From Komagataeibacter intermedius TF2 (GTDB lineage Bacteria; Pseudomonadota; Alphaproteobacteria; Acetobacterales; Acetobacteraceae), in the NCBI RefSeq assembly GCF_000964425.1, contig NZ_BANF01000059.1, positions 1 to 60,133 on the forward strand: a stretch of 60,133 nt of DNA. Reading direction: 5' to 3'. Under the pieces are notes generated by a model. The model ran no database searches, was not told the DNA's origin, and saw only the letters and a list, made by a program, of their open reading frames with translations. The translations under genes and the position numbers were made by a program. Of this stretch, positions 1 to 60,133 are shown piece after piece (the first letter of the stretch is position 1; every line of letters begins with the position of its first letter).

Positions 1-44
1 CCGCCTGTCCTGACGGGGGGGGGAGACCCGCAGCCGGGCCGCCG

Positions 45-320
45 CTAGCGGTGGCCCGGTGACTTGATCTGCGGTACCTCGATGTCGATTTCCAGCATCG
101 AGACGGAATTGCCCCGGTCCAGCTTTACCTGCACCTTGTCCTGCTCCACGGGGATATGCCGCTTGATGACCTCAAGGATTTCGGCATGCAGCTTGGACAG
201 CAGGTCGGATTCGTTACCCTCCCCCGTGCGTTCATGCGCCAGAAGGATCTGGAGCCTGTCACGGGCGACAGGGGCGGACGTTTTCGTGCCGCGGCCAAAA
301 AGGGAGCCAAACAAGCTCAT
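45..320 (-). CDS. minE: Cell division topological specificity factor MinE
   Basis: This 91-residue protein has the normal MinE length. The first residues ([11 protein letters not shown]) form the short amphipathic membrane-targeting segment. Residues about 20-32 ([12 protein letters not shown]) are the conserved MinD-contact helix, and the C-terminal half has the dimerisation strands around residues 70-85. In the known system MinE stimulates MinD ATPase at the membrane, so that MinCD oscillates and the division ring is kept at mid-cell. Its ATG overlaps the minD stop by one base (TGATG), so the two are translationally coupled, downstream of minC. Identification is secure. Confidence 0.95.
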
Positions 321-1132
321 CAGCTTTTCCCCTTGAACAGGCGGGCGAACAGGCCCTTGCGTTCGATCGGGACCGTGATCTCCAGCTTCTCGCCTTCCAG
401 CCGGCGCGCGGCTTCGGCATAGGCGCGGGCCGGCGGGCTGTCAGGACTGCTTAACGTGACCGGCGCGCCCAGGTTCGAGGCGCGCAGCACTTCCTCGCTT
501 TCGGGAATGATGCCCAGCAGCGGAATCGACAGGATTTCCAGAACATCCTCGATACGCAGCATTTCGCCGCGCGCCGCGCGCGCCGGGTCGTAGCGGGTCA
601 GCAGCAGGTGCTTTTCGATCTTGCCGCCGCCCTTGGCCTTTTCGGTCGTGCTGTCCAGCATGCCGATGATCCGGTCGCTGTCGCGCACGGACGACACTTC
701 GGGATTGGTGACCACGATGGCATGGTCGGCATGGTACATGGCCAGCTGCGCGCCGCGTTCGATCCCGGCGGGGCTGTCACAGATCACCCAGTCGAATTTT
801 TCACGCAGTTCCTGCATGACGCGGGCGACGCCTTCGGCCGTCAGGGCGTCCTTGTCGCGGGTCTGGGACGCGGGCAGGATGGACAGCGTTTCGATGCGCT
901 TGTCACGGATCAGCGCCTGCGACAGCTTGGCGTCGCCCTGGATCACGTTGATCAGGTCGAACACGACCCGCCGCTCGGCCCCCATCACCAGGTCGAGGTT
1001 GCGCAGGCCGACGTCAAAGTCAACGACGACCACATTCTGTCCGGTCTGTGCCAGTGCGGCGCCCAATGCGGCGGTCGACGTGGTCTTTCCGACGCCACCC
1101 TTGCCGGATGTGACAACCAGCACTTTTGCCAT
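320..1132 (-). CDS. minD: Septum site-determining ATPase MinD
   Basis: A ParA/MinD-type ATPase. The deviant Walker A motif KGGVGKTT lies about ten residues from the start, and the protein ends in an amphipathic membrane-binding helix ([10 protein letters not shown]). ATP-bound MinD sits on the inner membrane, recruits MinC, and is released by MinE. I chose the ATG at 1132, giving MAKVLVV, because AAGGAAG stands about seven bases upstream and MinD proteins normally start there. An in-frame start at 1177 would add a 15-residue tail (MNKKTSPKSGQGSTP) unlike the family. It lies between minC and minE in one minus-strand operon. Confidence 0.95.
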
Positions 1133-1246
1133 TGGGGTACTTCCTTGTCCGCTTTTAGGGGATGTTTTCTTGTTCATGACCTGATGGATACGGTTGGATG
1201 GGTTGGCACGCGTAAGGAGCGCGACGGGGGACTGGAGAAGGTCTGC

Positions 1247-1981
1247 CTAGCTTTTACGCCCAGGAAAGGCAGGCGGCACAAGCGGCTGGACCACAAGTGT
1301 GTCATTACTGAGGATGATTTGCGCGGGTTTTTCAACGTAGCGCGGATCAATTTCCTCAGCCGTAATGTAATAACCGTCAATGGCCAGCAGTTCCGCCTGC
1401 ATGGAATGGGCGAATATGCGGGCGTCGGGCTGTCCGTTCATGCCCGCGATGGCGCGGCCACGCAGCGGGCCATACACATGGATCGACCCGCCCGCCGTCA
1501 CTTCCGCCCCGGACCCGACCGAGCCCACGATGATGATGTCGCCATCGGGGTTCATGATGACCTGCCCCGAGCGGATGGGCTGTTCGATGATCATGGAGGA
1601 AGCGCGTGGCGGCTGCGGCTGCACGGGGGTGGCGTCATCGGGGATATCGACCGCGCCCGACGCCCGGCCGCCCATGAAGCCCGCGGGCCAGTCCCATGCC
1701 GCGCAGGCGGGCCATGAGGCGTCGCCGCCCTCTATGCCGATAATGCGGATGCCGCGCGCGCGCAGGGCCGGATACAGGTCGGCCAGCCCTTCGGTCGTGG
1801 CATCCAGCAGGGACAGGTCCAGAATCACCGGCTTGCCCGCGAAAAATGTGCTTGAACGTGCGATCTGCGCATCCAGCCCCGCCAGCCAGTCGGCCAGAAC
1901 GGGTTCGGGGGACAGCACCAGGGCAAGGAACGACCGGCCGCGTGCGCGGATTTTCGGTGTGGGACGCAGTTCGTCTGGCAA
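1247..1981 (-). CDS. minC: Septum formation inhibitor MinC
   Basis: A 244-residue MinC: an N-terminal FtsZ-inhibiting domain (residues about 10-110), a short linker rich in proline and alanine, and a C-terminal beta-helix with the glycine-rich repeats expected of MinC (DGDIIIVGSVGSGAEVTAGG, then VYGPLRGRAIAG). MinC is carried by MinD to the membrane, where it antagonises FtsZ polymers near the poles. The start appears to be TTG at 1981, preceded by AGGATAACG; I see no ATG or GTG in frame that would keep the N-terminal domain intact. It is the first gene of minCDE and is separated from minD by 114 bases. Confidence 0.93.
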   Translation of the reverse strand: MPDELRPTPKIRARGRSFLALVLSPEPVLADWLAGLDAQIARSSTFFAGKPVILDLSLLDATTEGLADLYPALRARGIRIIGIEGGDASWPACAAWDWPAGFMGGRASGAVDIPDDATPVQPQPPRASSMIIEQPIRSGQVIMNPDGDIIIVGSVGSGAEVTAGGSIHVYGPLRGRAIAGMNGQPDARIFAHSMQAELLAIDGYYITAEEIDPRYVEKPAQIILSNDTLVVQPLVPPAFPGRKS

Positions 1982-2148
1982 CGTTATCCTGTCCTGTGTG
2001 GTGAATGGGGCGTGTTGTTTCCAGCTACCCTGCCGTGCCGGAACTGTCGAGGGGAGGATGCCTTATTCATCCGTCATGCATCCATACTTTTTCATGCCTG
2101 CGTACTGAGGGCTTGGCGAAGGGCGGGACAATGCAATAAAGCGGGATC

Positions 2149-2817
2149 ATGCGCATCCTGTACCATCTTCCCCTTTCGCCCTATTCCCGCAAGGTTCGCC
2201 TCGTGCTGGGGGAAAAGCGGCTGCCGTTCGAACTCAAGACCGAGCGTGTGTGGGAACGCCGCCCGGAATACCTTGACCGCAACCCTGCCGGCACGGTGCC
2301 CATGCTACAGGAAAGCAACGGGCTGTGCATTCCCGATTCGTGGGTCATCTGCGAATATCTGGAGGAAGCCTATCCCGACACGCCCCTGCTTGGCCGCACG
2401 CTGGCCGAACGGGTGGAGGTGCGCAGGCTGGTGGTCTGGTTCGATGAGAAATTCGGCAACGAGGTATCGCGCAACCTGCTTAATGAAAAGGTGATGAAGC
2501 GCATTTCGGGGAAGGGCAACCCCGATGGCGCGGCCCTGCGCGCGGGATATGCGCATATCCGCACCCACCTGTCCTATATCGACTGGCTGGCGGAAACGCG
2601 GCAGTGGCTGGCGGGGAACATGCTGTCCATGGCGGATTTCGCGGCCGCCGCCCACCTGTCCTGCCTTGATTTCCTTGACGACGTGGACTGGTCGCGCGCG
2701 CCTGCGGCCAAGGACTGGTACGCCCGCGTCAAGAGCCGCCCGTGCTTCCGCGCGCTGCTGCAGGACCGCATGACCGGTTTCAACCCGCCCGCCCATTACG
2801 CGGATCTGGATTTCTAG
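2149..2817 (+). CDS. Glutathione S-transferase family protein
   Basis: A 222-residue GST-like protein. The N-terminal thioredoxin-like domain starts RILYHLPLSPYSRKVRLVLG and contains the cis-proline glutathione-binding region (NPAGTVPML) and the following PDSWVICEYLEE. The second half is the all-helical domain with a typical LSMADFAAAAHLSCL segment. The substrate cannot be read from sequence; family members conjugate glutathione or serve as stress or lyase proteins. It lies 4 bases upstream of the next flavoprotein gene and is probably cotranscribed with it. The SPYSRK motif has serine where some classes have a catalytic cysteine. Confidence 0.85.
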   Translation: MRILYHLPLSPYSRKVRLVLGEKRLPFELKTERVWERRPEYLDRNPAGTVPMLQESNGLCIPDSWVICEYLEEAYPDTPLLGRTLAERVEVRRLVVWFDEKFGNEVSRNLLNEKVMKRISGKGNPDGAALRAGYAHIRTHLSYIDWLAETRQWLAGNMLSMADFAAAAHLSCLDFLDDVDWSRAPAAKDWYARVKSRPCFRALLQDRMTGFNPPAHYADLDF

Positions 2818-2821
2818 GGAC

Positions 2822-4054
2822 ATGACCGCACGGACTGCCGGTTTCACCACCATCGTGCTGGGCGCGGGGGCGGCGGGCCTTATGGCGGCGGCAACGGCGG
2901 GGCAGGCGGGCGCACGCGTGCTGGTGCTGGATCATGCCCCCCATGCGGGCCGCAAGATCCTGATTTCAGGCGGCGGGCGGTGCAATTTCACCAATATGGA
3001 CACGGGGGCGGGGCAGTTCCTGTCCGCCAACCCGCATTTCGCCAAATCGGCGCTGGCGCGGTACACGCCCGCCGATTTCCTGGCACTTGTGCAGCGGCAC
3101 CGCATCCCGTGGCATGAAAAGGCGGCAGGCCAGCTGTTCTGTGATCGTTCGGCGCGGGACATCGTGGACATGCTGCGGCGTGAATGCGCGGCGGGACAGG
3201 TGGACGTGCGCGTGTCGCACCGGATCATCGACGTGACGCGCGACGGAGCGGGGCAGTACCGGGTGGAGACGGACCACGGCATCTTCCATGCCCCCAACCT
3301 GATCGTCGCGACCGGCGGGCTGTCCATTCCCAAGCTGGGGGCGACGGGACTGGCGCACGACATCGCGCGCCGGTTCGGGCTGCGTATCGTCGCACCGGCA
3401 CCCGCGCTGGTGCCGCTGACATTCGGCGCGCAGGACCGTGAATGGATGGAACCGCTGGCCGGGCTGTCGGTCACTGTGGGCATCACCTGCCATGAAGGGG
3501 AGGGGCGGCTGGCGCGGCAGGCCACCTTCCGTGATGGCATGGTCTTTACCCATCGTGGCCTGTCCGGCCCCGCCATCCTGCAGGCTTCATCATACTGGCA
3601 GCCGGGACAGGCGCTGGACATCGACCTGCTGCCCGGCATCGACGCTGGCCGCCGCCTGCAGGAAATCAAGCGTGACCGCCCGCGCGCGGGCGGGGTGGCC
3701 ATGCTGTCCATGCTGCTGCCGCAGCGGCTGGCCCAGCTCATGGCGCAGGCGCACCTGCCTGACGGGCAGCTTGCGGGGATGCCCGATGCGGTGCTGGCCA
3801 ATGTCGGGCGTATCCTGTCGGGCTGGCGGCTCAACCCGCATGGCACCGAAGGCTACGTGAAGGCAGAGGTCACGCGCGGCGGGGTGGATACGGACTGCCT
3901 GTCGTCGCGTGACATGCAGGCGCGTGACGTGCCCGGCCTGTTCATGGTGGGGGAAGCGGTGGACGTGACCGGCTGGCTGGGTGGTTACAATTTCCAGTGG
4001 GCATGGGCCAGCGGGCATGCAGCGGGGCAGGCGGCGGCGGAACGCGGCGGCTGA
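2822..4054 (+). CDS. HI0933/YhiN-family FAD-dependent oxidoreductase
   Basis: A 410-residue flavoprotein with an N-terminal Rossmann dinucleotide-binding motif (VLGAGAAGLMAAATAG), the family signature GGGRCNFTN about 50 residues in, and a C-terminal FAD-binding stretch (GLFMVGEAVDVTGWLGGYNF). This is the HI0933/BaiN/YhiN family, whose physiological substrate is mostly unknown; some members reduce steroid or bile-acid enones. I assign no specific reaction. It follows the GST by 4 bases, and its stop codon overlaps the ATG of the MBOAT gene (TGATG), so three genes look like one transcript. Confidence 0.88.
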   Translation: MTARTAGFTTIVLGAGAAGLMAAATAGQAGARVLVLDHAPHAGRKILISGGGRCNFTNMDTGAGQFLSANPHFAKSALARYTPADFLALVQRHRIPWHEKAAGQLFCDRSARDIVDMLRRECAAGQVDVRVSHRIIDVTRDGAGQYRVETDHGIFHAPNLIVATGGLSIPKLGATGLAHDIARRFGLRIVAPAPALVPLTFGAQDREWMEPLAGLSVTVGITCHEGEGRLARQATFRDGMVFTHRGLSGPAILQASSYWQPGQALDIDLLPGIDAGRRLQEIKRDRPRAGGVAMLSMLLPQRLAQLMAQAHLPDGQLAGMPDAVLANVGRILSGWRLNPHGTEGYVKAEVTRGGVDTDCLSSRDMQARDVPGLFMVGEAVDVTGWLGGYNFQWAWASGHAAGQAAAERGG

Positions 4055-5430
4055 TGCTGTTTGCGTCACAGTCGTTTCTGCTTGTTTTCCTGCCGCTGGT
4101 TCTGGCGCTGTATTACGGCGTGGGCGACAGCCGCGCCGCGCGGCAGGGTGTGATCATCGCAGCCTCGGTGCTGTTTTACGGCTTGTGGGACTGGCGGTTC
4201 GTGCCGTTCCTTCTGGCGATGGTCGGGTTCAGTCAGGCGGTCGCCATCATGTGGGGGCGGACACGCCGGCGCATCTGGCTGCGCGTGGGGATCGTGGGCA
4301 ACCTTGTCGTGCTGTTCGGCTTCAAATACGCCGACTGGCTGGTGGGCAGCGTCCTGCGCTGGTCGGGGCGGGAACATGCGGCGTGGTCCATCGTGCTGCC
4401 GCTGGGGCTGTCGTTTTTCGTGTTCCAGAAAATCTCCTACCTTGTCGATCTGGGACGGGGGCAGGCACGGGTGTACCGGCTGGCGGATTTCATGGAATTC
4501 GTCACGTTTTTCCCGCAACTCGTGGCCGGTCCCATCGTGCGGCATAACGAACTGATCCCGCAGTTCGACCGCAGTCCGCGCAATGCCGCGATGTGGGAAA
4601 ACCTTGGTCGTGGCGGGCTGCTGCTGCTGGTGGGGCTGGGCAAGAAAGTGGGGCTGGCCGATACGCTGGGCGGTCTGTGCGCCCCGGTGTTTGACGCGGC
4701 CCATGCGGGCCATGTGCCGGGCATGGGGGCGGCATGGCTGGCAGCAGTGGCTTACACCCTGCAGATCTATTTCGATTTTTCAGGTTATTCCGACATGGCC
4801 ATCGGCATGGCGCTGATGATGGGGATTCGCCTGCCCTTCAATTTCAACGCGCCCTACATGGCAGTGTCGGTGCGCGATTTCTGGCGGCGGTGGCATATGA
4901 CGCTGTCGCGTTTCCTGCGCGATTACATCTATATCCCGCTGGGCGGGAACCGCTGCGCGCCGGTGCGGCAGGCGGCCAATGTCATGGTGACCATGGAACT
5001 GGCGGGCGTGTGGCATGGGGCGGGATGGAATTTTGCCTTGTGGGGCCTGCTGCATGGCGCGGCGCTGGCGGTAGCCCATGCGTGGGACCGAGCGGGCCGG
5101 GCCATGCCGCGCCCATGCGCGTATGTGCTGACCATGGGGTTCGTGCTGGTGACATGGGTGGTGTTCCGCGCGGCCGACCTGGCCACGGCGGGGCGGATGC
5201 TGGGGGCCATGGCGGGGCTGCATGGCATGGGCGCGACGGCCATCCATCATCCGGTCGTGCTGGGGCTGGCGGTGATTGCGGCGGTGTATGGTCCTGCATC
5301 GCAGCAGGTGGTACTGGACCGCCTGCGACCTGCGCCATGGATGGCGGTGGCGGCCGGTATCGCCTTCGTGCTGCTGGTGTTCCTGATTGGCGGGCGGCCG
5401 CCGGAACCTTTCATCTATTTCCAGTTCTGA
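4054..5430 (+). CDS. MBOAT family O-acyltransferase (AlgI-like)
   Basis: A 458-residue polytopic membrane protein of the MBOAT superfamily. It opens with a hydrophobic helix (LFASQSFLLVFLPLVLALYY) and has many further membrane segments. The family hallmarks are present: LVAGPIVRHNELIPQF, the YFDFSGYSDMAIG segment, RDFWRRWHMTLSRFLRDYIY, and the catalytic-histidine region GVWHGAGWNFALWG. AlgI-type MBOATs move acetyl groups across the inner membrane for transfer to exported polysaccharides or envelope polymers. No AlgJ, AlgX or DltD-like partner lies beside it. The ATG at 4054 overlaps the preceding stop and is preferred to a longer start at 3997 inside that gene. Confidence 0.9.
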   Translation: MLFASQSFLLVFLPLVLALYYGVGDSRAARQGVIIAASVLFYGLWDWRFVPFLLAMVGFSQAVAIMWGRTRRRIWLRVGIVGNLVVLFGFKYADWLVGSVLRWSGREHAAWSIVLPLGLSFFVFQKISYLVDLGRGQARVYRLADFMEFVTFFPQLVAGPIVRHNELIPQFDRSPRNAAMWENLGRGGLLLLVGLGKKVGLADTLGGLCAPVFDAAHAGHVPGMGAAWLAAVAYTLQIYFDFSGYSDMAIGMALMMGIRLPFNFNAPYMAVSVRDFWRRWHMTLSRFLRDYIYIPLGGNRCAPVRQAANVMVTMELAGVWHGAGWNFALWGLLHGAALAVAHAWDRAGRAMPRPCAYVLTMGFVLVTWVVFRAADLATAGRMLGAMAGLHGMGATAIHHPVVLGLAVIAAVYGPASQQVVLDRLRPAPWMAVAAGIAFVLLVFLIGGRPPEPFIYFQF

Positions 5431-5574
5431 CATCGCGTGTCTTTGCGGTGCGGGGCATGTATTGTGCCGCCGGTACTGGTATTGAAGCGCAACACTTCCC
5501 AAATCCAGCAATGGTCCGTCACATGGGACCGCTATGATGACAGGCAGGGGCATATGGCAGGCAGGCGTGACAGT

Positions 5575-6939
5575 ATGGAGAATGGTCCGGCGGACCTGTT
5601 TGGCGCGCCCCCGCCGCAGGACAGGCGGGACCCGGTCCCGTTTCCCGCCCATGAACCGAAAGTCGCCGCGCGCACCCAGCCACTGGCTGACCGCCTGCGT
5701 CCCGCAACCCTGGATGACGTGGTGGGACAGGATCACCTGCTGGGGCCGCAGGGCAGCCTGCGGCAGATGCTGGCGCGTGGCTCGCTGGCCAGCCTGATCC
5801 TGTGGGGTGGGCCGGGTGTTGGCAAGACCACCATCGCCCGCCTGCTGGCCGATGCGGCGGGCCTGCGCTTCGTGCAGCTTTCGGCGGTGTTTTCCGGCGT
5901 GGCCGATCTCAAGCGTGCGTTCGAGGATGCGCGGCGCACCAGTGCGAATGGCGGCGGCACGTTACTGTTCGTGGATGAAATCCATCGGTTCAACCGCGCG
6001 CAGCAGGACGGTTTCCTGCCGGTGGTGGAAGATGGCACCGTGGTTCTGGTGGGGGCCACGACGGAAAACCCGTCCTTTGCGCTGAACAGCGCGCTGCTGT
6101 CACGTTGCCAGGTGCTGGTGCTGCACCGGCTGGATGATGCGGCGATGGAAAAACTGCTGGAACGCGCCGAAGCCACGACCGGCACGGCCCTGCCGCTGAC
6201 ACCCGAGGCCCGCGCCACGCTGCGCGCCATGGCTGATGGGGACGGGCGCTACCTGCTGAACATGGTCGAGCAGCTTCTGGCCCTGCCACCGCAGAAGGCG
6301 CCGCTGGATCCTGCCGCCCTGTCCAGCCTGCTGGCGCGGCGCGCGGCGCTGTATGACAAGGACCGCGAGGAACATTACAACCTGATTTCCGCGCTGCATA
6401 AATCCATGCGCGGCTCGGACCCGGATGCGGCGCTGTACTGGTTTGCCCGTATGCTGGAAGGGGGCGAGGACCCGCGTTACATCGCCCGCCGCCTGACCCG
6501 CTTCGCCGCCGAGGACGTGGGCATGGCCGACCCGCAGGCCCTGCCCCTGGCGGTGGCGGCGTGGGAGACGTTCGAGCGGCTCGGCTCGCCAGAGGGGGAG
6601 CTGGCGCTGGCGCAGCTTGTGGTGCATCTGGCCACCGCCCCCAAGTCCAACGCGGTGTACAAGGGCTACAACATGGCCCGCAGGGCGGCGCGCGCCACCG
6701 GCAGCCTGATGCCGCCGGCCCATATCCTCAACGCGCCCACCACGCTGATGAAGGATATCGGCTACGGCAAGGGGTACGAATACGACCACGATGCGGAGGG
6801 GGGAATTTCGGGACAGAACTACTTCCCCGACGGCATGCGCCGCCCGAAACTGTACCAGCCCACCGGGCGCGGATATGAACGTGAAGTGGCGCGACGGCTG
6901 GACAGTTGGAACAGAGTGCGCGAAAGCCGTGGGTCATGA
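5575..6939 (+). CDS. rarA: Replication-associated recombination protein A (RarA/MgsA)
   Basis: An AAA+ ATPase of 454 residues acting at stalled replication forks. Visible motifs are the MARPATLDDVVGQDHLL-like clamp-loader entry (LRPATLDDVVGQDHLLG), Walker A GGPGVGKTTIARLL, Walker B LLFVDEIHRFNRAQQD, and sensor GATTENPSFALNSALLSR. The C-terminal tetramerisation domain contains YDKDREEHYNLISALHKSMR and SDPDAALYW, diagnostic of RarA rather than RuvB or DnaX. Starts exist upstream at 5437 and 5554; I took ATG 5575 because MENGPADLFG matches usual RarA N-termini. It overlaps the next gene by 4 bases (ATGA). Confidence 0.93.
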   Translation: MENGPADLFGAPPPQDRRDPVPFPAHEPKVAARTQPLADRLRPATLDDVVGQDHLLGPQGSLRQMLARGSLASLILWGGPGVGKTTIARLLADAAGLRFVQLSAVFSGVADLKRAFEDARRTSANGGGTLLFVDEIHRFNRAQQDGFLPVVEDGTVVLVGATTENPSFALNSALLSRCQVLVLHRLDDAAMEKLLERAEATTGTALPLTPEARATLRAMADGDGRYLLNMVEQLLALPPQKAPLDPAALSSLLARRAALYDKDREEHYNLISALHKSMRGSDPDAALYWFARMLEGGEDPRYIARRLTRFAAEDVGMADPQALPLAVAAWETFERLGSPEGELALAQLVVHLATAPKSNAVYKGYNMARRAARATGSLMPPAHILNAPTTLMKDIGYGKGYEYDHDAEGGISGQNYFPDGMRRPKLYQPTGRGYEREVARRLDSWNRVRESRGS

Positions 6940-7913
6940 GTGTCGTTACCCTTACCGTCAGCGATGACGAAGCCGATATCCGCCTCGACCGCTGGTTCCG
7001 CAGGCATTACCCCCACCTGACGCAGGGGGCGTTGCAGAAGCTGTGCCGCACGGGACAGGTGCGCGTGGATGGCAAACGCGCCACCGCCGCCACCCGCCTT
7101 GCGCCGGGGCAGGCCGTGCGCGTGCCGCCCATACCCAATGCAAACCGCCCGCCGCCACTGGCCGTCAGGCCGCTGGATGAGCGGCAGGTGCGTGAAATCA
7201 ACAGGATGGTCGTCTATCGTGATGACCACGTGATCGTGCTGAACAAACCCGCGGGCATCGCCGTTCAGGGCGGGCCGGGCATCACGCACCATATCGACGT
7301 GCTGCTCGATGGGCTTCGGGAAAAACCCGATGACCCGCGCCCGCGCCTGGTCCACCGTATCGACCGTGACACGTCCGGCCTGCTGCTGGTTGCGCGCACG
7401 CCCGGTGTTGCGGCCAAGCTGGCGGCGGCGTTCCGTGGGCGGGATGTGCACAAGGTTTACTGGGCCGTGGTCGTGGGGCGTCCCAGCCCGGCCACCGGCA
7501 TCATCGACCAGCCCCTGACCAGGCTGGGGGCCGGCGCGGGCGCGATCAGCGTCGTGGCCGAACGCGGGGACGCGGATGCGGTGCATGCCCTGTCGGAATA
7601 TGAAGTGCTGGATGCCGCGGGGCGCAAGCTGTCGTGGCTGGCGCTGTCGCCGCTGACGGGGCGCACCCATCAGCTGCGCGTGCATTGCGAGGCATTGGGC
7701 AACCCCATACTGGGCGACCCGAAATATGGCGGTGACATAGCTCATGTCACGGGGTTTACGGATAAGCTACACCTGCATGCCCGCAGGCTGGAACTGCCGC
7801 ACCCGGCGGGGGGCACGCTGGTGGTCGAGGCGGACCTGCCCCCCCATATGCGTGAGACGTTCCGGCAGATCGGTTTTGTCGCACCCGCCACGGCGCAGCC
7901 CCGCCGCAGCTAA
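6936..7913 (+). CDS. RluA-family 23S rRNA pseudouridine synthase (RluC-like)
   Basis: A 325-residue pseudouridine synthase. Residues about 15-70 form an S4 RNA-binding domain (IRLDRWFRRHYPHLTQGALQ), followed by the catalytic domain with the RluA signature HRIDRDTSGLLLVAR containing the catalytic aspartate, and the late motif LTGRTHQLRVHCEALG. S4-containing members of this family (RluC, RluD) modify 23S rRNA uridines; a second member, RluD-like, lies at 29973-30944, so this is probably the RluC counterpart. The ATG at 6936 overlaps the rarA stop, indicating coupled translation. Confidence 0.9.
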   Translation: MSVVTLTVSDDEADIRLDRWFRRHYPHLTQGALQKLCRTGQVRVDGKRATAATRLAPGQAVRVPPIPNANRPPPLAVRPLDERQVREINRMVVYRDDHVIVLNKPAGIAVQGGPGITHHIDVLLDGLREKPDDPRPRLVHRIDRDTSGLLLVARTPGVAAKLAAAFRGRDVHKVYWAVVVGRPSPATGIIDQPLTRLGAGAGAISVVAERGDADAVHALSEYEVLDAAGRKLSWLALSPLTGRTHQLRVHCEALGNPILGDPKYGGDIAHVTGFTDKLHLHARRLELPHPAGGTLVVEADLPPHMRETFRQIGFVAPATAQPRRS

Positions 7914-7945
7914 CGCGGCCAGAATGGTACAGGACAGGAATTGAC

Positions 7946-10423
7946 ATGGCACACAACGGAAATGGACGGCGCATCCTTCTTGGCTCCGTCGCGGCGCTGG
8001 TGGTGATCGCGGGCGGGGCGGGGCTTGCGGTCAAGTCCATGCTGGACCCGGATGCGCTGCGCACGAAAGCCATTGCCGCGATCGAGAAGCAGACCGGTCG
8101 CAAGGTGCGCATGGGTGCGCTGGAACTGCACGTCCTGCCGGGCCTGTCCCTGTCTGTCCGTGATGTCGGGCTGTCGGACATGGCCGGTGGCGCCTATACC
8201 GACATGGTGACGGCGGACAGCCTGCAGGCCAGCATGGGGCTTATGGCGCTGCTGCACCATGAAATCCGGCTTGAGGACCTGAAGCTGGTCCACCCTGTCG
8301 TCCATCTGGAACGCACGGACAGGGGCAAGGCCAACTGGCGCCTGTCGCCCACCAGCGCGCAGGCCACGGCCACGCCGGAAGGTGGCGCCACGCAGGCCGC
8401 GTCCGACTGGAAGGTGCAGATCGGCAGCATCCGCATAAGCAATGCCGACCTTGACTGGGACGACCGGATGTCGGGCAGCCGGGGCAAGGTGGTGCTGGAC
8501 CATATCAACCTGTCGGATGTTGATGGCGCGAAGCCCGAAATTGACGTGGCGGGCCATAATGACAGCGGCAGCTTCACGCTGGCGGGCCATACCGGGGCGA
8601 TCAACCTGACATCCACCGCGCGCGCCAGCTGGCCGGTTGCGCTGCAGGCGGCGTTCAGGTCTGGCGGGCAGCAGGTGGGGCAGCTGGCGGTGGACGGCAC
8701 CGTGGCTGATCCCGACCACATGAAGGGCTACAACATCAGGCTGGATGGCAATATCGCCAGCCTGAAGGCAATCGAGGCCTTCGTGCCGGGGATGAGCCTG
8801 CCGGACGTGCGCCGCCTGTCGCTGAAGGCCAATGTGGTGGACGGCAGCGCTGCGGACAAGGCAGGCAGCACGCCGCTGCTCAATTCCCTGCATCTGGATA
8901 CGGGGGCGGTTGACGCAGGGCAGTACCTGTCCGGCCTGACGTTGCAGGGCCTGTCGGTTGACGCGCCGGGACCAAAGGATGCCGTGACCATCCGCAGTCA
9001 GGGTACGTGGCAGGGGCAGGGGCTGAAGCTGTCCGGCACGCTGGGATCGCTGCAGCAGGTGGAACAGGCGGCGCTGTCGCATCTGGCCGATCCGCTGCCG
9101 CTGTCGCTGGACCTGTCGGGCGATCCGGGCAGCCTGCGTGTCGCGGGCACGCTGGGCGGGTCGCGCGCGGTGGTGAATGTCAATGCATCGGCTGGCAAGC
9201 TGCCGCTGCCCAATGGCGCGGTGATAGATCACCTGGAAGCTTCGACCCATCTGGTCAGCGAGGATAACGGCGCGCATTTCCAGCTTTCGGATATTGCGCT
9301 CAAGAGCACGCAGGTCTCCCTCAAGGGGGCGCTGGACCTGTCGGTCCATGGTGGGCACGCGGGTGTGCCGCTGGTCAGTGGCGCGCTTGATGCAAGCTGG
9401 GTGAATGCGGATGCCCTGATGGGCAACGCCACCGCCGGCAAGGCCGATGCCAGCAGCACCACGCCCGCAAATGGCAAGGACAGTGATGAAACGCTGCCGT
9501 TCGACCGGCTGCGCAAGCTGGATGCGGACCTGCGTCTGACCGTGGCGCAGCTGGAATTCGAAGGCGATGAATATCACAACGCCCTGACCCATATCAGCCT
9601 GCGCAACGGGCTGCTGAAGGTTGACCCGCTACAGGCCGAAGGCACGGGCCGCCGCCTGTCGGGACAGTTTGAGGTCGATGCATCGGGCAGCGTGCCCACC
9701 GTATCAGGTAAGATCGGCACGCTGGTGCTGCCTGCCACATGGCTGGAAAGCAAGGCGGGCCTGTCGAACATGGTGCAGGGGGCGCTGCAGGTCGTGGGCG
9801 AAGTGCGCTCGCAGGGGAATACCGCGACCGAACTGCGCACCGGCATGACCGGGCACCTTGGCGTGTCCATGGTCAACGGGACGGTCAGTGGCAGCGCGCT
9901 GGGTGAACTGCTGGGGGATGCGGCACGCGGGGCGCTGGGCTCCGGCCCGATCGCGCTGCGCTGCTTTGGCCTGCACATGAGCATGGCCGACAGGCAGGCG
10001 AATGTTGACACCATTGGCGTGCAGACCAATGCGCTGACCGTGACCGGCAAGGGCACGGTGGGCATGGCGTCGCAGGCGCTGGACCTGCATCTGGTGCCGC
10101 AGGTCATGATCAGCGGAACGGGGGCCAGCGTGCCGCTGCGCGTGGGTGGCACGCTGTCCGCCCCACGCCCGAAGATGGATGGTGGCGCGGATGGCCGCTA
10201 TGCCATCGGCCTGCTGCTGGGTGGATCGAAGAGCAACGCGGTGGCCGATCCGTGCCCCGCGACCCTGAAGGCCGCGCGTGAGGGACAGGCCGGTCCCGAA
10301 CCCACGACGGCGGCGCCCAAGGCGCAGTCCTCTGGCGCTGCGGACCTGCTGGGCAATTCCAGGTCCTCGCCGGATGTGAAGAAGGCGGCTGGCCTGCTGA
10401 AGGGGCTGGGTATCCTGAAATGA
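7946..10423 (+). CDS. AsmA family protein
   Basis: An 825-residue protein with one N-terminal membrane anchor (residues about 9-30, ILLGSVAALVVIAGGAGLAV) and a long periplasmic repeat-rich beta domain. It has the AsmA N-terminal pattern: DPDALRTKAIAAIEKQTGRKV, then a stretch on the substrate-binding groove, and a C-terminal AsmA-like domain. The AsmA/TamB/YhdP group is now viewed as bridge-like lipid carriers between the two membranes; which phospholipid flow this one serves is unknown. AGGA about 8 bases upstream supports ATG 7946. The stop overlaps the start of the ATP12 gene, so the pair is coupled. Confidence 0.88.
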   Translation: MAHNGNGRRILLGSVAALVVIAGGAGLAVKSMLDPDALRTKAIAAIEKQTGRKVRMGALELHVLPGLSLSVRDVGLSDMAGGAYTDMVTADSLQASMGLMALLHHEIRLEDLKLVHPVVHLERTDRGKANWRLSPTSAQATATPEGGATQAASDWKVQIGSIRISNADLDWDDRMSGSRGKVVLDHINLSDVDGAKPEIDVAGHNDSGSFTLAGHTGAINLTSTARASWPVALQAAFRSGGQQVGQLAVDGTVADPDHMKGYNIRLDGNIASLKAIEAFVPGMSLPDVRRLSLKANVVDGSAADKAGSTPLLNSLHLDTGAVDAGQYLSGLTLQGLSVDAPGPKDAVTIRSQGTWQGQGLKLSGTLGSLQQVEQAALSHLADPLPLSLDLSGDPGSLRVAGTLGGSRAVVNVNASAGKLPLPNGAVIDHLEASTHLVSEDNGAHFQLSDIALKSTQVSLKGALDLSVHGGHAGVPLVSGALDASWVNADALMGNATAGKADASSTTPANGKDSDETLPFDRLRKLDADLRLTVAQLEFEGDEYHNALTHISLRNGLLKVDPLQAEGTGRRLSGQFEVDASGSVPTVSGKIGTLVLPATWLESKAGLSNMVQGALQVVGEVRSQGNTATELRTGMTGHLGVSMVNGTVSGSALGELLGDAARGALGSGPIALRCFGLHMSMADRQANVDTIGVQTNALTVTGKGTVGMASQALDLHLVPQVMISGTGASVPLRVGGTLSAPRPKMDGGADGRYAIGLLLGGSKSNAVADPCPATLKAAREGQAGPEPTTAAPKAQSSGAADLLGNSRSSPDVKKAAGLLKGLGILK

Positions 10424-11193
10424 CGCAGGGCAACGCGATGAAGGAGGGGGTACGTCCCCCCACACCCCAGACACCGGGCAGGCGCAAGCGGTTCTGGACA
10501 CTGGCTGCCGCCCGCCCGGCGGAAGGGGGATTCAGCGTCGAGCTTGACGGGCGGGGCATCCGTCTGCCCGGTGGCACGCCGCTCTGTGTCACGTCGCGCG
10601 CGCTGGCCGGTGCGATTGCCGATGAATGGGCGCATGCCGGTGGGGAAAAGGGGGGCGATTTCACGCCTGACGACCTGCCGATGACGCGCATAACCGGCAC
10701 CATGATCGAACGTGTCGCCCCCGATCCGTCGGCGCAGGTTACGGCCCTGCTGCAGTATGTGGATGGGGAGCTGTTGTGCTATCGCGCGGATCATCCCGCC
10801 CTGCTGTGCACGCGTCAGAAGGCGGAGTGGGATCCGCAGCTTGCATGGCTGCAGGCGCGTTATGGCATCGACATGGCGGTGACGCAGGGCATCATGCCCC
10901 TGTCGCAATCACAGGCGGTGCAGGTTGCGTGGCGCGGCATACTGGAAAAAATGGATAACCCCACGCTGGCGGCACTGGGTGTGATGGTGCCTGCCATGAA
11001 AAGCATCGTGCTGGGGCTTGCGGTCGTGACGGGCGCGCTATCGGCGGCGAAGGCGGCTGAAATCGCATCCGTGGATGAACGTACCCAGATGGATATATGG
11101 GGTAAGGATGACAAGCAGGCTGAAAGCCTGCGTCTGCTGGCGCTGGAGGTCGCGGACGCAGCGCGTTTCCTGCGCCTGTGCCATATGAGCTGA
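10420..11193 (+). CDS. ATP12 family F1-ATPase assembly chaperone
   Basis: A 257-residue member of the ATP12 family, the alphaproteobacterial relative of the mitochondrial chaperone that holds the F1 alpha subunit during ATP synthase assembly. Family-typical segments include FSVELDGRGIRLPGG near the N-terminus, AIADEWAHAG, the DLPMTRITGTMIERV stretch, LLCYRADHPALLCTRQ, and a conserved WDP motif followed by a helical C-terminal half. The ATG at 10420 overlaps the asmA-type stop; a second ATG at 10438 is also possible. It is followed by a palindromic intergenic repeat and then a shared terminator with ispDF. Confidence 0.88.
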   Translation: MTQGNAMKEGVRPPTPQTPGRRKRFWTLAAARPAEGGFSVELDGRGIRLPGGTPLCVTSRALAGAIADEWAHAGGEKGGDFTPDDLPMTRITGTMIERVAPDPSAQVTALLQYVDGELLCYRADHPALLCTRQKAEWDPQLAWLQARYGIDMAVTQGIMPLSQSQAVQVAWRGILEKMDNPTLAALGVMVPAMKSIVLGLAVVTGALSAAKAAEIASVDERTQMDIWGKDDKQAESLRLLALEVADAARFLRLCHMS

Positions 11194-11197
11194 GCGG

Positions 11198-11275
11198 ATA
11201 AAAGTTTTGGGTGCTGCCTTATGTTTCAAAAGGCGGCGTTCCCTGAAGCTTTTTGAAAAAAGCTTGACCAAAAAC
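11198..11275. repeat. Nested palindromic intergenic repeat, copy A
   Basis: An 80-base element directly after the ATP12 stop. The outer arms GTTTTGGGT (11204-11212) and ACCAAAAAC (11267-11275) enclose two hairpins: a GC-rich one ending in AAAGGCGGC (about 11212-11237) and a perfect A/T-rich one, AAGCTTTTT against AAAAAGCTT (11246-11265). It shares core words and order with elements at 22755, 28698 and 46617. Confidence 0.8.
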
Positions 11276-11288
11276 GCCTTTCGGAATG

Positions 11289-11322
11289 CAAAACGGCCCG
11301 GTGTGACACCGGGCCGTTTTTT
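11289..11322. terminator. Bidirectional intrinsic terminator
   Basis: A perfect inverted repeat ACGGCCCGGTG / CACCGGGCCGT with a three-base loop, flanked by an A run on the left and a T run on the right. It can end transcription of the ATP12 gene on the plus strand and of ispDF on the minus strand. Confidence 0.9.
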
Positions 11323-11337
11323 GTGTCTTTCAGGCGA

Positions 11338-12507
11338 TCAGGGCACCAGCACCGTGGCGCTGGCCAGGCAGGCAATGCCTTCCTCACGCCCGGTAAAGCC
11401 AAGGCGTTCGGACGTGGTGGCCTTGACCGAGATGCGGTCGACATCGACCTTCAGCAGGTCGGCCAGACGGGCACGCATCGCTTCCGAATGGGGGCCGATC
11501 TTGGGACGTTCACAGATCAGCGTCACGTCGGCATTGACCAGCATGCCGCCACGCAGGCGGATGCGTTCGCCCGCATGCACCAGGAATCGCGCGCTGTCTG
11601 CGTCCTTCCATTCATTCTGGCTGGGTGGGAAATGGCGGCCGATATCGCCTTCGGCCAGTGCGCCGTAAATGGCGTCGCACAGGGCATGGATACCCACATC
11701 CGCATCCGAATGGCCCGCAAGGCCACGCGTATGGGGCACATTGATGCCGCACATGATCAGGGGCCGGTTTTCGGCAAAGGCGTGTACGTCGTAGCCCATC
11801 CCGGTGCGCGGCAGCAGGGTCGGGCCGATCAGGCGTTCCAGGCGCACCAGATCCTCCTTGTAGGTCAGTTTGATGTTGTCTTCCGAACCGGGAACGATGG
11901 CCACGTGATGTCCCGCCTGTTCCAGCAGGGCAGCGTCATCGGTGGCGTCCGCCGCATCGGCCGCGCGGTGCAGGTCGCGCAGCAGCGCGAAGCGGAACCC
12001 CTGTGGCGTCTGGGCGCGGAACAGGTCGGTGCGGGGCACGGTATCGGTAATGATGCCGTCCTTCGCACGCTTGATGGTATCGGCTACCGGCACGGCGGGA
12101 ATGACGCCCGCATGCTGTTCCAGTGCTGCGATCACGCCCTGCGTCACGTTGGCGGGCACGTAGGGACGCGCGCCGTCATGGATCAGCACCAGGTCGGGCC
12201 GCTCGTTTTCGGGCAGGCGGTCAAGGGCGTCCAGCCCCGCGCTGACGCTGGCCTGTCGCGTGGCCCCGCCCGGCACGACCGGCAGGACCGTGCAGCTGGC
12301 AGGGGCGAACCCCTCCAGCGCACCGGCCAGCAGGGCGGGATCGCCCACGGGCTGGATCATGCCGACATGAGGGGCAAGGGCATCCGCCGCATGACGGATG
12401 ACGGGCCGCCCGCCGAGCGTGACATACTGCTTGGCGAGGGGTGTCGCGGTCTGGGCGCTGTACCGGCTGCCCTGGCCCGCGGCGAGAAGGATGGCTGCAA
12501 CACGCAT
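11338..12507 (-). CDS. ispDF: Bifunctional IspD/IspF isoprenoid synthesis enzyme
   Basis: A fusion of two MEP-pathway enzymes, about 389 residues from ATG 12507. The N-terminal IspD part (2-C-methyl-D-erythritol 4-phosphate cytidylyltransferase) begins [16 protein letters not shown] with the nucleotide-binding loop and contains [11 protein letters not shown]. The C-terminal IspF part (2,4-cyclodiphosphate synthase) starts at [14 protein letters not shown] with its metal-binding DVH and continues with [22 protein letters not shown] and a C-terminal [20 protein letters not shown]. Fusion is common in alphaproteobacteria. A start seven codons upstream (12528) exists, but MRVAAIL matches family N-termini. 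It is divergent from dusB. Confidence 0.95.
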
Positions 12508-12619
12508 GATGCGGAGCAATGCGGCCATGTGGCCCGCGCGTCAAGCACTGAGCGTCGGGAACTGGCCCGCGTGGGGTGGGGACGCGCGGTAAAATGTTTC
12601 CCGAATGCACCGAACCTGA

Positions 12620-12648
12620 TTGCACGGGGCGACGGGAGAGGGTATTCT
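12620..12648 (+). promoter_or_regulatory. Candidate sigma-70-type promoter for dusB operon
   Basis: TTGCAC (12620-12625) and TATTCT (12643-12648) are separated by 17 bases, about 100 bases before the dusB start in the divergent gap. Matches to consensus are only partial, so this is a candidate. Confidence 0.3.
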
Positions 12649-12744
12649 GCCTAAATCATAAGCATTATTGATGGATATTGTAGCCGGCATGCCTTTCTGC
12701 CGCCATCGGGCGCGGCTGGGGTTTTCGGCGGGGAAGCGTGGTTC

Positions 12745-13806
12745 ATGTCGTCTCAGCTGCTGTCACCCATTGATCTGGGGGGTGGGGTCGTCCTTAAGGC
12801 ACCCGTCATCCTGGCACCCATGGCCGGGGTGACCGACCTGCCGTTCCGCAGGCTGGCGCGCAGGCTGGGGGCGGGGCTGGTCGTGTCCGAAATGATCGCG
12901 TCATGGGCCATGATCAGGGAAAACGAAAATACCCTGCGCATGGCCGAAGTGGCAGATGATGGCCCCAATTCCGTGCAGCTTGCCGGCTGCGACCCCGACG
13001 CCATGGGACAGGCCGCGCGGATTGCGGTCGATCGTGGGGCGGATATCATCGACATCAATTTCGGCTGTCCGGTGAAAAAGGTGGCGGTGGGCCAGCTTGC
13101 CGGTTCGGCCCTCATGCGTGACGAGGCACAGGCCGGCCGCCTGCTGGAAGGCGTGGTGCGCGCGGTGAATGTGCCGGTCACGCTGAAAATGCGCATGGGC
13201 TGGGACCATAACAGCCTGAATGCCCCCCGCCTGGCCCGGATTGCACAGGAATCGGGCATACGCATGGTGACGGTCCATGGGCGCACCCGCCAGCAGTTCT
13301 ATAACGGCACGGCGGACTGGTATTTCGTGCGCAACGTGGTGGATGCGGTGGACCTGCCGGTGATCGTCAATGGCGACATCCTGACGGTGGAAGACGCCCG
13401 GGTCGCGCTGGAACGCTCCGGCGCGCGGGGCGTCATGATCGGGCGCGGCTGTTATGGCCGTCCGTGGTTCCTTGCACAGGTGGCGCGCGCGCTCATGCAT
13501 GGCGAACACGTGCCCGAGCCTGACCTTGTGGCGGAAAAGGCCATCGTGCTGGAACATTACGGCATGATGATCGACCATTTCGGCGCGCATCCCGGCCTAC
13601 GCCTGGCGCGCAAGCATGTGTCGTGGTACTCGGCCGGCCTGCCGGAGTCCGCGGGCTTCCGCGCCGCCGTCAACCGTGTCGATACGGTGGATGCCGCGAT
13701 TGGCATGATCAACGAATTCTATGACCGCCAGATCGCGGCGGGCAACGTACGCGGGCCGCGCCCGTCCACCGTGGGAGCGGAAAGGGCCGCGGCACAGGCG
13801 GCATGA
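12745..13806 (+). CDS. dusB: tRNA-dihydrouridine synthase DusB (NifR3)
   Basis: A 353-residue flavin-dependent enzyme that reduces uridine in the tRNA D-loop. It has the Dus TIM-barrel entry APVILAPMAGVTDLPFRRLA, the catalytic-cysteine motif INFGCPVKKVAVGQLAGSALM, the substrate and FMN region LKMRMGWDHNSLN, VTVHGRTRQQFYNGTADW, and IVNGDILTVEDA. In alphaproteobacteria the gene was called nifR3 because it heads the ntr operon, as here: its stop overlaps the ntrB ATG (ATGA). The real role is in tRNA modification; the link to nitrogen control is positional. Confidence 0.95.
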   Translation: MSSQLLSPIDLGGGVVLKAPVILAPMAGVTDLPFRRLARRLGAGLVVSEMIASWAMIRENENTLRMAEVADDGPNSVQLAGCDPDAMGQAARIAVDRGADIIDINFGCPVKKVAVGQLAGSALMRDEAQAGRLLEGVVRAVNVPVTLKMRMGWDHNSLNAPRLARIAQESGIRMVTVHGRTRQQFYNGTADWYFVRNVVDAVDLPVIVNGDILTVEDARVALERSGARGVMIGRGCYGRPWFLAQVARALMHGEHVPEPDLVAEKAIVLEHYGMMIDHFGAHPGLRLARKHVSWYSAGLPESAGFRAAVNRVDTVDAAIGMINEFYDRQIAAGNVRGPRPSTVGAERAAAQAA

Positions 13807-14948
13807 AGATGGGCCCGCTTTCCCCCACGCCCCATGTGCCGTGCGCGCCCGATAACGTGACGGGCAACGGGCGTGTGATCCTCGACTCGCTGGCGCTGCC
13901 GGTCATGGTCGTGCGGGCGGATAACGCCATCGGGTATGTCAACAGCGCCGCGGAACCGTTTTTCGGCATGTCACGCGCGCATCTGGTACAGATGCGCCTG
14001 ACGGATATCCTGCCCGGTGACAGCCCGCTTTTCCTGCTGATGGAACAGGTCCGCGCGCAGGACCATACGGTGGTCGAGCACGAGGTCACGCTGGACAGTC
14101 CCCGCCTGCGCCATGATGGCGTGACGGTGCAGGGCGCGCCGGTCATGGAAGAACCCGGTTCGGTCGTGCTGACATTCCATGATTTTTCCGCTGTCCGCGT
14201 GCTGGACCGGCAACTGACCTTCCGCTCCGCCGCCCGCAGTGTTGCGGGCATGGCGGCCATCCTTGCCCATGAGGTCAAGAACCCGCTTTCCGGTATCCGG
14301 GGCGCGGCACAGCTGCTGGAAACATCGGTCGGCGAAGCCGACCGGGAACTGGCGGTGCTGATCCAGGACGAGGTCAACCGCATCCGCGACCTCGTGGACC
14401 GGATGGACATGTTCAGCGACCGGCCCATTGAACGCAGGCCCGTCAACATCCACCGCGTGCTGGAACACGTGCGCAGGCTGGCGCAGCAGGGCTTTGCCGC
14501 CGATATCCGCTTTCACGAGGTGTATGACCCCTCGCTCCCGCCGGTATGGGGCAATCGCGACCAGCTGGTGCAGGTGCTGCTCAACCTTGTAAAGAACGCG
14601 GCCGAGGCCCTGCACACCAATCCCGATGATGCGGCGCCGCCCGAAATCACGCTGACCACCAGCTACCGTCCTGGCATATGGGTTTCCACCGGGGCGGGCA
14701 GCCAGCGCGTGCAGCTGCCGCTGCTGGTGTCGGTGCGCGATAACGGGCCGGGCATTCCCGAAAACATCCGGCCGCACCTGTTTGAACCCTTCCTGACAAC
14801 CAAGACCACGGGCAGCGGGCTGGGGCTGGCGCTTGCCGGCAAGATCGTGGGGGACCATGGCGGCGTGATCGAGGTGGAAAGCCAGCCCGGTCGCACCGAG
14901 GTCCTGCTGCACCTGCCTGTCGTGACCGAGAGCCGGGACACGCCCTGA
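13803..14948 (+). CDS. ntrB: Nitrogen regulation sensor histidine kinase NtrB
   Basis: A 381-residue cytoplasmic kinase without membrane segments. A PAS domain covers about residues 20-130, and the phosphorylated histidine lies in ILAHEVKNPLSGIRGAAQLL. The ATP-binding domain has the N box LLNLVKNAAEAL, the G1 box DNGPGIPENI and the G2 box GSGLGLALAGKIVGDHGG. NtrB phosphorylates NtrC when nitrogen is limiting, under control of PII (GlnB). It overlaps dusB at its 5' end and sits 34 bases before ntrC. The short gap includes a likely ribosome-binding site for ntrC. Confidence 0.95.
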   Translation: MKMGPLSPTPHVPCAPDNVTGNGRVILDSLALPVMVVRADNAIGYVNSAAEPFFGMSRAHLVQMRLTDILPGDSPLFLLMEQVRAQDHTVVEHEVTLDSPRLRHDGVTVQGAPVMEEPGSVVLTFHDFSAVRVLDRQLTFRSAARSVAGMAAILAHEVKNPLSGIRGAAQLLETSVGEADRELAVLIQDEVNRIRDLVDRMDMFSDRPIERRPVNIHRVLEHVRRLAQQGFAADIRFHEVYDPSLPPVWGNRDQLVQVLLNLVKNAAEALHTNPDDAAPPEITLTTSYRPGIWVSTGAGSQRVQLPLLVSVRDNGPGIPENIRPHLFEPFLTTKTTGSGLGLALAGKIVGDHGGVIEVESQPGRTEVLLHLPVVTESRDTP

Positions 14949-14982
14949 CGTTCCCCCACTGGACCTGAGAGATTTATAGCGT

Positions 14983-16431
14983 ATGTCGCTGCCGACCATT
15001 CTTGTTGCCGATGATGACCGCTCCATCCGCACGGTGCTGAGCCAGGCGCTGGGGCGTGGGGGCTACCAGGTCCGCACCACCGGCCAGGCGTCCACCCTGT
15101 GGCAGTGGGTGGAGGAGGGCGAGGGCGACCTTGTCATCACTGATGTCGTCATGCCCGATGAAAACGGGCTGGACCTGATCCCGCGCATCCGCCGCATCCG
15201 CCCCGATCTGCGCGTGGTGGTCATGAGCGCCCAGTCCACGCTGATGACGGCGGTCAAGGCGACCCAGCGCGGCGCGTTCGAATACCTGCCCAAGCCGTTT
15301 GACCTCAAGGAAGTGCTGGCGGTGGTCGCCCGCGCGCTGGCGACCCCCGCCACCCCCGTGCAGCCGCTCACCCCCCCGCAGCCTGACGAACAGATGTCGC
15401 TGATCGGGCGTTCGGTGGTGATGCAGGACATCTACCGCATCATCGCCCGCCTGACGACATCGGACCTGACGGTGATGATCAATGGGGAAAGCGGCACCGG
15501 CAAGGAACTGGTGGCGCGCGCCCTGCATGAATACGGGCGCAGGCGGACGGGGCCGTTCGTGGCCATCAACATGGCCGCCATCCCGCGCAACCTGATCGAA
15601 AGCGAACTGTTCGGGCATGAACGCGGCGCCTTTACCGGGGCGACCAGCCGTGTCGCCGGGCGGTTTGAACAGGCGGCGGGGGGCACGCTGTTCCTTGATG
15701 AAATCGGTGACATGCCGCCGGAAGCCCAGACGCGCCTGCTGCGTGTGCTGCAGGATGGGGAATTCACCACCGTGGGCGGCACCGTGCCGATCCGCGCCAA
15801 TGTGCGCATCATCGCCGCGACCCACCGCGACCTGCGGCAGGCGATCCGCGCGGGCACCTTCCGCGAGGATCTGTACTACCGCCTGAACGTGGTGCCCATG
15901 CGCCTGCCGCCCCTGCGTGAACGGGTGGAGGACATTCCCCTGCTGGCGCGGCATTTCCTGAACGAAAACGCCGAGGGCGCGGGCAGCGTGCGCGTGCTGG
16001 ATGACGAGGCGATGGCCCAGCTTCAGGCCTATCGCTGGCCGGGCAACGTGCGCGAACTGGAAAACCTCATGCGGCGCATCACGGCGCTGCATCCGCAGGA
16101 AAGCATTGGCGCGGACATCATCGCCGCCGAACTGGCGGAAGCCAGCAGTGTCGCGGCGCAGGGCGAAGGCGGTGGCGGCGCGGCCGAGACGCTGGCCGAG
16201 GCGGTGGAGCGGCATCTGCGCCGCTTCCTGTCATCGGGGCAGGACGGCATGCCGCTGAGCGATATTTACGACAAGGTGATCGCCGAGGTCGAACGTCCGC
16301 TGATCACCATGACGCTGGCGGCCACGCGCGGCAACCAGATCCGGGCCGCGGCCATGCTGGGGCTGAACCGCAACACGCTGCGCAAGAAGATCAGGGACCT
16401 GGACATTCCTGTGGTGCGTGGCGGCACATGA
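14983..16431 (+). CDS. ntrC: Nitrogen regulation response regulator NtrC
   Basis: A 482-residue sigma-54 activator with all three domains. The receiver (residues about 5-120) has the phospho-acceptor in [14 protein letters not shown]. The AAA+ domain has Walker [16 protein letters not shown], an intact GAFTGA loop that contacts sigma-54, and Walker [14 protein letters not shown]. The C-terminal Fis-type helix-turn-helix contains [18 protein letters not shown]. It activates nitrogen assimilation genes when phosphorylated by NtrB. Its stop overlaps the ntrY start (ATGA). The intact GAFTGA contrasts with NtrX, two genes downstream. Confidence 0.96.
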
Positions 16432-18695
16432 CCATGAACGCGACACAACGCTCCAGCGTGGCGTACCGGCTGGCCCGGCGGGTGCTGGACATGCTGGTGC
16501 GGCGCAATGTGGCGCTGGTTCTGGTGCTGCTGGCGCTGGTTCTGGGTGTCGCGACATTCGTGGTGCTGTCGGGCGGCAAGTCGCTGGCCCATCACCCGCA
16601 GCTTCAGGCGCTGGTCTTCATCCTGAACTTCCTCGTGCTGCTGCTGCTGGCGACCTCGCTTACGGAAAAGATCGGGCGGGTCCTGGCCGAACGGCGCAGC
16701 GGGCTGGCGGGCGCGCGGCTGCATGTGCGGCTGGTCACGCTGTTTGGCATTGTCGCGGTGGCGCCCACCATCGTGGTGGGCACGTTTGCCGCCGTCTTCT
16801 TCCACTACGGCATCCAGATATGGTTCAGCGACCGGGTGAACACCGCCCTGAACGAGGCGCTGGAGACATCGCGCGGCTACCTGCAGGAACATAACGCCAA
16901 TATCCGCACGGAAGCGTTCTCGCTGGCCAATTACCTTGTCAGTGCACAGAATGGCCTGTCGGGGTCGGGGGGCGACCTGCTGCATGACCCGGATGCGCTG
17001 TCGCAGGTGCTGGATTCACAGGCCACGCTGCGCGGGCTGGATGTGGCGGTTGTGTATGATCCGTTCACCAATACCGTCGTCGCGTCGGGCGGCCTTATGG
17101 GGCGGGCGGCCAACCGCAAGGACCTGCCGCCGCCTGCCGCCACCCTCATGGCGCGCACGAATGAAATCGCGATCCTTGATTCCCCCGATGAAAAGACCGT
17201 CCGCGCGGTCGTGACACTGGGCGATACGCCGTCGCTCATGCTCATGATCGAGCGTCCGGTGGATCCCGACATCCTCGAACACATGCATCGCACCGAACAG
17301 GTGGTGGCCGATTACCAGCGCCTGAATGGCAACCGCGCCAAGATCCAGTTCACCTTCGTGCTGATCTTCGCCCTGGTGGCCGTGCTGGTGCTGGGGGCGG
17401 CGATCCTGATCGGGCTTATGCTGGCCAACCAGATCGTGCGTCCGCTGGGGCTGCTGATCCTTGCATCCGAACGGGTCAGCAAGGGCAACCTGGACAGCAA
17501 CGTGCCCGAGGGCGAGCGCGATGACGAGGTTTCCAGCCTGTCGCGCGCCTTCAACCGCATGACCACCCAGCTTGCGACCCAGCGTGCGGAACTGGTCAAC
17601 GCCACCAACCAGATCAACGAACGCCGCAGGTTTACCGAAGCCGTGCTGTCCGGCGTGTCCGCGGGCGTGATCGGGCTGGATTCGCAGGGCATGATCGAAC
17701 TGCCCAACCGCGCCGCCAGCGTGCTGCTGCAGCGTGACATGTCGGCATGCGTGGGACAGTCGCTGACGGATGTGGTGCCGGAACTGGGCACCATGCTGGG
17801 GCGCATCGCGCAGGAAAAGGGACGCGAACTGACGGGGGAGGTGCAGGTGCTGGCCGGTGGGCGCGCCTGTACCCTGCTGGTGCGAATCGGTGCGGAAATG
17901 CAGAGTACCGTGACCGGCGATTTCGCGGATGGCTACGTCGTGACGTTTGATGACATAACAGCCCTGCAGGTCGCGCAGCGCAAGGCGGCCTGGGCCGATG
18001 TCGCCCGCCGCATCGCGCACGAGATCAAGAACCCGCTGACCCCCATCCAGCTTGCGGCCGAACGGCTCAAGCGGCGTTTCCTGCGGGAAATATCGTCCGA
18101 CCCCGACACGTTCGCGCAGTGCGTGGACACCATCATCCGCCATGTGGGGGATATCGGGCGCATGGTGGACGAATTTTCCGCCTTTGCGCGCATGCCGCAG
18201 CCTGTCATGCGGATGGAGGACCTGTCGCGCATCGTGCGCGAGGCACTGATCCTGCAGCGCAACGCCCATCCGGAAATCCGATATGAGGTCAACCTGCCCG
18301 ACCGGGGGCCGCTGGTGAAATGCGACCGCAGGCTGGTGGGGCAGGCGCTGACCAACCTGCTGCAGAACGCGGCGGATGCGATCGCCATGCGTCCGGCTCC
18401 GGACACGAGTGGCGGGGATGGCGTGATCGGCGTGATCCGTATTACATTGACCCGGCATGACCCGGATGTCGTCCTGAGCGTTGAGGATGACGGCATCGGG
18501 TTGCCGGTGGAGGATCGTGCCCGTTTGACCGAGCCATATGTGACCCACAAGCCCAAGGGAACCGGACTTGGCCTTGCGATCGTCAAGAAGATTCTTGAGG
18601 ATCATGGCGGTAGCATCGGGCTTGCGGATCGCGCCGGGAGCAGGGGAGCTGTGTCGACATTGATTTTGCCGATAAAGGACGACCATGGGGCATGA
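16428..18695 (+). CDS. ntrY: Membrane sensor histidine kinase NtrY
   Basis: A 755-residue sensor kinase. It has hydrophobic segments near residues 25-50, 60-85, 95-130 and 300-335, an extracytoplasmic region between the last two, a HAMP domain, a PAS region around 400-500, and the kinase core with histidine motif [21 protein letters not shown] box [13 protein letters not shown]1 box VEDDGIGLP and G2 box [18 protein letters not shown]. NtrY pairs with NtrX; in other alphaproteobacteria the pair responds to nitrogen, redox or oxygen conditions and affects the envelope. It overlaps ntrX by 11 bases. Confidence 0.95.
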
Positions 18696-20076
18696 AATCC
18701 TGATCGTCGATGACGAGCCGGATATACGGCTCCTTATCGAGGGTATTCTGGCTGATGAGGGATACGAGACGCGGCTGGCGGCGGATTCCGATTCCGCCAT
18801 TGCGGCTTTCCGGGAACGTCGGCCTTCGCTGGTGGTGCTTGATGTATGGCTGCAGGGGTCACGGCTGGACGGGCTGGGAATCCTGAATGTCCTGCATAAG
18901 GAGGAGCCGTCCATCCCGGTCATCATGATATCGGGACACGGCACGATCGAGACCGCCGTTGCCGCGCTTCAGCACGGCGCGTACGACTTTATTGAAAAAC
19001 CGTTCCAGGCGGACCGTCTGCTGGTTGTGGTGCGTCGTGCGCTGGAGGCGTCGCGTCTTGCGCGCGAAAACGCGGAACTGCGCCTGCGCGCTGGGTCCGG
19101 CACCGTGCTGGAAGGGCGGAGTGCTGCCATTACCGCCGTGCGCAACCAGATCGACCGCGTGGCGCCCACCGGGTCGCGCGTGCTGATTTCGGGTGCGGCA
19201 GGCACCGGAAAGGAGGTGGCCGCGCGGATGATCCACGCCAGTTCCCGCCGGGCGGAAGGGCCGTTCATCGCGCTGAACTGTGCGACCCTCGCCCCCGGCC
19301 GCTTCGAGGAGGAACTGTTCGGCATCGAAGGCGGCGAAGACGGCGCTGGACGCCGCACAGGCGTGCTGGAACGCGCCCATGGCGGCACGCTGGTGCTGGA
19401 TGAAGTGTCGGACATGCCGCTGGAGACGCAGGGCAAGATCGTACGCGCGTTGCAGGACCAGACATTCGAACGTCTTGGCGGCGCGCGGCGGGTCAAGGTG
19501 GATGTGCGTGTGCTGGCCACCACCAACCGCGACCTGCAGGCCGAAATTGCGATGGGGCGTTTCCGCGAGGATCTGTACTACCGCCTTGCGGTCGTGCCGC
19601 TGCGCATTCCCAGCCTGCGTGAACGGCGCGAGGACATACCCGAACTGGCGCGCATGTTCCTTGACCGCGCGGCAGAAAACGCGGGACTGCCGCTGCGCGA
19701 ACTGTCGGGGGACGCGATCGCCGCACTGCAGAGCTATGAATGGCCGGGCAACGTGCGTGAACTGCGCAACCTGATGGAGCGCCTGCTGATCATGATGCCA
19801 GGCAACAGTTCGGACCCGATCCGCGCCGACATGCTGCCGTCCTCCGTGGGCGAAGGCGCGCCCGCGCTGCTGAAGTTCGATTCTGACGAGGATGTGATGA
19901 GCCTGCCGTTAAGGGAGGCCCGCGACCTGTTCGAAACCCAGTACCTGCAGGCGCAGCTGCTGCGTTTCGGGGGGAACATCAGCCGTACCGCGGGGTTTGT
20001 GGGGATGGAGCGCAGCGCGCTGCACCGCAAGCTCAAGCAGTTGGGCGTGACATCCGAAGACCGCAATGCGGGATGA
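18685..20076 (+). CDS. ntrX: Response regulator NtrX lacking the GAFTGA loop
   Basis: A 463-residue NtrC-type regulator. The receiver has VVLDVWLQGSRLDGLGIL with the phospho-acceptor aspartate. The AAA+ domain keeps a Walker A-like AAGTGKEVAARMIH and Walker B GGTLVLDEVSDMP. However, the sigma-54-contact GAFTGA sequence is absent: the stretch between EELFG and GVLERAHGG reads IEGGEDGAGRRT. A Fis-type helix-turn-helix closes the protein (SRTAGFVGMERSALHRKL). Loss of GAFTGA is known in some alphaproteobacterial NtrX and implies action without sigma-54. It overlaps ntrY by 11 bases and ends 125 bases before hfq. Confidence 0.95.
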   Translation: MGHEILIVDDEPDIRLLIEGILADEGYETRLAADSDSAIAAFRERRPSLVVLDVWLQGSRLDGLGILNVLHKEEPSIPVIMISGHGTIETAVAALQHGAYDFIEKPFQADRLLVVVRRALEASRLARENAELRLRAGSGTVLEGRSAAITAVRNQIDRVAPTGSRVLISGAAGTGKEVAARMIHASSRRAEGPFIALNCATLAPGRFEEELFGIEGGEDGAGRRTGVLERAHGGTLVLDEVSDMPLETQGKIVRALQDQTFERLGGARRVKVDVRVLATTNRDLQAEIAMGRFREDLYYRLAVVPLRIPSLRERREDIPELARMFLDRAAENAGLPLRELSGDAIAALQSYEWPGNVRELRNLMERLLIMMPGNSSDPIRADMLPSSVGEGAPALLKFDSDEDVMSLPLREARDLFETQYLQAQLLRFGGNISRTAGFVGMERSALHRKLKQLGVTSEDRNAG

Positions 20077-20201
20077 GCTTTTGCCCCCTTGGCCCATCAC
20101 TGCTAGACAACGAACTGTGATACGGACGGTGGCAACGCCGTAGCATGACACGCGAATGTGCCGTGTGAGTCCGCCCAACAAGCAACAAGTAAGGCCCTGC
20201 C

Positions 20202-20486
20202 GTGGCAAAAGAACCTTCACAGAATGTCCAGGACGTGTTTCTCAACCACGTCCGCCGGTCGAAAACGCCGGTTACCATTTTCCTCGTCAATGGCGTCAAG
20301 CTGCAGGGAATCATCACCTGGTTTGACAACTTCTCCGTCCTGCTGCGGCGCGACGGGCATACGCAGCTTGTGTACAAGCATGCGATCAGCACCGTCATGC
20401 CCGCGACGCCCGTCAGCCTGTTCGAACCCCCGGCCGAAGCCGAGGGCACAGAGGAGCGTGCACCCACGGATGGCAGCCCGTCGTGA
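20202..20486 (+). CDS. hfq: RNA chaperone Hfq
   Basis: A 94-residue Hfq. The Sm1 motif spans [20 protein letters not shown] and [20 protein letters not shown]; the Sm2 motif is [15 protein letters not shown], with the conserved YKHAIST core. The hexamer pairs small RNAs with messengers. The start is GTG at 20202 (MAKEPSQN), with TAAGG about seven bases upstream. The acidic C-terminal tail after residue 75 is short, as in alphaproteobacteria. Its stop overlaps the GTG of hflX, a conserved pairing. Confidence 0.97.
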
Positions 20487-21793
20487 CGGCGGGGCAGCCT
20501 TCCTCCGCCACCCGCGCTGCCGTCATCCTGCCGTGGGAACGTCCCGACCGGCATGACGATGCCCGCGCTGCCGAAGCCCGACTGGAAGAAGCGGTGGGTC
20601 TTGCCGCGTCCATCGGGCTGGTGGTGGTGTGCCAGGCGGTGCTGCTGCTGCGCGCGCGCAGGCCGGCGACCCTGCTGGGTGGCGGGCAGGTGGATTCGCT
20701 CAAGGAGACGGTCAAGGCGGACAACATCACCGTTGTCATCATCGACTCCCGCCTGACGCCGGTGCAGCAGCGCAACCTTGAACGCGCGCTGGGCTGCAAG
20801 GTGATCGACCGGACCGCGCTGATCCTTGATATCTTCGGTGAACGCGCCGCCACGCGTGAAGGCACGCTGCAGGTCGAACTCGCCCATCTGGAATACCAGC
20901 GCAGCCGCCTTGTGCGGACATGGACCCACCTTGAACGCCAGCGCGGCGGCTTCGGCTTCCTCGGTGGTCCCGGTGAAACCCAGATCGAGGCTGACCGCCG
21001 CATGATTGGCGACCGGATCGTGCGCCTCAAGCGTGAACTCGAACAGGTCCGCCGCACCCGTGGCCTGCACCGGCAGGCCCGCAGGCGGGTGCCGTTCCCC
21101 ATTGTGGCGCTGGTTGGCTATACCAATGCGGGCAAGTCCACCCTGTTCAACGCCCTGACCGGGGCCAGCGTGTATGCGCAGGACCAGCTGTTCGCAACAC
21201 TGGACCCCACCATGCGCGGTATCCAGCTGCCTTCGGGGCGGCGGGTGATCCTGTCGGATACGGTGGGGTTCATCAGTGACCTGCCGACCGAACTGATCGC
21301 CGCCTTCCGCGCAACACTGGAAGAAGTGGCGGAAGCCGACATCATCCTGCATGTGCGTGATGTCTCGCATCCCGACAGCGCATCGCAGCGCACTGACGTG
21401 ATCGAGGTGCTGGAAGGCATGGCCCGCAGCGGCACGATCGAACAGGACTGGCAGTCCCGCGTGATCGAGGTGCTGAACAAGGCCGACCTTGTGGGCGGAC
21501 GTGACGCGGTGGGCGCGCGGCCGGGAAATGTGGTCATTTCCGCCATTACCGGCGATGGCCTGCCCGACCTGCTGGCCGCGATTGACGAACGCATGACGCG
21601 GGCGATGGAAGTCGCCGCCTATCGCGTGCCGCTGGCCGAAGGGGCCGCGATGGCGTGGCTGTATGAACATGGCGAGGTCACGCAGCGCGAGGATGGGGAA
21701 GACGGGGTGGAGATGACCGTCCGCCTGTCCCCCGCCAACCGCGCGCGGTTCGAGATGCAGTTTGGTCGCGTCGTGACCTGCCTGCAGGATTAG
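20483..21793 (+). CDS. hflX: Ribosome-associated GTPase HflX
   Basis: A 436-residue GTPase. The N-terminal HflX domain has [12 protein letters not shown] and the long helical linker ending in [17 protein letters not shown]. The G domain carries G1 [17 protein letters not shown]3 [10 protein letters not shown] and G4 NKADL. HflX splits or rescues stalled ribosomes under stress. It begins at a GTG that overlaps the hfq stop (GTGA), so both come from one message. It is the last gene of the dusB-ntr-hfq block; the next gene starts 114 bases on. Confidence 0.95.
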
Positions 21794-21907
21794 GCCGGAG
21801 ACCGGTGCGCTGACTGTCCTGTGACCGTGGGCGGGGTGGAAAACATGTGCCTGCGGGCGCATGGATAGGCACCGGTAAACGACTGACATGCATGGCGGAG
21901 GACAGCA

Positions 21908-22747
21908 ATGACGGCACGGATCACACTGGCGGACATGCACAAGGTGGTGGATATGATGCGCGGTGCCGCGTCGCGCCATGTCATGCCGTCCTTCCGCTGT
22001 CTGGATCGTGCCGACATCCGCAGCAAGACCGGCCCGCTGGATATCGTGACCGTGGCCGATGAAGCCACCGAACGCGACCTGACCCTGGCCCTGCGCGCCG
22101 CATGGCCTGCGGCCCACGTGCTGGGGGAAGAAGCGGTGGCGGCCGATCCTGCCCTGCTGGACGGTCTGGCGACGGCTGACCTTGCTTTCGTGATCGATCC
22201 CATTGACGGCACCGCCAATTATGCGGCGGGCGTGCCGCTGTTTGGCGTCATGGTTTCCGTCGTGTCGCGGGGGGAAGTGGTTGGCGGGGCGATTGTCGAC
22301 CCGGTCTGTGATGTCGCGGTGCTGGCCGTGCGCGGGCAGGGGGCATGGCTGAATGATCGTGGCGGGGTCGAACGCAGGCTGCATGTGGCGTCCCCCGTCG
22401 CGGCGCGCGACATGTCGGGCAATGCATCGTGGCGTTACCTGCCGGCCCCCGTGCGCGACGTGGTGACGCATAACCTGCCCAAGGTGGCGGGATCATGGGA
22501 TTTCCGCTGTGCCGCGCATGAATACCTGATGCTGGTTGATGGGCGGTGTCACTTCCTGCTGTTCAACCGCACCATGCCATGGGACCATCTGGCAGGGTGG
22601 CTGATCCATGCGGAGGCCGGGGGCTATAGCGCCCATTTTGACGGTACCCCCTACCGTGTCACGGATCGTAGCGGCGGCCTGCTATATGCGCCGGACAGGG
22701 CAAGCTGGCAGGCGCTGCGTGATTTGCTGCTGACCCCCGCTGCATAA
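21908..22747 (+). CDS. Inositol monophosphatase family protein
   Basis: A 279-residue Mg-dependent phosphatase of the IMPase fold. It has the GEE metal motif (HVLGEEAV), the core signature DPIDGTANYAAGVPLFGV, and the C-terminal WDHLAGWLIHAEAGG. Members dephosphorylate inositol 1-phosphate, histidinol phosphate, PAP or fructose 1,6-bisphosphate; sequence alone does not settle which. A strong GGAGG stands eight bases before ATG 21908. It is monocistronic, followed by a palindromic repeat and convergent mazG. Confidence 0.88.
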   Translation: MTARITLADMHKVVDMMRGAASRHVMPSFRCLDRADIRSKTGPLDIVTVADEATERDLTLALRAAWPAAHVLGEEAVAADPALLDGLATADLAFVIDPIDGTANYAAGVPLFGVMVSVVSRGEVVGGAIVDPVCDVAVLAVRGQGAWLNDRGGVERRLHVASPVAARDMSGNASWRYLPAPVRDVVTHNLPKVAGSWDFRCAAHEYLMLVDGRCHFLLFNRTMPWDHLAGWLIHAEAGGYSAHFDGTPYRVTDRSGGLLYAPDRASWQALRDLLLTPAA

Positions 22748-22754
22748 AAAACCG

Positions 22755-22840
22755 GGGAAAAGTTTCCGGGTGCCGCCCTTTTGCAAAAAGGCGGCGGTCC
22801 CTGGAGCTTTCTGAAAAAAGCTTCGCCAGAACCCTTTGAT
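22755..22840. repeat. Nested palindromic intergenic repeat, copy B
   Basis: An element in the gap between two convergent genes, starting 8 bases after the phosphatase stop. One hairpin pairs GCCGCC with GGCGGC around a TTTTGCAAAA core (22772-22795); a second pairs AGCTTT with AAAGCT (about 22805-22822). Flanking AAGTTT/GGGT and ACCCTT words mark the outer arms. It has the same order as copies A and C and may also serve as terminator between convergent genes. Confidence 0.78.
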
Positions 22841-22870
22841 GGCTTGCGCGGTGTCGATCCCGGCGCGGGA

Positions 22871-23659
22871 TCAGTCCTGCGCCGCGCGTTCACGGCGTTT
22901 GACGGCCTGCCAGCCTTCTTCCATGGTTCTGACATCCACATCCGTCAGTGCAAGGCCGCGGGCGGCGAGGTCGTGCTCGACTGCGGTGAAGCGGCGGGTG
23001 AACTTGGCATTGGCCTGACGCAGGCAGGCTTCGGGGTCCATGTCCAGCTTGCGCGCAAGGGTCGCCAGCGTGAACAGGACATCGCCGAGTTCATCGAATA
23101 TCTTCGCCCGGTCGCCGCTTTCCAGTTCGACCTTCAGTTCGTCCAGTTCTTCATCCACCTTCGCCGCGACCTCGCCCACCGTATCCCAGTCGAAACCGGT
23201 GCGGGCCGCGCGCGCGGACAGCTTGCGCGCGCGCAGCAGGGCCGGCAGGCCCACCGGCACGTCATCCAGCGTGCCGCCCCTGTTGCGGGCCAGCCTTTCC
23301 TGCGCCTTGCCGGTTTCCCACTGGCCTGCCTCGGCCGGGGCATTGCCAAATACGTGCGGATGGCGGCGGACCATCTTGTCGCCAATCATGCGGGCCACGG
23401 TGGCGAAATCGAACATGCCTTTTTCATCGGCCATCTGCGCGTGATAGACGACCTGCAGCAGAAGGTCGCCCAGTTCGTCAGGCAGGCTGTCCCAGTCCTC
23501 GCGCGCGATGGTGTCCGCGACTTCATACGCCTCTTCAATGCTGTAAGGCGCGATGGAGGCGAAATCCTGCGCCTGGTCCCATGGGCAGCCGGTCTGCGGG
23601 TCACGCAGGCGGGCCATGATGTCCAGCAGGCGGGCAAGGGCGGAAGAAGCGTCGTGCAT
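22871..23659 (-). CDS. mazG: Nucleoside triphosphate pyrophosphohydrolase MazG
   Basis: About 262 residues from ATG 23659 (an earlier in-frame ATG at 23698 would give 275). Two MazG helical modules are visible: residues about 15-110 with WDQAQDFASIAPYSIEEAYE and ELGDLLLQVVYHAQMA, and a second around 170-230 with VDEELDELKVEL and DELGDVLFTLATLARK. The EExxE/ExxD clusters bind magnesium. MazG hydrolyses non-canonical or excess NTPs to monophosphates, and in E. coli also lowers ppGpp-linked toxicity. It is divergent from argC. Confidence 0.93.
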   Translation of the reverse strand: MHDASSALARLLDIMARLRDPQTGCPWDQAQDFASIAPYSIEEAYEVADTIAREDWDSLPDELGDLLLQVVYHAQMADEKGMFDFATVARMIGDKMVRRHPHVFGNAPAEAGQWETGKAQERLARNRGGTLDDVPVGLPALLRARKLSARAARTGFDWDTVGEVAAKVDEELDELKVELESGDRAKIFDELGDVLFTLATLARKLDMDPEACLRQANAKFTRRFTAVEHDLAARGLALTDVDVRTMEEGWQAVKRRERAAQD

Positions 23660-23756
23660 GGGTGGGCAGTCCTGCCTGTTTGTATTGCGGTCGGGCACAG
23701 GTTTTGTATAGATCGGCCATCCCGAGGCGGGAAGTTTTTATCAGGACACACCGAAC

Positions 23757-24692
23757 ATGAGCAGCAGTGGACAGGCAACGGTCTTTATTGATGGCGAAGC
23801 GGGCACGACGGGACTGGGTATTCGCAATCGCCTGCGTCACCTGCCCGTCACACTGCGTTCCATCGATCCCGAACGCCGCAAGGATCCCGATGCCCGGCGG
23901 GAGATGATGGCGGCGGTCGATATCGTCATCCTGTGCCTGCCTGATGCCGCGGCAAGGGAGGCGGTGGCCATGGCCGACGCCATGGGCAGCGCAGCACCGC
24001 GCATACTTGATGCCAGCACCGCGTTCCGGACCGATCCGGCATGGGTTTACGGCTTTCCCGAAATGGATGCAGCCCGGCCCGCCGCCATCCGTGCCGCTGC
24101 GCGCGTGTCCAATCCCGGCTGTTACCCCACCGGGCTGATTGGCCTGCTGCGCCCGCTGATCAAGGCGGGGCTGGTGCCTGCGGATTACCCTGTCTGCGTG
24201 AATGCCGTCAGTGGCTATAGCGGCGGTGGCCGCAGCATGATCGAGGCGCATGAGCGTGATGGCGGTCCGGCGTTCGAACTGTACGGGCTGGGTCTTGGCC
24301 ACAAGCACATGCCGGAAATGACGCTGTATGCCGGTCTGGCGCAGCCGCCGGTTTTCGTGCCGTCGGTCGGGCATTTTCCGCAGGGGATGATCGTGTCCGT
24401 GCCGCTGCATCTGGATCGCCTGCCCGGCCGGGTGGGCATTGCGGACCTGCATGCCGCCCTGAGTGCGCATTACCGGGGTTCGGACCGCGTCACGGTGGCC
24501 GAACCATGCGCGAAACTGCTGGCGGATACGCTGGCGGGCACCGACCGGATGGAACTGCGCGTGCATGGAAACGACGCGCTGCGTCAGGCCGTCCTGACCG
24601 CGCGGCTGGACAATCTGGGCAAGGGCGCATCGGGGGCGGCACTGCAGAATGTGGCGCTAATGCTTGGGCTGGAACCGCCGCCGCCCGTGTGA
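23757..24692 (+). CDS. argC: N-acetyl-gamma-glutamyl-phosphate reductase
   Basis: A 311-residue arginine-pathway enzyme that reduces N-acetylglutamyl phosphate to the semialdehyde with NADPH. It is the shorter type 2 form (about 310 rather than 340 residues): [18 protein letters not shown] is the modified nucleotide-binding start, and [17 protein letters not shown] holds the catalytic cysteine. [14 protein letters not shown] and [10 protein letters not shown] are further family markers. No other arg gene is next to it. tRNA-Leu follows 74 bases on. Confidence 0.95.
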
Positions 24693-24766
24693 TATAGCGG
24701 GTCCGCAAGACGTCCCAGGACTGATTGCCGTGGCATTCCGTCCCGCACAGGGCGGGCTGCCTGTAT

Positions 24767-24850
24767 GCGAGAGTGACGGAACGGTAGACGTAGTCGACTC
24801 AAAATCGACCGCCGAAAGGCATGGGGGTTCGAATCCCCCCTCTCGCACCA
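24767..24850 (+). tRNA. tRNA-Leu (anticodon CAA)
   Basis: An 84-base tRNA. The acceptor stem GCGAGAG pairs with CTCTCGC; the anticodon stem GTCGA/TCGAC encloses loop CTCAAAA with anticodon CAA. There is a GCC-GAAA-GGC variable arm, as expected for a class II tRNA, and a T-arm GGGGG/CCCCC with TTCGAAT. The CCA end is encoded. It lies 54 bases before serC, whose leader may be part of the same transcript. Confidence 0.96.
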
Positions 24851-24904
24851 GTCTGGCGCACCGCCCGGTGTCGCTGTCCCTTTGCCCGTGTCGCGAACAG
24901 GACG

Positions 24905-26086
24905 ATGTCTCCCTTGCCTGATGCCCTTACTGCAAAGCCGTCCGTGCGGCCTGCCAATCCGTGCTTTTCTTCCGGTCCCTGCGCCAAGCGTCCGGGCTGG
25001 TCGCTCAATGCCCTGTCGGATGCGCTGGTGGGGCGTTCGCATCGTTCGACCGAAGGGCGCGCGCGGCTGAACGAGGTTATTACCCGTTCAAAGGCCATCC
25101 TTGGCATGCCCGAAGACTGGGTGCTGGGCATCGTGCCTGCGTCCGATACGGGTGCGGTGGAAATGGTGCTGTGGTCCATCCTGGGCACCCGCCCGGTGGA
25201 CGTGCTGGCGTTTGAAAGCTTTTCCGCCACCTGGGCCAACGACATCATTGCGCAGCTGAAACTGCCCGATGCCCGCGTGCTGAAGGCCGATTATGGTGAA
25301 ATCCCCGATCTGGCGCAGGTGGACTGGGCGCGCGATGTGGTGCTGACATGGAACGGCACGACATCGGGCGCGCGCCTGCCGTATGATGCCGCCATTCCCA
25401 CGCAGCGCGACGGGCTGGTGATATGCGACGCCACATCCGCCGCCTTCGCCATGGACCTGCCGTGGGAAAAGCTGGATGTGGTTACATGGTCATGGCAGAA
25501 AGTGCTGGGTGGCGAAGCCGCCCATGGCATGCTGGCCCTGTCGCCGCGCGCGGTGCAGCGGCTGGTGTCCACGCCAGCCCCCCGCGCACTGCCCAAGATC
25601 TTCCGTCTGACCAACAGCAAGGGCCTGATTGACGGCATCTTCCGTGGCGACACGATCAACACGCCGTCCATGCTGTGCGTGGAAGATGCGCTGGATGGTC
25701 TGAAATGGGCTGAAGACGCTGGCGGCCTGAAGGGGCTGATTGCCCGCAGCGAAGCCAACCTTGCCGCCATTGCCGACTGGGAAGCACAGTCCGGCTGGGC
25801 GCAGTTCCTTGCCCCCAACCCGAAGCACCGTTCCAGCACGGCCATATGCCTGCGTATTGTCGCCCCATGGTTTACCGCGCTGGACCATGCGGGCCAGACG
25901 GCGGCGGCCAAGAAGATCGTGTCCCTGCTGGGGCAGGAAGGAGTGGCGATGGACGTGGGCAGCTACCGCGATGCGCCGCCGGGCCTGCGGTTGTGGGGCG
26001 GGGCCACGGTGGAAACTGCCGACCTGCGGGCTGTCCTGCCCTGGCTTGACTGGGCTTACGCGCAGGTGCGCGCCCAGCACGCCTGA
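24905..26086 (+). CDS. serC: Phosphoserine aminotransferase
   Basis: A 393-residue PLP enzyme that transaminates 3-phosphohydroxypyruvate to phosphoserine. It matches the longer alphaproteobacterial/Methanosarcina-type SerC: N-terminal [20 protein letters not shown], the [20 protein letters not shown] stretch, and the PLP-lysine region [20 protein letters not shown] 24905 is chosen because reading further upstream would run into tRNA-Leu. In many alphaproteobacteria serA follows serC; here hisZ follows instead. Identification is firm. Confidence 0.94.
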
Positions 26087-26162
26087 TCCCTGTTTTTCCA
26101 TGTCTGACCCGTCATGCTCCGCCTGTCACGGGGGGCATGATGCCGCACGATAGGCCCCCGAT

Positions 26163-27314
26163 ATGACAGATGATCCGCCGTTCAATCCCGCGCTGCTGCC
26201 TGCAGGGTTCGTGGACAGGCTCCCCCCCGAGGCCGAGGCCGAGGCAGCGGGGGTCGAGACGCTGATGCGCGTATTCGCGGCCCATGGGTATGACCGCGTG
26301 ACGCCGCCATTGCTGGAATTCGAGGAAACGCTGCTATCGGGTTCGGGCGCGGCCGTGGCGGAACAGACCTTCCGCCTGATGGACCCCGATACCCGGCGCA
26401 TGATGGCGCTGCGGCCCGACATGACGCCGCAGATCGCGCGCATTGCCGCAACACGGCTGCCTGATGTGCCGCGTCCCCTGCGTCTGGCTTATGCCGGACC
26501 CTGTATCCTTATGGACAGCAGCCGTGGCGATGGCGAACGTCAGATTTCGCAGGCGGGGGTCGAACTGATCGGTCCCGACCAGCCTGAGGCAGATGCCGAA
26601 ATTGTCGCCATCGCGGCTGAATGCCTTGCCACCCTCGGGGTGCAGGGTGTGTCCTTTGACCTCACCATGCCCTCCCTGACCACGGCGCTGGTCGATGCGG
26701 GCCGGTTTGACGGACATGTGCGCGGCATGCTGATGCGCGCGCTGGACCGCAAGGATGCCGCCGCCGTAGCGCGCCATGGCGGGGAACTGGCCCCGGTGCT
26801 GATCCGTCTGCTGCATGCCGCGGGGCCGGCCCATGGGGCGCTGGCGGAACTGGCGGCGGTGGACCTGCCGCCCGTGGTGCGGGCCCACAGCGTGCGGCTG
26901 GCGGCGACCGTTGCCGCGATCGAGGCGCGCGTGCCCGGTATCCGCCTGACGGTGGACCCGGTGGAATTCCGTGGCTGGCAGTACCATACCGGCGTATGCG
27001 TCAGCGTATATGCCGCGGGCCAGCGCGAAGAACTGGGCCGGGGTGGTCGCTACCTGTCCAATAATGACGAGCCGGCCTGTGGCCTGACCCTGCGGCCCGA
27101 CATCATCCTGCGCGCGGCCCCGCCGCTGCCGTGCCGGACACGGGTGTTCCTGCCGTGGGGGACGCCGCCAGAAGTGGGGGGCGCCCTGCGCGCCGGGGGC
27201 TATGCCACGGTCAGCGCGCTGGGGGATGAAGGTGACGCAGGGGCCGAGGCACGACGCCTGTCCTGCACGCTGGTGGTGGTTGATGGTCAGCCCGTGCCGG
27301 TGGATGGTATCTGA
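26163..27314 (+). CDS. hisZ: ATP phosphoribosyltransferase regulatory subunit HisZ
   Basis: A 383-residue paralogue of histidyl-tRNA synthetase that lacks the anticodon domain and aminoacylation function. It keeps the class II core: MRVFAAHGYDRVTPPLLEF, motif-2-like LRPDMTPQIARIAATRL, and GRGGRYLSNNDEPACGLTL. HisZ forms the octameric complex with the short form of HisG and makes it histidine-sensitive, so a short hisG must exist elsewhere in the genome. It is 85 bases upstream of purA, the same order as in several other alphaproteobacteria. Confidence 0.92.
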   Translation: MTDDPPFNPALLPAGFVDRLPPEAEAEAAGVETLMRVFAAHGYDRVTPPLLEFEETLLSGSGAAVAEQTFRLMDPDTRRMMALRPDMTPQIARIAATRLPDVPRPLRLAYAGPCILMDSSRGDGERQISQAGVELIGPDQPEADAEIVAIAAECLATLGVQGVSFDLTMPSLTTALVDAGRFDGHVRGMLMRALDRKDAAAVARHGGELAPVLIRLLHAAGPAHGALAELAAVDLPPVVRAHSVRLAATVAAIEARVPGIRLTVDPVEFRGWQYHTGVCVSVYAAGQREELGRGGRYLSNNDEPACGLTLRPDIILRAAPPLPCRTRVFLPWGTPPEVGGALRAGGYATVSALGDEGDAGAEARRLSCTLVVVDGQPVPVDGI

Positions 27315-27328
27315 CTTTATTTCGTTAA

Positions 27329-27343
27329 TTGTTTGATAAACAA
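27329..27343. promoter_or_regulatory. AT-rich palindrome before purA
   Basis: TTGTTT-GAT-AAACAA is a 15-base near-perfect inverted repeat, 56 bases before the purA start. It could be an operator or, with the GGTTTTT that follows, a weak terminator for hisZ. No regulator can be named. Confidence 0.3.
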
Positions 27344-27399
27344 GGTTTTTCCGGCTGGTCGCCTTTATTCCGGTCGGGCAGCATAGCAAGGAGCATGAA

Positions 27400-28689
27400 A
27401 TGTCCAACGTCACCGTGATCGGCACCCAGTGGGGTGACGAGGGCAAGGGAAAGATTGTGGACTGGCTGGCCAGCCGGGCCGATGTGGTCGTGCGTTTCCA
27501 GGGTGGCCACAATGCGGGCCATACGCTGGTGGTGGGCGATCAGACCTACAAGCTGTCCCTGCTGCCGTCCGGGCTGGTACGTGGCAAGATGGGCGTGATC
27601 GGCAATGGCGTGGTGGTTGATCCCGAAGCGCTGCTGAAGGAAATCGACCGCGTGACGGCGCAGGGCCTGAAGGTCACGCCCGAGACGCTGAAGATTGCTG
27701 AGAACGCGCCCCTTATCCTGCCGGTGCATGGCGCGCTGGACCGTGCGCGTGAAGCCGCGCGTGGCGACCGTAAGATCGGCACGACGGGTCGTGGCATCGG
27801 TCCGGCCTATGAGGACAAGGTGGCCCGTCGCGCCATCCGTCTGTGTGACCTGGCCGAGCCGGAAACGCTGGACTGGAAGCTGGACGAACTGCTGCTGCAC
27901 CACAACACCCTGCTCAAGGGGCTTGGGGCGGAGACGTTCACCAAGCAGGACCTGCTGGACTTCCTCAATGGCGTGGCGCCGCGCGTGCTGCCCTTCATGG
28001 CGCCGGTATGGGACCTGCTGGATGACAGCCGCCGCAGCGGGGCGCGCATCCTGTTCGAGGGTGCGCAGGCGGTAATGCTGGACGTGGACCATGGTACCTA
28101 TCCGTTCGTGACCAGTTCCAACACTGTTGCCGCCAATGCGGGCACGGGCGCGGGCGTGGGACCGACCAGCATCGGTTTCGTCCTGGGCATTGCCAAGGCG
28201 TACACCACCCGCGTGGGTGAAGGGCCATTCCCCAGCGAACTGCATGACCAGATGGGTCGCACGCTGGGCGAACGCGGGCATGAATTCGGCACGGTCACGG
28301 GGCGTCCGCGCCGCTGTGGCTGGTTCGATGCCGTGCTGGTGCGTCGTGCGGTGCGCGTGGGTGGCGTGAACGGCCTGGCGCTGACCAAGCTGGATGTGCT
28401 GGACGGTCTGGACGAAATCAGCATCTGCGTTGGTTATGAACTGGACGGCAAAAAGATCACGGCCTTCCCGTCGGCACCCGGTGCGCAGCAGCGTATCCGT
28501 CCGGTGTTCGAAACGATGGAAGGCTGGAAGGACAGCACCAAGGGCGCGCGTTCGTGGGCTGAACTGCCCGCGCAGGCGATCAAATATGTCCGCCGGATCG
28601 AGGAACTGGTTGAAGCGCCGGTAACCCTGCTGTCCACCAGCCCCGAACGTGATGACACCATCCTGATGCGCGACCCGTTCGAGGACTGA
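27400..28689 (+). CDS. purA: Adenylosuccinate synthetase
   Basis: A 429-residue enzyme that joins IMP and aspartate with GTP, the first step from IMP to AMP. The full family signature is visible: [20 protein letters not shown], the HNAGHT motif, [39 protein letters not shown] and [13 protein letters not shown]. Length is exactly that of the family. AAGGAG eight bases before ATG 27400 supports the start. It is followed by palindromic repeat copy C and the terminator shared with convergent rpoH. Confidence 0.97.
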
Positions 28690-28697
28690 TCGGAACG

Positions 28698-28754
28698 TCA
28701 CAAAAATTTTGGGAGGCCGCCTTTTTCAAGGCGGCGTTTCCTGAAGTTTTGTGA
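28698..28754. repeat. Nested palindromic intergenic repeat, copy C
   Basis: A compact copy 8 bases after purA. Outer arms TCACAAAA (28698-28705) and TTTTGTGA (28747-28754) enclose the hairpin GCCGCCTT/AAGGCGGC (28716-28735), followed by the family word GTTTCCTGAAG. The second A/T hairpin seen in copy A is missing. Confidence 0.78.
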
Positions 28755-28766
28755 GCCGGCACAGAC

Positions 28767-28806
28767 AAAAAGCCCCGCAACGCCAGAAGCGTGCGGGGCT
28801 TTTTTT
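28767..28806. terminator. Bidirectional intrinsic terminator between purA and rpoH
   Basis: AGCCCCGCA and TGCGGGGCT form a nine-pair stem with a twelve-base loop, an A run on the left and seven T on the right. It fits termination of purA (plus) and rpoH (minus). Confidence 0.92.
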
Positions 28807-28827
28807 AACGGGATGGCTGTCGGGCGG

Positions 28828-29730
28828 TCAGGTGTCGGCCTGTGCCGTGTGCTGTGCGCGACGGGAGGCAACTTCCGCCTTCATCGCAGTCTGAACCTTT
28901 TCAAAGGCACGGACCTCGATCTGGCGCACGCGTTCACGCGAAATATTGTAGACATGCGACAGTTCTTCCAGCGTCGCCGGTTCATCCTTCAGCCGCCGTT
29001 CGGTCAGGATATGACGTTCACGGTCGTTCAGGGATTTCATGGCGTTGGCCAGCAGCGCCTGCCTGCCGGAATATTCCTCGCTCTGGGCAAGGGTTTCTTC
29101 CTGGTTGTCATTGTCATCAACCAGCCAGTCCTGCCATTCCCCTTCGCCATCCATGCGCAGCGGCGCATTCAGGCTGTGGTCGGGGGCGGCAAGCCTGCGG
29201 TTCATGTTCACCACGTCCTGTTCGGGCACGCCGAGGGACTGGGCGATCTTGTTGACCTGTTCGGGCTGCAGGTCACCGTCATCAATGGCCTGCATCTGTC
29301 CCTTGAGGCGACGCAGGTTGAAGAACAGTTTTTTCTGGGCGGCGGTTGTGCCGATCTTCACCAGTGACCAGCTATGCAGGATGTATTCCTGTATTGCGGC
29401 GCGGATCCACCACATGGCATATGTCGCCAGCCGGAAGCCACGGTCGGGGTCGAAGCGGCGGACCGCCTGCATCATCCCGATATTGCCTTCGCTGATCAGT
29501 TCGCCGACCGGCAGGCCATAGCCGCGATAGCCCATGGCGATCTTGGCGACGAGACGCAGATGGGAAGTGACGAGTTTATGCGCGGCTTCGGTGTCGCCCT
29601 TGTCCTTCCAGCGGCGCGACAGACGAAGCTCCTCCTCGGGGGAGAGCATGGGGAATTTGCGGATGTCCCGAAGGTATTTGGACAGGTTGTTTTCGGGACC
29701 GGAAATAAGAGCAGAAGCAGAAGAGGCCAT
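28828..29730 (-). CDS. rpoH: Heat-shock sigma factor RpoH (sigma-32)
   Basis: A 300-residue sigma-70-class factor. Region 2 reads LISEGNIGMMQAVRRFDPDR and RLATYAMWWIRAAIQEYILH. Between regions 2 and 3 the RpoH box QKKLFFNLRRLK is present, which marks the sigma-32 group and is involved in FtsH/DnaK control. Region 4 ends with NISRERVRQIEVRAFEKV. It directs transcription of heat-shock genes such as htpG at 47959. It lies 242 bases downstream of rluD, with a structured leader in between. Confidence 0.96.
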   Translation of the reverse strand: MASSASALISGPENNLSKYLRDIRKFPMLSPEEELRLSRRWKDKGDTEAAHKLVTSHLRLVAKIAMGYRGYGLPVGELISEGNIGMMQAVRRFDPDRGFRLATYAMWWIRAAIQEYILHSWSLVKIGTTAAQKKLFFNLRRLKGQMQAIDDGDLQPEQVNKIAQSLGVPEQDVVNMNRRLAAPDHSLNAPLRMDGEGEWQDWLVDDNDNQEETLAQSEEYSGRQALLANAMKSLNDRERHILTERRLKDEPATLEELSHVYNISRERVRQIEVRAFEKVQTAMKAEVASRRAQHTAQADT

Positions 29731-29827
29731 TGTAACGGACTCCTGTTCCAGAGGGACGGGACAGCTTTAATCCGGACTAACGTAACCGTTACCGGAAGGG
29801 TTGCATCGTCTCTCTGATAGACGCACG

Positions 29828-29891
29828 ACTGGACATCTCACGTCCCTGTATATGACCCCCGTCATGGGCAGTTTTATACAGGACGTCCAGT
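29828..29891 (-). repeat. Long interrupted inverted repeat in the rpoH leader
   Basis: The right arm TATACAGGACGTCCAGT (29875-29891) pairs with the left arm ACTGGAC + 7-base bulge + GTCC + 1-base bulge + TGTATA (29828-29851). This gives 17 paired positions around a 23-base loop. It lies about 100 bases before the rpoH start on the minus strand. It may be an RNA hairpin in the leader or the end of the rluD transcript; no T run follows. Confidence 0.55.
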
Positions 29892-29972
29892 TAGCCTGGG
29901 GGCGTCGGCCCCGGCGAACAATCACCGAACATAGGCATCCTGCCCCGTTGTGTCAATGAATATGCCTGCAAA

Positions 29973-30944
29973 TCAGGCAATACTGGACAGCAGGTGACGG
30001 AAATCTTCCGGGGGCGCGGTCTCGAACAGCATCTGCTCACCGCTGCGCGGATGGACAAAGCCCAGACGGCGCGCATGCAGCGCCTGACGGGGGAAGTCCA
30101 GCGCCGCATCCTTTGCCGCGGGGGGCAGGCTGCGTGATGCGGCCGGAATCCGGCGCAGGTAAACCGGATCGCCCACCAGCGCGTGTCCGGCATGGGCGAA
30201 GTGGACCCGGATCTGATGGGTGCGTCCGGTCGCCAGCCTGCATTCCACATGGGCCAGGCCGCCATGGAAGGTGTCCAGCACACGGTAATGGGTCAGCGCC
30301 ATCTTGCCGCCGCCATTGGCAATGACCGCCATGCGCTTGCGGTCGCGCCGGTCGCGCCCGATCGCGCCATCGAATGACCCGCTGGCGGGCGTGGGAATGC
30401 CCCAGCAGATGGCCTGGTACGCACGGTCGATCCTGCGTTCGGCAAAGGCGAGGGAAAGCGCCTGGTGCGCCATTTCGGTCTTGGCCGCGACCATGATGCC
30501 CGATGTGTCCTTATCCAGCCGGTGCACGATTCCCGGTCGCCGTTCACCCCCGATTCCGGTCAGCCCTTCGCCGCAATGGGCCAGCAGGGCGTTGACAAGG
30601 GTGCCGTCCTCGTTTCCCGGCGCAGGGTGCACGACCATGCCTGCGGGCTTGTCCAGCACGATCAGGTCGCGGTCCTCATATAATATGTCCAGCGCGATAT
30701 CCTGCCCCTGCGGCGTGGCGGGGATTGCGGGGGGGATATGAATTTCATAACACATGCCTGCCCGCACGGGTTCCGCCGGGTCCCGCAGCGGGCTGCCGTC
30801 GCGTAACAGATGGCCGCTTTCCATAAGGGACTTGACGCGTGAACGCGAAAGGCCGTCGACCACATTGGCAATGAAACGGTCGGTGCGCTGGCCTGCGTCA
30901 TTGGCGGTGGCGATGACAGGGGCAGGGGGGGCAGTGTCAATCAT
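29973..30944 (-). CDS. RluA-family pseudouridine synthase (RluD-like)
   Basis: A 323-residue enzyme with an N-terminal S4 domain (QRTDRFIANVVDGLSRSRVK) and the catalytic RluA domain with GIVHRLDKDTSGIMVAAKT, holding the catalytic aspartate, and ATGRTHQIRVHFAHAGH. RluD modifies helix 69 of 23S rRNA and is the best match for a second S4-type synthase, located as in other alphaproteobacteria just upstream of rpoH. The divergent small membrane-protein gene begins 48 bases away. Assignment to RluD rather than another RluA member is by context and length. Confidence 0.88.
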   Translation of the reverse strand: MIDTAPPAPVIATANDAGQRTDRFIANVVDGLSRSRVKSLMESGHLLRDGSPLRDPAEPVRAGMCYEIHIPPAIPATPQGQDIALDILYEDRDLIVLDKPAGMVVHPAPGNEDGTLVNALLAHCGEGLTGIGGERRPGIVHRLDKDTSGIMVAAKTEMAHQALSLAFAERRIDRAYQAICWGIPTPASGSFDGAIGRDRRDRKRMAVIANGGGKMALTHYRVLDTFHGGLAHVECRLATGRTHQIRVHFAHAGHALVGDPVYLRRIPAASRSLPPAAKDAALDFPRQALHARRLGFVHPRSGEQMLFETAPPEDFRHLLSSIA

Positions 30945-30992
30945 GGCATGTGTCTATCGGAAAAAACGGTATTCGGGAACGGAAAGCACAGA

Positions 30993-31352
30993 ATGGAAAA
31001 ACAGGGATCGCGCGCGCTGCTTGCGGCGGTGATCGGCATGGGGGTCCTGCTGTTCATCGGCTCGCTGGCGCTGGTTGGCGTACTGGTGCACCGGATGATG
31101 CATCCCGCCGCGCCCGCCCCGGTTGCGGTGGCGGGGGCGACGGTGCCGGCCCCCGTCATCGCGGGGCCGGGCGTGCAGGCAGGGGATCTGGTGGTGGATG
31201 AAGCGCCGGGAACGCATGTGCAGTCCATTACCGCCCGCCCCGATGGGCTGCTGGCGGTGGTGCTGACCGGCGGGGAAAGCGTGGACCGTGTGGTGGTATG
31301 GGACCCTGCCGGCCGCCGCATCGTGGCGCGACTGGTTCTGGGGCGGTCCTGA
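30993..31352 (+). CDS. Small membrane-anchored protein (DUF6476-like)
   Basis: A protein of about 119 residues with one transmembrane helix (residues about 10-33, LLAAVIGMGVLLFIGSLALV), then an alanine/proline-rich linker and a small beta domain containing ADGLLAVVLTGG-like and VVVWDPAGRRIVARL strands. It resembles DUF6476, often found beside an RluA gene and rpoH in alphaproteobacteria; I rely on memory for that. The function is unknown. ATG 30993 is preferred because the longer start at 30948 would leave no hydrophilic N-terminus. It is divergent from rluD. Confidence 0.65.
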   Translation: MEKQGSRALLAAVIGMGVLLFIGSLALVGVLVHRMMHPAAPAPVAVAGATVPAPVIAGPGVQAGDLVVDEAPGTHVQSITARPDGLLAVVLTGGESVDRVVVWDPAGRRIVARLVLGRS

Positions 31353-31419
31353 CCGCGGGCGGCGCGATTCTTTTCTTGCATCCCTGCGGGTGATCGCATA
31401 GAACGCGGCACCGGCCTTT

Positions 31420-31495
31420 GTCCCGTTCGTCTAGAGGCCTAGGACACCGCCCTCTCACGGCGGCAACACGGGTTCGAATCCCGTACGGGACGCCA
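31420..31495 (+). tRNA. tRNA-Glu (anticodon CTC)
   Basis: A 76-base tRNA. Acceptor GTCCCGT pairs with ACGGGAC; the anticodon stem CCGCC/GGCGG encloses loop CTCTCAC with anticodon CTC. The T-arm is CGGG-TTCGAAT-CCCG, and the discriminator G with encoded CCA ends the gene. Confidence 0.97.
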
Positions 31496-31527
31496 GTTTC
31501 TGGCTGTTTATACCCTGGTCGCTGAAT

Positions 31528-31553
31528 GAAAGCCCGCCGCAAGGCGGGCTTTT
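31528..31553 (+). terminator. Intrinsic terminator after tRNA-Glu
   Basis: AGCCCGCC-GCAA-GGCGGGCT (31530-31549) is a perfect eight-pair stem with a GCAA loop, followed by TTTT. It ends the tRNA-Glu transcript and insulates the cellulose cluster. Confidence 0.9.
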
Positions 31554-31611
31554 CGTATGTAATGGATAGTTGTCCGGGTTATTTTCATTGAAAAGCAATC
31601 AATCTATGGCA

Positions 31612-31640
31612 TGGCGACGTTTTTCATATTAATATATAAT
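31612..31640 (+). promoter_or_regulatory. Candidate promoter of the cellulose cluster
   Basis: A perfect -10 hexamer TATAAT (31635-31640) lies 17 bases after TGGCGA (31612-31617), a poor -35. A weak -35 suggests dependence on an activator. The predicted transcript would carry a leader of about 440 bases. Confidence 0.35.
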
Positions 31641-31684
31641 AAAGGCATCTTATATATTTGCCGAAACGCTTTGCGCAAAAAGCA

Positions 31685-31698
31685 TTGATTCATGTCAA
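31685..31698. promoter_or_regulatory. FNR/CRP-family binding box upstream of cmcAx
   Basis: TTGAT-TCAT-GTCAA matches the FNR/Anr consensus TTGAT-N4-ATCAA at nine of ten defined positions and has a perfect TTGA-N6-TCAA core. It lies about 45 bases downstream of the candidate -10, so it would repress that promoter or activate one starting further downstream. Confidence 0.5.
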
Positions 31699-32084
31699 AT
31701 GGCGTCGAAATTTAAAAATATTTTCCGCCTTTTAATTTTGGGGCGGATGGCAGCATATTGGAACCCGGTCATTTTCCATATTTCTCTTTTGATTTCTGCA
31801 GGAATAATCAACGGGATTTTCCGGGGGAGTCTGCTGGCCCGACGTGATAAAAATGCAACTTTACCCCCTTTCCGGTCCGTCAGGACGCTGGTGGCAGTTT
31901 CGCCATTGGGGGGGAAGGCGGTATGCTTCCCTTCCGTAATAAAGTCTGTCTCGTAGTAGTCATGTGTGGCTTGCAGGATGGAGGAGTTTGCGATTAAGGC
32001 GTCATGGGTGCCGCCGGGCGGGAAGTTGAACACCGGTTTCCGCCTGTGGTTGCATCGGTTCTGATTTCTAGTGTGTGGTGATCA

Positions 32085-33164
32085 ATGCTGTTGGATTTTA
32101 TGAAGCTGCAGAAACATGTATCCGGGATGGGGCGTCGGTCCTTTCTGTCCGTCATGGCGGCTACCGGCAGCATTCCATTCCTTTCGGCGGCTGAAGCAGG
32201 GGACGGCACGGCGGTGAGCCAGCAGTGGGCCATTTTCCGTAGCAAGTATTTCCATCCCGACGGGCGTATTGTCGATACCGGCAACAGCGGCGAATCCCAC
32301 AGCGAGGGGCAGGGCTACGGCATGCTGTTCGCCGCCACGGCAGGTGACCAGGCAGCGTTCGAGGCGATATGGGTCTGGGCGCGCAACAACCTTCAGCACA
32401 AGACCGATGCCCTGTTTTCCTGGCGTTACCTGGACGGGCATAACCCGCCGGTGGCGGACAAGAACAACGCCACCGACGGGGATCTGCTGATTGCGCTGGG
32501 TCTGGCACGGGCTGGCAAGCTTTGGAAGCGGGCAGACTATATCCAGGACGCTATAAACATCTACGCCGACGTGCTGAAGCACATGACCATGAAGGTCGGT
32601 CCCTATACGGTACTGCTGCCGGGGGCGGACGGATTCGTCACCAAGGAAGCGGTGACCCTCAACCTGTCCTATTACGTCATGCCGTCCCTCCTGCAGGCGT
32701 TTGAGCTGTCAGGCGAATCCCAGTGGCAGACCGTGATCGAAAATGGCCTGCGCATCATTGGCAAGGCACAGTTCGGTGAATGGAAGCTGCCGCCGGACTG
32801 GCTGTCGATCAACCGGCAGACGGGTAATTTCTCCATCGCAAAGGGCTGGCCGCCGCGTTTCTCCTACGACGCGATTCGCGTGCCGCTTTACCTGTACTGG
32901 GCGCATATGCTGTCGCCGGAACTGCTGGCTGATTACACCCGGTTCTGGAACCATTTTGGTGCATCCGCCCTGCCGGGTTGGGTTGACCTGACAAATGGTT
33001 CGCGTTCGCCCTATAATGCGCCGCCCGGTTATCTGGCCGTTGCGTCGTGTTCGGGTCTGGCATCAGCCGGGGAACTGCCCACGCTGGATCATGCGCCGGA
33101 TTATTATTCCGCAGCGCTTACACTGCTGGTCTATATCGCCCGTGCCGAGGGAGGTGGGATGTGA
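32085..33164 (+). CDS. cmcAx: Cellulose-complementing endo-beta-1,4-glucanase CMCax (GH8, BcsZ type)
   Basis: A 359-residue secreted glycoside hydrolase family 8 enzyme. The acid-catalyst glutamate lies in the GH8 signature GESHSEGQGYGMLFAA, followed by SWRYLDGHNPPVADKNNATD with the second acidic residue, and GWPPRFSYDAIRVPLYLYW. It cuts beta-1,4-glucan and is needed for orderly ribbon formation in Komagataeibacter. The N-terminus contains GRRSFLSVMAA, a twin-arginine motif, then a hydrophobic stretch and AEA as likely cleavage site. Starts at 32085, 32100 and 32127 are all possible. Its stop overlaps the ccpAx GTG. Confidence 0.93.
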   Translation: MLLDFMKLQKHVSGMGRRSFLSVMAATGSIPFLSAAEAGDGTAVSQQWAIFRSKYFHPDGRIVDTGNSGESHSEGQGYGMLFAATAGDQAAFEAIWVWARNNLQHKTDALFSWRYLDGHNPPVADKNNATDGDLLIALGLARAGKLWKRADYIQDAINIYADVLKHMTMKVGPYTVLLPGADGFVTKEAVTLNLSYYVMPSLLQAFELSGESQWQTVIENGLRIIGKAQFGEWKLPPDWLSINRQTGNFSIAKGWPPRFSYDAIRVPLYLYWAHMLSPELLADYTRFWNHFGASALPGWVDLTNGSRSPYNAPPGYLAVASCSGLASAGELPTLDHAPDYYSAALTLLVYIARAEGGGM

Positions 33165-34174
33165 GTTCAGCCGATAAGGACGCAGGGACACCGGCGCCAC
33201 ACCGTAATGTGGACATGGACAATCCGCAGGATGTGTCCCGCATGCTTACGACTGGCTATGGTCTGAGCGGCGAAGGCTTTCATTACCATTCCTTCCGGTC
33301 CATCGTGCGGGATACGCCCGTGGATGTTCCTGAAGAAGCAGATCACGACGACACGCATGCCTACGTCGAGGAGCATTATGCCGAGCCGGAGCCGTATGCG
33401 TCGGCTCCCGCAGTTGCACCTGCGCCGGAACCAGAGCCGCCTGCCGTCACGCCTGTAGCCATGCCTCCCATTGTGGAGGAAGCGCCGCCACCGCCACCGC
33501 CACCGCCACCGCCACCGGCTCCGGTTGTGCCGGAAGTCGTGCATGTGCCGCAGCCGCCTCCGCAGCCCGCGCCGCCTGTCATGGAAACGGTCGCGCCGGA
33601 ACCGCCGCCCCCATCCCCCCCTCCGCCGGAAACCGTGGTGTCACCCGCACCGCAGCCCAGGCCTGCCGCAACGACACCTGATGTCGTGCAGTCGGGTGGG
33701 CGGGAACGGCGTGGCCTGCCACCATTTGTCGCGCCTGCTACGCCACCGCGTCCGGCGCCGGCGCAGTCCGCTTCCTTCACGATTGAAGCCCCGGAGCCGG
33801 AAGTTGTCGCGACGGATGAGTGGGCTCCCGTACCCAAGGCGCAGCAGCGCCGGGGACAGCGCCCGACCGGGCCTGGATTCTTTTTTGCCAAGGCAGGCGA
33901 CCGGACCCAGATGGCCCGGCTGTTCCAGCCGACACCGGTGCCGATGCCCCGGCCTGTTTCCAAACCTGCTTCCAAGGTGACCACGATGACAAAATTCGAC
34001 AAGAATTCATGGAATGAAAGCGCGGGACGTCGTCCGGCGCCGACCGATAACTCCCCGACCCTGACCGAAGTGTTCATGACATTGGGGGGACGGGCGACCG
34101 ACCGCCTGATCCCCAAGCCGAGCCTGCGTGAGGCCCTGCTGCGCAAGCGTGAGGAAGAGAACGAGCAATCCTGA
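33161..34174 (+). CDS. ccpAx: Cellulose-complementing protein CcpAx
   Basis: About 337 residues from a GTG that overlaps the cmcAx stop (ATGTGAG). CcpAx (also BcsH) is found only in Komagataeibacter-type cellulose producers; it interacts with BcsD and is needed to arrange terminal complexes. Residues about 75-220 are extremely proline-rich, including a run of 11 prolines encoded by tandem CCGCCA units. The most conserved part is the C-terminus, FMTLGGRATDRLIPKPSLRE and ALLRKREEENE. There is no signal peptide. The middle is low-complexity and presumably disordered. Identification rests on the C-terminal motif and position. Confidence 0.92.
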   Translation: MSSADKDAGTPAPHRNVDMDNPQDVSRMLTTGYGLSGEGFHYHSFRSIVRDTPVDVPEEADHDDTHAYVEEHYAEPEPYASAPAVAPAPEPEPPAVTPVAMPPIVEEAPPPPPPPPPPPAPVVPEVVHVPQPPPQPAPPVMETVAPEPPPPSPPPPETVVSPAPQPRPAATTPDVVQSGGRERRGLPPFVAPATPPRPAPAQSASFTIEAPEPEVVATDEWAPVPKAQQRRGQRPTGPGFFFAKAGDRTQMARLFQPTPVPMPRPVSKPASKVTTMTKFDKNSWNESAGRRPAPTDNSPTLTEVFMTLGGRATDRLIPKPSLREALLRKREEENEQS

Positions 34175-34246
34175 TCCCGACAGGCGCGACCGGTCATGAT
34201 GGCAGGCCGGTCCGCGACGGGATACAGGGCAGGGGGCCCGGGCCCC
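34175..34246. other. Structured ccpAx-bcsA spacer
   Basis: The 190-base gap starts with a strong imperfect hairpin: TCCCG/CGGGA outside and CGCGACCGG/CCGGTCCGCG inside (34175-34222). It is followed by the 14-base perfect palindrome GGGGCCCGGGCCCC (34233-34246). No T run follows, so it is not a canonical terminator. It may lower read-through or stabilise the bcsA message end. Confidence 0.5.
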
Positions 34247-34364
34247 GTATGACCCGCGTGCCATGCGGGCCGAAAGGCGACATGACGGACCAGATGCGTC
34301 TGACGGTTTTCTTTTGAACGTAACTATCTGTTTTATCAGTATTTATTAATCGGACGAGTTATTG

Positions 34365-36602
34365 ATGTCAGAGGTTCAGTCGTCAGCGCCTGCGGAAAGC
34401 TGGTTCGGCCGCTTTTCCAACAAGATACTGTCACTGCGTGGTGCCAGCTATGTCGTTGGGGCGTTGGGGCTTTGCGCCCTGCTTGCCGCAACCATGGTTA
34501 CGCTGTCGCTTAATGAACAGATGATTGTGGCATTAGTGTGTGTGGCGGTATTTTTTATCGTCGGCCGCCGCAAGAGCCGTCGCACCCAGGTCTTTCTGGA
34601 GGTGCTTTCGGCGCTGGTGTCCCTGCGGTATCTGACGTGGCGGCTGACGGAGACGCTGGACTTCGATACCTGGACGCAGGGCGTGCTGGGTGTCACGCTG
34701 CTGCTGGCGGAACTGTATGCGCTCTATATGCTGTTCCTCAGCTATTTCCAGACGATTTCCCCCCTGCATCGTGCGCCGCTGCCACTACCGGCCAATCCCG
34801 ATGACTGGCCCACGGTTGATATTTTTATCCCGACCTATGACGAAGCACTGAGCATCGTGCGCCTGACGGTGCTGGGGGCGCTGGGTATCGACTGGCCGCC
34901 CGACAAGGTGAATGTCTACATTCTGGATGATGGCAGGCGTGAAGAATTCGCCCGCTTTGCCGAGGCCTGCGGCGCGCGGTACATCGCCCGTCCCGATAAC
35001 GCGCACGCCAAGGCCGGTAACCTGAACTACGCCATTAAACATACGACGGGCGATCACATCCTCATCCTGGACTGTGACCACATCCCGACGCGCGCCTTCC
35101 TGCAGATCGCCATGGGCTGGATGGTCAGCGATTCGAAAATCGCCCTGCTGCAGACGCCGCATCACTTCTATTCCCCCGATCCGTTCCAGCGTAACCTGGC
35201 CGTGGGGTACCGCACCCCGCCCGAAGGCAACCTGTTCTATGGCGTCATTCAGGACGGTAACGACTTCTGGGACGCGACCTTTTTCTGCGGGTCGTGCGCC
35301 ATCCTGCGCCGTAAGGCGATTGAGGAAATCGGCGGCTTCGCAACCGAAACCGTGACCGAAGACGCCCATACCGCGCTGCGTATGCAGCGCAAGGGCTGGT
35401 CGACCGCCTACCTGCGCATTCCGCTGGCCAGTGGCCTGGCGACAGAACGTCTCATCACGCATATCGGGCAGCGTATGCGCTGGGCCCGTGGCATGATCCA
35501 GATTTTCCGTGTCGACAACCCGATGCTTGGCCCGGGTCTGAAGCTGGGACAGCGTCTTTGCTACCTGTCGGCCATGACGTCGTTCTTCTTCGCCATTCCC
35601 CGCGTCATCTTCCTTGCATCCCCGCTGGCCTTCCTGTTCTTCAGCCAGAATATCATCGCGGCGTCGCCGCTGGCGGTGGGGGTCTATGCCATCCCGCACA
35701 TGTTCCATTCCATTGCGACCGCGGCGAAGGTCAACAAGGGCTGGCGTTATTCGTTCTGGAGTGAAGTGTACGAAACCGTCATGGCGCTGTTCTTGGTGCG
35801 GGTGACCATCGTCACGATGCTGTTCCCCTCCAAGGGCAAGTTCAACGTGACGGAAAAAGGCGGCGTTCTGGAACGTGAGGAATTCGACCTCACCGCCACC
35901 TATCCGAATATTATTTTCGCCGGCATCATGGCGCTTGGCCTGTTGCGTGGGGTATATGCGCTGATCTTCCAGCACCTGGACATCATTTCGGAACGTGCGT
36001 ACGCGCTGAACTGCATCTGGTCGGTGATCAGTCTGATCATCCTGATGGCGGCAATCTCCGTGGGGCGTGAAACAAAGCAGTTGCGCCAGAACCACCGTAT
36101 CGAAGCCCAGATTCCCGTTACGGTTTATGATTACGATGGCAATTCAAGCCACGGCATTACCGAAGACGTCTCCATGGGCGGTGTGGCGATCCATCTGCCA
36201 TGGCGTGAGGTCACGCCCGATCAGCCTGTACAGGTCGTAATCCATGCTGTACTGGATGGCGAGGAGATGAACCTTCCGGCCATCATGATCCGCAGTGCCC
36301 GGGGCAAGGCGGTGTTTACGTGGTCGATCAGTAATATTCAGGTTGAGGCGGCCGTGGTCCGGTTCGTGTTTGGACGCGCCGATGCCTGGCTGCAGTGGAA
36401 TAATTATGAGGATGACCGGCCGTTACGAAGCCTGTGGAGTCTGATCCTCAGCATCAAGGCACTGTTCCGCAGGAAGGGTCAGATGATTGCCCATAGTCGT
36501 CCCAAAAAGAAACCAATTGCACTGCCGGTTGAGCGTAGGGAGCCAACAACCAGCCAGGGTGGTCAGAAACAGGAAGGAAAGATCAGTCGTGCGGCCTCGT
36601 GA
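34365..36602 (+). CDS. bcsA: Cellulose synthase catalytic subunit BcsA
   Basis: A 745-residue inner-membrane GT2 glycosyltransferase that polymerises UDP-glucose into beta-1,4-glucan and threads it through its membrane channel. It has N-terminal membrane helices, then the catalytic domain with [20 protein letters not shown] (DxD), the [10 protein letters not shown] base motif and QRMRWARGM (QxxRW). More helices follow, then a PilZ domain with RQNHRIEA (RxxxR) and DVSMGGVAI (D/NxSxxG), so c-di-GMP activation is intact. ATG 34365 follows a TTG; the true family start is MSEVQSS. bcsB starts one base after the stop. Confidence 0.98.
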
Positions 36603-36603
36603 T

Positions 36604-39018
36604 ATGAAAATGGTGTCCCTGATCGCGCTGCTGGTTTTCGCAACGGGAGCGCAGGCTGCCCCGATTGCGTCCAAAGCGCCAGCCCACCAGCCTACGGGCA
36701 GTGATCTCCCCCCCCTGCCTGCGGCGGCACCGGTGGCGCCAGCGGCGCAACCTTCCGCACAGGCAACTGATCCGGCATCAGCCGCGCCCGCATCCGATGC
36801 GGGAAGCGCCAGTAACGCGGATGCAATACTGGACAATGCCGAAAATGCGGCAGGCGTCGGTACCGATGTTGCAACTGTCCATACCTATTCCCTTCAGGAA
36901 CTGGGTGCGCAGAGTGCATTGACCATGCGCGGCGCCGCCCCGCTGCAGGGGCTGCAGTTCGGGATTCCGGCGGACCAGCTGGTGACATCGGCCCGACTGG
37001 TCGTGTCCGGGGCCATGTCGCCCAACCTCCAGCCTGATAACAGCGCGGTGACGATCACGCTGAACGAACAGTATATCGGCACGCTGCGTCCCGACCCGAC
37101 GCATCCGGCATTCGGGCCGCTGTCATTTGACATCAACCCGATTTTCTTTGTCAGCGGCAACCGCCTGAACTTCAACTTCGCTTCAGGTTCCAAGGGGTGC
37201 GCGGACCCGACCAACGGGCTGCAGTGGGCCAGCGTGTCCGAACATTCGCAGCTGCAGATCACGACCATTCCGCTTCCTCCCCGTCGTCAGCTGGCCCGTC
37301 TGCCCCAGCCCTTCTTTGATAAGACTGTAAGGCAGAAAGTCGTCATTCCGTTCGTCCTTGCACAGACATTTGATCCCGAGGTGCTCAAGGCCTCCGGCAT
37401 CATCGCGTCGTGGTTCGGGCAGCAGACCGACTTCCGTGGGGTCAATTTCCCCGTCTTCTCCACCATTCCCCAGACCGGCAATGCCATTGTGGTTGGCGTG
37501 GCGGATGAACTGCCGGCGGCGCTGGGCCGTCCGTCCGTCAGTGGCCCCACCCTGATGGAGGTCGCCAACCCATCCGATCCCAACGGCACGGTGCTGCTGG
37601 TGACAGGGCGTGACCGGGATGAAGTCATTGCCGCAAGCAAGGGGATCGGCTTCGGGTCCAGCGCCCTGCCGGTCGCCAGCCGCATGGATGTGGCGCCGAT
37701 TGATGTCGCCCCGCGCCAGGCCAATGACGCGCCGTCCTTCATTCCCACCAGCCGCCCGGTCCGGCTGGGGGAACTGGTGCCGGTCAGCGCCCTGCAGGGC
37801 GAAGGGTATACGCCGGGCGTGCTGTCGGTTCCGTTCCGCGTGTCGCCTGACCTTTATACGTGGCGTGACCGTCCGTACAAGCTGAACGTGCGTTTCCGCG
37901 CACCGGATGGCCCGATCCTTGATGTGGCGCGTTCGCATCTGGATGTCGGCATCAACAATACATACCTGCAGTCCTATTCACTGCGGGAGCAGAGTTCGGT
38001 TGTCGATCAGCTGCTGCATCGTGTTGGCGTGGGCACCCAGAACGCGGGCGTGGAACAGCATACGCTGACCATTCCGCCGTGGATGGTGTTCGGTCAGGAT
38101 CAGCTGCAGTTCTATTTTGACGCAGCCCCGCTGGCGCAGCCCGGCTGCCGTCCCGGCCCAAGCCTGATCCACATGTCGGTTGACCCGGATTCGACCATCG
38201 ACCTGTCCAACGCCTATCACATCACGCGCATGCCCAACCTGGCCTATATGGCCAGTGCGGGGTATCCGTTCACGACCTATGCCGACCTGTCGCGTTCGGC
38301 AGTGGTGCTGCCGGATCATCCCAATGGCACGGTGGTCAGCGCTTATCTCGACCTCATGGGCTTCATGGGGGCGACGACATGGTATCCCGTCTCGGGCGTT
38401 GATATCGTTTCGGCCGACCATGTCAGTGACGTGGCGGACCGGAACCTGATTGTCCTGTCCACCCTGTCCAACAGTGCGGATGTGTCTGCCCTGCTGGCCA
38501 ACTCGGCGTACCAGATTTCGGACGGACGGCTTCACATGGGGCTGCGTTCTACTCTGAGCGGCGTGTGGAACATCTTCCAGGATCCGATGTCGGTCATGAG
38601 CAACACGCACCCGACCGAGGTCGAGACCACGCTGAGCGGTGGCGTCGGCGCGATGGTGGAAGCGGAATCGCCGCTGGCGTCCGGCCGCACCGTGCTGGCC
38701 CTGCTGTCGGGTGACGGGCAGGGGCTGGACAATCTGGTCCAGATCCTGGGGCAGCGTAAGAACCAGGCGAAAGTGCAGGGCGATCTTGTGCTGGCGCATG
38801 GCGATGACCTGACATCCTACCGCAGTTCGCCGCTGTATACGGTTGGCACGGTGCCGCTGTGGCTGATGCCTGACTGGTATATGCATAACCATCCCTTCCG
38901 CGTGATCGTGGTCGGGTTGGCTGGCTGTCTGATGGTGGTGGCTGTCCTGGTGCGCGCCCTGTTCCGCCACGCGATGGTCCGTCGCCGGCAGTTGCAGGAA
39001 GAAAGGCAGAAATCGTGA
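36604..39018 (+). CDS. bcsB: Cellulose synthase periplasmic subunit BcsB
   Basis: An 804-residue periplasmic protein anchored by a C-terminal transmembrane helix ([20 protein letters not shown]). The signal peptide [18 protein letters not shown] is cut before APIAS. The body alternates carbohydrate-binding and flavodoxin-like domains, with [20 protein letters not shown] and [19 protein letters not shown] as visible conserved parts. BcsB guides the nascent glucan through the periplasm and its C-terminal anchor is required for BcsA activity. The gene is in a different frame from bcsA and separated by one base, so the subunits are not fused as they are in some strains. Confidence 0.96.
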
Positions 39019-39020
39019 TC

Positions 39021-42000
39021 ATGAACAGACGATACGTCTTTTCGCTTTCTGCCGGCCTGCTTGCCAGCAGTTGCATGGGCGCGATGATGCCCGTGCCCGT
39101 TGCCCGCGCGCAGCAGGCGTCCACCGCCATGACCGGCGCGCAGGCCACCGGGGGGGCTGTCGCGCCACGGCAGATCCTGTTGCAGCAGGCACGTTTCTGG
39201 TTGCAGCAGCAGCAGTATGACAATGCCCGGCAGGCATTGCAGAATGCGCAGCGGATCGCCCCGGATGCCCCCGACGTGCTGGAAGTGCAGGGGGAATACC
39301 AGACGGCCATGGGCAACCGTGAAGCCGCGGCCGATACCCTGCGCCACCTGCAGCAGGTCGCACCGGGCAGTGTTGCGGCAAACAGCCTGAGTGACCTGTT
39401 GCACGAACGGTCCATCTCGACCGGCGACCTGTCGCATGTGCGTTCGCTTGCGGCCTCCGGTCACAATGCGGAGGCCGTTGCCGGGTACCAGAAGCTGTTC
39501 AATGGCGGCAGGCCCCCGCATTCCCTGGCGATCGAATACTATCAGACCATGGCTGGCGTCCCGGCTGACTGGGATCAGGCGCGTGCGGGCCTTTCGGGTC
39601 TCGTTGCGGCCAATCCGCAGGATTACCGGGCACAGCTCGCCTTTGCGCAGACGCTGACATATAACACCTCGACCCGTATGGAGGGGCTGGCGCGACTGAA
39701 GGACCTGCAGGGGTTCCGCACGCAGGCCCCCGTCGAGGCTGCGGCTGCCGCTCAGTCCTATCGGCAGACATTGAGCTGGCTGCCCGTCACGGCCGAGACG
39801 CAGCCGCTCATGCAGCAGTGGCTGGCGGCGCATCCTGATGATACGGCGCTGAAGGACCACATGCTTCACCCGCCGGGCGGTCCGCCGGACAAGGCCGGGC
39901 TGGCGCGTCAGGCAGGCTACCAGCAGCTTAATGCCGGGCGTCTGTCCGCAGCCGAGCAGTCGTTCCAGTCCGCGCTGCAGATCAATTCCCACGATGCGGA
40001 TTCGCTGGGCGGGATGGGACTGGTCAGCATGCGTCAGGGTGATGCGGCTGAAGCGCGCCGTTATTTTCAGGAAGCGATGGCTGCGGACCCCAAGACGGCT
40101 GACCGCTGGCGCCCCGCGCTGGCGGGGATGGAAATCAGTGGTGATTACGCCGCTGTCCGCCAGCTGATCGCAGCCCACCAGTACACCGAAGCCAAGCAGC
40201 GCCTGACATCGCTGGCGCGTCAGCCGGGACAGTTCACCGGTGCGACCCTGATGCTGGCGGACCTGCAGCGTTCGACCGGGCAGATCGATGCATCCGAACA
40301 GGAATATCGGTCCGTTCTCGCGCGTGACCCCAATAACCAGCTGGCCCTGATGGGGCTGGCGCGGGTGGACATGGCGCAGGGCAACACGGCGGAAGCCCGC
40401 CAGCTGCTGTCGCGCGTCGGTCCGCAATACGCCACGGAAGTTGGCGAGATCGAGGTGACGGGCCTGATGGCCGCGGCATCGCACACGTCGGATTCGGCGC
40501 GCAAGGTTGCCATTCTGCGTGAAGCCATGACGCAGGCCCCGCGTGACCCGTGGGTGCGCATCAACCTGGCCAATGCCCTGCAGCAGCAGGGTGACGTGGC
40601 GGAAGCCGGGCGGGTCATGCAGCCGATCCTGGCCAATCCGGTTACGGCGCAGGACCGGCAGGCAGGCATCCTGTATACCTATGGCGCCGGAAATGACGCG
40701 GCGACCCGTCGCCTGCTGTCCGGGCTGTCGCCCGAGGACTATTCTCCGGCCATCCGTTCGATTGCCGAGGAAATGCAGATCAAGGAAGATCTGGCCAGCC
40801 GTCTGTCGATGGTGCCAAATCCAGTTCCCCTGATCCGTGAAGCGCTTGCCCCGCCTGATCCGACGGGCGCGCGCGGCGTGGCCGTGGCCGACCTGTTCCG
40901 CCAGCGTGGTGACATGATCCATGCCCGTATGGCCCTGCGTATCGCCTCGACCCGTACGATTGACCTGTCGCCGGATCAGCGGCTGGCCTACGCCACCGAA
41001 TACATGAAGATCAGCAACCCGGTCGCCGCTGCCCGCCTGCTTGCGCCGCTGGGCGATGGCAGCGGGAGTGGAGCTGGCAATGCGCTGCTGCCGGAACAGC
41101 AGCAGACGCTCCAGCAGCTGCGCATGGGCATTGCCGTGGCGCAGTCCGACCTGCTGAACCAGCGTGGCGATCAGGCGCAGGCGTATGATCACCTGGCCCC
41201 CGCGCTGCGGGCGGACCCGGAGGCGACATCGCCCAAGCTGGCGCTGGCCCGTCTGTACAATGGCGAAGGCAAATCCAGCAAGGCGCTGGACATCGACCTG
41301 GCGGTGCTGCGCCATAACCCGCAGGATCTCGATGCCCGGCAGGCCGCCGTGCAGGCTGCGGTCAATAGTGGTCGCAAGAGTCTGGCCACCCATCTGGCGA
41401 TGGATGGCGTGCAGGAAAGTCCGATGGATGCCCGCGCATGGCTGGGCATGGCCGTGGCGGATCAGGCGGACGGACATGGGCACCGGACCATTGCCGACCT
41501 GCGCCGGGCCTATGACCTGCGCCTGCAGCAGGTCGAGGGGGCCCGCTCCGCCTTCGGCCCGGCAGCGACCGAGGAAGAAGCGCTGGCGCCCCCTTCCAGC
41601 AATCCGTTCCGCCATCATGGCTACGGACGGCAGACGGAACTTGGCGCGCCGGTCACGGGTGGGTCCTACAGCATGGAAGCGACCTCACCCGAGGCTGCGG
41701 ACCAGATGCTGTCTTCCATTTCCGGGCAGATCAATACCCTGCGTGAAAACCTTGCCCCGTCCATTGACGGTGGCCTCGGGTTCCGTTCGCGTTCGGGTGA
41801 ACATGGCATGGGCCGCCTGACGGAAGCCAATATTCCCATCGTCGGCCGCCTGCCGCTGCAGGCGGGTGAATCCAGCCTGACCTTCTCGATCACGCCAACC
41901 ATGATCTGGTCGGGTGACCTGAATACCGGTTCGGTCTATGACGTGCCCCGTTACGGCACCAACATGGCGACGCAGGCGTACAACCAGTACGTCAATTCCA

Positions 42001-42998
42001 TGAACCAGAACAACAGCAGCAGCAGCCTGCGGACCCAGCAGATCCAGGGCGGGCAGGGTGAAGCGGGCTTCGCGCCGGATGTGCAGTTCAGCAATAGCTG
42101 GGTGCGGGCGGATGTCGGTGCCTCGCCGATCGGCTTCCCCATCACCAATGTGCTGGGTGGGGTCGAATTCTCGCCGCGTGTCGGGCCGGTGACGTTCCGT
42201 GTGAGTGCCGAACGCCGTTCGATCACCAACAGCGTCCTGTCCTATGGCGGCCTGCGTGACCCGAACTACAACTCGGCCCTGGGCCGTTACGCGCTGAACC
42301 ATTATGGCAGCCAGCTTGCGTCGCAGTGGGGGCAGGAATGGGGTGGTGTCGTGACCAACCACTTCCATGGCCAGGTCGAGGCGACGCTGGGCAACACCAT
42401 TCTGTATGGTGGCGGTGGTTATGCGATCCAGACAGGCAAGAACACGCGGAGCAATAACGAGCGTGAAGCCGGTATCGGCGCCAACACGCTGGTCTGGCAC
42501 AACGCCAACATGCTGGTACGGATCGGTGTCAGCCTGACCTATTTCGGTTATGCCAACAACCAGGACTTCTATACTTATGGGCAGGGTGGCTACTTCTCGC
42601 CCCAGTCCTATTATTCGGCCACGGTTCCGATCCGTTACGCCGGGCAGCACAAGCGGTTGGACTGGGACGTGACCGGCAGCGTCGGCTACCAGGTGTTCCA
42701 CGAACACTCTTCCCCATTCTTCCCGACATCCTCGCTGTTGCAGGCGGGGGCCCAGTACATTGCTGACTCGTATGTGCAGAATGCGACGGCCTCGGATTAT
42801 CTGTCAGAGGAAACGGTAGACAGGGCCTATTATCCCGGGGATAGTATCGCTAGTCTTACGGGCGGTTTCAATGCTAGGGTAGGGTATCGATTTACACACA
42901 ATCTTCGTCTTGATCTGTCGGGGCGCTGGCAGAAGGCCGGTAACTGGACTGAAAGCGGCGCCATGATTTCCGTACACTATCTTATTATGGACCAGTAA
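39021..42998 (+). CDS. bcsC: Cellulose synthase outer-membrane export subunit BcsC
   Basis: About 1325 residues. A signal peptide (MNRRYVFSLSAGLLASSCMG, ending before QQAST) is followed by a long array of TPR repeats in the periplasm up to about residue 850, then a C-terminal beta-barrel of about 350 residues with PSIDGGLGFRSRSGEHGMG and AGEAGFAPDVQFSNSWVRAD-like strands ending in VHYLIMDQ. It exports the glucan through the outer membrane. A GTG at 39015 has better-placed AAAGG, whereas ATG 39021 gives the usual N-terminus. It overlaps or abuts the bcsB stop, and TAATG links it to bcsD. Confidence 0.95.
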   Translation: MNRRYVFSLSAGLLASSCMGAMMPVPVARAQQASTAMTGAQATGGAVAPRQILLQQARFWLQQQQYDNARQALQNAQRIAPDAPDVLEVQGEYQTAMGNREAAADTLRHLQQVAPGSVAANSLSDLLHERSISTGDLSHVRSLAASGHNAEAVAGYQKLFNGGRPPHSLAIEYYQTMAGVPADWDQARAGLSGLVAANPQDYRAQLAFAQTLTYNTSTRMEGLARLKDLQGFRTQAPVEAAAAAQSYRQTLSWLPVTAETQPLMQQWLAAHPDDTALKDHMLHPPGGPPDKAGLARQAGYQQLNAGRLSAAEQSFQSALQINSHDADSLGGMGLVSMRQGDAAEARRYFQEAMAADPKTADRWRPALAGMEISGDYAAVRQLIAAHQYTEAKQRLTSLARQPGQFTGATLMLADLQRSTGQIDASEQEYRSVLARDPNNQLALMGLARVDMAQGNTAEARQLLSRVGPQYATEVGEIEVTGLMAAASHTSDSARKVAILREAMTQAPRDPWVRINLANALQQQGDVAEAGRVMQPILANPVTAQDRQAGILYTYGAGNDAATRRLLSGLSPEDYSPAIRSIAEEMQIKEDLASRLSMVPNPVPLIREALAPPDPTGARGVAVADLFRQRGDMIHARMALRIASTRTIDLSPDQRLAYATEYMKISNPVAAARLLAPLGDGSGSGAGNALLPEQQQTLQQLRMGIAVAQSDLLNQRGDQAQAYDHLAPALRADPEATSPKLALARLYNGEGKSSKALDIDLAVLRHNPQDLDARQAAVQAAVNSGRKSLATHLAMDGVQESPMDARAWLGMAVADQADGHGHRTIADLRRAYDLRLQQVEGARSAFGPAATEEEALAPPSSNPFRHHGYGRQTELGAPVTGGSYSMEATSPEAADQMLSSISGQINTLRENLAPSIDGGLGFRSRSGEHGMGRLTEANIPIVGRLPLQAGESSLTFSITPTMIWSGDLNTGSVYDVPRYGTNMATQAYNQYVNSMNQNNSSSSLRTQQIQGGQGEAGFAPDVQFSNSWVRADVGASPIGFPITNVLGGVEFSPRVGPVTFRVSAERRSITNSVLSYGGLRDPNYNSALGRYALNHYGSQLASQWGQEWGGVVTNHFHGQVEATLGNTILYGGGGYAIQTGKNTRSNNEREAGIGANTLVWHNANMLVRIGVSLTYFGYANNQDFYTYGQGGYFSPQSYYSATVPIRYAGQHKRLDWDVTGSVGYQVFHEHSSPFFPTSSLLQAGAQYIADSYVQNATASDYLSEETVDRAYYPGDSIASLTGGFNARVGYRFTHNLRLDLSGRWQKAGNWTESGAMISVHYLIMDQ

Positions 42999-43468
42999 TG
43001 ACAACTTTCAACGCAAAACCGGACTTCTCGCTTTTCCTGCAGGCCCTGTCGTGGGAAATCGACGATCAGGCCGGGATCGAGGTCAGGAATGACCTGCTGC
43101 GCGAGGTCGGCCGCGGCATGGCTGGTCGACTGCAGCCGCCCCTGTGCAACACCATTCATCAGTTGCAGATCGAACTGAATGCCCTGCTGGGCATGATCAA
43201 CTGGGGATATGTGAAGCTGGAACTGCTGGCGGAAGAACAGGCCATGCGCATCGTGCATGAAGACCTGCCGCAGGTTGGCAGCGCCGGCGAGCCCTCGGGC
43301 ACCTGGCTGGCTCCGGTTCTGGAAGGGCTGTACGGCCGCTGGATCACGTCGCAGCCGGGTGCGTTTGGCGATTATGTCGTTACCCGCGATGTGGATGCGG
43401 AAGACCTGAATTCCGTCCCGACCCAGACCATCATCCTGTACATGCGTACCCGCAGCAACAGCAACTGA
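42998..43468 (+). CDS. bcsD: Cellulose synthase subunit BcsD
   Basis: A 156-residue periplasmic subunit that forms an octameric ring around exported glucan chains and promotes crystalline ribbon formation. It is restricted to producers of crystalline cellulose. Visible family text includes DFSLFLQALSWEIDDQAGIE, CNTIHQLQIELNALLGMINW and GTWLAPVLEGLYGRWITSQ. There is no cleavable signal peptide, as in the known protein. The ATG shares its first base with the bcsC TAA (TAATG). A terminator follows 30 bases after the stop, closing the bcsABCD part of the cluster. Confidence 0.97.
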   Translation: MTTFNAKPDFSLFLQALSWEIDDQAGIEVRNDLLREVGRGMAGRLQPPLCNTIHQLQIELNALLGMINWGYVKLELLAEEQAMRIVHEDLPQVGSAGEPSGTWLAPVLEGLYGRWITSQPGAFGDYVVTRDVDAEDLNSVPTQTIILYMRTRSNSN

Positions 43469-43501
43469 CCGGATCTGTCCAGACCGCGCTGTTGCCGCAT
43501 G

Positions 43502-43547
43502 ACCCCGCCCACAGGCATGTACATGGCCTGCCGGCGGGGTTTTTTTA
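43502..43547 (+). terminator. Intrinsic terminator after bcsD
   Basis: ACCCCGCC pairs with GGCGGGGT around a CAGGCAT-GTAC-ATGGCCTG inner stem, then a run of seven T. It separates bcsABCD from bglAx, which has its own 140-base leader. Confidence 0.88.
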
Positions 43548-43692
43548 CACCTTCTGGCCCAATTTCTCGTCCTGCCTTGCGCTAGATCATGCGGATTGCA
43601 GGGCGGGTGTTTCAGTAATTATGACCACAGCGGGCGGGGCCGTCCGGTTCGCATCCCTGCTGTCCTGACCATTATGATGAGGAGGCCGCCGC

Positions 43693-45894
43693 ATGAAGCT
43701 GTCCCGCAAGATATTCCTGCTGTCCGCCGTGGCGTGCGGCATGATGGTGGCGCATGACGCCGCCCATGCCGCACATCATGCCCCGGGTGATCCGGCGGAT
43801 GAAAAGGCGCGGCAGGTGCTGGCGCATATGAGCCCTGAAGACAAGATGTCCCTGCTGTTCAGCGTTGACGGCGGTGGGTTCAATGGCAGCGTCGCCCCGC
43901 CGGGCGGCCTTGGTTCGGCGGCCTATCTGCGCGCACCCGCGGGATCTGGCCTGCCGGACCTGCAGATTTCGGATGCGGGGCTTGGCATCCGCAACCCGGC
44001 CCATATCCGCAAGGACGGGGCGGCGGTTTCCCTGCCATCGGGGCTGTCCACCGCCAGTTCATGGGACATGGACATGGCGCGTGAGGCCGGGGCCATGATT
44101 GGCCGTGAAGCGTGGCAGAGCGGTTTCAACGTCCTGCTGGGCGGCGGGGCGGACCTGACCCGTGACCCGCGCGGTGGCCGCAATTTCGAATATGCGGGCG
44201 AGGATCCGCTGCAGACCGGGCGCATGGTCGGCAGCACCATTGCGGGCGTGCAGTCACAGCATGTGATTTCCACCCTCAAGCACTATGCGATGAACGATCT
44301 CGAGACATCGCGCATGACCATGAGTGCGGATATCGACCCCGTGGCCATGCGTGAAAGTGACCTGCTGGGCTTCGAGATCGCGCTGGAAACCGGGCATCCC
44401 GGTTCGGTCATGTGCTCGTATAACCGCGTCAATGACCTGTATGCGTGCGAAAACCCGTACCTGCTGAACACGACGCTGAAACAGGACTGGCATTATCCCG
44501 GCTTCGTCATGTCCGACTGGGGTGCGACCCATTCCTCCGCCCGCGCGGCGCTGGCCGGGCTGGATCAGGAATCGGCGGGCGACCATGCCGATGCACGTCC
44601 CTATTTCCAGACGCTGCTGGCAGCCGATGTGAAGGCGGGCCGCGTACCGCAGTCGCGTATTGATGATATGGCGCAGCGTATCGTCCGTTCGCTGTTCGCG
44701 CAGGGACTGGTTGACCATCCGTCGCAGCGTGCGCCGCTGGACGTGGTGACCGACACCCTTGTCGCCCAGCGTGACGAGGAAGAAGGCGCGGTCCTGCTGC
44801 GCAACGAAGGCAACGTCCTGCCGCTGGCCCCCACCGCGCGCATTGCGGTCATTGGCGGTCATGCGGATGTGGGCGTGATTTCGGGTGGCGGGTCCAGCCA
44901 GGTTGATCCCATCGGGGGCGAGGTGGTCAAGGGACCGGGCAAGAAGGACTGGCCGGGTGATCCGGTCTATTTCCCGTCCAGCCCGCTGAAGGCCATGCGG
45001 GCCGAGGCCCCGGCTGCGCATATTACCTATGATCCGGGCACGAATATCGCAGCCGCCGTCCGTGCCGCGCGCGCGGCCGATGTCGCCGTCGTATACGCCA
45101 CGCAGTTCACTTTTGAGGGGATGGACGCGCCGAACATGCATCTGGATGGCAATGCGGATGCGCTGATTGCCGCCGTTGCCGCCGCCAACCCGCGCACCGT
45201 GGTGGTCATGGAGACCGGCGATCCGGTGCTGATGCCGTGGAACAGCAGCGTGGCAGGCGTGCTGGAGGCATGGTTCCCCGGTTCCGGAGGCGGCACGGCC
45301 ATTGCGCGGCTGCTGTTTGGCAAGGTGGCGCCGTCGGGCCATCTGACCATGACCTTCCCGCAGGCTGAATCCCAGCTTGCCCACCCTGACATCGCAGGTG
45401 TGACCGCCAGCAACGTGTTCGAGATGCAGTTCCATACAGATCAGGAACTGGTTTACGACGAAGGCAGCGATGTCGGTTACCGCTGGTTCGACCGCAATCA
45501 CCTCAAGCCGCTCTATCCGTTCGGCCATGGCCTGACCTACACCACCTTCGCCACCGATGGACTGGCGGCAGGGTATCACCACAAGCAGCTTACGGTGACG
45601 TTCAACGTGCGCAATACCGGCACGCGTCCGGGTGTGGATGTGCCGCAGGTCTATGTCGGACTGCCCGATGGTGGTGCGCGCAGGCTGGGGGGATGGCAGC
45701 GCGTCACCCTGGCACCGGGGGAAAGCCGTCAGGTCTCGGTGCAGGTCGATCCGCGCCTGCTGGCGCATTTTGATGGCAGGCATGACCGGTGGGCCATTCC
45801 TTCGGGCCGCTTCCGGGTCTGGCTGGGCACGTCGGCTGTGGATGACAGCCAGCAGGTCAGCATACATCTGCCCGCGCGCACGCTGGCGCCCTGA
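43693..45894 (+). CDS. bglAx: Secreted beta-glucosidase BglAx (GH3)
   Basis: A 733-residue glycoside hydrolase family 3 enzyme. The signal peptide MKLSRKIFLLSAVACGMMVA is followed by the GH3 N-terminal barrel. The nucleophile aspartate lies in PGFVMSDWGATHSS; upstream are VISTLKHYAMNDLETSR and SVMCSYNRVNDLYACEN. The C-terminal GH3 domain and a fibronectin III-like module (VTFNVRNTGTRPGVDVPQVY) complete it. The known enzyme cleaves cello-oligosaccharides and can transfer glucose, and its loss reduces cellulose yield. GAGGAGGC just before ATG 43693 is a strong ribosome site. It is transcribed separately from bcsABCD. Confidence 0.95.
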   Translation: MKLSRKIFLLSAVACGMMVAHDAAHAAHHAPGDPADEKARQVLAHMSPEDKMSLLFSVDGGGFNGSVAPPGGLGSAAYLRAPAGSGLPDLQISDAGLGIRNPAHIRKDGAAVSLPSGLSTASSWDMDMAREAGAMIGREAWQSGFNVLLGGGADLTRDPRGGRNFEYAGEDPLQTGRMVGSTIAGVQSQHVISTLKHYAMNDLETSRMTMSADIDPVAMRESDLLGFEIALETGHPGSVMCSYNRVNDLYACENPYLLNTTLKQDWHYPGFVMSDWGATHSSARAALAGLDQESAGDHADARPYFQTLLAADVKAGRVPQSRIDDMAQRIVRSLFAQGLVDHPSQRAPLDVVTDTLVAQRDEEEGAVLLRNEGNVLPLAPTARIAVIGGHADVGVISGGGSSQVDPIGGEVVKGPGKKDWPGDPVYFPSSPLKAMRAEAPAAHITYDPGTNIAAAVRAARAADVAVVYATQFTFEGMDAPNMHLDGNADALIAAVAAANPRTVVVMETGDPVLMPWNSSVAGVLEAWFPGSGGGTAIARLLFGKVAPSGHLTMTFPQAESQLAHPDIAGVTASNVFEMQFHTDQELVYDEGSDVGYRWFDRNHLKPLYPFGHGLTYTTFATDGLAAGYHHKQLTVTFNVRNTGTRPGVDVPQVYVGLPDGGARRLGGWQRVTLAPGESRQVSVQVDPRLLAHFDGRHDRWAIPSGRFRVWLGTSAVDDSQQVSIHLPARTLAP

Positions 45895-45902
45895 GGCACG
45901 GG

Positions 45903-46571
45903 ATGAAGCGTTTCCTGCTGGCCATGGGGCTGTCGGGCGTGGGCATCCTGCCTGCATCCGGTGACTGCCTGGCGGCGGGTCTGCCTGATACCGCGCTGGA
46001 TCGCGCCCGTGTGCTGCTGGCGGTGCAGGAACTGGAAATTACCCTGCTGACCCATCCCAGCGCGACTGTGGCGCTGGAGGACTGGTGCGCCCGCCATCAC
46101 ATGGCCGACAGGCCAGTGGTGGTCGCACGCAAGATGACCCTCACCGCGCCCGATCCCGTACCCGCGCGTGTACGGGCTGACCTTGCGGCCAGCGCCACGC
46201 AGCCCATACGCCACCGGCAGGTGCAGCTTGTCTGTGGCACCCATGTGCTGTCGGTAGCTGATAACTGGTATGTGCCCGACCGGCTGACGGCGGGCATGAA
46301 CGCCACGCTGGATGGGACGGATGCCGCATTCGGGCATGTGGTCGCGCCCCTGCATTTTTCGCGTGACCGGCTGGAATTCACCCGGCTGTGGTCCCCGTGG
46401 CCCGGCAGCCTGCATGACGCGCCGGGTATGATCACGCCGCCTGCGCAGATCGTGCGCCAGCGCGCGGTGCTGCGCGATGCGCATGGTCAGCCCTTTAGCG
46501 AGGTGGTGGAGACCTATACGGACCAGACCCTGTCGTTCATGCCCGCAATGGACACGGATTACGCGCATTAA
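45903..46571 (+). CDS. Secreted hypothetical protein with possible chorismate-lyase-like fold
   Basis: A 222-residue protein 8 bases after bglAx and so in its operon. The N-terminus (MKRFLLAMGLSGVGILPASG, then LAAG) looks like a signal peptide. The body has segments resembling the chorismate lyase/UTRA fold: VQLVCGTHVLSVADNWYVP, LTAGMNATLDG, AFGHVVAPLHFSRDRLEF and a late QRAVLRDAHGQPFSEVVETY. True UbiC enzymes are cytoplasmic, so an exported version would not feed ubiquinone synthesis; a ligand-binding role is more likely. The fold assignment is inference from pattern only. Two cysteines remain in the mature part. Confidence 0.6.
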   Translation: MKRFLLAMGLSGVGILPASGDCLAAGLPDTALDRARVLLAVQELEITLLTHPSATVALEDWCARHHMADRPVVVARKMTLTAPDPVPARVRADLAASATQPIRHRQVQLVCGTHVLSVADNWYVPDRLTAGMNATLDGTDAAFGHVVAPLHFSRDRLEFTRLWSPWPGSLHDAPGMITPPAQIVRQRAVLRDAHGQPFSEVVETYTDQTLSFMPAMDTDYAH

Positions 46572-46616
46572 GGCTGGTGGCGCAGCGTCGCGCTGCCCGG
46601 CACATCCATTGATGGA

Positions 46617-46705
46617 AAAAATAAAAGTTTTCGGATGCCGCCTTTTTTCCAAAAAACGACGTTTTCCAAAGCGTTTTGGAAATGGCTCTTCCGCAAGCGT
46701 TCTGA
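46617..46705. repeat. Nested palindromic intergenic repeat, copy D (diverged)
   Basis: AAAGTTTTCGGATGCCGCC followed by an A/T-rich loop and CGACGTT keeps the family order but has decayed pairing in the GC hairpin. A second hairpin TTTCCAAA/TTTGGAAA (about 46663-46682) has new bases with the same shape, suggesting compensatory change. It starts 45 bases after the upstream stop. Confidence 0.65.
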
Positions 46706-46777
46706 TGATTGCCGGATGGCGTCCGGGAAGAATTTTTAAATGATTTCAAATCCTTATGCCCGGAGTACGAATTCAGC

Positions 46778-47236
46778 ATGATCGATCTGCGTGATCCCTC
46801 CATCCCGGCGGAACGCGTGCGGCAGGCGCTGGGTCTGCACCCCCATCCCGAAGGCGGAAGCTACCGCGAGATATGGCGCGACACCCCGTCCGATGGCCCG
46901 CGTGGCGCGGTATCCACCATCATGTTCCTGCTGGCGGCGGAAGAGCGGTCGCACTGGCACCGGGTTGACGCAGCGGAAATCTGGTGCTGGCAGGGGGGGA
47001 GTCCGCTGATGCTGGAAATCGCCCCGCGTGCCGGCAGCCCGATTGAACGTGTCACCCTTGGCCCGCTGCCCGAACAGGGGCAGGTAATGCAGGCTGTGGT
47101 GCCGGCAGGTGCCTGGCAGGCGGCATCCACTGTTGGGGCATGGAGCCTGATGGGCTGCCAGGTTGCGCCGGCTTTCATATTCAGCAGCTTCGAACTGGCC
47201 CCGCCGGGCTGGTCACCACAGGGAGAGGCAGAATGA
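46778..47236 (+). CDS. DUF985 cupin-fold protein
   Basis: A 152-residue cupin of the DUF985 family. It has the family opening LGLHPHPEGGSYREIWRD, the cupin core IMFLLAAEERSHWHRVDAAE with its histidine-rich metal/ligand site, and EIWCWQGGSPLMLEIA. The structure of this family is known as a cupin, but no reaction is established. ATG 46778 is used; an earlier start at 46709 would run back into repeat copy D. It overlaps the Nudix gene start by 4 bases (ATGA), so both are co-translated. Confidence 0.88.
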   Translation: MIDLRDPSIPAERVRQALGLHPHPEGGSYREIWRDTPSDGPRGAVSTIMFLLAAEERSHWHRVDAAEIWCWQGGSPLMLEIAPRAGSPIERVTLGPLPEQGQVMQAVVPAGAWQAASTVGAWSLMGCQVAPAFIFSSFELAPPGWSPQGEAE

Positions 47237-47862
47237 CATTTCCCAAATGGCTGGTCTGGGCGCGGGACCTGCAGGCACTGGCCCAGAGCGGCCTGACCTA
47301 TGCCGAAAGCCCCTTTGACCGTGAGCGTTATGAGAGCATAAGGCAGATCTCGGCCGAGATGATGGCGGCAGGCAGCCAGGCCGATATGGAGCGGGTGCTG
47401 GACCTGTTCACCCGGCAGGACGGGTACGCCACGCCCAAGATCGCGGTGCGGGCCGCCGTGTTTGATGAACGCCGGCGGATCCTGCTGGTGCGCGAAGTGC
47501 TGGACCATGACCGCTGGACACTGCCCGGTGGCTGGGCGGACGTGAACCTCAGCCCGGTGGAAAACACGGTCAAGGAAGTGCGCGAGGAAAGCGGGTATGA
47601 TGTCCGTGTTACCCGGCTGGCCGCCGTGTGGGACCGCGACCGGCAGGATCACCCGCCCGCGCCGTTTTCATGCTACACGCTGTATTTCATATGCGAACTG
47701 ACCGGCGGGCAGGCGCGGACCAGTGTCGAGACATCCGAAATCGGCTGGTTCGGCCCCGATGAAATCCCTGCGGACCTGTCCCATGGCCGCGTCCTGCCAC
47801 AGCAGATCGCCCGCATGTTCGACCATGTCCGCAACCCTGGGCTGCCGACGGATTTTGACTGA
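47233..47862 (+). CDS. Nudix hydrolase with N-terminal NUDIX_hydro domain
   Basis: A 209-residue protein. Residues about 1-60 (KWLVWARDLQALAQSGLTYA and FDRERYESIRQISAEMMA) match the small helical domain seen before some Nudix domains. The Nudix box reads GGWADVNLSPVENTVKEVRE then ESGYDV, with the GX5EX7REUXEEXGU pattern in place. Relatives act on ADP-ribose or CDP-choline; the substrate here is open. It starts inside the stop of the DUF985 gene and ends 96 bases before htpG. Confidence 0.9.
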   Translation: MTFPKWLVWARDLQALAQSGLTYAESPFDRERYESIRQISAEMMAAGSQADMERVLDLFTRQDGYATPKIAVRAAVFDERRRILLVREVLDHDRWTLPGGWADVNLSPVENTVKEVREESGYDVRVTRLAAVWDRDRQDHPPAPFSCYTLYFICELTGGQARTSVETSEIGWFGPDEIPADLSHGRVLPQQIARMFDHVRNPGLPTDFD

Positions 47863-47958
47863 GCGCTCCCGCACGCAGGCCATTGAAAACGCCGCGAAGA
47901 TTTCCATATTCATTACAAATTGAAACCTGATGGTATTTCACGGACATAAGGACCGGCA

Positions 47959-49845
47959 ATGACGGAACACACAACCACAGCCCAGCCCGAAGCAACGGGC
48001 GAACAGCATGAATTCAGCGCCGAGGTCGGCCGCCTGCTCGACCTTGTGGTGCATGCGCTTTATTCCGAACGCGAGATCTTCCTGCGTGAACTGGTGGCCA
48101 ATGCGGCGGACGCCACCGACAAGCGCCGGTTCGAGGCGCTGACCGATGGCGCGCGTGCGCTGCCCGATGATGCGAAGATCCGCATCAACCCCGACAAGGA
48201 CGCCCGCCTGCTGACCATAAGCGACGATGGCGCGGGGATGAGCAAGGAAGACCTTGCCCGCAACCTTGGCACCATCGCGCGTTCCGGCACCCGCGCCTTT
48301 GGCGAGGAACTGGCCAATGCGAAGCCCGAGGACAAGCCGAGCCTGATCGGACAGTTTGGCGTGGGCTTTTATGCCGCGTTCATGGTGGCGGACCGGGTGG
48401 ACGTGATCTCGCGTCGTGCGGGCAGCGAGGACGCATGGCGCTGGTCCTCCACCGGCAAGGGCAACTACACGATCAGCCCGGCGACCCGTGACAGGGCGGG
48501 CACCGACATTATCCTGCACATCAAGGAAGATGCGAATGACTTCCTTGATTCGTGGCAGCTTGAAACCATCGTGCGGAAATGGGCTGATCACATTTCGTGG
48601 CCGATCACCATCGTCAAGGATGACGGGGAAGAGGCCTCGGCCAACAAGGGCACGGCGCTGTGGCGCAAGCCGCGTGGCGAAATTGATGAAGAACAGCTGA
48701 ACGAGTTCTATCGCCACGTCAGCCATAACTTCGACACGCCATGGGCCACGCTGCACTGGCATGCCGAGGGGATGCTGGAATTCTCGGCCCTGCTGTTCAT
48801 TCCCGGCAGCAAGCCGTTCGAATTTGCCGAACCGGTGCGTGAAAGCCAGATCCGCCTGCATGTCCGCCGCATGTTCATCACCGATGATGCCGGGCTGCTG
48901 CCGCCGTGGCTGCGCTTTGTGACCGGCGTGGTGGATACCGAGGACCTGCCGCTGAACGTCTCGCGCGAAATGCTGCAGGCGACGCCGGTGCTGGCGCGCA
49001 TCCGCAAGGCCGTGACCAACCGCGTGATCTCGGAACTCAAGACCCGCAGCAAGGATGAGGCGGATTTCGAGACGTTCTGGGATAATTTTGGCCCGACCTT
49101 CAAGGAAGGCATCTGGGACGACGCCGAACACCGCACGGAACTGGCCGCCATCGCGCGTTTCAGGTCCAGCACGCAGGACGGCTGGACCACGCTGGATGCG
49201 TATCTGGAGCGCAGGAAGCCCGAGCAGGAAGCCATTTACTACCTGACTGGCGATCGCACGGAAATGCTGCCGTCCTCGCCGCAGCTTGAAGGTTTCCGCG
49301 CCCGCGGGATCGAGGTGCTGCTGCTGTCCGATCCGGTGGATTCCTTCTGGCCCGACCGTCTGGGCGTGTACAAGGATACGCCGCTGCGTAATATCAGCCA
49401 GTTCCATACCGATCTGGAAAAGTTTGGCGCGCCGGAGGAAACGCAGGCTGAAAAGGACGCGCTGGATGTCATCATTCCCGCGCTGAAGGACGCGCTGGGT
49501 GACGCGGTATCGGACGTGAAGGGCACCAACCGCCTGGTCAGCAGCGCCGTGGTGCTGGCGGCCCCCGAATCCGGGCCGGACCTGCAGATGATCCGGCTTA
49601 TGAAGCGCAGCGGCCAGCAGGTGCCCGATACGGCGCCGGTGCTGCAGGTCAACCCCGCGCACCCGCTGATCGCGGACCTTGCGACCCGCGTGAAGAATGG
49701 CGACCCGGTGCAGGATATTGCCCTGACGCTTATGGACATGGCCCGCATCCAGGACGGCGAAAGCCCGAAGGACCCGACCGGCTTTGCCCAGCGCCTGACC
49801 ACGATCCTGACCCGTCTTCCGCTGTCCGACGGTCCGCAGGGCTGA
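47959..49845 (+). CDS. htpG: Chaperone protein HtpG (Hsp90)
   Basis: A 628-residue Hsp90 homologue. The N-terminal GHKL ATPase domain begins with [20 protein letters not shown] and has [40 protein letters not shown] and [18 protein letters not shown]. The middle domain has [19 protein letters not shown]-like and [19 protein letters not shown] segments, and the C-terminal dimer domain follows. It remodels client proteins during heat stress. AAGGA before ATG 47959 supports the start. A strong terminator follows the stop by 30 bases. Confidence 0.97.
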
Positions 49846-49874
49846 TCCCGCGCGATTTTGTCAGACCACTAACT

Positions 49875-49903
49875 GTCCCGCCATGCACGCCGCATGGCGG
49901 GAC
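49875..49903. terminator. Strong hairpin terminator between htpG and methyltransferase
   Basis: GTCCCGCCATGC and GCATGGCGGGAC form a perfect twelve-pair stem with loop ACGCC. A short GGTTTCGTT follows on the plus strand. It lies between two convergent genes and may serve both. Confidence 0.75.
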
Positions 49904-49933
49904 GGTTTCGTTATGGGGACAGCAAACGCGACC

Positions 49934-50776
49934 TTAGTCTTTCGTCTCGTGATTACGGCGCTGCGGGGCGTGTGCGGCATCCGGCTTCATGGCCACAAGG
50001 ATCAGCATGGGGGGCCGCCGCACGGTGTCTTCCAGGTCTGGACGTTCGCGTAACCGCTCGGCGGTGGGTTGCGGTTCGGCCAGATGCCGGAGCTGAAAGC
50101 CCGCATCCAGCACGGTGTTGACGTAGGTTTCCATCGTGCGGTGGTATTTTATGACCCCGTCGACAAACCATGACGTACTGCGCGCGCCCTGCTGCTGATA
50201 GTGGTCGAGTGGCCAGTGCAGCCTGTGGCCGTCCGCATCGTGTATCCAGCCTGTGGGGTTGGCGGTGCAGACGGGGTGCTCCACTGAAAAGACAAGCAGC
50301 CCGCCGGGCCTGAGGCTGTCGAACACGCGGCGGACCACGGTCGCGTAATCCGCGATGTAATGCAGGGCGAGGGACGACACCACGAGGTCGAATGCCGCTG
50401 GCTGCACCGCACGGTCCTCGATGGACCCGTGGACATAGGTGATGGCCGCATCGTGCGTCAGTGCCCGTGCGGCTTCGATCATTTTCAGCGATACATCCAG
50501 CGCGGTGACCGTGGCCGCACCCTGTTCGCGGGCATAACGGGCGAAATCCCCGAACCCGCATCCAAGGTCGAGTACGGCCCTGCCATGCAGGTCGGGCAGC
50601 AGGGCGCGTATCGCCGGGATTTCCAGCGCACCGTTCAGTCCCGTGTCCTTTTCACGCAGGGTGCGGTACCCCTCAAAAAAACGCGGATTGTCATAAATGT
50701 TCTGGGGGGACGGCCTCGCCGTGTCTTTTGCCTCGCCCGGTGGCGTGGAATCATGGTAATCGGGTGCTGATGTCAT
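49934..50776 (-). CDS. FMN-riboswitch-controlled class I SAM-dependent methyltransferase
   Basis: A 280-residue Rossmann-fold methyltransferase. Motif I is VLDLGCGFGDFARYAREQGA, the ribose-binding acidic residue lies in VTALDVSLKMIEAARA, and motif IV/post-I text is FDLVVSSLALHYIADYATVV with a following RPGGLLVFSVEHPVCTA. The substrate is unknown; general small-molecule members share these motifs. It is the only gene after the FMN aptamer at 50861-51000. AAGGGAG lies nine bases before ATG 50776 and is partly inside a hairpin (50789-50816). This context suggests a flavin-linked role, which is inference. Nothing else is downstream before htpG. Confidence 0.85.
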   Translation of the reverse strand: MTSAPDYHDSTPPGEAKDTARPSPQNIYDNPRFFEGYRTLREKDTGLNGALEIPAIRALLPDLHGRAVLDLGCGFGDFARYAREQGAATVTALDVSLKMIEAARALTHDAAITYVHGSIEDRAVQPAAFDLVVSSLALHYIADYATVVRRVFDSLRPGGLLVFSVEHPVCTANPTGWIHDADGHRLHWPLDHYQQQGARSTSWFVDGVIKYHRTMETYVNTVLDAGFQLRHLAEPQPTAERLRERPDLEDTVRRPPMLILVAMKPDAAHAPQRRNHETKD

Positions 50777-50785
50777 GATGGATGT

Positions 50786-50816
50786 CTCCCTTGGTGGACC
50801 CGGTGGTCATCCAAGG
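50786..50816 (-). promoter_or_regulatory. Ribosome-binding-site sequestering hairpin
   Basis: On the minus strand CCTTGG (50816-50811) pairs with CCAAGG (50794-50789), and GACC (50808-50805) with GGTC (50800-50797), around a four-base loop with a 2x2 internal mismatch. The Shine-Dalgarno AAGGGAG (50792-50786) is partly in the 3' arm, so folding should block translation. Confidence 0.6.
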
Positions 50817-50860
50817 CGATCACGGGCGGGCACCGACCCGCATGGGCCGTGCAGCCGCCA

Positions 50861-51000
50861 GTTCTCTTTTATCCGGACTGTCACCGTCGGCCCTGGCATT
50901 GCACCAGATCTGCTTGACCCCGGCCCGAAGGCCGGGCGCTCGCGGGCTTCAGGCGGTTGCCTGTTACCGCCGGTAGGGACTTTCACCCCGCCCTGAGAAC
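50861..51000 (-). ncRNA. FMN riboswitch (RFN element)
   Basis: Read on the minus strand from 51000 to 50861, the 140 bases contain all conserved RFN blocks in order: GGCGGGGTGAAAGTCCC, ACCGGCGGT, AGCCCGCGAGCG, a variable CCCGGCC-TTCG-GGCCGGG stem, CAGATCTGGTGCAATGCCAG, GGCCGACGGT and AGTCCGGAT. The closing stem GTTCTC (51000-50995) pairs with GAGAAC (50866-50861). Binding of FMN to this aptamer normally represses the downstream gene. The downstream gene here is the methyltransferase, not a rib gene. Confidence 0.97.
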
Positions 51001-51010
51001 ACAGGCGGTC

Positions 51011-51040
51011 AGGATAAAGGCGGGGCCGTATCCGGCGCAA
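51011..51040 (-). promoter_or_regulatory. Candidate promoter of the riboswitch transcript
   Basis: On the minus strand TTGCGC (51040-51035) and TATCCT (51016-51011) are 18 bases apart, and the predicted start near 51004 falls just before the aptamer. Matches to consensus are moderate. Confidence 0.35.
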
Positions 51041-51213
51041 GCCTGTGGAACCGTCCGTGATCCGGTTGTATGATGGAAGACGACCGCAGGACCGGCGGCC
51101 TGCCGGTGTAAAAAAGTGATGTATCGGGGGCAGGGGCTTGAATAACGGCCTGCTGAATGTTTCCCTACGCCCCCTTTTGTGTGTTCTGGTTTTTGGATGG
51201 CGGCAAGTATTAT

Positions 51214-52305
51214 ATGAAAATTGATAACGTCTCTTATCGCAGCGTATGGGTGGATGCGGATGATGGGTGGTCGGTCCATATCTTTGACCAGACCCGTCTG
51301 CCCTGGTCGCTTGATATCCTGCGCCTGACTGAACGCGACCAGGTGGCGCACGCCATCCGCAGCATGCAGGTGCGTGGCGCGCCGCTGATCGGTGCGGTCG
51401 CGGCCTATGGTCTGGCGCTGGCACTGCGGTGCGATAGCAGTGACGCCGCCATGGAACGTGATGCGGCGCTGCTTGCGGCCACCCGGCCCACGGCGGTCAA
51501 CCTGGCCTGGGCGATCCGGCGCATGCTGACGCGCCTGCGCCTGACCGTGCCCGCGGACCGTGTGGCGGCGGCATATGACGAAGCCGGGCGCATCTGTGAT
51601 GAAGACGTGATCCAGAATGAAGCCATCGGACGGCAGGGCCTTGAACTGATCGAGGAGATCGCAGGCCGCCGTCCCGGTCCGGTCAACATCATGACCCACT
51701 GCAACGCGGGCTGGATCGCAACCGTGGACTGGGGCACCGCGCTTGCGCCAATCTACATGGCGCATGACCGTGGCATTGACGTGCATGTGTGGGTGGATGA
51801 AACGCGCCCGCGCAATCAGGGCGCATCGCTGACGGCATGGGAACTGGGCCGCCACGGGGTGAAGCATACCGTCATTGCCGATAATGCCGGTGGCCACCTG
51901 ATGCAGCATGGCCAGGTGGACATGGTGATCGTGGGCACTGACCGCGTGACCCGTACGGGCGACGTGGCGAACAAGATCGGCACGTATCTCAAGGCGCTGG
52001 CGGCGCATGACAATGGCGTGCCCTTCTGGGTGGCGCTGCCGTCCACCACCATTGACTGGTCCATTAGCGATGGTGTGAAGGAAATCCCCATCGAGGAACG
52101 CAGCGGCCGCGAAGTCACCCACATTCAGGGGCGTGATGAAGGCGGCGCCGTGACGGCGGTGCAGCTTGTGCCCGATGGCAGCACTGCCGCCAATCCGGCG
52201 TTTGACGTCACGCCTGCGCGGCTTGTGACCGGGCTGATTACCGAACGTGGCCGCTGCCCCGCCACGGCGGACGGATTGTGCGACCTGTTCCCCGAATACG
52301 TGTAG
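51214..52305 (+). CDS. mtnA: S-methyl-5-thioribose-1-phosphate isomerase
   Basis: A 363-residue methionine-salvage enzyme that isomerises methylthioribose 1-phosphate to the ribulose form. Family markers are AIRSMQVRGAPLIGAVAAYG, the catalytic-cysteine region NIMTHCNAGWIATVDWGTAL, DRGIDVHVWVDETRPRNQGA and VDMVIVGTDRVTRTGDVANK with the catalytic aspartate. The protein shares its fold with eIF2B. ATG 51214 gives the usual length; a start at 51157 would add an unrelated hydrophobic tail. No other mtn gene is adjacent. It is divergent from the riboswitch transcript. Confidence 0.93.
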   Translation: MKIDNVSYRSVWVDADDGWSVHIFDQTRLPWSLDILRLTERDQVAHAIRSMQVRGAPLIGAVAAYGLALALRCDSSDAAMERDAALLAATRPTAVNLAWAIRRMLTRLRLTVPADRVAAAYDEAGRICDEDVIQNEAIGRQGLELIEEIAGRRPGPVNIMTHCNAGWIATVDWGTALAPIYMAHDRGIDVHVWVDETRPRNQGASLTAWELGRHGVKHTVIADNAGGHLMQHGQVDMVIVGTDRVTRTGDVANKIGTYLKALAAHDNGVPFWVALPSTTIDWSISDGVKEIPIEERSGREVTHIQGRDEGGAVTAVQLVPDGSTAANPAFDVTPARLVTGLITERGRCPATADGLCDLFPEYV

Positions 52306-52440
52306 GCTGCGGCCCCGCAGGCCGGGGCTGTTCACCTATAACCTTGACAGGCGCGGGCGGGATTGGCTTTGTCGCGCCTGCAACCGGGTGTGGCCCCTTC
52401 AGGCGCATCCCCCAAAATTTGGTAGAATCAGGACAAGATC

Positions 52441-54237
52441 ATGCATCCCTATCGTACCCATAGCTGTGCGGCCCTGCGGGCAGCCGACGCCGGGCAGACG
52501 GCCCGCCTTTCCGGATGGGTACACTCCAAGCGCGATCATGGCGGCCTGCTGTTCATCGACCTGCGTGACCATTTCGGCATGACGCAGATCGTGATCCCCG
52601 CAGGCTCCCCCGTGCTGGAAACGGCGGAACGCGTGCGCGTGGAAAGCGTGCTGACAGTTACGGGCGAAGTCGTGCTGCGTGATGGCGCGACCAAGAACCC
52701 GAACCTGCCCACCGGTGAAATCGAACTGCGCGCGCGTGAGATCGCGGTCCAGTCCAGCGCCGACGTGCTGCCGCTGCAGGTGGCGGGTAATGAACATTAC
52801 CCCGAGGACCTGCGCCTGACCTACCGCTACATCGACCTGCGGCGTGAAAAGGTGCATCGCAACATCATGCTGCGCGCGCAGGTGATCGCCAGCCTGCGCA
52901 GGCGGATGACGGATATGGGCTTCGTGGAATTCCAGACCCCGATCCTGACCGCGTCCTCGCCCGAGGGCGCGCGCGACTTCCTCGTGCCCGCGCGTATGCA
53001 CCCCGGCAAGTTCTATGCCCTGCCGCAGGCCCCGCAGCAGTTCAAGCAGCTGGCGATGGTGGCGGGCTTTGACCGCTATTTCCAGATCGCACCGTGCTTC
53101 CGTGACGAAGCCGCCCGTGCGGACCGTTCCCCCGGTGAGTTCTATCAGCTTGATTTCGAAATGGCGTTCGCGACGCAGGAAGACGTGTTCGCAACCCTTG
53201 AGCCGGTGATGGAAGGCGTGTTCCGCGAATTCGGCGGTGGCCGCATTGTCAGCGAAGGGCCGTTCGAGCGGATTCCCTACGCCACCGCCATGGAAGTCTA
53301 TGGCAGCGACAAGCCCGACCTGCGCAACCCGCTGAAGCTGTCGGACGTGACCGAAGCCTTCGCCGGTTCCGGCTTTGGCCTGTTTGCGCGTATCGCAGCC
53401 GACGGCGGCCAGATCCGCGCCATTCCCGCCCCCGGCGCGGGCGACCGCCCGCGTGCGTTCTTTGACAAGCTGAACAGCTGGGCGCGCGAATCCGGTGCCG
53501 GTGGCCTGGGCTACATCATCTTCGCCGAAGAAGGCGGCAAGGGCCCGATCGCCAAGAACCTCGAAGCCGACCGGATCGAGGCCATCCGCGCCAGGACCGG
53601 GCTGAAGGCGGGTGACGCCGTGTTCTTCGTGGCTGGCAAGGGCGATGAAATGGTCAAGTTCTCGGGCGCCGTGCGCACGCGCGTTGCGACCGAACTGGAC
53701 CTGATCGAACAGAACGCCTTCCGCTTCTGCTGGATCACGGATTTCCCGATGTACGAGCGTAACGAGGAAACGGGCGAGATCGATTTCTCCCACAACCCGT
53801 TCTCCATGCCGCAGGGTGGCATGGATGCGCTGCAGAACCAGGACCCGCTGACCATCAAGGCCTTCCAGTACGATATCGTGTGTAACGGGATCGAACTGTC
53901 CTCGGGCGCGATCCGTAACCACCAGCCCGACGTGATGATCCGCGCTTTCGAGATCGCGGGCTATCCGGCAAGCGAGGTCGAGGCCCGGTTTGGCGGCATG
54001 CTCAACGCCTTCCGTTATGGCGCGCCGCCGCATGGCGGTTCGGCGCCGGGCGTGGACCGTATCGTGATGCTGCTGGCTGATGAGCCGAACATCCGTGAAG
54101 TGATTCTGTTCCCGCTCAACCAGCAGGGCGAGGATCTGATGATGGGCGCGCCTGCCCCGGTCGAGCCGCAGCGGCTGAAGGAACTCTCCCTTGCCCTCGA
54201 CCTGCCGCGTCCCAAGCCCGGTCAGGCCAGGAACTGA
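52441..54237 (+). CDS. aspS: Aspartyl-tRNA synthetase (probably also charging tRNA-Asn)
   Basis: A 598-residue class II synthetase of bacterial type. An N-terminal OB-fold anticodon domain ([20 protein letters not shown]) is followed by motif 1, [20 protein letters not shown]; motif 2, [20 protein letters not shown]; the GAD insertion domain in the middle; and motif 3, [16 protein letters not shown]. Most alphaproteobacterial enzymes are non-discriminating, with GatCAB finishing Asn-tRNA; whether that holds here cannot be seen. AGGACAAG before ATG 52441 supports the start. Confidence 0.96.
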
Positions 54238-54246
54238 GCCTGCGGC

Positions 54247-55152
54247 ATGCCGACCGATGCACCTGCCGCCCCGATATCGCGTGCCGTGCAGCACGGGGTG
54301 CCAGTGGGGCGGTGCGTGATGGTGGGCATGACGCTGGCATGCCTGTGGCGCAGCATGCCGGTGCAGGCTGCCCCGGTCATGGCCGCCCATCGTGCGGTGT
54401 ATGACCTGACGCTGGTGTCGGTCAGTGGCGGCGACGTTGTCACTGCGGAGGGCAGGCTGACCTTCGTCCTGTCCGACATGTGTTCGGAATGGTCCTCGCA
54501 GCAGCAACTGCACCTGCGCACCGTGGGGCGTGACGGGGCGGAATCGGTCAGTGATTCGGATTATGCCGTGCTGGAGGAAAAGGACGGCTCATCCCTCGTA
54601 TTCCGTGCCGACCAGACGGAAAATGGACAGCCCGCCCCCCGTATCGCGGGGGAGGCCCATATGCACCCCACCGGCGGAAAGGTGCATTATACCGCCCCCG
54701 TGGCCCATGACGTGACGCTGCCTGCCGGGACGCTGTTTCCTGTGGCGCATACGGCGGCAATCATTCAGGCGGGACAGGACGGACGGGGACAGATCGCGCC
54801 CTTCCTGTTTGACGGCACGGTGGATACCGGTGCGCTGGGGACCTATGTGCTGCTGCTGGGGCGCGATACGCAGCCGGTGGCGGGTACGTTCCCAGTCCTT
54901 GCCACGCTTGCGGCGCAGCGGGTGCATGTCGCCTATTACAACACCACCACCCGCGACATGACCCCGGTGTTCGAGACGGGCGTGCGCTATTTCACCAATG
55001 GCGTGGCCGACCAGGTCGATATGGATTTCGGGCAGTTCCGCATGTCGGGCACATTGCGCGAATTCCGCCTGCTACCGGTGCCCGACCACTGCCCGGTGCC
55101 CGGTGGGGCACCGGGGCATGGTGGTGTCAGCCCGTCGCATCCGCCAGCGTAA
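54247..55152 (+). CDS. EipB/DUF1849-family periplasmic protein
   Basis: A 301-residue protein that resembles the alphaproteobacterial EipB (DUF1849) family: AAHRAVYDLTLVSVSGGDVV, a cysteine in VLSDMCSEWSSQQQLHLRT, DSDYAVLEEKDGSSLVFRAD, and a second cysteine near the C-terminus (PDHCPVPGG). The cysteines form a disulphide in Brucella EipB, which supports envelope integrity. The N-terminus has a hydrophobic signal (MTLACLWRSMPVQA). It might start at 54247 or 54319. Its end overlaps the convergent xthA gene by 26 bases. It is 9 bases after aspS. Confidence 0.82.
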   Translation: MPTDAPAAPISRAVQHGVPVGRCVMVGMTLACLWRSMPVQAAPVMAAHRAVYDLTLVSVSGGDVVTAEGRLTFVLSDMCSEWSSQQQLHLRTVGRDGAESVSDSDYAVLEEKDGSSLVFRADQTENGQPAPRIAGEAHMHPTGGKVHYTAPVAHDVTLPAGTLFPVAHTAAIIQAGQDGRGQIAPFLFDGTVDTGALGTYVLLLGRDTQPVAGTFPVLATLAAQRVHVAYYNTTTRDMTPVFETGVRYFTNGVADQVDMDFGQFRMSGTLREFRLLPVPDHCPVPGGAPGHGGVSPSHPPA

Positions 55153-55912
55153 CCGCCAGCGGCACATGGTCGGATGGCTGTGGTCTGCCCCGTTCGTCAC
55201 GGGCGGGCAACGCTGTCAGCAGCCGCTCGGCCACGCGGGGGGACAGCAGGGCATGGTCAATGCGCAGCCCGCTGTCACGCTGCCATGCCGCCGCCTGATA
55301 GTCCCAGAATGTATAGAACCGTCCCACCGGGTGCAGCGCGCGCAGGGCATCGGTCAGCCCCAGCCAGAGCAGGCGGCGGAAGGCGGCGCGGCTCTGCGGG
55401 CGGACCAGGGCGTCATCGGGGGACAGTGCGCCGGGGGCATGGTCCTCATCGGTGGGGCAGACGTTGTAATCGCCCAGCAGGATAAAATCCTGCCCGGCCT
55501 GCAGCATGCCATGCGCATGAAGTGCCAGCGCCTCCATGAACGCCAGTTTGGAGTCGTAGCCCGTACTGCCGCCGGAATTGCCGTTGGGCAGGTACAGGTT
55601 GCCAAACACCAGCCCGCAGCTGCGGATTTCCACATAGCGCGCCTGCGCCGGGTCGGTTTCCCAGCCGGGCAGGGCGGTGTGCGTGACGTCGTGCGGGTGG
55701 CGGGTCAGGATGGCGACGCCGTTATAGCTTTTCTGTCCCACCACAATGCTGTCGTAGCCCGCCGCTTTGAAAACATCGACGGGGAAGATCTCGGTAGCGC
55801 ACTTGATTTCCTGCAGCGCCAGCACGTCGGGCTGCTCGCGTGCCAGATAGTCCAGCACATGATCCTGACGCTGGCGGATGGAATTGACGTTCCAGGTCGC
55901 GAATTTCATCAT
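55127..55912 (-). CDS. xthA: Exodeoxyribonuclease III
   Basis: About 261 residues of the AP endonuclease/exonuclease III family. MKFATWNVNSIRQRQDHVLD and DVLALQEIKCATEIFP hold the metal-binding Asn and Glu; GYDSIVVGQKSYNGVAILTR, RYVEIRSCGLVFGNLYLPNG, LLGDYNVCPTDEDHA and the C-terminal SDHVPLAVTL with the catalytic Asp-His complete the active site. It cleaves abasic sites in base excision repair. The start is at one of two adjacent ATGs (55912 or 55909) overlapping the erpA stop. It is coupled to erpA and convergent with the EipB gene. Confidence 0.94.
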   Translation of the reverse strand: MMKFATWNVNSIRQRQDHVLDYLAREQPDVLALQEIKCATEIFPVDVFKAAGYDSIVVGQKSYNGVAILTRHPHDVTHTALPGWETDPAQARYVEIRSCGLVFGNLYLPNGNSGGSTGYDSKLAFMEALALHAHGMLQAGQDFILLGDYNVCPTDEDHAPGALSPDDALVRPQSRAAFRRLLWLGLTDALRALHPVGRFYTFWDYQAAAWQRDSGLRIDHALLSPRVAERLLTALPARDERGRPQPSDHVPLAVTLADATG

Positions 55913-56274
55913 TCGACCGAAAAGCTCGTGCCACATCCGCATGATGACGCGGCGTTGGGATTGCGCACGGTAAAGTGCGCGCCCATCAGGCTGTCATCAA
56001 AATGCAGTTCCGCCCCGTTCAGCAGGTCCATGCTGGCCGGATCGACCACCACGCGGACCGTTCCGGCCGGAATCACGATATCATCGGACCGGCTTTCATG
56101 ATCCAGCGCGAATTTGTACTGGAACCCGTTGCACCCCCCGGCCTCGACCGATACCCGCAATGCGGGTTCCCCGGCGGGCGAGGCAGGCTGTTCATCCAGT
56201 ATTTCACGCAGGCGGCGGGCCGCCGCATCCGATACGCGGAAGCTGTCGGTGGACGGGGTGGGGGGCACGGACAT
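55909..56274 (-). CDS. erpA: Iron-sulfur cluster insertion protein ErpA
   Basis: A 121-residue A-type carrier of the HesB/IscA/ErpA family. Three cysteines that bind the cluster or iron are in place: one in VEAGGCNGFQYKFALD and two in the C-terminal SSCGCGTSF. The FDDSLMGAHFTVRNPNA segment before the last cysteines favours ErpA over SufA. It passes iron-sulfur clusters to apoproteins, including those of isoprenoid synthesis. It heads a two-gene minus-strand unit with xthA and is divergent from dgt. Confidence 0.92.
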   Translation of the reverse strand: MSVPPTPSTDSFRVSDAAARRLREILDEQPASPAGEPALRVSVEAGGCNGFQYKFALDHESRSDDIVIPAGTVRVVVDPASMDLLNGAELHFDDSLMGAHFTVRNPNAASSCGCGTSFSVE

Positions 56275-56401
56275 CGGGTTTCACCATGATCAATGGCACG
56301 CCACCCTGCGGGACCATGTTGGCCACAGGCGGCGCGCGGGTTATGGATGGGCGGCGGCATCATCACGTGCCGTTCCATCCATGGCTGGATCCTGACCTTA
56401 T

Positions 56402-57580
56402 ATGAGCACTGCACCCTATGCTGTCCAGACCGCCACGGCCCGTGGCAGGCTCTATCCCGAAGCCGAGGCCCCGACCCGCAGCCCATGGCAGCGCGACCGC
56501 GACCGGGTGCTGCATTCGGCGGGGTTTCGCACGCTGCAGTACAAGACGCAGGTCTTCCTTAACCACGAAGGCGATTTTTTCCGCACCCGCCTGACCCATT
56601 CGCTGGAAGTGGCGCAGGTTGCCCGCTCCATTGCGCGCAGGATGGGGCTGGAGGAAGACCTGACCGAAGGCCTGGCGCTGGCCCACGACCTTGGCCACAC
56701 TCCCTTTGGCCATGCGGGGGAGGAAGCGCTGTCCACCGCCATGAAGCCCTGGGGCGGGTTCGACCACAATACGCAGTCCCTGCGGCTGGTGACGTTGCTG
56801 GAACGGCGGTATTTCGCCTTTGATGGCCTGAACCTGACATGGGAAATGCTCGAAGGGCTGGCCAAGCATAACGGGCCGGTGGACCATCCCACGCCCTATG
56901 TGGCGGATTATGCCGCCCGGCACGGGCTGGAACTGGGCAGCTATGCCTCGGCGGAGGCGCAGGTCGCGGCCCTGTCCGATGATATTGCCTACCATGCCCA
57001 CGACCTTGATGACGGGCTGCGCGCGGGCCTGCTGCATATCGAGGATCTGGAAACCCTGCCCGTCGTGCGCGAGGCGCTGGCCGATGCGCGCGCGGCCCAG
57101 CAGCAGGCTGGCTGCCATGCCGGCAATAACGATCCCCGCCTGCGGCATGAAACCATCCGGCGCGTCATCAACACGCTGGCCATGGACCTGATCGGCCAGA
57201 CCCAGCGCAACCTTGAACGCCTGATCCCGACCTGTTCCGATGACATCCGCCATGCCGCCCGCCCCGTAGTGGCGTACAGTCCGGAAATCGCGGCCGCCAA
57301 TCTGGAAATCCGCAAATTCTTGTATGCGCGGCTGTACCGGCACTGGCGGGTCAACCGCATGACGCGCAAGGCGCGGCTGACGGTCGAATCGATTTTCGCC
57401 ATCCTGTCGGAAAACATGACCCTGCTGCCCGATGGCACGCGGGAGCCAGCACTTGCCGCGCGCGACGGTGGCGACATGGCAGGTGCATGCCGCGTGGTGG
57501 CGGATTATATTGCCGGGATGACCGATCGCTGCGCGATGGAAGAATATCGACGGTTGACGGACCTGTCCTCGCCGGGGTGA
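56402..57580 (+). CDS. dgt: Deoxyguanosinetriphosphate triphosphohydrolase-like protein
   Basis: A 392-residue HD-domain enzyme. The HD motif metals are in TRLTHSLEVAQVARSIARRM and LALAHDLGHTPFGHAGEEAL; VALSDDIAYHAHDLDDGLRA provides the last aspartate. The N-terminal SPWQRDRDRVLHSAGFRTLQ is typical of bacterial type 2 dGTPase-like proteins, which hydrolyse dNTPs to nucleoside plus triphosphate. It is followed by a structured gap and argS. Confidence 0.93.
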   Translation: MSTAPYAVQTATARGRLYPEAEAPTRSPWQRDRDRVLHSAGFRTLQYKTQVFLNHEGDFFRTRLTHSLEVAQVARSIARRMGLEEDLTEGLALAHDLGHTPFGHAGEEALSTAMKPWGGFDHNTQSLRLVTLLERRYFAFDGLNLTWEMLEGLAKHNGPVDHPTPYVADYAARHGLELGSYASAEAQVAALSDDIAYHAHDLDDGLRAGLLHIEDLETLPVVREALADARAAQQQAGCHAGNNDPRLRHETIRRVINTLAMDLIGQTQRNLERLIPTCSDDIRHAARPVVAYSPEIAAANLEIRKFLYARLYRHWRVNRMTRKARLTVESIFAILSENMTLLPDGTREPALAARDGGDMAGACRVVADYIAGMTDRCAMEEYRRLTDLSSPG

Positions 57581-57606
57581 AACACGCCCATCGCATTTAT
57601 CCGATT

Positions 57607-57649
57607 GCCTGCCGTTCTGGTATCACGGCAGGCCCGTCCTGCCGGGCCT
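57607..57649 (+). other. Two mutually exclusive hairpins in the argS leader
   Basis: GCCTGCCGT (57607-57615) pairs with ACGGCAGGC (57625-57633). AGGCCCG (57630-57636) pairs with CGGGCCT (57643-57649). The stems share 57630-57633, so only one can form at a time. The layout resembles an attenuator, but no T run of terminator length follows directly. Confidence 0.4.
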
Positions 57650-57688
57650 GAGGGTCCGTTTACTGTTTTTGTTGGGAAACCGTGCCGC

Positions 57689-59494
57689 ATGTCAGACAGT
57701 CTGTTCGTCCGTTACCTTACGCATGTGCGCGCAGCACTGGGCCGGATCGTGCCCGACCTGCCGCCTGCGCTGCTGGACCGGGTGGAGGTCACCCCCACGC
57801 GTGACCCGGCCCATGGCGATCTGGCGACCAATGCGGCGCTGGTCGTGTCCAAGGCGGCACGCCGTCGCCCGGCGGACATCGCGGCCGAACTGGTGACGGC
57901 GCTGGCGGATGTGCCCGGCATCGCACATGCGGAAGTGGCTGGCCCCGGCTTCGTCAACATGCGCCTGGCCCCGGCCGTGTGGCAGGACGTGGCGCGCAAC
58001 GTCCTGAAGGTGGGTGAGGATTACGGCGCCAGCACCGCGGGACGCGGCGTGAAGGTGAATGTGGAATACGTGTCCGCCAATCCCACCGGCCCGATGCATG
58101 TGGGCCATTGCCGTGGGGCCGTGGTGGGTGACGTGCTGGCCAACCTGCTGATCAAGGCGGGATACGAGGTCACGAAGGAATATTACATCAACGACGCCGG
58201 GGCGCAGGTCATCGCCCTGGCATGGGCGACCTACTGGCGCTACCTGCAGGCACTGGGCACGAGCGTGACCGAGGACGAATTCGCCGCTGTCGTGCCCGGT
58301 GGCGCGATCCAGTACGGTGGTGATTATCTGGTGCCGGTGGGAGAGGCGCTGGCCCGCGAGCATGGCGACCGTCTGGCCGCCCCCGGCCTGAAGCCCGCCG
58401 ATCCCGCCATGTGGCTGGAGACGGTGAAGCGCAAGGCGGTCGATACCATGATGGCCATGATCCGCGAGGATCTGGCGGCCCTTGGCGTGCATCATGATGT
58501 CTTCACCAGCGAGGCGAAGATCCTTGCCGATGGCGAAACCGACCGTGCTATAGCGGAACTGGAAAGAAAGGGCCTGATCTACGAAGGCGTTCTGGAACCG
58601 CCCAAGGGCAAGCTGCCCGATGATTGGGAAGCGCGCCCGCAGACACTGTTCCGCTCCACCGGGTTCGGGGATGACGTGGACCGCCCGCTGCGCAAGTCTG
58701 ATGGCTCGAACACCTATTTCGCCAACGACATCGGCTATCATGCCGACAAGATCCGCCGGGGCGCCGATGTGCTGGTGGATGTATGGGGGGCGGACCACGG
58801 CGGCTACGTCACCCGCATGAAGGCGGCGGTTTCGGCGCTGGCGACGGACGGGCGGCCGGTGCTGGACGTGCTGCTGTGCCAGATCGTGCGTATCGTGCGC
58901 GACGGGCAGCCGGTGCGCATGTCCAAGCGTGCGGGCACCTTCGTCACCCTGCGCGACCTGATTGATGAAGTCGGGCGCGATGCCGTGCGCTTTACCATGC
59001 TGACCCGCAAGGCGGACGCGCAGATGGAATTCGATCTGGATCAGGTCGTGGCGCAGAGCCGCGATAACCCGGTCTTCTATGTGCAGTACGCCCATGCGCG
59101 GTGCTGTTCCGTCCTGCGGTCGGCGGCGGGCATGGCCAATGAGGGAAAGATTCCGGGGGGCATCACGCCCGCGGAACTGGCGGATGTGGACCTGTCGGGC
59201 CTGACGTCGGATGCGGAACTGGCGCTGCTGCAGCGCATGGCGCAGTGGCCGCGCATGGTCGAATCGGCGGCCAGCGCGCATGAACCGCACCGTATCGCGT
59301 TCTACCTCAACGAACTGGCGTCCGATTTCCATGCCCTGTGGAACCGGGGGCGCGATGATGCGACCCTGCGCTTCCTGCAGGAAGATGATGTCGCCACCAC
59401 CCGCATGAAGCTTGCCCTTGTCGAGGCTACGGCAACCGTGCTGCGATCGGGTATGAAAGTGCTCGGCGTACAGCCGGTCGAGGAGATGCGATGA
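57689..59494 (+). CDS. argS: Arginyl-tRNA synthetase
   Basis: A 601-residue class I synthetase. The N-terminal Add-1 domain is seen, followed by VSANPTGPMHVGHCRGAVVG with the HIGH-type HVGH, a WGADHGGYVTRMKAAV segment, and QPVRMSKRAGTFVTLRDLID with the KMSKS-type motif. The C-terminal anticodon domain is helical and ends VLRSGMKVLGVQPVEEMR. ATG 57689 is preferred over an earlier start at 57605, because family N-termini start close to MSDSLFVRYL. Its stop overlaps the next gene start (ATGA). Confidence 0.96.
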   Translation: MSDSLFVRYLTHVRAALGRIVPDLPPALLDRVEVTPTRDPAHGDLATNAALVVSKAARRRPADIAAELVTALADVPGIAHAEVAGPGFVNMRLAPAVWQDVARNVLKVGEDYGASTAGRGVKVNVEYVSANPTGPMHVGHCRGAVVGDVLANLLIKAGYEVTKEYYINDAGAQVIALAWATYWRYLQALGTSVTEDEFAAVVPGGAIQYGGDYLVPVGEALAREHGDRLAAPGLKPADPAMWLETVKRKAVDTMMAMIREDLAALGVHHDVFTSEAKILADGETDRAIAELERKGLIYEGVLEPPKGKLPDDWEARPQTLFRSTGFGDDVDRPLRKSDGSNTYFANDIGYHADKIRRGADVLVDVWGADHGGYVTRMKAAVSALATDGRPVLDVLLCQIVRIVRDGQPVRMSKRAGTFVTLRDLIDEVGRDAVRFTMLTRKADAQMEFDLDQVVAQSRDNPVFYVQYAHARCCSVLRSAAGMANEGKIPGGITPAELADVDLSGLTSDAELALLQRMAQWPRMVESAASAHEPHRIAFYLNELASDFHALWNRGRDDATLRFLQEDDVATTRMKLALVEATATVLRSGMKVLGVQPVEEMR

Positions 59495-60133
59495 GCCCTG
59501 ACACCACGCCCCCCAACGTCCCCCCTGACAACAGGGGCGACAACCCGCCCGCGCCCGATCCCTATGCCGCACCCAGGGGGCGGGAGCGCATGGGGACCGA
59601 TTCCAACGCCGACCTGAAGGCCGGCACCCCGATGGAGCCGGCAGATGACGCGCAGACGCGTCCCGCCCGCCGCGCGGGCCGTGGTGGTTTCGATTTCAGG
59701 GCCCTGCTGTCGCGCGTGGCGGGCAGCAGCCTGCTGGGTGATGATCCGCTGACGCGCAAGCTGGTCTATGGCGCGGCGGGACTGGGTGGCGTGCTGGTGG
59801 TGGCGATTGGCGGATGGTCGCTGTTTGGCCACCATCAGGGCGGGATTCCCGTTCTGGGGCCGCCTCCCGGCCCGGTGCGCGTCAAGCCCGCCGATCCGGG
59901 CGGGATGCAGATACTGGGCGCAGGCGACGGCATGCCTGCGGATGGCGGTGTAATGCGCCTGTCCCCGCCGCCGGAACAGCCGCAGCCCGACGCCATGGCC
60001 CGCCAGTACGGACAGGTAACGGGTGAGGGAGAACCCACGCCCGCACCGGCGCAGGCCCCCCCGTCCGCCGCCCCCGCCACGCCACCAGCGGCGCAGACGC
60101 AGGCCGACACGCCCGCGCCGCCCCAGCCAGCCG
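59491..60133 (+). CDS. SPOR-type cell division/envelope protein, truncated by window end
   Basis: The first 214 residues of a protein that continues past the window. It has a hydrophilic N-terminus rich in proline and arginine, a single transmembrane helix (LVYGAAGLGGVLVVAIGGWS, about residues 90-110), and a proline/alanine-rich periplasmic linker. This layout and its position directly after argS fit alphaproteobacterial SPOR-domain proteins, which bind denuded septal peptidoglycan. The SPOR domain itself is not in the window, so this is a prediction. The ATG overlaps the argS stop. Confidence 0.7.
   Translation, partial: MSPDTTPPNVPPDNRGDNPPAPDPYAAPRGRERMGTDSNADLKAGTPMEPADDAQTRPARRAGRGGFDFRALLSRVAGSSLLGDDPLTRKLVYGAAGLGGVLVVAIGGWSLFGHHQGGIPVLGPPPGPVRVKPADPGGMQILGAGDGMPADGGVMRLSPPPEQPQPDAMARQYGQVTGEGEPTPAPAQAPPSAAPATPPAAQTQADTPAPPQPA

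What the first reader, a model, noticed from the sequence alone, without database searches (positions are those of the whole stretch)
49934..51000. FMN riboswitch controlling a SAM-dependent methyltransferase
Seen: all conserved RFN blocks are present on the minus strand at 50861-51000 and the only gene downstream is a class I methyltransferase; no rib gene or flavin transporter is nearby. Known: FMN riboswitches normally control riboflavin synthesis or transport genes. Inference: the enzyme could act on a flavin or a flavin precursor, or belong to a process that must rise when FMN falls. Methylation of flavin-like molecules is known in roseoflavin synthesis, but I see no other evidence of that here.
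Basis: partly seen in the sequence, partly recalled or inferred. Interest (0 to 1): 0.85.

Follow-up and report, generated by a model that had tools for sequence, protein, structure and literature searches.

The report
FMN riboswitch controlling a methyltransferase gene
A vitamin-B2 (FMN) sensing RNA switch sits in front of a methyltransferase gene of unknown substrate in a cellulose-making acetic acid bacterium, and the same pairing turns up in two other, separate bacterial groups, which suggests a methylation step linked to flavin metabolism.

Summary
A canonical FMN riboswitch (RF00050, 103 bits, window 51004-50857, minus) lies in the leader of a 280-residue class I SAM-dependent methyltransferase (50776-49934). 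The genome (Komagataeibacter) has one other FMN aptamer, upstream of ribD. The pairing recurs: in 5 of 19 Komagataeibacter genomes (exactly the five with a second aptamer), in five Chromobacteriaceae genomes (four named Chromobacterium), and in one Rhodospirillales MAG ordered aptamer-ribB-methyltransferase. These 11 proteins are not one clade (AU p 5e-8), so the family probably joined the FMN regulon about three times. In a partly biased set of 57 aptamer loci, 49 lead to rib genes alone, 7 to this methyltransferase, 1 to ribB plus methyltransferase. The gene is under purifying selection (dN/dS 0.13-0.24). Aptamer and gene lie in about 1.2 kb absent from six compared congeners. Against: 120 of 131 distinct homologues showed no aptamer in the DNA held, so the family is not flavin-specific throughout. 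Two surveys, seen in passages, list no methyltransferase under FMN riboswitches. FMN binding, switch direction and substrate are untested. Best reading: an FMN-repressed enzyme acting on a flavin-pathway heterocycle.

The parts
50857..51004 (-). FMN riboswitch aptamer (RF00050); P1 = 51000-50995 with 50866-50861
   Evidence: cmscan 103 bits, full length; found again in the own-genome search
50870..50870 (-). Unpaired base A where all 49 rib-associated aptamers compared have G (joining segment P6 to P1)
   Evidence: A in 5 of 5 Komagataeibacter methyltransferase aptamers, G in 49 of 49 rib aptamers
50777..50866 (-). Expression platform: a helix using the 3' half of P1 (about 50866-50818) that would exclude P1, then a hairpin 50816-50789 covering part of the ribosome binding site (AAGGGAG, 50792-50786)
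   Evidence: consensus fold of five Komagataeibacter leaders, one compensatory pair in each helix but also broken pairs in the first; single-sequence folds; switching itself not shown
49934..50776 (-). Class I SAM-dependent methyltransferase, 280 aa
   Evidence: ORF; Pfam Methyltransf_11 E 1.4e-21; 45% identity to PDB 3bkw in the Foldseek match
49909..51115 (.). Approximate extent of the stretch missing from six congeners, holding aptamer and gene
   Evidence: DNA search: matches stop at window 49845-49908 and resume at 51116-51133
47959..49845 (+). htpG, one flank of the stretch (context only)
   Evidence: NCBIfam HtpG E 5.9e-203
51214..52305 (+). mtnA (methylthioribose-1-phosphate isomerase), divergent, other flank (context only; start codon chosen by me)
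   Evidence: NCBIfam salvage_mtnA E 4.7e-124

Best explanation
The gene is a genuine member of the FMN regulon. The RNA leader binds FMN; when FMN is plentiful P1 is stabilised and production of the methyltransferase is held down, and when FMN is low the enzyme is made. The enzyme most likely methylates a small nitrogen heterocycle belonging to flavin metabolism: a riboflavin-pathway intermediate or its reactive by-product, or a flavin breakdown product. Shown: aptamer, gene, their conservation and their repeated association, once together with ribB. Inferred: FMN as ligand, OFF direction, and the substrate class. I put about 0.9 on the regulatory link being real, 0.75 on the OFF direction, and 0.45-0.5 on a flavin-related substrate.
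For: Full-length aptamer that differs at only one column conserved in at least 95% of 49 rib aptamers. Same pairing in 5 Komagataeibacter, 5 Chromobacteriaceae and 1 Rhodospirillales MAG; Rfam's own model finds 8 of these 11 aptamers in the searches made with it. In the MAG the order is aptamer-ribB-methyltransferase. Chromobacteriaceae aptamers differ from the rib ones by compensated pairs, which keeps the structure. The 11 proteins are not one clade (p-AU 5.2e-8; 3 label changes, bootstrap 5%-95% interval 3-3). 57 aptamer loci: 49 rib only, 7 methyltransferase, 1 both, none other (L032 read as ribH by eye; set partly biased). dN/dS 0.13-0.24 in 12 pairs. The nearest Foldseek matches with a known reaction are ten chains of ToxA, several with azapteridine ligands in the title; that its pathway shares early steps with riboflavin synthesis is recalled.
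Against: 120 of 131 distinct homologues had no aptamer in the DNA held, nor did 13 further loci. The two other homologues in the MAG's family, one of them its nearest relative in the tree, lack it, so that lineage rests on one MAG contig. Paralogues in the same genomes lack it (L080, L199). The family is also found on many Enterococcus plasmids, which points to a broader role. Predicted folds showed no consistent change in access to the ribosome binding site, and the covariation term of the leader alignment was slightly unfavourable overall. The resemblance to ToxA is 23-26% identity and lies partly in the common SAM-binding core. No enzymology.
Confidence: 0.5

Rival explanations
1. The enzyme is a general small-molecule or xenobiotic (for example quinone) methyltransferase whose need rises when FMN is short because flavoenzymes that normally handle the compound fail; its substrate is not a flavin.
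For: In lineages without the aptamer the gene follows a pyridine-nucleotide disulfide oxidoreductase (Inquilinus L118), a GST-type protein (Thalassospira L103) or an MFS transporter (Cedecea L096, Telluria L086) on the same strand. Relatives lie on plasmids beside acetyl- or nucleotidyltransferase genes.
Against: Does not by itself explain why FMN sensing was linked to it about three times, nor the ribB arrangement.
Confidence: 0.25
2. The switch turns the gene ON and the enzyme detoxifies flavin breakdown products, as the variant FMN riboswitch of Clostridioides difficile turns on an efflux pump.
For: Precedent described in PMC11477304 (passages). The family looks like a mobile modifying enzyme. 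One base near the ligand site is changed in all five Komagataeibacter copies.
Against: The known variants have changed binding-pocket bases and do not bind FMN. Here, at columns conserved in at least 95% of rib aptamers, that one base and compensated stem pairs in Chromobacteriaceae are the only differences. The ribB arrangement in the MAG implies the usual OFF sense there (inference).
Confidence: 0.12
3. The aptamer is a leftover: an aptamer-ribB-methyltransferase unit lost ribB, and FMN control of the methyltransferase has no function.
For: The MAG L124 shows such a unit.
Against: Aptamer core and ribosome-site hairpin are conserved over five Komagataeibacter leaders; compensated stem pairs in Chromobacteriaceae; the same outcome in lineages that are not one clade; gene under purifying selection.
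Confidence: 0.1

Closest known systems
FMN riboswitch (RFN element, RF00050) upstream of ribD/ribB/ribH
   Same: Same aptamer, full length and above the gathering score; leader position; a possible helix competing with P1
   Different: Stands before a methyltransferase instead of a biosynthesis or transport gene; one base differs from all 49 rib aptamers compared
Non-rib FMN riboswitch targets in Table 1 of PMC4418817 (transporters, yaaD, CLJU_c14910)
   Same: A gene outside riboflavin synthesis behind an FMN riboswitch (passages)
   Different: No methyltransferase in that table; its two genes without an obvious flavin role are each reported from one species, this one recurs in three lineages
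Variant FMN riboswitch of Clostridioides difficile sensing lumichrome/lumiflavin
   Same: An FMN-type aptamer in front of an unusual gene (passages)
   Different: Only one conserved unpaired base differs here; ligand and direction untested
PDB 3bkw (Mesorhizobium loti) and 3g5l (Listeria) methyltransferases
   Same: Same protein family: 41-45% identity, TM-score 0.91-0.93 normalised by the target
   Different: Titles name no substrate; the genomic surroundings of these two genes were not examined
ToxA, azapteridine N-methyltransferase (5jdz, 5je1 and others)
   Same: Among the nearest Foldseek matches with a known reaction; acts on a small N-heterocycle (titles)
   Different: 23-26% identity; a different natural-product pathway; no FMN control known to me (recalled)

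Membership tests
FMN riboswitch class (RF00050) | Covariance-model score over the curated cut-off, full length | tested here: met
   103 against 66.2 bits, positions 1-138
FMN riboswitch class (RF00050) | Conserved core as in rib aptamers | tested here: met
   At columns conserved in at least 95% of 49 rib aptamers: one difference in the five Komagataeibacter copies (50870), three compensated base pairs in the five Chromobacteriaceae copies, none in the MAG copy
FMN riboswitch class (RF00050) | Lies in the 5' leader of a gene on the same strand | tested here: met
   80 bases between aptamer and ATG
FMN riboswitch class (RF00050) | Binds FMN | not testable with these tools
   Needs in-line probing or calorimetry
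FMN riboswitch class (RF00050) | Controls a riboflavin synthesis or transport gene | tested here: not met
   Methyltransferase only, in the window; in L124 ribB comes first. This is the usual target, not a structural requirement of the class
Variant FMN riboswitches of altered specificity | Changed binding-pocket bases, no FMN binding | tested here: inconclusive
   Only one conserved unpaired base differs, by my alignment two bases 3' of the ligand-pairing A99 (A99 role and P6 limits from PMC10809319 and PMC7824784 passages); the variant paper itself is not held
3bkw/3g5l methyltransferase family | Full-length sequence and fold match | tested here: met
   Profile E 2.3e-85 and 2.3e-83; Foldseek E 2.4e-28 and 8.5e-28
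ToxA-type azapteridine methyltransferases | Same substrate pocket and reaction | not tested
   Fold match only, 23-26% identity; pocket residues not compared
Roseoflavin N-methyltransferase (RosA) | Sequence or fold match to RosA | tested here: inconclusive
   No entry so named among the 50 best Foldseek rows or the 60 best profile rows of 173; no direct comparison made

The most novel reading that the evidence does not exclude
Flavin metabolism in several Proteobacteria contains an undescribed SAM-dependent methylation step (a methylated flavin, lumazine or pyrimidine intermediate, or disposal of a reactive by-product) that bacteria have placed under FMN control about three separate times by recruiting the same methyltransferase family.
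Probability: 0.35. Interest if true: 0.85.

Novelty: new variant of a known kind. Interest (0 to 1): 0.62.

Why it matters
In the surveys seen, FMN riboswitch targets are almost entirely synthesis and transport genes (PMC3766115 and PMC4418817, passages). A methyltransferase that joins this regulon repeatedly in bacteria of different groups is genomic evidence for a missing flavin-linked reaction. It gives a concrete enzyme to assay, in a cellulose-producing acetic acid bacterium.

Tried and rejected
Chance match: rejected (score; three lineages). Leader of mtnA: rejected, the aptamer is on the strand of the methyltransferase and mtnA runs the other way. Single inheritance of the pair: one clade for the 11 aptamer-linked proteins is rejected (61 rows selected from the 129-row tree; that larger tree was an unfinished quick one and also gave 3 changes). 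Conserved partner gene: clustering of neighbours in 63 loci found no directly adjacent partner shared beyond close relatives; gene calling there was a rough composition heuristic. Switch mechanism by energy folding: inconclusive in six leaders. No sigma-70-like promoter was found (0 hits). Pfam and NCBIfam gave only generic methyltransferase models; of the 25 NCBIfam models shown of 45, none reached its cut-off.

Counts and dropped rows: of 72 loci, nine weak partial ones (L145-L153) were left out; a pattern scan of all 153 loci then held showed no aptamer in them, but that scan missed four known aptamers of 32 (L001, L003, L027, L031), so it is not fully sensitive. Two proteins under 170 aa were left out of the 129-row tree. 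Only the 30 best aptamer loci of 79 were checked for their gene; the second aptamer of G029 was not looked at. Aptamer searches reach 1.5 kb (genome-search loci) or 4 kb (loci) from the gene, less at contig ends, so the 11 of 131 is a lower bound. The homologue searches used cut-offs (1e-40, 1e-60 or 1e-80) and, for the larger groups, samples.

Literature: searches returned no papers; one, on the SAM-VI riboswitch; two, one of them then seen in passages; one, on Lactococcus; some searches gave listings, from which PMC3766115, PMC11124144, PMC11477304, PMC9295807, PMC10809319 and PMC7824784 were seen in passages. PMC4418817 was seen in passages. No paper was read whole and no supplement was opened. 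The library holds only CC-licensed papers, so 'not described' means not found by these searches.

Full report
What is there. cmscan of the whole window gives one FMN riboswitch, RF00050, at 51004-50857 on the minus strand, 103 bits (cut-off 66.2), full length. Eighty bases further is the ATG of a 280-aa ORF, 50776-49934, a class I SAM-dependent methyltransferase (Methyltransf_11 E 1.4e-21). The flanking genes htpG and mtnA run on the other strand. The genome has two FMN aptamers at this sensitivity; the other is upstream of a ribD-like ORF on another contig. The closest named relatives are Komagataeibacter oboediens (90% identical protein), K. rhaeticus and K. swingsii. G304, given as same genus, has the same protein as the K. 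oboediens locus in the matched stretch, so the window is a Komagataeibacter.

Distribution within the genus. All 19 genus genomes held have an aptamer in front of ribD. Five of 19 have a second one, and these are the five of 19 that carry this methyltransferase at 77-100% identity. In one of them (G301) the match covers only residues 15-199 with a TAG inside, so the gene looks broken. In six congeners without it, a DNA search shows the htpG and mtnA matches 108-325 bases apart, so about 1.2 kb with aptamer and gene is absent. In the 61-row tree the Komagataeibacter proteins group with Rhizobiales, Silvimonas and Kiloniellaceae proteins and not with their own paralogue L080, which suggests arrival by horizontal transfer (inference).

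Distribution outside the genus. A covariance model built from 21 aptamers was run on loci holding homologues. It found 13 of 100 sources above 140 bits with the next at 13.9 bits, 1 of 26 with a strong hit (the window itself), 5 of 14, 1 of 3 and 0 of 13. Ten of these 11 aptamers were in the model's training set. Rfam's own model finds 8 of the 11 in the searches made with it: the window's element, those of two Chromobacterium genomes and the MAG (G691, G693, G692) and those of the four other Komagataeibacter. The other three were not searched with Rfam's model; they were found by my model and, for two of them, by the pattern scan. In the MAG the order is aptamer, ribB (DHBP_synthase E 5.4e-77), methyltransferase. 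Two other genomes of the MAG's family have the methyltransferase without an aptamer. G691 and G693 have a second aptamer, in front of ribB. Within the Chromobacteriaceae, 13 of 61 genomes have a homologue. Larger samples gave few: 25 of 385 genomes of the window's class, 2 of 369 of the class of G691 and 15 of 297 of the order of G692.

Not one inheritance. With 61 selected rows, holding the 11 aptamer-linked proteins as one clade lowers the log-likelihood by 97 (p-AU 5.2e-8). The label needs 3 changes (bootstrap 5%-95% interval 3-3), and well-supported branches force at least 2. So the family became linked to FMN aptamers about three times, or aptamer and gene moved between lineages in a more complicated way.

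Specificity of the link. I looked at the gene near 57 aptamer loci with BLAST: 45 ribD, 3 ribB, 1 ribB plus methyltransferase, 7 methyltransferase, and 1 without a hit that I read as ribH by eye. No other gene type appears. The set is biased: six loci come from genomes chosen because they carry the methyltransferase and others from the window's genus. The 30 that came from the family-wide aptamer search (the best 30 of 79 aptamers in 77 of 299 genomes) are all rib.

Selection. Nei-Gojobori dN/dS is 0.18-0.23 for six Komagataeibacter pairs and 0.13-0.24 for six Chromobacterium pairs, so the protein is maintained.

The RNA. At columns conserved in at least 95% of 49 rib aptamers, the five Chromobacteriaceae copies differ only by compensated base pairs (two pairs of P1, one further stem), and the MAG copy not at all. 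All five Komagataeibacter copies have an unpaired A where all 49 have G, at window 50870. By aligning GGAU to the numbering in PMC10809319 and PMC7824784 (passages) this is two bases 3' of A99, which pairs with the flavin ring. That mapping is mine and was not tested on a structure. The consensus fold of five Komagataeibacter leaders shows a helix that uses the 3' strand of P1 and so would exclude P1, and a hairpin over part of the ribosome binding site. Each has one compensatory pair; the first also has broken pairs, and the covariation term of the whole leader was slightly unfavourable. Folding with and without P1 changed access to the ribosome site little and in no consistent direction (six leaders), so translational control is plausible and not shown.

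The enzyme. AlphaFold2 gives a confident model (pLDDT 88, pTM 0.85). Foldseek finds PDB 3bkw and 3g5l (41-45% identity), whose titles state no substrate. After a Haloferax putative methyltransferase come ten chains of Burkholderia glumae ToxA at 23-26% identity, several with azapteridine ligands in the title. The link between azapteridines and the early riboflavin pathway is recalled. This is a lead to a substrate class, not evidence of function: by sequence the similarity is in the SAM-binding core.

What counts against a flavin-only view. Of 131 distinct homologues, 120 showed no aptamer. They stand next to varied genes: a disulfide oxidoreductase in Inquilinus, a GST-type protein in Thalassospira, MFS transporters in Cedecea and Telluria, a precorrin-6x reductase in Telmatospirillum. 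Relatives below 60% identity occur on 424 plasmid records, 353 of them Enterococcus, and in 12 phage records. The family looks like a mobile small-molecule methyltransferase, of which some members were drawn into the FMN regulon (inference).

Known context. PMC3766115 sorts FMN riboswitch targets into synthesis and transport, and 'methyltransf' does not occur in its main text (passages). PMC4418817 searched 1133 genomes, and its Table 1 of targets outside synthesis holds transporters, yaaD and a carbohydrate kinase (passages). PMC12405394 reports the rib cluster with a predicted FMN riboswitch in Novacetimonas hansenii, and ribCF clustered and co-induced with methionine-salvage genes (passages); here the methyltransferase switch happens to sit beside mtnA. 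Searches for a paper on this pairing found none (seen as listings of the best 20). Supplements were not opened.

Verdict. Observation confirmed; interpretation partly supported. It is a canonical riboswitch class with a target not found in the surveys seen, recurring in three lineages. The regulatory link is solid as genomics; ligand, direction and substrate await experiment.

Noticed in passing
window 50870: All five Komagataeibacter methyltransferase aptamers carry an unpaired A where 49 of 49 rib aptamers carry G; a possible affinity or specificity change.
   Followed up: partly
G301, L078: The methyltransferase looks broken (match to residues 15-199 with a TAG inside) while its aptamer is intact; recent gene decay in one species.
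   Followed up: no
L080 (own genome C934), L079, L081: A second methyltransferase, 45-47% identical, without aptamer, in 3 of 19 genus genomes; in L079 it lies beside a groEL-like gene (read by eye), whereas the aptamer-linked copy lies beside htpG.
   Followed up: no
window 51214-52305: mtnA (methionine salvage) shares the intergenic space with the FMN switch; PMC12405394 reports ribCF clustered with other methionine-salvage genes in Novacetimonas hansenii.
   Followed up: no
window 34362-45894: Cellulose synthase operon: ORFs of 746 and 843 aa (bcsA and bcsB by position, not searched), bcsC (BCSC_C), a 156-aa ORF and a GH3 glycosidase.
   Followed up: no
L118, L126: In Inquilinus L118 the methyltransferase start overlaps the end of a pyridine-nucleotide disulfide oxidoreductase gene by four bases; the record L126, named Mycobacterium, sits inside the Inquilinus clade, so its label may be wrong.
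   Followed up: partly
plasmid hits H30-H54: Relatives are very common on Enterococcus plasmids; in 18 of these 25 listed rows (mostly Enterococcus) a nucleotidyltransferase-domain gene is annotated under the same match.
   Followed up: no
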